Origin: Thermoplasmata archaeon
Lineage (GTDB): Archaea > Thermoplasmatota > Thermoplasmata > Lutacidiplasmatales > UBA184
Assembly (NCBI GenBank): GCA_030041735.1
Contig: JASIBA010000128.1
Location: forward strand, 1 to 32,499
DNA: 32,499 nt
Reading direction: 5' to 3'
In this document: piece by piece, positions 1 to 32,499 of the stretch
How positions within the stretch are numbered: the first letter of the stretch is position 1
Layout of the letters: every line of letters begins with the position of its first letter
Program-made: the position numbers and the translations under genes
Notes under the pieces: generated by a model
Seen by the model: the letters and a program-made list of their open reading frames with translations, nothing else
What the model was told of the DNA's origin: nothing
Database searches by the model: none

Positions 1-927
1 AAGCGCCCGCTGATGGAGCGCACGGTCATGATCGCTAACACCTCCAACATGCCCGTCGCGGCGCGAGAAGCGAGCGTGTACACCGGGATCACGATCGCCG
101 AGTACTATCGCGACATGGGCTACGACGTCGCGCTGATGGCCGACTCCACGAGCCGGTGGGCCGAGGCAATGCGGGAGATCTCGGGCCGGCTCGAAGAGAT
201 GCCGGGCGAGGAGGGCTACCCGGCCTATCTCGGGCGCCGCATCGCCGAGTTCTACGAACGCGCCGGTCGGGTCGTGACGCTCTCCCCCGAACAACGCATG
301 GGATCGGTCACCGTCGTGGGCGCCGTCTCCCCAGCGGGGGGCGACACCTCTGAGCCCGTCAGCCAGAACACGCTGCGCGTCGCCCGTGTCTTCTGGGCGC
401 TGGATGCAGCGCTGGCATCGCGCCGGCACTTCCCGTCGATCAACTGGCTGCAGAGCTACTCTCTCTACATCAGCGACCTCACGCCGTGGTTCGGGCAGAA
501 CCTCTCGAAGGAGTTCGTCCCGCTCCGTCAGAAGGCGCTCGAGACCTTGCAGAAGGAGTCCGAGCTCCAGGAGATCGTCCAGCTCGTCGGGGTCGATGCG
601 CTCCCCGAGCGTGAGAAGGCGACGCTCGACGTCGCCCGGATGATCCGGGAGGACTACCTCCAGCAGAGCGCCTACGACGACGTCGACACCTACTCCTCGA
701 TCCAGAAGCAGTACCGCATGCTGCGGGCGATCCTCCAGTTCGGGGACCAAGAACAGGACGCGGTCGGGAAGGGCGCGACCGTGGCCCAGATCCAGAAGCT
801 CCCCGTCCGGACGAAACTCTCCCGGATGAAGTGGATCCCCGAGGCTGAGCTGCAGAAACAGTTCGACGCGCTCGAATTGGAGATGGGGCAAGCGGTCGCG
901 CAGGTGGCAGCCTCGGGAGGCGCCTAG
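1..927 (+). CDS. atpA: A-type (V/A-type) ATP synthase catalytic subunit A, C-terminal part (5' end truncated by window edge)
   Basis: Frame 1 is open from base 1 ([77 protein letters not shown]), characteristic of archaeal AtpA; followed directly by subunit B. Confidence 0.97.
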
Positions 928-928
928 G

Positions 929-2356
929 ATGGCCGCGAAGGGAGCCCGCCCGGCGCCAGCGCCGTCGGAGGTGCCGATCGACTACCGGACCGTGGACCGC
1001 GTGACCGGACCGCTGCTGTTCGTCCGCGACGTCGCGAACGCCGCGTACGGGGAGATCGTCGAGATCCAGCTCCCGAGCGGCGAGCGCCGGCAGGGCCAGG
1101 TGCTCGATTCGCGGAAGGGTCTCGCCATCGTCCAGGTGTTCGGCCCGACGATGGGCATGAACATCGAGGCAACGAGCGTCAAGTTCCTCGGCGAGGTCGC
1201 AACTCTCCCGGTCTCGGACGAGCTCCTGGGCCGCGTCTTCAACGGGCTCGGCGAGCCCCGCGACGGCGGGCCGAAGATCGTCAGCGAGACCGAGCTCGAG
1301 ATCGTCGGGAACGCGATGAACCCGTATTCTCGCGAGGAACCGAGCGAGTTCATCCAGACGGGCATCTCGACCATCGACGCGATGAACACGCTCGTTCGGG
1401 GCCAGAAGCTCCCGATCTTCTCGGGTGCGGGGCTGCCGCACAACCAGATCGCCGCGCAGGTCGTCCGTCAGGCGAAACTGCGGAACTCGACAGAGGGGTT
1501 CGCCGTCGTCTTCGCGGCGATGGGGATCACGAGCGAGGAGGCGAACTACTTCCTCAAGGAGTTCGAGTCGACCGGGGCGCTCGAGCGCGCCGTCGTCTTC
1601 CTCAACCTCTCGTCCGATCCGTCGATGGAGCGCGTCGTCACGCCGAGGATGGCGCTGACCGCCGCGGAGTTCCTCGCCTACCAGCGGGACCTCCACGTCC
1701 TCGTCGTGCTCACCGACATGACGAACTACTGCGAGGCGCTCCGGGAGATCTCGGCCGCACGGGACGAGGTGCCCGGTCGGCGCGGCTATCCCGGGTACAT
1801 GTACACCGATCTCGCGACGATCTACGAACGGGCCGGCAAGATCCACGGACGCAAGGGGTCGATCACCCAACTGCCGATCCTCACGATGCCGGCGGACGAC
1901 GTCACGCACCCGATCCCGGACCTGACCGGGTACATCACCGAGGGGCAGATCTACGTCAGCCGGGAACTGCAGCGCCGGGGCGTCTACCCGCCGATCGACG
2001 TGCTGCCCTCGCTCTCGCGTCTCATGAACCAGGGGATCGGCAAGGAGCGGACCCGCGAGGACCACCGCGGGGTCGCCGACCAACTGTTCGCGACGTACGC
2101 GACGGGTCGGGACCAGCGCGCGCTCTCGGCGATCGTCGGTGAGGAATCGCTGAGCGCGGTCGACCGGCTCTACCTCAAGGCGGCGGACCGGTTCGAGACC
2201 GAGTTCGTCAACCAGCGGCCCGACGAGGACCGGACGATCGACCAGAGCCTCACGATCGGCTGGGACATCCTCTCGGACCTCCCGGACTCGGAGCTGAAGC
2301 GGATCAAGCCCGAGTTCGTCGCGAAGTACCGGACCCACCCGAGCCTCATTCAGTAG
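929..2356 (+). CDS. atpB: A-type ATP synthase subunit B
   Basis: 475 aa; motifs [63 protein letters not shown]; 1-bp gap after atpA. Confidence 0.97.
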
Positions 2357-2367
2357 CGGGGGTCGAC

Positions 2368-3018
2368 GTGGCCGGAGAGACGGTTCGACCGACGCGCCTC
2401 GAGCTGCTGCGCACGCGGCGGCGCATCGTCGTCGCGAAGAAGGGCCTCAACCTGCTGAAGCTCAAGCGGACGGCGCTGATCGCGGAGTTCTTCGCGATCT
2501 CCAAGGAGGCGATGAAGCTCCGCGGCGACCTCCAGAAGCGGATCGCGCGGGGCTACGAGTCGATCCGATGGGCCGAGATGATGGAGGGTCCGACCCGGCT
2601 CGAGAACATCTCGATGCTCCTCCCCGACGTGCACCCGGTTCGCGTCGCCACGAAGAACGTGATGGGCGTGCGTACGCCCCAGGTCGATCGCGGCTCATAC
2701 ACGCCCGTGGCCGCGCCCGAGCTCCTCGATCTCCCGACCTCGGTGAACGAGTCGATCCGCCACTTCCAGGGGATCTACGCGGTGGTCCTCGACATCGCGG
2801 AGAAGGAGAACGCGCTCCGCCGGCTCCTGAAGGAGATCGAGAAGACGAAGCGGCGGGCGAGCGCGATCGAGAACGTCCTCATCCCGCGGCTCCAGGGGAC
2901 GGTGCGCTACATCAAGTTCCGATTCGACGAGCTCGAGCGCGACTCGTTCAGCATGCTCAAAGCGGTCAAGCGCAAGATCGAGCAGGAGGAGGACAACGTT
3001 GCCGCCGGGGCCGCCTAA
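2368..3018 (+). CDS. atpD: A-type ATP synthase subunit D (GTG start)
   Basis: 216 aa; RPTRLELLRTRRRIVVAKKGLNLLKLKRTALI, typical AtpD N-terminus, coiled coil; follows atpB. Confidence 0.95.
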   Translation: MAGETVRPTRLELLRTRRRIVVAKKGLNLLKLKRTALIAEFFAISKEAMKLRGDLQKRIARGYESIRWAEMMEGPTRLENISMLLPDVHPVRVATKNVMGVRTPQVDRGSYTPVAAPELLDLPTSVNESIRHFQGIYAVVLDIAEKENALRRLLKEIEKTKRRASAIENVLIPRLQGTVRYIKFRFDELERDSFSMLKAVKRKIEQEEDNVAAGAA

Positions 3019-3130
3019 CGTCGCGGTCCGGCGGTTCGCCGCCGTCCAGCTCGTGAGCCTCGCGGTGAAGATCGCCGCGGTCCTCGTCCTGATCGTGGTC
3101 GCCGTGCACTACCTCACGGGAGGGTTCTGA
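2999..3130 (+). CDS. Predicted 43-aa single-pass membrane peptide in the ATPase operon (TTG start)
   Basis: Below the ORF-track cutoff; translation (L/M)PPGPPNVAVRRFAAVQLVSLAVKIAAVLVLIVVAVHYLTGGF*. Overlaps the atpD 3' end, fills the atpD-atpH gap, is preceded by a Shine-Dalgarno-like GGAGGAGG (2985-2992), and has one hydrophobic helix. Confidence 0.65.
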   Translation: MPPGPPNVAVRRFAAVQLVSLAVKIAAVLVLIVVAVHYLTGGF

Positions 3131-3134
3131 GCGC

Positions 3135-3491
3135 GTGAGCGCCGCCGAGACGCCCCAGACCGCCGGCGCGATCGATGCGCTCAAGCGGGTGCGCGCGAGC
3201 GAGATCGACTGGGACCAGCGGGTGACCGCCGCCAAGCAGGCGGCGGCCGAGGAGATCGCGCAGCAGCGCGCGGCCGCCGACGCGGCCGTCAAGTCGGCGC
3301 AGGCGGCGGCCGACCAGGAGCGGGCGCAGAAGGTCCAGGAGGCCCGGAGCGACGCGGACCGTCAGGCGATCGCGATCCTGGCCGACGGGGCCCAGGCCGC
3401 GGACGTGGCGGCCCGGGGCGAAGGCAAGCAGCCGAGCGACCACGCCGACGCGATCCTGAGCGCCGTCCTGGCGGGCTTCCTCGGGGACTGA
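3135..3491 (+). CDS. atpH: A-type ATP synthase subunit H-like coiled-coil protein (GTG start)
   Basis: 118 aa Ala/Glu/Gln-rich coiled coil directly before subunit I, the position expected for AhaH/AtpH. Confidence 0.8.
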   Translation: MSAAETPQTAGAIDALKRVRASEIDWDQRVTAAKQAAAEEIAQQRAAADAAVKSAQAAADQERAQKVQEARSDADRQAIAILADGAQAADVAARGEGKQPSDHADAILSAVLAGFLGD

Positions 3492-3503
3492 CGGGGCGGC
3501 GCG

Positions 3504-5495
3504 ATGGGGATCCTCCGCCCGGCCCGGATGACCAAGGTCGGCCTGATCGGACTGCGGGACGACGAGAGCCGGATCCTGAGCCTGCTGCACGATCTCCGGA
3601 TCGCGCAGATCGAGACCCTGCCGCCGGCCGCGCTCGCCGAGCTCGTGCCGGAGCGCGGGACCGAGACCCAGCGGGCGATCGGCGACGAGGCGCTGCGCTT
3701 CCGCGGGCTCAAGAACGCACTACCGCCCGCTCCCGTGGGTCCGCCGCGCCGCTTCGACTCCGTCGAGGAGATCCTGGCCGCCGCGCGGACGGTCCCGATC
3801 GACCGCGAGGTCGGGGACCTGAAGCGGGAGGACGATCGCCTGACCTCGGAGGAGCGGGCGCTGGACGAGCGGATCGGGCTGCTGGGACAGCTCGCGTTCT
3901 ACCCCGACCGACTGGAGTACCTGCACGCGCAGAGCTTCGTCTCGTTCCTGGGCGAGGGCACGCCCGAAGCCCGCACCCGCATCGGAACGCTCGTCCCACC
4001 CGAGGCCGACGCGCAGTTCCTGGACGACCCGGCGACCCCGGGTCGCTTCCTGGTCTCGCTCAAGACGCAGCAGGCCGACGCGCTCACGCGCGCGGCCCAG
4101 GGGAGCGGCGTGAAGCTGGTCGCGGTCCCGGTGCTCGCCGGGACCGTGCCCGAGGAGCGGGCCGAGGCGGAGTCGGCGCGGCGCACGGCGGTGCTGCGAC
4201 GGGCGGAGATCGCCGCCCGGCTCGGCGCGATCGCGGCCCAGTGGTACGGCACGATCGCCGCGATCGACGAGGCGCTCCAGATCGAGGTCCGGAAGGTCGA
4301 GGTCCTCTCGAAGCTCGGCGCCGGCCGCGCGACCTTCGCGATGGAGGCGTGGGTGCCGGCCCGCGACGTGGGCCGGCTCGAGGCGCTCGTGCGTGGCGCG
4401 ACGGGCGATCGTTGCTACCTCTATCGGGTCATCACGACCGAGGAACCCCCGACCCTCATGGACAACCCGCCGGGGGTCCGGCTCTACGAGTTCTTCATCC
4501 GGTTCTACTCGCTTCCCCAGGCGGACGAGTGGGACCCCACCTTCGTCTTCGCGCTCGTCTTCCCGCTGTTCTTCGGGCTCATGCTCGGCGACTGGGGCTA
4601 CGGGCTCACGATCCTGCTCGTGTGCCTCTGGATGATCGCGGGATTCCCCGGCGCCGGGCGGTTGCCGAAGTTCGGTCGGGACTTCGTCAAGCGCATCATG
4701 AGCCCGTACGGCATGCGCTCGCTGGCGTACACGCTGATCCCGGGGTGTCTCCTCGCCGTCGGGCTGGGCCTCTACTGGGACGAGTTCTTCGGCTACGCGC
4801 TCTTCTCCCACTGGTTCGGCTACGTCGCGCCGTTCGACCCCGTGCGGAACCTGGGCTTCCTGCTGCTGTTCGCCGGGTTCGTCGGGCTCGGGATGGTGAC
4901 CCTCGGCTTCGTCTTCGGGCTCCTGAAGGAGTACTTCCACCACCACCCCCGCGGGGTCGTCGCGAAGGCGGGCGGGATCCTGTTCGCGTGGGGCGTCGCG
5001 TTCTTCGGCCTCGCGGTCATCCACCACCAGGCCGGCTTCTCCTTCGTCGGGTTCGACGCGTACCTCGGGCTGATGATCGGGGGGCTCGTCCTGATGATCG
5101 GCGGCGAGGGGATCCAGACCGGCGCGATGGGCCTCATCGAGGTGGTGAGCCACATCCTCTCGTACACCCGGTTGGTCGGCATCCTGCTCGCGAGCGTGAT
5201 CCTCGCGGTCGTGATCAACTCGATCGGGGCGGGGCTCGTGGTCGGCGGCACGATCGTCGGGATCATCGCCGGCCTCGTGATCATCGTGATCGGCCAGTCG
5301 TTCAACGTCATCCTCGGCGTCTTCGAGCCGGGGATCCAGGGCGCGCGGTTGATCTTCGTCGAGTACTTCTCGAAGTTCTACACGGGGAATGGGAAGCCGT
5401 TCCGGCCGTTCGGTGCCGCCCGGACGCACACCGTGTCCACGGTGACGCCCGACGGGCTCGCGACGGGCCCGATCCTGCAGAGCCCGCCGTCGTGA
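3504..5495 (+). CDS. atpI: A-type ATP synthase subunit I (a-subunit)
   Basis: 663 aa, N-terminal cytosolic domain (MGILRPARMTKVGLIGLRDDESRILSLLHDLRIAQIE) and multi-TM C-terminus including FALVFPLFFGLMLGDWGYG and EPGIQGARLIFVEYFSKFYTGNGKPFRPF. Confidence 0.96.
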   Translation: MGILRPARMTKVGLIGLRDDESRILSLLHDLRIAQIETLPPAALAELVPERGTETQRAIGDEALRFRGLKNALPPAPVGPPRRFDSVEEILAAARTVPIDREVGDLKREDDRLTSEERALDERIGLLGQLAFYPDRLEYLHAQSFVSFLGEGTPEARTRIGTLVPPEADAQFLDDPATPGRFLVSLKTQQADALTRAAQGSGVKLVAVPVLAGTVPEERAEAESARRTAVLRRAEIAARLGAIAAQWYGTIAAIDEALQIEVRKVEVLSKLGAGRATFAMEAWVPARDVGRLEALVRGATGDRCYLYRVITTEEPPTLMDNPPGVRLYEFFIRFYSLPQADEWDPTFVFALVFPLFFGLMLGDWGYGLTILLVCLWMIAGFPGAGRLPKFGRDFVKRIMSPYGMRSLAYTLIPGCLLAVGLGLYWDEFFGYALFSHWFGYVAPFDPVRNLGFLLLFAGFVGLGMVTLGFVFGLLKEYFHHHPRGVVAKAGGILFAWGVAFFGLAVIHHQAGFSFVGFDAYLGLMIGGLVLMIGGEGIQTGAMGLIEVVSHILSYTRLVGILLASVILAVVINSIGAGLVVGGTIVGIIAGLVIIVIGQSFNVILGVFEPGIQGARLIFVEYFSKFYTGNGKPFRPFGAARTHTVSTVTPDGLATGPILQSPPS

Positions 5496-5501
5496 GCCGG
5501 C

Positions 5502-6578
5502 CTAGAGCCGGGGCGAGACGAGCAGCGGCTCGAGGCGCTCGGACGGGATCCCGTACATCTTCCCGAACGAGATCCGGCGCAGGTCCGCGCGCTCCAGCTC
5601 CGCGAGCAGGAGGAACGTGAAGATCACGCTGAGCGAGAGCGGGTAGGTCTTGAGCCGTTTCAGCTCGGCGACTGCCCGGTCCCGCGTGGCGGCCGCCTCG
5701 TACGCGGTGAGGCTCCCCTCGGAGCGGAACTGGTCGCTCCCCTGCGGGATCGACGGGAAGTGGTCCGCGAGGCGATCGGCGAGCTCGGGGACCCCGCGCG
5801 CTCCGTAGAGGTCCGGTGCCTGGGCGGCGGAGATCGTCCCGCCCTCGAGCCAGCGGGCGGTCACCGCGTCGAGCGGCAGGTCGACCGCCTTGCCCTTGAG
5901 CAGGAGGAGCGCGTTGCGGAGATCGATCTCGCTCGCCAGCAGCTGGCGGACGACCCACTCGTCGCCCTGGAAGAACTTCGCCGCCTCGCGCACCTGCGCG
6001 TAGTACTCGCGGTCGAGCGCGAGGAGCACGGGAAAGATGTCGTGGGTCCGCTCGAACTGCTCGAGCAGCGGCAGGATGGTGCCCCCGTAGCCGAACTTGA
6101 CGAGCTGCGCCACCGTCGCCTCGATCGAGGGCTGCGCGAGCAGCGTGCGGTAGTCGTCGAGCGTCAGCACGCCCGCGTACAGCCCGGCGGGGATCTCGCG
6201 GCTCGAGATCAGGTGCTCGTCGGTCTCGGTCACCGGCCGGCCCTGCGCTTTCGAGGAGAGGATCAGCTCGATGTTCTCCCGGTCGTAGCGGGTCAGGTAG
6301 GCGCCGACCACCGCGCGCCCGGCGAACGGGGTCGCCTCGAGCGCGTGGCGGTTCCGCCGGACGAAGGTGCGGTTGGTCGCGACCTCGAGGAGCGCGATGC
6401 CCTGGTAGGCGGCGCGCGCCTGCTGGACGTCCGCCCCGTACGGCGTCGTCTCCAGGACCTTCGCGATGTCGCCGACGTCCCGCGCCCCGAGCAGGCTCGT
6501 GTACGTCTCCCGCCCGAGGAACGAGGTGAACTCGGGCTTGAGGCGCCCGAGCGCGCTCGCGTACGCCGAGGCCGCCAC
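5502..6578 (-). CDS. atpC: A-type ATP synthase subunit C (AC39/d-type; GTG start)
   Basis: 358 aa; YASALGRLKPEFTSFLGRETYTSLLGARDVGDIAKVLETTPYG and YDRENIELILSSK resemble AtpC; downstream of atpE. Confidence 0.93.
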   Translation of the reverse strand: MAASAYASALGRLKPEFTSFLGRETYTSLLGARDVGDIAKVLETTPYGADVQQARAAYQGIALLEVATNRTFVRRNRHALEATPFAGRAVVGAYLTRYDRENIELILSSKAQGRPVTETDEHLISSREIPAGLYAGVLTLDDYRTLLAQPSIEATVAQLVKFGYGGTILPLLEQFERTHDIFPVLLALDREYYAQVREAAKFFQGDEWVVRQLLASEIDLRNALLLLKGKAVDLPLDAVTARWLEGGTISAAQAPDLYGARGVPELADRLADHFPSIPQGSDQFRSEGSLTAYEAAATRDRAVAELKRLKTYPLSLSVIFTFLLLAELERADLRRISFGKMYGIPSERLEPLLVSPRL

Positions 6579-6589
6579 GGGAACCCCTC

Positions 6590-7141
6590 CTACGCGAGGA
6601 TCTCGCGGACCTTGTCCTCGCGCAGGCGCAGCAGCTCGTCGAAGGAGAGGTTGAGGCGCCGGTCCCCGTCGGGCGTCTCCGCGACGATCCCGCCGAGGAT
6701 GGGCTGGGGCGTCGCGTCGAAGAGCTTCCCGGCCGCCTTCTGCAGGCGGGCCGCATCCTCCACCCGGCCCATGACCTTGATCTGCCGACCGAGCTCGTCG
6801 GTCGCGACCTGGACCATCCGCTTGAGCACGTTGGGGTACTCGGGCCGGTCCGTGAAACCGCGGAGGAGGTCGCGCGTCGCCCCGATCGCGCCCTCGAGCC
6901 GGTGCTCGCGGGCCTCGTAGAGCGACTTCCGCGCCTTCAGCTTCGCCGCGGCGATCCGCTGGGCCCTCTCGCGCGCGACCTCCGTCTCCGTCGCGCGGGC
7001 GGATGCGGCTTCCAAGTCCGCGATGGCGTGATCCCGGTCGGCAGCGATCTTGGCTTCCTGGGCCTGCTTCGCGGTGTCGGTCGCCTTCAGCTCGGCCTCC
7101 GCGCGGGAGCGGATCTCCTCGATGAGGCTGTCGAGGGTCAT
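6590..7141 (-). CDS. atpE: A-type ATP synthase subunit E
   Basis: 183 aa; N-terminal coiled coil and globular C-terminus (GGIVAETPDGDRRLNLSFDELLRLREDKVREIL); between atpK and atpC. Confidence 0.93.
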   Translation of the reverse strand: MTLDSLIEEIRSRAEAELKATDTAKQAQEAKIAADRDHAIADLEAASARATETEVARERAQRIAAAKLKARKSLYEAREHRLEGAIGATRDLLRGFTDRPEYPNVLKRMVQVATDELGRQIKVMGRVEDAARLQKAAGKLFDATPQPILGGIVAETPDGDRRLNLSFDELLRLREDKVREILA

Positions 7142-7157
7142 GGGCTCGGCGCCGGCT

Positions 7158-7376
7158 TCAGATCACGCCGAGCAGCAGGATGATCCCCAGCACGAACCCG
7201 ATGATCCAGAGCGTCTCGGGGATGACGAAGAAGAACAGGACCTGCCCGAACTTCTCCGGCTTCTCGGCGATGATCCCCATGCCCGCGGCGCCGATCCCGG
7301 ACTGGGCCATGCCCGTCCCGATGAGCCCGCCCGCGATCGCGATCCCGGCGGCGAGAGTGGCGTACGGATCGGCCAT
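7158..7376 (-). CDS. atpK: A-type ATP synthase subunit K (c-ring proteolipid, single hairpin)
   Basis: 72 aa, two TM helices, GTGMAQSGIGAAGMGIIAEKPEKFGQ loop and FVIPETLWIIGF carboxylate motif. Confidence 0.95.
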   Translation of the reverse strand: MADPYATLAAGIAIAGGLIGTGMAQSGIGAAGMGIIAEKPEKFGQVLFFFVIPETLWIIGFVLGIILLLGVI

Positions 7377-7405
7377 ATCGTAACCCGGCGGCCGAAAAAG
7401 GTCGG

Positions 7406-7413
7406 GTATATAG
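7406..7413 (-). promoter_or_regulatory. TATA-box-like promoter of atpKEC
   Basis: Minus strand CTATATAC about 30 nt upstream of the atpK ATG. Confidence 0.6.
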
Positions 7414-7455
7414 CCCCCACCCCGTCGGCGGCCCGGGCGCCGGGGTTTCCTGACG

Positions 7456-7469
7456 GGGACGGCCGTCCC
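7456..7469. repeat. Perfect 14-bp palindrome GGGACGGCCGTCCC
   Basis: Self-complementary sequence in the atpK/VKOR intergenic region, about 23 nt downstream of the VKOR stop on the minus strand; no adjacent T-tract. Confidence 0.4.
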
Positions 7470-7491
7470 GGAACGGCGCCGGATCCGTCGA

Positions 7492-7971
7492 TCAGGCCGT
7501 GCTTTCGGCCGGCACGGCGTCGGGGGGCGCCCGCTGCGCCGCCGACATCTTCCGGACCAACAGGATCGCGCCCCCCCAGGCGATCCAGCCGAAGACGTAC
7601 GCTGTGAAACAGACCGGGCAGAGCGCCCCGATCCGTCCGACCTCCACGTAGAGCAGGTACAGCGAGAGCGCGACCCCGGCGGTGGTGAGCCCCAGCAGAG
7701 CGTACGCGTACCGGAGGTCGCGACGGTGTTGCTCCGCCAACGCCGCGAGCGCCAGGATCGCGATGAAGCCGGCCACGCCCCAGATCCAATCGGGGATCCC
7801 CAAGGTCGTGGTGAGCCCGCTGTTCGCCACGGCCGCGCAAGAGATCGTGGAGCTCGGCGAGCAGAACTTCGAGAGCGACGCGTCGAAGAACTCGGCGGCC
7901 GCGAACAGGGCGACGATGAGTCCGAGCCCGCCGGCGAGGTAGATCAGCGACCGCACCGATCGGATCCGCAT
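7492..7971 (-). CDS. Vitamin K epoxide reductase (VKOR)-family membrane protein
   Basis: 159 aa, multi-TM; loop cysteines CSPSSTISC, then TTTLGIPDWIWGV, and CPVC at the TM boundary. Confidence 0.88.
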   Translation of the reverse strand: MRIRSVRSLIYLAGGLGLIVALFAAAEFFDASLSKFCSPSSTISCAAVANSGLTTTLGIPDWIWGVAGFIAILALAALAEQHRRDLRYAYALLGLTTAGVALSLYLLYVEVGRIGALCPVCFTAYVFGWIAWGGAILLVRKMSAAQRAPPDAVPAESTA

Positions 7972-7984
7972 CGGTCCGACGCGC

Positions 7985-9211
7985 CTAGGAGAGGTCGGCC
8001 TGGACCAGCCCCTGCATCGTCGTGGTCCACTGGTAGTTGGTCGGATCCTTCAGCGACGGATTCGAGGCGAGGAAGGAGCTCACGCTTGTGTAGCCGTTGC
8101 TCATCAGCACCCAAGCGCAGATCTGGGCCGCTTGGCCCTGCTCCACGGTCCACGCGTTGCCGCTCTCGGTCAGTACCGAGGTAGCGACCTGAGGCGCGCC
8201 GTTTCCGCTCGGGCCCGTCGCATAGCTCGAGAGATCGTCGGGGTTGATCAGGGACGCCCCGGCGTGGATGTACTGGCCGTTGATCACGACGAACGGGATC
8301 GAGCTTCCCGAGTACGCGGAGACGTACGCCTGTTGGATACAGTTCGAAGTGCCCGGGAACGTCCCGGCCGTGCCGGTGCTCTGGGTCCAATAGTACTCGG
8401 AGACCTGGAACGAGAGCACCGGCGAGCTGACCGACGCCGAGCCGAGGATGACTTCCGGCGTGTTCGGATACACGTCCCCGGGATTCGAGTAGTAGAACAC
8501 GGTACCTGGTATGCCGTCTGTTTGACCATTGAAACCAGCCTGGAACTCGGTCAGGGCTTTCCACATCGCCCAGCTGCTCGCCGAGCAGTACGGGCACCAC
8601 GTCGCGCCGAAGAAGTAGAACACCGGGAGGCCGTTCTCGTGCCACGCTGAGATGGCCGTGCTCGAGGTCCAGCCGTTCGGCTGGCTCGTCAGCGAGCTGC
8701 TGGGGGGAAGGTAGGGACAGCCGAGCGCGTAGCCGGCGAGACCGATGAGGCCGGAGATGACCAACCCCAGGATGACGGCGCTGATCAGAGTCGTTCGGTA
8801 GACGGGCTTCCACCGGCGTCCCGGGGTGCGCAGGAGTCCGAACAGCAGCACGAACGCGGCGACCGCGAAACCGAGCGCGAGCCACGGGATCGTGGGGAGC
8901 AGGATGCCGACGGGCGATGGGGCGACGTACGCGAGCGCGGCCCAGATCCCGAGGACGGGGGTCGCGACCAGCCCGATCCGGGCGAGCGTCCAGCGGCGCT
9001 CCTCGGCGTCCCGGTCCGCCTTCTTCGGGCGCTGCTCGACCGGCTCCTGGCGGTCGACCTGTCGGCGCTGGCGATGATACAGGGCCCGGAGCGCCCGCCC
9101 CGGCTCGCGGACCGAGGCCTCGGGATGGAACCCGACGTCCTCGTCCTCCGCGATGCGGTCCCAGCCCCACCCCTTCGAGCGGAGCTCTTCGACCCGGTCC
9201 CAGTCGACCAT
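7985..9211 (-). CDS. DUF929-like membrane-anchored thioredoxin-fold protein
   Basis: FYFFGATWCPYCSASSWAMWKALTEFQ (CPYC). Start taken at MVDWDRVEELRSKGWGWDRIAEDEDVGFHPEA (ATG at 9211); the ORF extends upstream to a GTG at 9265. 13 nt upstream of the VKOR gene. Confidence 0.82.
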   Translation of the reverse strand: MVDWDRVEELRSKGWGWDRIAEDEDVGFHPEASVREPGRALRALYHRQRRQVDRQEPVEQRPKKADRDAEERRWTLARIGLVATPVLGIWAALAYVAPSPVGILLPTIPWLALGFAVAAFVLLFGLLRTPGRRWKPVYRTTLISAVILGLVISGLIGLAGYALGCPYLPPSSSLTSQPNGWTSSTAISAWHENGLPVFYFFGATWCPYCSASSWAMWKALTEFQAGFNGQTDGIPGTVFYYSNPGDVYPNTPEVILGSASVSSPVLSFQVSEYYWTQSTGTAGTFPGTSNCIQQAYVSAYSGSSIPFVVINGQYIHAGASLINPDDLSSYATGPSGNGAPQVATSVLTESGNAWTVEQGQAAQICAWVLMSNGYTSVSSFLASNPSLKDPTNYQWTTTMQGLVQADLS

Positions 9212-9335
9212 CACCGGTGCTAGCGAGACGCCCCTTTTCCTCTTTGCCTTCCTCGCCCGGACCACCGCGCAGGGTCGTCCGGGGCGAGGGCCGACCCCCG
9301 CGGCCTTTTACCCGGCCGACGGTGCCCTACCCCCG

Positions 9336-10238
9336 ATGCGGATCACCTTCCTCGGCACGGCCGGCTCCTGGCCGACCAAGGAGCGCTCCGCGAGCGCGAT
9401 CGCGCTCGACCTCGAGCGGGAGCTCGTCCTGCTCGATTGCGGCGAGGGCACCCAGCGTCAGTTCTTCCAGTCCCCGGCCTCGTTCATGCGGGTGCGCCGG
9501 ATCTTCCTCACCCACTTCCACGGCGACCACTTCCTCGGCCTCCCCGGTCTCGTCCAGAGCATGAACCTGAACAACCGGACCGAGGCGCTCGACATCTACG
9601 GCCCGCCGGACGCGCGGGAGATCGTCGATCGGGCGCTCGCGCTCGGGTACTTCACGCAGCGGTTCCCCATCGCCGTCCACCCGCTGCAGCCGGGCGCGTC
9701 CGTCGAGCTCGACGGCTACACCGTCCGGACCTCACGGACGGAGCACCCGGTGCCCTCGCTCGCGTTCCGCCTGGAGGAGGGTCCCAAGCGCGGCCGGTTC
9801 GACGGGGCGCTCGCCCGCTCGCTCGGGATCGAGGGACCGGACTTCCGTCGCCTGGAGTCCGGGGAGCCCGTGCGGGTCGGGGATCGCGTCGTCCACCCCG
9901 ACGACGTCATGGGTCCGCCGCGCCCCGGCCGCTCGATCGTCTACTCGGGCGACTCCGCGCCCTCCGACGATGTGCGCCACCTCGCCCACCGGGCCACCGT
10001 CCTGATCCACGAGGCGACCGCGGCGCAGGACCTGGAGCCCGAGGCGAACGAGTGGGGGCACTCCTCCGCCCGTCAGGCCGCGGAGCTCGCCCGGGCCGCG
10101 GAGGTGGGAGGCCTCTTCCTGACGCACTTCTCCTCCCGGTACAAGGAGCTCGAGCCGCTCGAGGAGGAGGCACGAGTCGCCTTCCCGGGCACGCGCGCGG
10201 CCCGCGACCTCCTCGACTACCTCGTCCACCAGCCATGA
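9336..10238 (+). CDS. rnz: Ribonuclease Z
   Basis: MRITFLGTAGSWPTKERSASAIALDLERELVLLDCGEGTQRQF...FLTHFHGDHFLGLPGL...VYSGDS...HEAT...GHSSARQAAELA...LTHFSSRY; TTTTA element about 28 nt upstream of the ATG. Confidence 0.96.
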   Translation: MRITFLGTAGSWPTKERSASAIALDLERELVLLDCGEGTQRQFFQSPASFMRVRRIFLTHFHGDHFLGLPGLVQSMNLNNRTEALDIYGPPDAREIVDRALALGYFTQRFPIAVHPLQPGASVELDGYTVRTSRTEHPVPSLAFRLEEGPKRGRFDGALARSLGIEGPDFRRLESGEPVRVGDRVVHPDDVMGPPRPGRSIVYSGDSAPSDDVRHLAHRATVLIHEATAAQDLEPEANEWGHSSARQAAELARAAEVGGLFLTHFSSRYKELEPLEEEARVAFPGTRAARDLLDYLVHQP

Positions 10239-11500
10239 TCCGGGCCGACCTCCTGGTCACCGACGTCGCCGAGGTGGCGACGCTCGCCGCCGGGGCGGTG
10301 CCCCGGCGGGGCACCGCGATGGGCGAGCTCGGGCTCGTGCGGGATGCGGCGATCGCCGTCGCGGGGGGACGGATCGCCTGGATCGGTCCCGCGCGTCGCC
10401 GCTCGCGGGAGGTCCGCCTCCGGTCCGGCGGGCGCGCCGTGTCCGCCGGAGGCGGGGCGGTCGTCCCGGGGTTCGTCGACGCCCACACCCATGTCCTCTT
10501 CGCCGGGGACCGCGCGTTCGAGCTGCCGCTCAAGGTCGCGGGCGCGAGCTATGCCGAGATCGCCCGGCGCGGCGGCGGCCTGTACGCTACCGTGCGGGCG
10601 ACCCGCGCGGCGTCGGATCGCACGTTGCTCGCCGAGACGGCGGCCCGGATCCGTCGCATGGCCCGCCACGGCACGACGACGGTCGAGGTGAAGTCCGGCT
10701 ATGCGCTCGACGTACCCGGCGAGCTCCGTCTGCTCCGCTTGATCCCGCGGCTCGCCGGCGAGGTCGGTCTCGCGGTGGTCCCCACGTTCCTGGGCGCGCA
10801 CGCGGTGCCGCCCGAGCATGCGGGGCGGCCGGATGCCTACATCGACCGGCTCGTGCGCCTCGCGCTCCCGACGATCGCCCGCGAGCGGCTCGCCCGCTTC
10901 TGCGATGTCTTCTGCGAGCCGGGGTTCTTCTCGCCCGCCCAGTCGGAGCGCCTGCTCCGGGCCGCCCTCGAGCTCGGGCTCGGCGCCAAGGTCCACGCCG
11001 AGGAGTTCGTCCGCTCCGGCGGGGCCCGGCTGGCGGCGCGCCTCGGAGCGACGAGCGCCGATCACCTGCTCGCGTCGACGGCGGGCGACCGGCGCGCGCT
11101 CGCGGTCGCTGGTGTCACCGCCGTCCTTCTGCCGCTCACGGCCTACACCTCGTCTCCCGCCGGCCGGATCCCGGGCCGCGAGATGGTCGACGCGGGCGTC
11201 GCGGTCGCCCTGGGCACCGACTGCTCCCCGAACTCCTGGGTCGAGTCGATGCCCCTGGTCCTGGCGCATGCCGTCCACCGGGGGCGGATGACCCCGTCGG
11301 AGGCGCTCACGGCCGCGACCGTGAACGCTGCACACGCGATCGGTCTCCCCGGTGTCGGGACCCTGCAGGCGGGCGGCTCGGCGGACTTCTCGGTGTTCCC
11401 GTTCGCCTCGGTCGAGCAGCTGGGCTACCGGTTCGACGCGCTTCCGGAGGCCGTTTACCGTCAGGGAAATCCCGTTTTCTCGAGGAGACTCCGAGAGTAA
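10235..11500 (+). CDS. hutI: Imidazolonepropionase
   Basis: 421 aa; VVPGFVDAHTHVLFAGDRAFELPLK, GGGLYATVRATRAAS, TTTVEVKSGYALD, KVHAEEFVRSGGARLAARLGATSADHLL; ATGA overlap with rnz. Confidence 0.93.
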   Translation: MIRADLLVTDVAEVATLAAGAVPRRGTAMGELGLVRDAAIAVAGGRIAWIGPARRRSREVRLRSGGRAVSAGGGAVVPGFVDAHTHVLFAGDRAFELPLKVAGASYAEIARRGGGLYATVRATRAASDRTLLAETAARIRRMARHGTTTVEVKSGYALDVPGELRLLRLIPRLAGEVGLAVVPTFLGAHAVPPEHAGRPDAYIDRLVRLALPTIARERLARFCDVFCEPGFFSPAQSERLLRAALELGLGAKVHAEEFVRSGGARLAARLGATSADHLLASTAGDRRALAVAGVTAVLLPLTAYTSSPAGRIPGREMVDAGVAVALGTDCSPNSWVESMPLVLAHAVHRGRMTPSEALTAATVNAAHAIGLPGVGTLQAGGSADFSVFPFASVEQLGYRFDALPEAVYRQGNPVFSRRLRE

Positions 11501-11510
11501 ATTCAAATAG
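11501..11510 (+). promoter_or_regulatory. AT-rich TATA-like element upstream of the 71-aa protein gene
   Basis: ATTCAAATAG in a GC-rich context about 36-45 nt upstream of the ATG at 11546. Confidence 0.4.
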
Positions 11511-11545
11511 GACCCCTTTCTCTCTCGCCGGTCGAGGTCGCCACA

Positions 11546-11761
11546 ATGGCGGAGAAAGTCGGCAAGGAGCAGATCAAGCGCGAGAAGGGCTACCTGTACT
11601 ACCTCGGGAAGGACGGGTACCTGTGGAAGACGCCCACGAAGCTGAACAAGTCGGGGAAGAAGGCCCGCGTCGGGACGGAGAAGATCACCCGGCAGGACGG
11701 GTACATGTATTTCCTCGACAAGAAGGGCTTCGTCTCCCGGGCCCGGATGAAGAACGCCTGA
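11546..11761 (+). CDS. Small basic protein with a duplicated GYxYxLxKxG motif
   Basis: 71 aa MAEKVGKEQIKREKGYLYYLGKDGYLWKTPTKLNKSGKKARVGTEKITRQDGYMYFLDKKGFVSRARMKNA; promoter upstream, terminator downstream. Confidence 0.85.
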   Translation: MAEKVGKEQIKREKGYLYYLGKDGYLWKTPTKLNKSGKKARVGTEKITRQDGYMYFLDKKGFVSRARMKNA

Positions 11762-11782
11762 ACCGGCCCCCACTCTTTCCAC

Positions 11783-11819
11783 GGGAGCCTCCCTCCGGGG
11801 AGGTTCCCTCCCCGTTTTT
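11783..11819 (+). terminator. Hairpin plus T-tract terminator downstream of the 71-aa gene
   Basis: GGGAGCCTCCC-TCCG-GGGAGGTTCCC (11-bp stem with one G-T wobble, tetraloop) then TCCCCGTTTTTC. Confidence 0.7.
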
Positions 11820-11850
11820 CCGCCCGGCGCTCGGCCGGTCCATCGCATGG

Positions 11851-11858
11851 GAAAAATA
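11851..11858 (+). promoter_or_regulatory. TATA-like element of the zinc-ribbon miniprotein
   Basis: GGGAAAAATACC about 31-38 nt before the ATG at 11889. Confidence 0.45.
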
Positions 11859-11888
11859 CCGGGGCCGCGTCCGGCCTCGGGGTGCTCC

Positions 11889-12047
11889 ATGACCTGTCGG
11901 AACGACCCGGACGATCCGCGCAAGTGCGAGCGCTGCGGCGCCTTCCTCTGGGTCGCCGAGGAAGGTCTCTTCTGCGGCGATTGCGGGAGCCTCATGCCAT
12001 GCACCATGCGCGTCCTCCCGCCCCCACCCGAGCCCCGTCGCACCTGA
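11889..12047 (+). CDS. 52-aa zinc-ribbon protein
   Basis: MTCRNDPDDPRKCERCGAFLWVAEEGLFCGDCGSLMPCTMRVLPPPPEPRRT; CxxC...CxxC; promoter-like element spaced for a leaderless start. Confidence 0.65.
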   Translation: MTCRNDPDDPRKCERCGAFLWVAEEGLFCGDCGSLMPCTMRVLPPPPEPRRT

Positions 12048-12221
12048 CCGGCGCTCGGCCAGTCGGGGGCGCCGGCACGGTCGACCCGGCCGTCCGCGAT
12101 GCATGGGAGGCCGAGTATCGCGCCGGGCGGTACCGCGGGGAGCCTCCTGGAGTGAACCGTTCGTCGCCCCGGGCGCGACGTGCGCGTGACCCGGACGCGT
12201 ATCGGCGGGCCGCGGACGGTA

Positions 12222-12241
12222 CCGTTCTTCCGGAGGAACGG
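12222..12241. repeat. Inverted repeat CCGTTCT-TCCGGA-GGAACGG
   Basis: 7-bp stem with one G-T pair in the region before nrdJ. Confidence 0.4.
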
Positions 12242-12391
12242 GTTGTGCGCTTCGAGCGACGCGTGCCGGCGGGAGTTGCGCACTTCTCCGACCTCGGTGG
12301 CTTATACCAAAACGGTGTTGGCGCCACCCGGAGGTTTTCGACGGGTGTCCCGAGCGGCACCGGTGGCGTCCCGGCCCATCGTCCCCGCGTC

Positions 12392-12418
12392 GGAACGGCC
12401 CTCTCCCGAGGGCGTTCC
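12392..12418 (+). promoter_or_regulatory. Strong hairpin in the putative nrdJ leader
   Basis: GGAACG(g)CCCTC-TCCC-GAGGGCGTTCC: 11 bp with a single bulged G, 83 nt upstream of the nrdJ start. Confidence 0.45.
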
Positions 12419-12501
12419 AGCGACGGCGACGAAGGCTTAGACCCCGCCGGCATCGTTAAGTTCCCGCTCGAGCCCGCTCGCGCCCTCCAGGAGAAACATC
12501 C

Positions 12502-15300
12502 ATGGCCGTTGCACGAAAGCGTCCCACGCCCGCCCCCGAGGAACCGTCCGCCCGACCGTCGGGCCGACTCGGGCGGGAACCGATTCCGGTCCCGCGTCTG
12601 GTGCCGCGCGGCAAGACCGCCTTCGACACCGTCGAGTGGCGCAGCCACGACGCCGCGATCAAGAGCGCCGACGGCGCGGTGATCTTCGAGCAGAAGGGGA
12701 TCCGCGCGCCCGCCTCCTGGTCCGAGACGAGCGTCAACATCGCCGCGTCGAAGTACTTCCGCATCATCGCCGGCCGCCGCGAGACCTCCATCGACGGGAT
12801 GATCCGCCGCGTCTGCCACTGGATCGCGACCAAGGGCGTCGAGCTCGGCTACGTCGACACCCCGGACGAGGCGACCACCTTCGAGGAGAGCCTCGCCTAC
12901 CTCATGGTCCAGCAGATGGCGGCGTTCAACAGCCCCGTCTGGTTCAACGTCGGCGTCCGGGAGCCGCCGCAGTGCTCCGCCTGCTTCATCCAGTCGATCC
13001 ACGACGACATGGACTCGATCCTCGCGCTCGCGACGAGCGAGGGCCGCCTGTTCAAGGGCGGCAGCGGGACCGGTTCCAACCTCTCGCCGCTGCGCGGCAG
13101 CCGGGAGAAGCTCGCGGGCGGGGGCATCGCCTCCGGCCCGGTCTCGTTCATGCGCGCGTTCGACGCGCTCGCCGGCGTGATCAAGTCGGGCGGCACGACG
13201 CGCCGCGCGGCGAAGATGGTGATCCTCAACATGGACCACCCCGACATCGTCGACTTCATCGACTGCAAGGTCCGCGAGGAGGACAAGGCCGCCGCGCTCA
13301 TCCGCGAGGGCTACTCCGCGAACTTCGACGGCACGGACCCGGACTCCGCCTACGCGTCCATCGCCTACCAGAACGCGAACCACTCCGTCCGCATCCCGGA
13401 CGCGTTCATGGACGCCGTCCTCCGGGACGGCGAGTGGAAGGCGTACAACCGGACCGACCACGCGGTCGCCGGGACCTACCGCGCCCGCGAGCTGTGGCGG
13501 AAGCTCGCCTACGCGGCCTGGCGGTGCGGGGACCCGGGCGTCCAGTTCGACGACCTCACCAACGACTGGCACACCTCGCCGAACTCCGGCCGGATCAACG
13601 CGTCCAACCCGTGCAGCGAGTACCTGTTCCTCGACGACTCGGCCTGCAACCTCGCGTCGATCAACCTGATGAAGTTCCTCGACGCGAAGGGCCAGTTCGA
13701 CGTCGAGCTGTTCCGACTGACCGTCCGGACCATGATCCTGGCGATGGAGATCCTCGTCGACGCCTCGAGCTACCCCACCGCCCCGATCGCCCAGAACTCG
13801 CACGACTACCGGCCGCTCGGCTTGGGCTACGCGAACCTGGGGGCGCTGCTCATGCACTACGGCCTCGCCTACGATTCCGACGCGGGCCGCACGCTCGCGG
13901 GCGCGATCTCCGCGCTGCTCTCGGGCGAGGGCTACCACATGTCGAGCGAGATCGCCAAGCGGACGGGGCCGTTCGCCGGGTTCGAGAAGAACCGGACCCC
14001 GATGCTCCGGGTGATGGGCAAGCACGCCCGCGCGGCCGAGCAGATCGCGCTCAACGACCCGCGCCTCACCCCGATCGTCCAGGCGGCGGTCGACCGCTGG
14101 CACGACACGGTGAAGGCCGGCGAGCTGTGGGGCTACCGCAACGCACAGATCTCCGTCATCGCCCCCACGGGCACGATCGGGCTGCTCATGGGCTGCGACA
14201 CGCTCGGCCTCGAGCCCGAGCTCTCGCTGATCAAGCTGAAGAACCTGGTCGGCGGCGGCGTCCTCCGCATGACCAACCGCACGGTCCCCGACGGGCTGGC
14301 GGCGCTCGGCTACTCGCCCGAGGAGATCCGCGGGATCACGCAGCACCTCGAGGCGACCGGCACGATCGAGGGGGCGCCCGGGCTCGACGCGGAGGACCTG
14401 GCGGTGTTCGACTGCGCGCTCGCCCCGATGGGCGGCGTCCGGACGATCCCGCCGATGGGGCACCTCAAGATGCTCGCGGCGGTCCAGCCGTTCCTCTCGG
14501 GCGGGGCGTCGAAGACGATCAACCTCCCGAACGACGCGACGGTCGAGGACATCGAGAAGATCTACCTCGAGGCGTGGCGGCAGGGCATCAAGTCGGTCGC
14601 GCTCTACCGGGACGGCTGCAAGGCGAGCCAGCCGTTCGAGACGGGGAAGGGGCGGGCCGGCGCACCCGGCGGCCCCCGCGGACCGATCCGCGAGAAGCTG
14701 CCCGACGAGCGGGAGGCGATCACGCACCACTTCTCCGTCGGCGGCCACGACGGCTACGTAACGGTGGGCCTCTATCCCGACGGGCGTCCCGGCGAGATCT
14801 TCTTCCGGGTGACGAAGGAAGGCTCGACGGTGAACGGTCTCATGGACTCGCTCGGGATCTCGATGTCGATGGCGCTCCAGCACGGGGTGCCGCTCAAGGA
14901 CCTCGTGCGGAAGCTCGCGCACCTTCGGTTCGAACCGGCGGGCGCGACCAACAACCCGAAGATCCGCTTCGCGAAGTCGATCCCCGACTACGTCGCCCGG
15001 TGGCTCGCGCTCGAGTTCCTGACCGAGGACGAGCGGCGGGCGATCGGCCTCGAGGGTCCGGCGGCCGAGGGGAACGGCAACGGGAACGGCCACGCGGCAG
15101 CGCCGCCCCCGAAAGCGAACCCGCCGGGGCAGACCGTCAAGTTCGAGACGCGCGTCCTGGACGCGTTCGCGGCCGAGCCCGCGCCCGCGGGCGGGGTCAG
15201 CGAGGACGCGCCGTCGTGCGCGGTCTGCGGCGGCATCATGGTACGGTCGGGCACGTGCTACGCGTGCACCGTCTGCGGCTCCACGAGCGGCTGCTCGTAG
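12502..15300 (+). CDS. nrdJ: Adenosylcobalamin-dependent (class II) ribonucleoside-diphosphate reductase
   Basis: 932 aa; FNSPVWFNVGV, FKGGSGTGSNLSPLRG, SGGTTRRAAKMVILNMDHPDIVDFI, NPCSEYLFLDDSACNLASINL, APTGTIG, C-terminal Cys-rich CAVCGGIMVRSGTCYACTVCGSTSGCS. Confidence 0.96.
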   Translation: MAVARKRPTPAPEEPSARPSGRLGREPIPVPRLVPRGKTAFDTVEWRSHDAAIKSADGAVIFEQKGIRAPASWSETSVNIAASKYFRIIAGRRETSIDGMIRRVCHWIATKGVELGYVDTPDEATTFEESLAYLMVQQMAAFNSPVWFNVGVREPPQCSACFIQSIHDDMDSILALATSEGRLFKGGSGTGSNLSPLRGSREKLAGGGIASGPVSFMRAFDALAGVIKSGGTTRRAAKMVILNMDHPDIVDFIDCKVREEDKAAALIREGYSANFDGTDPDSAYASIAYQNANHSVRIPDAFMDAVLRDGEWKAYNRTDHAVAGTYRARELWRKLAYAAWRCGDPGVQFDDLTNDWHTSPNSGRINASNPCSEYLFLDDSACNLASINLMKFLDAKGQFDVELFRLTVRTMILAMEILVDASSYPTAPIAQNSHDYRPLGLGYANLGALLMHYGLAYDSDAGRTLAGAISALLSGEGYHMSSEIAKRTGPFAGFEKNRTPMLRVMGKHARAAEQIALNDPRLTPIVQAAVDRWHDTVKAGELWGYRNAQISVIAPTGTIGLLMGCDTLGLEPELSLIKLKNLVGGGVLRMTNRTVPDGLAALGYSPEEIRGITQHLEATGTIEGAPGLDAEDLAVFDCALAPMGGVRTIPPMGHLKMLAAVQPFLSGGASKTINLPNDATVEDIEKIYLEAWRQGIKSVALYRDGCKASQPFETGKGRAGAPGGPRGPIREKLPDEREAITHHFSVGGHDGYVTVGLYPDGRPGEIFFRVTKEGSTVNGLMDSLGISMSMALQHGVPLKDLVRKLAHLRFEPAGATNNPKIRFAKSIPDYVARWLALEFLTEDERRAIGLEGPAAEGNGNGNGHAAAPPPKANPPGQTVKFETRVLDAFAAEPAPAGGVSEDAPSCAVCGGIMVRSGTCYACTVCGSTSGCS

Positions 15301-15313
15301 GGCGGCGCGGCCC

Positions 15314-16894
15314 CTAGGGCCGGCCCGCGGCGGAGACGGTCGGCGAGGCCGGAGCTTCCTCGCGCGCCGCGGTGGGCGCCGCCTGGCCGCTCCGCGTCCC
15401 GTCGGAGAGGAAGCGGAAGTTCCGCAGGCCGAGCGAGAGGAACGCACCGACCAGCCCGATCACCGCGGTGAGCGCGAAGACGGCGAGGTACCCCGCGACG
15501 TGGTAGTTCTGGAACGAGAACCCGGGGTAGACCGTCTGCGAGAACACGTAGCTCGCGAGGATCGAGGTCACGAGCACCGGGCCGATCGCGCTGCCCAGGT
15601 TCCGGAACGTCTGGTTCATCCCGGTCTGGACCCCCATCGTCTTCGGGTCGACCGAGAGCACGATGATGTTCGACATCGAGATCAGGACGCCGACGTTCCC
15701 GACCATGATCGGGATCGACATCACGGCGATCTGGATCGTGGTCGCGTGGAGGCCGATCAGTCCCACCGCCCCCAGGAAGATCAGCGCGAAGCCGACGACC
15801 ATCACCGGCTTCGGCCCGAAGCGGCTGATGGCGCGGCCGAGGAACGGCCCGGTCACCATCATCGAGAGCACTGCCGGGATGAACACGAGGGCCGCGTCGA
15901 ACTCGCTGAGCCCGAAGCCCGGGCTCGGGTACTCGCCGAAGATGATCAGGACCGTGAACAGGAGGAACATCGTCATCCCGACGATCACGCCGTTGATGTT
16001 CGAGATCGCGATGTTCCGCTCCTTGAGCGAGGAGAACTGGACGACCGGGCTCGGCGCCCGGGGCTCCCACCAGAGGAACACCCCGAAGCCGACCAGCGCC
16101 AGCAGGAAGAACTGGGGGACGCCCCACGAGATCGGGCCGAAGGAGTGGCCGGCGAAGTTCGTCCAGCCCCAGTAGGCGCCCTCGGTGATCCCGAGCATGA
16201 GCATGGTCAGGCCGAAGCCGAGGCTCGTGACGCCGGGGATGTCGATCTTCCGCGCGAGGCGGACCACCGACTCGCGGACGAACAGGGTCGCGAGGATGAA
16301 CACCAGGATCGCGATCGGGATGACCGTGTGGTAGGTCAGCTGCCAGCCGTAGTTCTGGGCGATCCAGCCGCCGCCCACGAGCCCCGCGGCCGCCCCGGTC
16401 GCGAACATGCCCGAGAGGACGCCCTGGGCCTGTCCGACCCGGGCCGACGGGAAGATCTCGGGGAGCATGGCGAACCCGAGCGGGAACATCGCCATCCCGA
16501 CGCCCTGGATCGCGCGGACGAGGATCAGCACGTAGATCTGGTTCGGGCGCGAGAGGCCGAACGCCGCGCCGATATTGGGCGAGAATCCGGCGAGGGTGAC
16601 CGCGACGGCGTAGACGCCCATCGCGACGAGGAGGATCCTCTTCTTCCCGTAGATGTCGCCGAGCTTCCCGAAGATCGGGGTCACGACGACGCCGACCAGG
16701 AGGTAGGCGGAGAGGATCCAGGCGATCGTGCTCGCGTCGGTGACGTGGAAGAACGACTCGAAATTGCTGAACGCCGGCAGCACCATCGTCTCCACGTACG
16801 TGACCATGATCGCCATCGCGGCGAGGATGAGCAGCACGCGCCAGGCGTAGCGCGGCTCGTAGGTCCCCGTCCCGGTCGCGACGGTCTCGCTCAT
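15314..16894 (-). CDS. MFS (DHA2-like) multidrug efflux transporter
   Basis: 526 aa, about 14 TM; ILSAYLLVGVVVTPIFGKLGDIYGKKRILLVAMGVYAVA, LILVRAIQGVGMAMFPLGFAML; start MSETV overlaps the MarR gene by ATGA. Confidence 0.93.
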   Translation of the reverse strand: MSETVATGTGTYEPRYAWRVLLILAAMAIMVTYVETMVLPAFSNFESFFHVTDASTIAWILSAYLLVGVVVTPIFGKLGDIYGKKRILLVAMGVYAVAVTLAGFSPNIGAAFGLSRPNQIYVLILVRAIQGVGMAMFPLGFAMLPEIFPSARVGQAQGVLSGMFATGAAAGLVGGGWIAQNYGWQLTYHTVIPIAILVFILATLFVRESVVRLARKIDIPGVTSLGFGLTMLMLGITEGAYWGWTNFAGHSFGPISWGVPQFFLLALVGFGVFLWWEPRAPSPVVQFSSLKERNIAISNINGVIVGMTMFLLFTVLIIFGEYPSPGFGLSEFDAALVFIPAVLSMMVTGPFLGRAISRFGPKPVMVVGFALIFLGAVGLIGLHATTIQIAVMSIPIMVGNVGVLISMSNIIVLSVDPKTMGVQTGMNQTFRNLGSAIGPVLVTSILASYVFSQTVYPGFSFQNYHVAGYLAVFALTAVIGLVGAFLSLGLRNFRFLSDGTRSGQAAPTAAREEAPASPTVSAAGRP

Positions 16895-17379
16895 GCCGAC
16901 ACCTCGGGCGGGGTCGGCCACCGGTCGAGCTCCTTCCGCACCTCGCGGAAGACCCGGGCGGCGGTCTGCACGTCCTCCGGCGGCAGGTCGGCGCTCGCCT
17001 CCGCCATGAGGCGGGCGATCTCCGTCCACAGGCGCGACTCGAGCTTCCGACCCTTCGGGGTCATCTCGATCTCGACCGCGCGCCGGTCCTTGGCGGAGCG
17101 GCGCCGGACGAGAAGGCCGGCCGCCTCGAGCTGGTCCAGGTTCGCGGAGGCCGAGGGCGCGGAGACCGCGAGGCAGCGGGAGAGGGTGCCCACCGACGGG
17201 CTGTCCATGCTGGAGACCATGTGGAGCGTCCAGAACTGGCTCATCGAGATCCCGGCCGTCTCGAGCGTCGGCTGGGCGAAGTGGAGGATCGTCTTCATCA
17301 CGCCGTGGACGGCGTCGACGATCTCCGCCGCGGCGGCGGCGTTCGCGGTGCGGCGGGCGGGGGCGGCGAGAGCGGTCAT
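16891..17379 (-). CDS. MarR-family transcriptional regulator
   Basis: 162 aa wHTH; SQFWTLHMVSSMDSPSVGTLSRCLAVSAPSASANLDQLEAAGLLVRRRSAKDRRAVEIEMTPKG. Confidence 0.92.
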   Translation of the reverse strand: MTALAAPARRTANAAAAAEIVDAVHGVMKTILHFAQPTLETAGISMSQFWTLHMVSSMDSPSVGTLSRCLAVSAPSASANLDQLEAAGLLVRRRSAKDRRAVEIEMTPKGRKLESRLWTEIARLMAEASADLPPEDVQTAARVFREVRKELDRWPTPPEVSA

Positions 17380-17386
17380 GAGGGCA

Positions 17387-17414
17387 CCTAACTGTTAGGC
17401 TGTCTAAACATTAG
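17387..17414. promoter_or_regulatory. Two CTAA-N3-TTAG palindromes, candidate MarR operator
   Basis: CCTAACTGTTAGG (17387-17399) and CTAAACATTAG (17404-17414), centres 16 bp apart, between the MarR start and a TATA-like GTTATATTC (minus strand, 17415-17423). Confidence 0.75.
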
Positions 17415-17435
17415 AGAATATAACTATTCGCCCGC

Positions 17436-17843
17436 CTAAGCAAGCGCGTAGCGGGCGAGCTCGATGAGGTCCTGAAGTCGCGGGCGGGCGTCGGCGGGCA
17501 CCGTCCGTGGGCCCCAGGCGGCGACGATCGCCCCGGCGGGGAACGCCGGGTCCCGTCCGGCGTTCGCGGAGCCGAGCGCCGAGGGGAGCCCGCGGCGGTC
17601 GATCTCGAGCAGCAGGACGAGCGCGCCCACCGGCCCCGACTCGACCGCGATCCCGGCCCGGCGGGCGGTCCCCCAGGTCTCCACGCGAGCCTCCTCGTCG
17701 TGCAGGTGCGCGATCCGGGCGGTGCGGCCCGGCGGGCGTCGGGCTCCCTTCGGCGCCGCGCGCCAGGCGATCTTCCCGCCGGCCTCGCGGTAGCGGGCGA
17801 GCAGCCCGGGATCGATCGGTAGGACGGTGGCCGGTGCGCTCAT
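17436..17843 (-). CDS. Uncharacterized 135-aa protein coupled to the TIGR02757/DUF2400 gene
   Basis: MSAPATVLPIDPGLLARYREAGGKIAWRAAPKGARRPPGRTARIAHLHDEEARVETWGTARRAGIAVESGPVGALVLLLEIDRRGLPSALGSANAGRDPAFPAGAIVAAWGPRTVPADARPRLQDLIELARYALA; ATGA overlap. Confidence 0.7.
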   Translation of the reverse strand: MSAPATVLPIDPGLLARYREAGGKIAWRAAPKGARRPPGRTARIAHLHDEEARVETWGTARRAGIAVESGPVGALVLLLEIDRRGLPSALGSANAGRDPAFPAGAIVAAWGPRTVPADARPRLQDLIELARYALA

Positions 17844-18727
17844 GCGGCGACGTTCCGACCGTGCCAGAGGCGGCAGTCCGGCCGCACGGAGCACGGCCCG
17901 CAGACGGCGAGGTCCCGGTGCTTCGGGCAGTCGCCCGAGATCCCCGTGTGGCACAGCACGAAGTCGTAGCGGATCGGATCGAGCGGATCCACCCGTCGGA
18001 GGGCCTCGGTGACCTCCTCGACCGCCCGCCACGAGCGGGTCTTCCGCCCCGTGAGTCCGAGGTGGTAGGAGATCCAGTAGACGTGCTGGTCGAGCGGGAT
18101 CCGGAGCTCCCCCGTGGGGACCTGTCGCCAGCACCCCAGGTCGGGGTAGCGGTCGCGGACCATCCACCGCACGAAGAGGGTCATCCGCTTGCAGGGGCTG
18201 CGGGACCGGTCGAGCGGGCTCGGGAACAGGGCCGCGTATCCGGCCGGGGGTCGGCCGAGGACGCGCTCCCGGCCTTCGCCGCGCAGCGCGCGCGCGAGCC
18301 GATCGAGTCCGCCGGAAAACCCGCCCTCCTCCCATCCCGCGACGAACGCGCTCTCGAGCGAGGCATGCCGGCGATAATGGTCCGCGAGGACGCGACAGAG
18401 GTAGTCGATCTGGTCCCCGCGGATCCACCGGTGCCGGAATCCCCGGAGGCGACGCGCGCGCTCGCGGCCGTGGGCGGGATCGACCAGCCAGGCGACGTCG
18501 CCGCCGGCGAGCCCGGCCACGCGGCGAATCGCGCCGCGGATCGCGGTCGTGTTGCCGATCGCGAGGGTGGCCCCGAGGATGCCCGCGATCTCGGCCCGCT
18601 TCGGGTCGGTCGCGAGCGCCCGGATCGGGGCGATCGGGTCGTCCGCGAGCGACCGATCGAACGGAAAGCGCGCGTAGAGCTGCTCCAGGTGCCGGGGCAG
18701 TTCGGGGGTCGGCCGGTAGGCCCTCAT
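17840..18727 (-). CDS. TIGR02757/DUF2400 family protein (HhH/Fe-S-like)
   Basis: 295 aa; PFDRSLADDPIAPIRA, RMTLFVRWMVRDRYPDLGCW, PLDQHVYWISYHLGLTGRKTRSW, C-terminal CPKHRDLAVCGPCSVRPDC. Confidence 0.88.
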   Translation of the reverse strand: MRAYRPTPELPRHLEQLYARFPFDRSLADDPIAPIRALATDPKRAEIAGILGATLAIGNTTAIRGAIRRVAGLAGGDVAWLVDPAHGRERARRLRGFRHRWIRGDQIDYLCRVLADHYRRHASLESAFVAGWEEGGFSGGLDRLARALRGEGRERVLGRPPAGYAALFPSPLDRSRSPCKRMTLFVRWMVRDRYPDLGCWRQVPTGELRIPLDQHVYWISYHLGLTGRKTRSWRAVEEVTEALRRVDPLDPIRYDFVLCHTGISGDCPKHRDLAVCGPCSVRPDCRLWHGRNVAA

Positions 18728-18773
18728 CCGAGCCGAGCACCCGGGCCGGGGATTTACCGTTGGCCGCGGCCGC

Positions 18774-19433
18774 TCAGCCGACCAGAGCGGCCCGCAGCGC
18801 GTCGAAGTCGTACCGGCCCACGACGAGCCGGCCGTTCGCGAAGAACGTCGGCGTCGCCTCGACCCCGGCCTCTTGGCCGCTCTCGAGGTCCTCGGTGACG
18901 CGGCGTCGCGGCGCCCCCGAGTCGAGGTCCCGGCGGAACACGGCCATGTCGATGGGCAGGGCCCGCGCGAGGCGGTCGTAGAGGGCCGGGGAAAGCTCGG
19001 TCTGGTGCTCGAAGAGCCGGTCGTGCATCAGCCAGAACTTGCCCTGGTGGTCCGCGGCCTCGGCGGCCTCGGCCGCCGGGAAGGAGTTCGGGTGGATCGT
19101 CGGCTGCGGGAAGTTGCGGAAGACGTAGCAGAGATCGTCGCCGAGGTCCCGGACGAGCTCGCGGACCGCCTCGATCCCGTCGAGGCAGTTGGGGCACTCG
19201 TAGTCCCCGTACTCGACCAGCGTGTACTTCGCCCCGAGCTCCCCGATCCGATGGTCCCGATCCCCGACCGGCAACACCAGCTCGGGCAGCCGGGCGCTGT
19301 CGCTCGCATCCGCGCGCCGCACGCCGCGCCGGCCCGCCGATACCTTCGCCGGGGTCGGTTCTGTTCCCGCCAGGGGTACCACCGCGGGTCGGGAGACGCC
19401 CGCCCATTTAGGTTCCTCGACGGGGCTCCCCAA
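18774..19433 (-). CDS. DsbA-like thioredoxin-fold protein
   Basis: YTLVEYGDYECPNCLDGIEAVRELVRDLGDDLCYVFRNFPQPTIHPNSFPAAEAAEAADHQGKFWLMHDRLFEHQ; VEATPTFFANGRLV. The real start may be a GTG at 19382, given a TATA-like CCTAAATGGG at about 19404-19413. Confidence 0.9.
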   Translation of the reverse strand: MGSPVEEPKWAGVSRPAVVPLAGTEPTPAKVSAGRRGVRRADASDSARLPELVLPVGDRDHRIGELGAKYTLVEYGDYECPNCLDGIEAVRELVRDLGDDLCYVFRNFPQPTIHPNSFPAAEAAEAADHQGKFWLMHDRLFEHQTELSPALYDRLARALPIDMAVFRRDLDSGAPRRRVTEDLESGQEAGVEATPTFFANGRLVVGRYDFDALRAALVG

Positions 19434-19467
19434 CGCCTAATTCAGCCCTCCCCGTATCGGCCCGCGG

Positions 19468-21129
19468 ATGTCGACGAACTCCGACGCGGCGGAGATGTTC
19501 CGGGAGATCGCCGACCTCCTCGACGTGCTGGGCGAGAAGTTCAAGCCCGAGGCGTACCGCCGGGCCGCCCGCTCGATCGAGAGCCTGACCGAGGACCTGA
19601 AGGCGGTCGCCGCGCGCGGCGACCTGCGGACGATCCCCGGGGTGGGGGAGGCGATCGCGGAGAAGATCGAGGAGTATCTCAAGACCGGCAAGGTCGACTA
19701 CTACGAGCGCCTGACGAAGCAGGTCCCGCCGGGGATCGCGGACCTCCTTCGGCTCCCCGGCCTCGGCCCGAAGACGGCCCGCCGGTTCTGGCTCGAGCTC
19801 GGGGTCGAGGGACCGAACGAGCTCGCCGCGGCGATCGACGCGGGCCGCCTCACCGGGCTCAAGGGGTTCGGACCGAAGAAGATCGAGCAGGTGCGCGCGG
19901 CTCTCGCGGCGGCCAAGGCGGCCCCCCCGTCCGGGCGCCTGCCGATCGAGGAGGCCTACCCGATCGCGCAGCGGCTCCTCGCGGGGCTGCGGGCCTCCGC
20001 GGGGGCCGAGCAGCTCGAGATCGCCGGCAGCTTCCGCCGGTGCCGGGAGACGGTCGGGGACCTGGACCTGCTCGCAACGTCCCAGACCCCGGCGCGGGTG
20101 TTCGACACGTTCAGCGCGCTTCCCGACGTCCGGGAGGTCCGGCTCCGGGGACCGACCAAGGAGACCGTCCTCCTGACGAACGGGCTGCAGGTCGACCTCC
20201 GGGTCGTCGAGCCCGAGGAGTTCGGCGCCGCGCTGCTCTACTCCACCGGGTCGAAGGACCACAACGTGCACCTGCGGACGATCGCGCGGGACCGCGGCCT
20301 CAAGATCAACGAGTACGGCATCTACCGCGGCGAGGAGCGCGTCGGCGGTCGGACCGAGGAGGAGATGTACCGGGCGCTCCGGCTCTCCTGGATCCCGCCC
20401 GAAATCCGGGAGGACCGCGGCGAGGTCGAGCAGGCCGCGCGGGGGGCCGTCCCGCGCCTGGTCGAGGCGGGCGACCTGACCGGCGACCTCCACGTCCACC
20501 TGCCCGACGAGGCGCGCCCGGCGGACGTCGATCGGGTGGTCGCCGGGGCGCGGCAGGCGAAGCTGCGCTACGTCGGGATCGTCGTGGCCGGCGAGCGCGC
20601 CGACGGCTCGAGGTTCGAGCTCCCGCGGCCCGTTCTCGAACGCATCGCCCACGAGAGCGGGACGTCGCTCCGTCTCGAGCGCGTGCGGGAAGTTCCCGCG
20701 GACGGTCTCCCGGAATCGTGGCCCGCCGGGGAGGATCGCATCGTGGTCCGGCCGACGCGGGGCGTCCCCCGGCCTCCTTCCCGGAAGCCGGGACCCACGC
20801 TCGGGCCGATCGTGGCCCACCTCGGAGGTGAGGAGGCCGCGCGGCCCTGGATCGAGTGGCTCCGCGGTGCCTCGGGCGCGATCGAGGTCGGCCCGGGACC
20901 GGAGCGGATCGACTCGGTCTCCGCGCGGGCCGCGCTGGAGGCGGGGATCGGGCTCTGCGTGGTGACCGGCGTCGGCCGCGACCCGGACGACCCGGCCGCC
21001 CCAATCTCGCTCGGGTTCGCGCGCCGGGCCGGTGCGGAGAAGGGGTCGGTGCGGAACGCGGCGTCGCCGGCGTCCGTTACCCGGAACGGGTCGGCGGCAC
21101 GGACGGCACGAAGCCGCTCCGGGGCGTGA
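19468..21129 (+). CDS. polX: X-family DNA polymerase (PolX) with degenerate C-terminal PHP-like domain
   Basis: Two HhH motifs (IPGVGEAIAEKI, LPGLGPKTARRF), catalytic GSFRRCRETVGDLDLLA and QVDLRVV, LLYSTGSKDHNVHLR, C-terminal GDLHVHLPDE. Confidence 0.94.
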   Translation: MSTNSDAAEMFREIADLLDVLGEKFKPEAYRRAARSIESLTEDLKAVAARGDLRTIPGVGEAIAEKIEEYLKTGKVDYYERLTKQVPPGIADLLRLPGLGPKTARRFWLELGVEGPNELAAAIDAGRLTGLKGFGPKKIEQVRAALAAAKAAPPSGRLPIEEAYPIAQRLLAGLRASAGAEQLEIAGSFRRCRETVGDLDLLATSQTPARVFDTFSALPDVREVRLRGPTKETVLLTNGLQVDLRVVEPEEFGAALLYSTGSKDHNVHLRTIARDRGLKINEYGIYRGEERVGGRTEEEMYRALRLSWIPPEIREDRGEVEQAARGAVPRLVEAGDLTGDLHVHLPDEARPADVDRVVAGARQAKLRYVGIVVAGERADGSRFELPRPVLERIAHESGTSLRLERVREVPADGLPESWPAGEDRIVVRPTRGVPRPPSRKPGPTLGPIVAHLGGEEAARPWIEWLRGASGAIEVGPGPERIDSVSARAALEAGIGLCVVTGVGRDPDDPAAPISLGFARRAGAEKGSVRNAASPASVTRNGSAARTARSRSGA

Positions 21130-21472
21130 CCGTCCGGCCGCCCGAGACCGCCGCCGCGTTGGTCGCGGCCGCGAGGCAGCTCGCGCAGCGGTGCGCGGAC
21201 GGCTCGACGCCGTGGCGCCAGTAGCAGTCGAGGCAGAGGGCCCGGCCGCACCCCCAGCAGCGGGGGGTCGATCCGCCGTAGTGGAGGGGCGCGGCGCAGC
21301 TCACGCACGCGCGGGGCACCGCGAGCGGGTTCGTTCGGAAGGCCGGCGGCTCGGCGGGCCGGGCCTTGGGGCCCGGACGGGGGCTCGTGGCGGGGCTCGG
21401 AGGTGCCGGGCGTCCCGGAACCTCCGCCGCTCCCGGGCGGCGGCGGCTGTCAGGCACGGGACGTCGCACCAC
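21077..21472 (-). CDS. Zinc-finger (multi-CxxC) small protein
   Basis: 131 aa; CVSCAAPLHYGGSTPRCWGCGRALCLDCYWRHGVEPSAHRCASC; 3' end overlaps polX by 53 nt. Confidence 0.55.
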   Translation of the reverse strand: MVRRPVPDSRRRPGAAEVPGRPAPPSPATSPRPGPKARPAEPPAFRTNPLAVPRACVSCAAPLHYGGSTPRCWGCGRALCLDCYWRHGVEPSAHRCASCLAAATNAAAVSGGRTVTPRSGFVPSVPPTRSG

Positions 21473-21558
21473 GCGGGGGTTCTTATTCGCTCGTCTCGAC
21501 GACCGCCCGTTCCAGTGGACGACGACGTTGAAGTAGGCGGCCCCCGAGCGCCCCCGGT

Positions 21559-21900
21559 GTGAGCGGAGGCCGCCGTCCCGCTGACGGACGCGGACGCAAG
21601 TCTCCGTCCGAACTCCCCCGCTCGAACGCGGCCATCCCGGTCGCGGTCGCGCTGGTCGTCCTGGGGCTCTATCTCGGAACCTACACGATTCTGATAACGG
21701 CCGTCCTCGGACTGGTCCTGCTCGTGTCGGCCGGCTCGCTGCTCTCGACCCGCGTGAACCCCCTCAGCCCCACGTTCTACCTGACCCGGAAGCCCTCGTT
21801 CCTCGCGATCGGGACCGTCTTCCTGGGCGCCCTGGTGCTGTTCGGCGCGGCCTACCTGCTCTGGACCCAGCGCGGGGGACCGATCATGCCGCACTTCTAG
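21559..21900 (+). CDS. Small multi-pass membrane protein (GTG start)
   Basis: 113 aa; hydrophobic helices AAIPVAVALVVLGLYLGTYTILITAVLGLVLLVSAGSLL and FLAIGTVFLGALVLFGAAYLLW. Confidence 0.75.
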   Translation: MSGGRRPADGRGRKSPSELPRSNAAIPVAVALVVLGLYLGTYTILITAVLGLVLLVSAGSLLSTRVNPLSPTFYLTRKPSFLAIGTVFLGALVLFGAAYLLWTQRGGPIMPHF

Positions 21901-21945
21901 GGAGCTCGCTCGCGCCCCGCACCGGGGGGGCGGAACCGACCCGGG

Positions 21946-22851
21946 TCACGACGCGATCATGCGCTCGAGCACGCCGCGCGCGCGGTCCGCCGTCGCGTCC
22001 GGCACCTCGATCACGTAGCGCTGGAGCTGGAGCGAGTCGCGGACGTCGGCGAGATCGATCTCCTTCATGAACGGACAGACGGTCCCCAGGTCGAGCGGCG
22101 TGAACCGCGTGGTCGGGTTGATCTGCTGCATGCGGTGCAGGATGCCGACCTCCGTGGCGACCAGCACCTCGGGCGCGCGGGTCTCCTCGGCATAGCGTAC
22201 CATCCCGTCGGTGGAGAGCACGCGGTCCACCTGCGGGAGCGCCTGGGAGGCGCACCCGCACTCCGGATGCGCGAGGATCGGCGCGCCCGGGTGCGCGCGC
22301 CGGGCCCGATCCATGTCCTCGGGGCGCATGCGCGCGTGGACCGGGCAGTCGCCGACCCACAGGTGCATCGCGCGCCCGGTGCGCTTCCGCACGTAGTCCC
22401 CGAGGAACATGTCGGGGAGGAACAGGATCTCGCGGTCGGCGGGGATCGACTCCACGACCTTCACCGCGTTCGAGCTCGTGCAGCAGTAGTCCGACTCCGC
22501 CTTCACGTCGGCGGAGGTGTTGATGTACGCCACGACCGCGGCCCCGGGGTGCGCCGCCTTCCAGTCGCGGAGCTGCTCGGCCGTGATCGCGTCCGCCAGG
22601 GCGCAGCCGGCCCGGAGGTCCGGCAGCAGCACCGTCCGGCTCGGGTTCAGGATCTTGGCCGTCTCGGCCATGAACCGGACGCCGGCGAAGACGATCACCC
22701 GGCGGTCCGCCTCCCGGGCCTTCCGGGAGAGGTAGAGCGAGTCCCCGACGAAGTCGGCGACGTCCTGGACCTCGGGCCGCTGGTAGTTGTGCGCGAGGAG
22801 CACGGCGTCCCGCTCCTCCTTCAGCCGGCCGACCTCGGCCTCCAGCGACAT
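21946..22851 (-). CDS. nadA: Quinolinate synthase A
   Basis: 301 aa; LLAHNYQRPEVQDVADFVGDSLYLSRKA, VRFMAETAKILNP, LPDLRAGCALAD, YCCTSSNAVKVVES, HPECGCASQ. Confidence 0.97.
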   Translation of the reverse strand: MSLEAEVGRLKEERDAVLLAHNYQRPEVQDVADFVGDSLYLSRKAREADRRVIVFAGVRFMAETAKILNPSRTVLLPDLRAGCALADAITAEQLRDWKAAHPGAAVVAYINTSADVKAESDYCCTSSNAVKVVESIPADREILFLPDMFLGDYVRKRTGRAMHLWVGDCPVHARMRPEDMDRARRAHPGAPILAHPECGCASQALPQVDRVLSTDGMVRYAEETRAPEVLVATEVGILHRMQQINPTTRFTPLDLGTVCPFMKEIDLADVRDSLQLQRYVIEVPDATADRARGVLERMIAS

Positions 22852-22870
22852 GGGTCCTCCCGGGGCCGTT

Positions 22871-23755
22871 CTAGGGACGTCGCCGACTTAAGCGGGCGGG
22901 GCGGAGCTCGAGATGGAACGGGAGCGCCATCGCCGAGTGGGTGAGCGCGCCGAGGCTCACGGCGTCGGCCCCGACGCCCCGGAAGCGCCGGACGTTCTCG
23001 GGTGTGATGCCGCCGGAGAGCTCGACCCACCGGCCGCGCCGCAGGCCCGAGCGTTCCAGCGCGCGCACGACGGCCCGGGCCCGGCGGGGGGGCAGGTTGT
23101 CCAGGAGGAGCGCGCCGGCGCCGGCGCGCGCCGCCCGGATCGCCTCGGTCGCCGAGCGCACCTCCACCTCGACCGGCTCCCCCGGTCGGGCGGCGGCGGC
23201 CGCCCGCCGCACCGCCTCGGAGAGCGAGGAGAAGCGGAGATGGTTCGTCTTCACGAGCAGCGCGTCCGCGAGGTCGCGCCGGTGCGGCCGACCACCCCCG
23301 TGGACGACCGCGGCCTTCTCGAGGTCCCGGAGCCCGGGGAGGGTCTTGCGGGTCGCCCAGACCTGGAGCGGTCGGGGCGCGCCGCGGGCCGCCCGCACCG
23401 CGCGGTCGGTGGTGGTCGCGATCCCGCTCGCGTGCATGACCACGTTGAGCACGGTCCGCTCCGCGCCGAGGACCGCGCGCGCGCTCCCGACCATGCGGAG
23501 CACGGTCGAACCCGCGCGCACCCGACTCCCGTCGCGCCGCACGATCGTGGCCCGGAGGCCCGCCGCGCGCGCGATCGACGCCGCCGCGACCACGCCCGAG
23601 AGCAGGCCCGGCGCCTGCGCGACGACGCGCCCCTCCGCGCGGGCCCGGGCGGGCACGACCGCCCGGCTCGTCCGGTCGTCGCGGAACCGATCCTCCCCGA
23701 GCGCGCGCCGCGCGAACGCGGCGTCGACGCCGGGGGCCCTAGCTCGACGCGGCAC
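22871..23755 (-). CDS. nadC: Nicotinate-nucleotide pyrophosphorylase (carboxylating) (GTG start)
   Basis: 294 aa; [117 protein letters not shown]. Confidence 0.95.
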
Positions 23756-26156
23756 GGTCGGCGCCGTCCTTCGAGTCGAGCGCGCTCTTCAGGCGGTGGA
23801 AGTCGGCGGCGATGTCGGGCCGGAGCTGCGGCAGGTTCTGCCGCTCGAGCTCGGCGACGCGGCGCCGGGCCGTGGCGCGATCGCCGCGGGCGTACGACAG
23901 CTGGGCGAGGCGCAGCACGACGTCGACCTCGTCGGCCGGCGCCTTGAGCTCCCGCACGATCCGGTAGGCGTCGAGGAGGTCCGCCTCGGCCCGGTCGTAC
24001 TCGCCGCGGTCGAGGCCGATCTTGCCCTGGACGATGAGCGCCTGGACGAGCCCGAACCGGTCCCCGATCCGCTCGAGGATGTCGTGCGAGCGCTGGTTGC
24101 GCTCGGCGGCCTCGTCGAGCCGCCCGGCCTCGCGCAGGATGTCGGCGACGTTGAACAGCGCCCAGCCGACGCGCCGGACGTCGTGCGCCTTCTCCGCGAG
24201 CCGGATCGCCTCCTGGAACTCGGCGATCGACTCGGAGTAGCGGGGCGTCAGCGAGGCGGAGCCGGCGATGAGGACGCCGAGGAACAGGTGCGCGTGCGCG
24301 GCCTCCCGCGCGTCCCCGAGCCGCTCGAGGGTGCGCGCGGCCTCGCGGGCCTCCGCGAACGCGCCCTCGCTCCGCCCCATCATGGCGAGCACGTTCGCCC
24401 GCCAGATCCGCGCGGAGGCGGTCGCGCGCTCGTCGCCCTGCTCCTCGGCGAGGTGGCGGAGCGCGTCGTTCTCCTTGAGGGCCTCGTCGTACCGCCCCAT
24501 GTAGTAGAGCGCCTCCCCGAGCAGCCGGCGGCCGTTCATCTGGGTGCGCGGGTGGCCGGCCAGGTCGACCGAGTCGAGCACCGCGCGGGCGGTCCGCTCC
24601 GCGTCGCGCCAGGCGCCCTGGTCGGTCAGGATGCGGGCGAGGTACAGGTCGAGGAGCGCGAGGACGTGCGGGGAGAGCTTCCGCCGCAGCCCGCGGCGGG
24701 CCCGGTGCTCGCGCAGGAGCGCCTCCGCCTGCTTCAGCTCGCCCTGGTGGTCGATCTGGCGTGCGAGCTCGATGACGATCTCCGTCTCCTCGTCCCAGCT
24801 GTCGGGATGGAGGCGGCGCTGGCTCTCGAGCGCGCGCTCGAGGTGCTCCCGCGCGACCTCGGGCGAGAACGACTGGACCGCGATCTCCGCCGCTTCCCGG
24901 TTGTACGCGACGGCCTTCTCGTCGACGCGCGCGAGGTAGTAGTGGCGCGCGAGCGCGTAGACCGTCAGGAGGTCCCGCTTGCCGCTCGCCTCGAGCGCCT
25001 CCCCCGCGTGCCGGTGGAGCAGGCGCCGGCGGCTCTCGCTCAGGCCGTCGTAGACCTCCGAGCGGAGCCGGTCGTCGGGGAACGCGAGGAGCTCGCCCGG
25101 CCGCTCGACCAGCCAGCCCCGCGCGACGAGGCGGTCGAGGGTCTCCGTCAGCGGCTCCTCCTCCTCGTGGCTCGCGCGGAGCAGGGACGGGAAGTCGAAC
25201 TCCGCGCCCAGCACCGCCGCGACCGAGACGACGCGCTGCTCGTCCTCGGAGAGCGCGGCGAGCCCGGCCGACGCCGGGACGGCCCGGGCCGCGGTGCCGT
25301 CCCCGCCGCCCTCGGCGGGTCCGAGCAGGCGGCGCTCGAGCTGCTCCAGCAGCAGCGGGTTCCCGCCGGTCTCGGAGTGGCGCCGGGCGACCTCCTCGGC
25401 CGAGAACTCGCGCATCGGCTCGTGGCGGCGCAGGTACTCCGCGACCTCGCTCGAGGTGAACGGGCGCACGACGATCCGCCCGGCATGCGTCCCGGCCTCG
25501 AACGCCTCGAGCCGGGAGCGCCGGTCGTCCGGGAGGCTGGGGTAGGGCCGGGCGGTCGCGAGGATCCACAGGGGGCGGTTCTGCAACTGCCGGGCGAGCT
25601 GCTCGATCGCCTCGAGCGACGGCTCGTCGGCGCGGTGGAGGTCCTCGAGCACGAGGACCGTCGGGCCGCGGCGCGTGAAGGCGAGGAACTGCTCCGCGAG
25701 GCCCGTCCAGAGCGGGTCGCGGATCGCGTCCCCCCGCTCGTCCGCCTCGCCGAGCGCGTCGAGCAGCCGCTCCTCGATGCGGACGGGCGAGGTGGCCGAG
25801 GAGTCGTCGAGCCGGGGCGCGAAGCCGATCAGGAACCCCTCCGGACCGGGCGCTCCGGGCGCCGGGGCCCCTCCGGCCTCGGCGTAGGCGCGCCCGCTCT
25901 CGAGCGCGGACCGGATGAGCACGAACGGGGGCGGCGCGTCGAGCGGGGGCGCCCGGCCCTCGAGGACCCGGAGGCCGCGCGCGCGGACGTCGCGGACCAG
26001 CTCGGAGACCAGGGTCGACTTCCCGACCCCGGTCTCGCCGATCACCACGGTGACGCCGCCGTGGCCGGCCCGGGCGTCCTCGAAGCGCCGATGCAGCGCC
26101 TCGACCGCCTCCAGCCGTCCGACGAACGGTCGGTCGTTCCCGGCCTCGACCGCCAT
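23739..26156 (-). CDS. STAND-like AAA ATPase with C-terminal TPR array, no recognisable HTH
   Basis: 805 aa; FVGRLEAVEALHRRFEDARAGHGGVTVVIGETGVGKSTLVSELV (Walker A), PTVLVLEDLHRADEPSLE (Walker B), TGGNPLLLEQL, then many TPR-like helices. Confidence 0.88.
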   Translation of the reverse strand: MAVEAGNDRPFVGRLEAVEALHRRFEDARAGHGGVTVVIGETGVGKSTLVSELVRDVRARGLRVLEGRAPPLDAPPPFVLIRSALESGRAYAEAGGAPAPGAPGPEGFLIGFAPRLDDSSATSPVRIEERLLDALGEADERGDAIRDPLWTGLAEQFLAFTRRGPTVLVLEDLHRADEPSLEAIEQLARQLQNRPLWILATARPYPSLPDDRRSRLEAFEAGTHAGRIVVRPFTSSEVAEYLRRHEPMREFSAEEVARRHSETGGNPLLLEQLERRLLGPAEGGGDGTAARAVPASAGLAALSEDEQRVVSVAAVLGAEFDFPSLLRASHEEEEPLTETLDRLVARGWLVERPGELLAFPDDRLRSEVYDGLSESRRRLLHRHAGEALEASGKRDLLTVYALARHYYLARVDEKAVAYNREAAEIAVQSFSPEVAREHLERALESQRRLHPDSWDEETEIVIELARQIDHQGELKQAEALLREHRARRGLRRKLSPHVLALLDLYLARILTDQGAWRDAERTARAVLDSVDLAGHPRTQMNGRRLLGEALYYMGRYDEALKENDALRHLAEEQGDERATASARIWRANVLAMMGRSEGAFAEAREAARTLERLGDAREAAHAHLFLGVLIAGSASLTPRYSESIAEFQEAIRLAEKAHDVRRVGWALFNVADILREAGRLDEAAERNQRSHDILERIGDRFGLVQALIVQGKIGLDRGEYDRAEADLLDAYRIVRELKAPADEVDVVLRLAQLSYARGDRATARRRVAELERQNLPQLRPDIAADFHRLKSALDSKDGADRAASS

Positions 26157-26181
26157 GCCGCGGGCTCTATGGGTCCGACCG

Positions 26182-26189
26182 CCTATTTA
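26182..26189 (-). promoter_or_regulatory. TATA-like promoter of the STAND-nadC-nadA operon
   Basis: Minus strand GTAAATAGGC about 26-33 nt before the ATG at 26156, overlapping the gcvT stop. Confidence 0.5.
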
Positions 26190-27386
26190 CGGTCGCTTCT
26201 GCGGGGCCGGCACGAACGGGAGCGGGACCACCCGGCCGGGGACCTCGCGGCCCCGGATCTCCAGCGTCACCGCGGTGCCGGGCCGGGCGAGCTCCCGGGG
26301 GAGGTAGGCGAGCCCGATGCCGTGCCCGAGCATCGGGGAGAGCCCGCCGCTCGTCAGCTCGGTGACGGCGCGCCCGTCCGCCCGGACCGGCGTGCCGTGG
26401 CGGGGGATCGCCCCCGGCGCGTCGACCTCGATCCCGGCGAGGCGCGCCGCCGGTCCCTCCGCCTTCTCCTTGTCCAGCGCGGGCCGCCCGACGAACTCGT
26501 GGTCGAACTCGACGAACCGGTCCTGCCCGGCCTCGAGCGGCGTGCGGTCGCGGTGGAACTCCTGGCCGCTCAGGAGATACCCCTTCTCCAGCCGCAGGAC
26601 GTCCCGGGCGCCGAGACCGCACGGCACGGCCCCGGCGCCGACGACCGCCTCGGCCCAGCGGTCGGCGTCCTCGGCCCGGAGCAGGACCTCGTAGCCGAGC
26701 TCCCCGGTGTAGCCGGTCCGGCTGACGAGCACCTCGCCGGCGAGGTCGCCGGGGATCGCGAGCCCGATCCGTCCCACGGCCGGGCCGCCGCCCGGTCGGA
26801 GCGGGAACGCACGGGCGTGGTAGAACGGGAGGGCGCCCAAGTCCCAGCCGAACTGCCGCTCGAGCAGCGCGCGGGACTCCGGCCCCTGCACGGCGAGGAG
26901 GGCGAGGCGGGGGTTCCAGCGCTGGATCGTCGTGTCGGGTGCTCGGTGGTACCGGAGGATCCGTTCGACCTCGTCGGCCCGCCCGGCGTTCGGGATCGCG
27001 AGGAAGCGCCGGGCGAGCTCCTCGCCCGAGTCGAGGCGCGTGATCAACAGGTCGTCGACGATCCGCCCGCTCGCCTCGAGGAAGAACGTGTAGCGGACCT
27101 GGCCGGGCACCTCGCGCTCGACGTTCGCGGTCGTGCGCCGGGACAGGAGGGCGGCGGCGTGGCCTCCGTCGACCGTCAGCAGGCCCATGTGGCTCACGTC
27201 GAACAGCCCGGCCGACGAGCGGACCGCACGGTGCTCGGCGAGGATGCTGGAGTAGTACAGCGGCATCTCCCAGCCCGAGAACGGGACCAAGTGCGCCCCG
27301 TGCCGCACGTGGAACGCGGAGAGCGCGGTGCGGCGGAGTGCGGGCTCGGCCGCGCCCGCGGGGGCGGGGGCCGCCGGGGTCGTCAC
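26187..27386 (-). CDS. gcvT: Glycine cleavage T-protein (aminomethyltransferase) family (GTG start)
   Basis: LRRTALSAFHVRHGAHLVPFSGWEMPLYYSSILAEHRAVRSSAGLFDVSHMG, SRTGYTGELGYEVL, CGLGARDVLRLEKGYLLSGQEF, LTSGGLSPMLGHGIGLAYLP; GTGA overlap with purP. Confidence 0.93.
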   Translation of the reverse strand: MTTPAAPAPAGAAEPALRRTALSAFHVRHGAHLVPFSGWEMPLYYSSILAEHRAVRSSAGLFDVSHMGLLTVDGGHAAALLSRRTTANVEREVPGQVRYTFFLEASGRIVDDLLITRLDSGEELARRFLAIPNAGRADEVERILRYHRAPDTTIQRWNPRLALLAVQGPESRALLERQFGWDLGALPFYHARAFPLRPGGGPAVGRIGLAIPGDLAGEVLVSRTGYTGELGYEVLLRAEDADRWAEAVVGAGAVPCGLGARDVLRLEKGYLLSGQEFHRDRTPLEAGQDRFVEFDHEFVGRPALDKEKAEGPAARLAGIEVDAPGAIPRHGTPVRADGRAVTELTSGGLSPMLGHGIGLAYLPRELARPGTAVTLEIRGREVPGRVVPLPFVPAPQKRP

Positions 27387-28552
27387 GTCACGATCTCCCG
27401 CAGCCGCCCGTCGGCCGCGGCCCGCCGGATCTCGAGCGCGACGCGGCGACCCGAGCTCATCGGGCCCCGGTAGAGCGCGTTCCCGTACGGGTGGCCGAGC
27501 CCCAGGTGGATGTTGGTCCCGCCGCCGATGCGCGGCGCGACGTCGAACACCGCGGGGTGGCCGTCCTGGTCGATGCAGGTCTGCAGGCAGAACGGGCCGA
27601 GGATCCCCGGCGGGTAGCGCTCGCGGGTCGCGTCGACGAACCGCTCGCCGATGCGGAACACCTCCTCCAGCAGTGACTCGCGGAGCGTGAGGGCGCGATG
27701 CCCGACCTCCGTGTACTCCGGCAGCCGGTCGGACTCGGAGAGCGCGAGCTGCTGCGCCGCGGGCAACCGCAGCAGCCCGTCGAGATTGCTCTGGACGCGC
27801 TCGTCGACCCCGAGCAGCTCGAGTCCGTCCGCGCGGGGCACGAGCGGGGAGAAGAAGAAGTCGAAGTTGAACACGGGGCCCAGGACGAACTCCTCGATCC
27901 GCGCATGGGCGAGGTCGTCCTCGGTGATCGTGCCGCGCTCGAGCAGCGCGCGGCGCTTCTCCCGGAACTCCGCCGGGCTCGCCGCCGTGAAGAACCCCCG
28001 TTCGAGACGACGGGTGGCGTGCGGGAGCTTCACGATCACGGGGCGGTCGATCGCGTCGGGTCCGGGCAGCGCGCGGGGCGCGGGGATCCCGGCCGCCGCG
28101 AGGAGCGTGTAGTAGTTCTCCTTCTCCGTGCGCTCCTCGATGCGGAGGAGCCGGCGCGCGCCGACGATCGGCACGCGGAAGTCGTCCTCGATCGTCGGGA
28201 TCGGCACGTACGAGCTGAAGGAACGGTTCGGCACGAAGAGCACGTGGCGCTCGCGCAGGCGGGCCTGGGCCTCGGGCGCGGTGAGGTCCGCGAACCGCGC
28301 GTACTCCCAGACCTCGTCGACGCATCCGCGCACCCGGTGCCCCGCCGCGTCCCGGATCGTGCGGAAGTAGCGGGAGTACGTCGCGTCGCGGCCGCGCTGC
28401 ACGAGCACCAGGCTCGCGAGGCCCTCGGTGACCGCGCCGTCGGCGACGTCGATCGCCGAGTGGGACCCGACCACGCCGACCGTCGGCGGGTCGCGGTACT
28501 CCGCGACGAGCCGGTGGACCTCGGCGAGGTCGAGCGGCATGGTCGGGGGCAC
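27383..28552 (-). CDS. purP: Formate-dependent FAICAR synthetase family (PurP)
   Basis: 389 aa; VGVVGSHSAIDVADGAVTEGL, FVPNRSFSSYVPIPTIEDDFRVPIVGARRLLRIEERTEKENYYTLLAAAGIPAPR, FDVAPRIGGGTNIHLGLGHPYGNALY. Confidence 0.93.
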   Translation of the reverse strand: MPPTMPLDLAEVHRLVAEYRDPPTVGVVGSHSAIDVADGAVTEGLASLVLVQRGRDATYSRYFRTIRDAAGHRVRGCVDEVWEYARFADLTAPEAQARLRERHVLFVPNRSFSSYVPIPTIEDDFRVPIVGARRLLRIEERTEKENYYTLLAAAGIPAPRALPGPDAIDRPVIVKLPHATRRLERGFFTAASPAEFREKRRALLERGTITEDDLAHARIEEFVLGPVFNFDFFFSPLVPRADGLELLGVDERVQSNLDGLLRLPAAQQLALSESDRLPEYTEVGHRALTLRESLLEEVFRIGERFVDATRERYPPGILGPFCLQTCIDQDGHPAVFDVAPRIGGGTNIHLGLGHPYGNALYRGPMSSGRRVALEIRRAAADGRLREIVT

Positions 28553-28554
28553 CC

Positions 28555-30756
28555 TCAGAGGAGTTTAAGGGCGCGCGCCACGCGCTCGGGGGTGAGCGGC
28601 AGCTCGGTGACGTGCGCGCCGCTCGCCTCGCGCACGGCCGCGGCGACGGTCGCGGGCACCGGGATGATCGGCGGCTCGCCGAGCCCCTTCGCGCCGAACG
28701 GACCGGCCCCGGGGAACCCCTCGACGAAGGTCACCTCGGGGATCGGGACCTCCCCGAGCGTCGGGATCCGGTAGTCGAGCAGGTGGGGGTTCGTCAGCCG
28801 CCCGTCCTCGGACCAGATCGCCTCCTCCGTGAGCGCGATGCCGAGGCCCATCGCGATGCCGCCCTCGATCTGCGCCCGCGCGGTCGCCGGATCGATCACC
28901 GTGCCGGCGTCGTGGAACGCCGCGTACCGTCGCACGCGCACCGCCCCGGTCTCGGGGTCGACGGCGACCCACGCGACGTGCGCGGCGCCGGTGAAGTCGG
29001 TGTACGGATAGAACGTCCCGTCGACCACCCGGGCCTCGTCGATCGAGCCTCCGCGGCCGTAGTGCCGGCCGGCGGCCACGATCCCGCGCTCGACCTCGTC
29101 GGGACGAAGGAGCTCGCGCACCGGCGAGCTCCGCCCCGCGCGCGCGACGACGAGCTCGCCGTCGCGGACCACCAGGGTCACCGGCCCCTCGCCCGCGATG
29201 CGTTTCGCGAGCGTGGCCTGCAGCGACTCGGCCGCCTCGAGGATCGCGCGTCCGAGCGCTCCCGTGGTCCGGCTGCCGTACACGCCCGAGTCGAACGGCG
29301 CGCGCGCAGTGTCCGCGTACGCGATCCGGATCCGGTCGGCCGGAAGACCGAGGGCGCGCTCCGCGACCGCCGCGAGGCCCCGCAGCACGCTGCCGCTGCC
29401 GATCTCGCGCTCGCCCTGCTCGACCGTGACGGCCTCGGGCGTCAGCAGAAGCCGGACCTCGCCGCCCGCGCCGGTGCTCGTCGACCAGAAGCCCAGGCCG
29501 ATCCCGACGCCCTCGCCGGGCGCCGCCTCGGCCCGCCAGCGTCGGGCGACCGCCCGCGCGTGCTCGAGAGCGGCCGGCAGTCCGAACGCGAGCACGCGCT
29601 GTCCGAGCGGGGTCGCGTCGTCCTCCTTCCAGAGGTGGCGGGCCTTGAACTCGACCGGATCGAGGCCCGCGACGCGCGCGACCTCGTTTAGGTGGGACTC
29701 GACCGCGAACACGCACTGCGGCGCGAACGGCGCGCGGTGGGGTCCGAACGGCGGCTTGTTCGTCCGGATCCCGTACCCCTCGACTTCGAACGCCGGGGTG
29801 CGGTAGGGGCCCAGGAGGAAGCCGATGGAGTAGCCGGTGGCGAAGTCGCGACCGGGGAGCGACGAGCCGACATCGAGGAGCAGGCGCACGCGGCGGGCCA
29901 CGATCGCCCCGTCGGTGACGCCGGTCGTGAGCCGGATCACCGAGGGGAGGGTCGTGCGCCCGAGCTCGAACTCCGACCGGTAATCGAGCGCGAGACGGAC
30001 CGGACGCCCCGCCGCGCGCGCGAGGAGGAGCGCGAACGGCTCGAGCAGCGACGAGCCCTTGCCGCCGAAACCGCCGCCGACCCACGTCCCCTCGACGACG
30101 ATCGACGCTTCGGGGATCCCGAGGAGGGAGGAGACGTCCTCGCGGACCCCGAACGGGCTCTGGGTCGAGGTCGCCACGTGCCAGATCCCGTCTCCGACCG
30201 TCGCGAGGCAGGCGTGCGGCTCCAGCGCCACCTGGTGGACGCTCGGGGTCCGGTAGGTTTCCTCGACCACGTGCTCGGCCCGCCGCAGCTCGGCCGCGAC
30301 GTCGCCGTGGCGCGCCCGCACGTGGGCGATGACGTGCGGCGAGCCGGCCGCCCCGGACCCCGGCCACTCGGGGAAGATCGTCTCGAGGTCGACCACCGCC
30401 GGCGCCCCCTCGACCTCCACGCGGACCGCCGCCGCGGCCCGGCGCGCCGCCGCGAGGGTGGGTGCGGCCACGGCCGCCACCGGCTGGTTCCGGTACGCGA
30501 TCTCGCGGACCGCGAAGAGCGGCCGGTCCGCGTCGCGGCCCCCGCCCGGGATCAGCGCGTCGAGCTCCGCGGAACCGACCGCCACGACGCCCGGGAGGGC
30601 CCGCGCCGGCGCGAGATCCACGGCCCGCAGCCGCCCGTGCGCGACCGGCGCTCCGACGAGAGCGCCCCAGAGCATTCCGGGGGCGGCGAGATCGGTGCCG
30701 TACTGCGCGGCGCCCGCGAGCTTCGCCGCCGCGTCGGGACGGAACGAGACGCTCAC
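28555..30756 (-). CDS. Xanthine dehydrogenase-family molybdopterin-binding (large) subunit (GTG start)
   Basis: STQSPFGVREDVSSLLGIPEASIVVEGTWVGGGFGGKGSSLLEPFALLLARAAGRPVRLALDYRSEF; C-terminal GPFGAKGLGEPPIIPVPATVAAAV; GTGA overlap with the Fe-S subunit. Confidence 0.92.
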   Translation of the reverse strand: MSVSFRPDAAAKLAGAAQYGTDLAAPGMLWGALVGAPVAHGRLRAVDLAPARALPGVVAVGSAELDALIPGGGRDADRPLFAVREIAYRNQPVAAVAAPTLAAARRAAAAVRVEVEGAPAVVDLETIFPEWPGSGAAGSPHVIAHVRARHGDVAAELRRAEHVVEETYRTPSVHQVALEPHACLATVGDGIWHVATSTQSPFGVREDVSSLLGIPEASIVVEGTWVGGGFGGKGSSLLEPFALLLARAAGRPVRLALDYRSEFELGRTTLPSVIRLTTGVTDGAIVARRVRLLLDVGSSLPGRDFATGYSIGFLLGPYRTPAFEVEGYGIRTNKPPFGPHRAPFAPQCVFAVESHLNEVARVAGLDPVEFKARHLWKEDDATPLGQRVLAFGLPAALEHARAVARRWRAEAAPGEGVGIGLGFWSTSTGAGGEVRLLLTPEAVTVEQGEREIGSGSVLRGLAAVAERALGLPADRIRIAYADTARAPFDSGVYGSRTTGALGRAILEAAESLQATLAKRIAGEGPVTLVVRDGELVVARAGRSSPVRELLRPDEVERGIVAAGRHYGRGGSIDEARVVDGTFYPYTDFTGAAHVAWVAVDPETGAVRVRRYAAFHDAGTVIDPATARAQIEGGIAMGLGIALTEEAIWSEDGRLTNPHLLDYRIPTLGEVPIPEVTFVEGFPGAGPFGAKGLGEPPIIPVPATVAAAVREASGAHVTELPLTPERVARALKLL

Positions 30757-31229
30757 GGAGCCTCCGCCCGGAGGGCCGCGACCGCGCGGGCGATCGCGGC
30801 GTACCCGGTGCATCGGCAGAGGTTGCCCTGGAGCGCGTCGAGGAGCTCGTCGGCGGGCGCGTCGCGGCCCCGCTCCTTCAGCATCCCCGTCAGCGCGAGG
30901 ACGAAACCGGGCGTGCAGTAGCCGCACTGCAGCGCGCTCGCGCGCGCGAACGCTGCGCGCGCGCGTTCCAGATCCGGGTCCACGCCGGCCGCCTCGATCG
31001 TGAGGACCTCGGTCCCGGGGATCTCGTGCGTGAGAGTCAGGCACGCGAGCGTGCTCCGCCCATCGACGAGCACGGTGCAGGCGCCGCAATCGCCGGTGCG
31101 GCAGCCCTCCTTGGTCCCGAGCAGCCCGAGGCGCCAGCGCAGCGTGTCGAGCAACCGCTCGTCGTCCGGGACCGGCGTCAGCGCGACGGTCGCCCCGTTG
31201 ACCCGCAGGGTCGCGGGCGCCGCGGTCAC
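30753..31229 (-). CDS. 2Fe-2S subunit of molybdenum hydroxylase (GTG start)
   Basis: VNGATVALTPVPDDERLLDTLRWRLGLLGTKEGCRTGDCGACTVLVDGRSTLACL, QCGYCTPGFVLALTGML, QGNLCRCTGYAAI. Confidence 0.95.
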   Translation of the reverse strand: MTAAPATLRVNGATVALTPVPDDERLLDTLRWRLGLLGTKEGCRTGDCGACTVLVDGRSTLACLTLTHEIPGTEVLTIEAAGVDPDLERARAAFARASALQCGYCTPGFVLALTGMLKERGRDAPADELLDALQGNLCRCTGYAAIARAVAALRAEAP

Positions 31230-32068
31230 GCGGGCCCTCCGCCGCCGAGCCCGTCCGCCACGGCGCGCCGGAGCAGCGTGCCGACCAGGCGGCGCCGGTA
31301 CTCCTCCGACGCCCGTCGGTCGGCGACGAGCGCCACGTCGCGCGACGCCCGGTCCGCGGCCGCCCGGAGCGCGGCGTCGGTCGGGCGACCCCGGCCGAGC
31401 GCCTCGGCGACGTCGGGGAGGAGGGTCGCGCGGGGCGGGATCCCACCGACCGCGACCCGCCAACCCCCGTCGGCCGCGACGCGGGCGACCGCGACGGCGA
31501 GCTGCGAGATGTCGTTCGCGGGCCGGACCCGCTGCCAGCGGTACGCCGAGGCGCGGGCCGCCGGGATCCGCACGGACCGGATGAGCTCGGCCGGACCGAG
31601 GGCCGTGCGTCGGGACGCGAGGACGAACCGGTCGACCGGGAGGGTCCGGGTTCCGGCGGGGCCCACGAGCTCGATCTCGGCGTCGAGCGTCAGCAGGACC
31701 GGAATGAGATCGGAGGCGGGGGCGGCCCGCCCGAGGTTGCCCCCGATCGTCGCCCGGTGCCGGAGTGCGACGGATCCGACCGCGCGGACGGCCTGCCAGA
31801 GGCCGGGCAGTCGGCGGCGCACGTCCGGGTCGTCCTCCAGTTCGCGGAGGGGGAGCGTGCTCCCGATGGCGAGGGCCTCTCCGGTCCAGTCCAGCGTGCG
31901 CCAGGGGAGCCGACGGAGGGAGACCAGGCGCTCCGCGCGGGTCCGGCCCTCGTCGAGGTCGAGGAGGAGGTCGGTCCCACCGGCCAGGATCCCCGCCGCG
32001 GCGTCCGACCGGAGCGCGGCGACCGCTTCGTCGACCGAGGCGGGCGCGACCAGCGAGAACGGCGTCAC
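31226..32068 (-). CDS. FAD-binding (medium) subunit of molybdenum hydroxylase (GTG start)
   Basis: 280 aa; SVDEAVAALRSDAAAGILAGGTDLLLDL, VGSVALRHRATIGGNLGRAAPASDLIPVLLTLDAEIEL; GTGA overlap with the 2Fe-2S gene. Confidence 0.93.
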   Translation of the reverse strand: MTPFSLVAPASVDEAVAALRSDAAAGILAGGTDLLLDLDEGRTRAERLVSLRRLPWRTLDWTGEALAIGSTLPLRELEDDPDVRRRLPGLWQAVRAVGSVALRHRATIGGNLGRAAPASDLIPVLLTLDAEIELVGPAGTRTLPVDRFVLASRRTALGPAELIRSVRIPAARASAYRWQRVRPANDISQLAVAVARVAADGGWRVAVGGIPPRATLLPDVAEALGRGRPTDAALRAAADRASRDVALVADRRASEEYRRRLVGTLLRRAVADGLGGGGPA

Positions 32069-32089
32069 GGGACGCCAGCCCCGCGTTCG

Positions 32090-32140
32090 CCCTTATCCGT
32101 TCGCTCGGTCCGCGACGGGACCGACCCTGCCGGTTTATCT
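32090..32140. promoter_or_regulatory. Divergent promoter region between the molybdenum hydroxylase operon and the wHTH gene
   Basis: Minus strand GGATAAGGG at about 32091-32099 (about 25-30 nt before the GTG at 32068); plus strand GGTTTATCTC at about 32132-32141 (about 28-37 nt before the ATG at 32169). Confidence 0.5.
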
Positions 32141-32168
32141 CTTGGGACGGTTTTGGCAGCGCGCCGGC

Positions 32169-32499
32169 ATGCCGTTCGAACTTTCGTTGCGTTACAGCAC
32201 GCCGCTGACGCCGCTCACGGACGTCGACGAGGTCCTCCGCGAGTTCCTGCGCCTGGTCGGCTACCTGCCCGAGGGGGAGGACGGGCGCGGGTCCGAGGGC
32301 CCGATCGCCTCGAGCCTCGCCTACCGCCTCGTCCGCGACTGCCTGCTCAAGAACCCGACCCGCGCCTGGTACGTGGACGAGCTCACGGCGCTCCTCAAGA
32401 CCTCGAAGCCGACCGTCTACCGCCACATCAACAAACTGAAGTCGCTCGACCTGCTCGAGGAGGTCGGAGGGATTGCCGACGGCAAGGGCCGCAAGGGCT
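32169..32499 (+). CDS. Winged-helix transcriptional regulator, 3' truncated by window edge
   Basis: Open to window end: MPFELSLRYSTPLTPLTDVDEVLREFLRLVGYLPEGEDGRGSEGPIASSLAYRLVRDCLLKNPTRAWYVDELTALLKTSKPTVYRHINKLKSLDLLEEVGGIADGKGRKG; HTH segment VDELTALLKTSKPTVYRHINKLKSLDLLEE. Absent from the ORF track because no stop is present. Confidence 0.82.
   Translation, partial: MPFELSLRYSTPLTPLTDVDEVLREFLRLVGYLPEGEDGRGSEGPIASSLAYRLVRDCLLKNPTRAWYVDELTALLKTSKPTVYRHINKLKSLDLLEEVGGIADGKGRKG

Follow-up and report, generated by a model that had tools for sequence, protein, structure and literature searches.

KdpF and CydX are micropeptide subunits of energy complexes, and in the archaeal aha operon the gene ahaG follows ahaD. 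KdpF, CydX and CcoM (36 aa in the passage of PMC10433244 cited here) are single-helix peptides of ~30–45 aa, encoded beside large subunits and overlooked by annotation. AhaG of M. mazei, a 6.3 kDa protein with one very hydrophobic tryptic peptide, has an unsettled place in its complex (PMC4350412), and a 2013 survey found no AhaG orthologue in Thermoplasmatales (PMC3750248). For the V-type-like atp operon of acidophilic and hadal archaea (Wang 2019; Sheridan 2022), the passages of PMC6863869 and PMC9287336 cited throughout this report count nine subunits or list the standard ones. In their main texts, as far as these were searched, neither paper mentions the micropeptide gene, and in one of the two, sequences shorter than 50 aa were dropped from the gene-family analyses. 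According to the same passages, this operon type has passed horizontally from phylum to phylum and has links to acid and high pressure. Its ATPase is a leading case of a complete energy machine that archaeal phyla have passed to one another, a transfer that correlates with the colonising of acid soils and ocean trenches. Here we describe a conserved, unannotated membrane micropeptide gene that, on the evidence of sequence, is specific to the V-type-like archaeal ATPase. As an extra conserved gene travels with this ATPase and is missing from its annotation, the parts list of the enzyme is probably incomplete.

The window, by which we mean the whole stretch of 32,499 nucleotides that was analysed, is the beginning of a Thermoplasmatota MAG contig and holds this same V-type-like operon. 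It is most closely related to Lutacidiplasmatales-type MAGs from soil, which we place in Lutacidiplasmatales partly by inference, with isolate names as in the cited part of PMC9287336. The genes run A-B-D-x-H-I on the plus strand, where x is the micropeptide gene, followed by convergent C, E and K on the minus strand; D is followed by H/G and then I, as in the published V-type-like order FABDH/GICEK (PMC9287336). The features are as follows.

13–927, plus strand: atpA, C-terminal part, truncated by the contig start (ORF list)
929–2356, plus strand: atpB (ORF list)
2368–3018, plus strand: atpD, rotor shaft subunit D of the V-type-like clade (PF01813, E 1.8e-47; tree)
2985–2992, plus strand: GGAGGAGG, a Shine-Dalgarno-like sequence within the atpD 3' end (sequence)
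2999–3130, plus strand: micropeptide gene, 43 codons, TTG start, TGA stop; signature N7..R11-R12-F13 and K24 (F+11)
3135–3491, plus strand: atpH/G, peripheral stalk subunit, from its position, coiled-coil-like sequence and the published gene order in the cited part of PMC9287336; no Pfam match
3504–5495, plus strand: atpI, membrane stator subunit a/I (PF01496)
5502–6578, minus strand: atpC (PF01992)
6590–7141, minus strand: atpE (PF01991)
7158–7376, minus strand: atpK, c-ring proteolipid (PF00137)

The initial annotation had placed at 2999–3130 a 43-aa ORF that starts with TTG and overlaps atpD in another frame, and these coordinates hold: the overlap is 20 nt in the +1 frame, the atpD stop lying at 3018. 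The 116-nt gap from atpD to atpH is almost filled by the ORF (112 nt), as had been described, and the atpH GTG at 3135 comes 4 nt past its stop; TGATG-type junctions between the micropeptide ORF and atpH are found in several relatives. From the upstream stop to the conserved motif, the TTG is the sole ATG, GTG or TTG in the micropeptide frame. GGAGGAGG had been correctly located 6 nt before this TTG; by itself it is weak evidence for the start, because the Glu-rich tail of atpD, through its glutamate codons, produces the Shine-Dalgarno-like run. A Shine-Dalgarno-like 4-mer occurs 4–15 nt upstream in 39 of 43 homologues of the order against a background of 17%, a figure that is biased by the same tail and on which we do not rely. 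Throughout Lutacidiplasmatales (the window, with 5502–7376 on the minus strand against 13–5495 on the plus strand, and L022–L069), atpC, atpE and atpK are convergent to A-B-D-x-H-I, so that the ATPase would come from two opposed transcription units.

Like AhaG, the window peptide is small (43 aa), has one hydrophobic segment (a helix at residues 8–40) and is encoded after subunit D, whereas AhaG belongs to an A-type enzyme in which ahaD-ahaG stands at the operon end and the window has a D-x-H junction. We regard AhaG as the nearest precedent, a precedent in kind. KdpF, CydX and CcoM have no sequence relationship to the window peptide, and a match to KdpF (E 0.099, one of 37 members) was at chance level. 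Pfam and NCBIfam hold no family matching the micropeptide, and a search of the PDB by sequence returned no related chain. A further small ORF was seen in A-type operons of other Thermoplasmatota (L094–L120, L137–L163), where a one-TM ORF of 40–60 aa directly follows atpD (21 of 28 in the tree sample), often with DTPEKKAKW and with no Pfam or NCBIfam match; it is possibly an AhaG counterpart. It shares with the window peptide the position after atpD, the one TM and, often, the overlap with the atpD stop, but its signature differs from that of the V-type family, and homology between the two was unsupported (hhalign probability 1.6–9.9%, with 2–27 of 60 shuffles reaching the score). Archaeal ATPase operons may use the position after atpD repeatedly for genes of small membrane proteins. 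The initial annotation's view that canonical A-ATPases have no such subunit stands for A-type Thermoproteota (0 of 80 loci, below) and is qualified by AhaG and by the ORF of A-type Thermoplasmatota.

Among Lutacidiplasmatales-type atpD loci (L021–L069), 44 besides the window have a +1-frame ORF over the atpD stop, usually of 36–50 aa and in some cases up to ~65 aa. Only 3.4% of the remaining gene ends in these loci (46 of 1335) have a comparable hydrophobic ORF, against nearly all relatives of the window operon, and the micropeptide ORF is therefore commoner than chance. Thirty-seven compact relatives, aligned at the protein level in the micropeptide frame itself, though with almost no gaps, have no stops in that frame and 46 and 3 stops in the other two. 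An MG-type codon model, fitted on the fixed tree of atpD with base frequencies specific to codon position, gave ω = 0.187 for the micropeptide frame (2ΔlnL 187 vs ω = 1) and 1.08 and 2.43 for the two other frames of these 37. The Nitrososphaeria homologues, a distant, AT-rich and independent set, gave ω 0.11 (2ΔlnL 220), with no stops in frame and 78 and 36 in the others. Pairwise NG86 dN/dS, with a pooled ratio near 1, was discarded in favour of the codon model because third positions of ~92% G+C make NG86 under-count synonymous change. The two ω values and the stop-free frames settle the coding status, and by these codon comparisons the ORF is a gene under purifying selection. Both checks proposed with the initial annotation, for a conserved hydrophobic ORF at the same position in relatives (found in their D-H gap) and for purifying selection in its frame, thus came out in its favour.

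The homologues vary in length between groups. In Thermoplasmatales the version in the D-H gap has 33–59 aa; in Nitrosotalea-like and hadal-type AOA it has a 41-aa core, again in the D-H gap; the Marsarchaeota-type version reaches 81–90 aa with the same C-terminal helix, and two DPANN loci (L314, L320) have one of 33–35 aa. The Thermoproteota group names used here are inferred from atpD type and the literature, except for L071 (Marsarchaeota G2). Whatever the remaining gene order, homologues always sit between D and H/I. Profile comparisons joined Lutacidiplasmatales to Marsarchaeota (94%, E 1.2e-7) and to Thermoplasmatales (86%), and Nitrososphaeria to Marsarchaeota (93%) and to Thermoplasmatales (72%), and in these four pairs none of 60 block-shuffled profiles reached the score. 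The direct pairs Lutacidiplasmatales-Nitrososphaeria (9.6%, 1 of 60 shuffles) and Marsarchaeota-Thermoplasmatales (22%, 4 of 60) were weaker and are linked via the other groups. Common to the groups is the signature N-x3-[RK][RK]F-x10-[K/R/N], which, anchored on the aromatic, consists of N at F-6 (weakest in Thermoplasmatales), basic residues at F-2 and F-1, V/I at F+3 and, at F+11, a residue that is polar. The last is found in 88% of Lutacidiplasmatales (K/R), 100% of Nitrososphaeria (N), 100% of Marsarchaeota (K/E) and 85% of Thermoplasmatales (N), and as N in both DPANN peptides. Conservation beyond the signature is low.

The gene is tied to one type of ATPase. In Thermoproteota a V-type-like atpD (49–60% identical to that of the window) is followed by the micropeptide at 26 of 26 non-redundant loci and an A-type atpD at 0 of 80, a contrast whose Fisher p of 2.5e-25 is inflated by kinship. 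That inflation does not affect the contrast within genomes: six carry both types (G367, G369, G388, G390, G392, G403; loci L287–L294 with L243, L253, L256, L260, L262), and in them the micropeptide is found only after the V-type atpD. The atpD tree unites the V-type-like genes in a single clade (SH-aLRT 100); of its 66 sampled members, 62 have the peptide. The Lutacidiplasmatales-type atpD, that of the window included, falls together with the genes of Thermoplasmatales and of V-type-like Thermoproteota (aLRT 100). The initial annotation's reading of an unannotated, single-helix membrane peptide tied to an ATPase holds in substance, and the peptide is conserved; the operon, which it had taken to be A-type, belongs by this tree to the V-type-like acidophile clade. 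The archaeal side of the survey comprised Thermoplasmatota, Thermoproteota and DPANN. In four bacterial V-type loci on plasmids, the atpD stop was not accompanied by an equivalent membrane ORF.

One Lutacidiplasmatales sub-clade accounts for three of the four exceptions in the atpD clade, and DPANN for the fourth. The sub-clade (L065/L124, L066, L068, L085/L126) has no copy of the micropeptide, and since G088, one of its members and 98% complete, contains no relative anywhere in its genome, the absence there is a loss. In L065, L066, L068 and L124, D is directly followed by a 127-aa H, and positions 1–7000 of L124 contain ORFs of C- and E-fitting size, identified by size only, that share the strand of D; where the peptide was lost, the operon layout may have been different too. 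Within the sampled DPANN order two loci keep the peptide and about a dozen are without it. Among other Lutacidiplasmatales, L051 has no recognisable copy, L034 has the ORF but lacks an ATG, GTG or TTG before the motif, and the atpD of L059 contains Ns. Apart from the sub-clade and most of the sampled DPANN, the peptide follows the complex (26/26 vs 0/80; 62/66), as expected of a stoichiometric subunit. With the peptide in 62 of 66 members of a single clade, we conclude that the clade ancestor had it, that it passed from phylum to phylum together with the operon, and that a few lineages have lost it. As judged from these sequence comparisons, the peptide is an old part of the V-type-like ATPase operon and was co-transferred with it.

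AlphaFold predicts one helix, residues 8–40, with mean pLDDT 90, and the basic residues of RRF precede its hydrophobic part, in agreement with the basic N-terminus and single hydrophobic helix first described; a lone helix says little about structure. In its N-terminal half the helix is amphipathic, and in Nitrososphaeria and Thermoplasmatales strongly so; the membrane core begins near F+11, and the basic residues suggest a cytoplasmic N-terminus. We consider it reasonably probable that the gene is translated, that its small product is an accessory of the Vo/Ao membrane sector in the V-type-like archaeal ATPase, and that it acts by the following mechanism as a whole. The ribosome ending atpD would reinitiate, or be recruited, at the overlapping start, coupling the translation of D, the peptide and H in that order, and the peptide would be made in proportion to D and H. 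The 43-aa chain would insert with RRF on the cytoplasmic side, its ~33-residue helix lying at the interface with the N-terminal half and crossing the membrane with the C-terminal half. The conserved polar F+11 (K/R/N), at the start of the transmembrane core, would dock the helix on AtpI or the c-ring, and docking would stabilise the membrane sector of a pump facing acid or high pressure. The peptide is likely a physical subunit of the ATPase complex. We know of no purified complex of the V-type-like clade. Only tentatively, with rather less than even confidence, do we extend this to a tenth, unrecognised membrane subunit that would define the V-type-like ATPase clade and be needed for the acid or pressure tolerance that the enzyme confers as its operon moves from one archaeal phylum to another.

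Since one Lutacidiplasmatales sub-clade and most sampled DPANN do without the peptide, the enzyme can work in its absence, and the peptide may instead serve in assembly or regulation. An assembly factor or an insertase helper for the c-ring or AtpI, absent from the finished complex, would be expected to share with the peptide its small size, its membrane location, its coding in the operon and its loss from some lineages, and UncI/AtpI of bacterial F-type operons offers a comparison. When M. mazei subcomplexes were expressed in E. coli, the subunits recovered did not include AhaG (PMC4350412). The close inheritance of the peptide with a single type of enzyme in several phyla and the conserved residue pattern within the helix, however, suit a fixed protein partner at least equally, and we think a transient helper unlikely, though it is the main rival. 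Regulation from the membrane, such as inhibition of ATP hydrolysis or of low-energy pumping, has counterparts in small ATP-synthase inhibitors elsewhere, for example AtpTheta (among the references in the cited part of PMC11456600), and would fit a peptide confined to an acid- and pressure-linked ATPase variant (PMC6863869). With nearly all of its 43 residues modelled as helix and interface, though, the peptide would lack a soluble domain for the catalytic head, and coding within the operon, between D and H, points to synthesis that is constitutive and proportional; a regulator strikes us as quite improbable.

A non-functional ORF, which GC-rich sequence had produced by chance or which served as a translational spacer with an irrelevant peptide, could account for the low overall identity and for a Shine-Dalgarno-like sequence made of atpD Glu codons. 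Such an ORF is contradicted by the selection test (ω 0.19 and 0.11) by zero stops against up to 78 in alternative frames, and by the survival of the ORF in AT-rich and GC-rich genomes alike with one signature across phyla; we give it almost no credence. Taking the ORF as a gene has a practical side: E. coli has been made to express a codon-optimised version of the N. okcheonensis operon (PMC6863869), and recoding by annotated genes alone could destroy an overlapping, TTG-started ORF in heterologous expression. The old question posed by AhaG, whether archaeal ATPases contain a small hydrophobic protein, can now be tested in cultured organisms.

Two other small ORFs were noted near subunit D genes. 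The V-type operon on an Enterococcus gallinarum plasmid (L283, 3912–4085) encodes a 57-aa hypothetical protein 332 nt past subunit D, which is perhaps the ntpH-like gene of Enterococcus. For neutrophilic AOA, Wang 2019 leaves the short form of stalk subunit H/G unidentified in the cited passage (PMC6863869). At the atpD stop of A-type operons in many Nitrososphaeria (AOA-type) genomes we found a conserved, charged, soluble ORF of 43–48 aa (MAKEEIKKLVE.SKK...; L181, L182, L184, L185, L188–L190, L192–L194, L196, L198), which could be this short stalk subunit.
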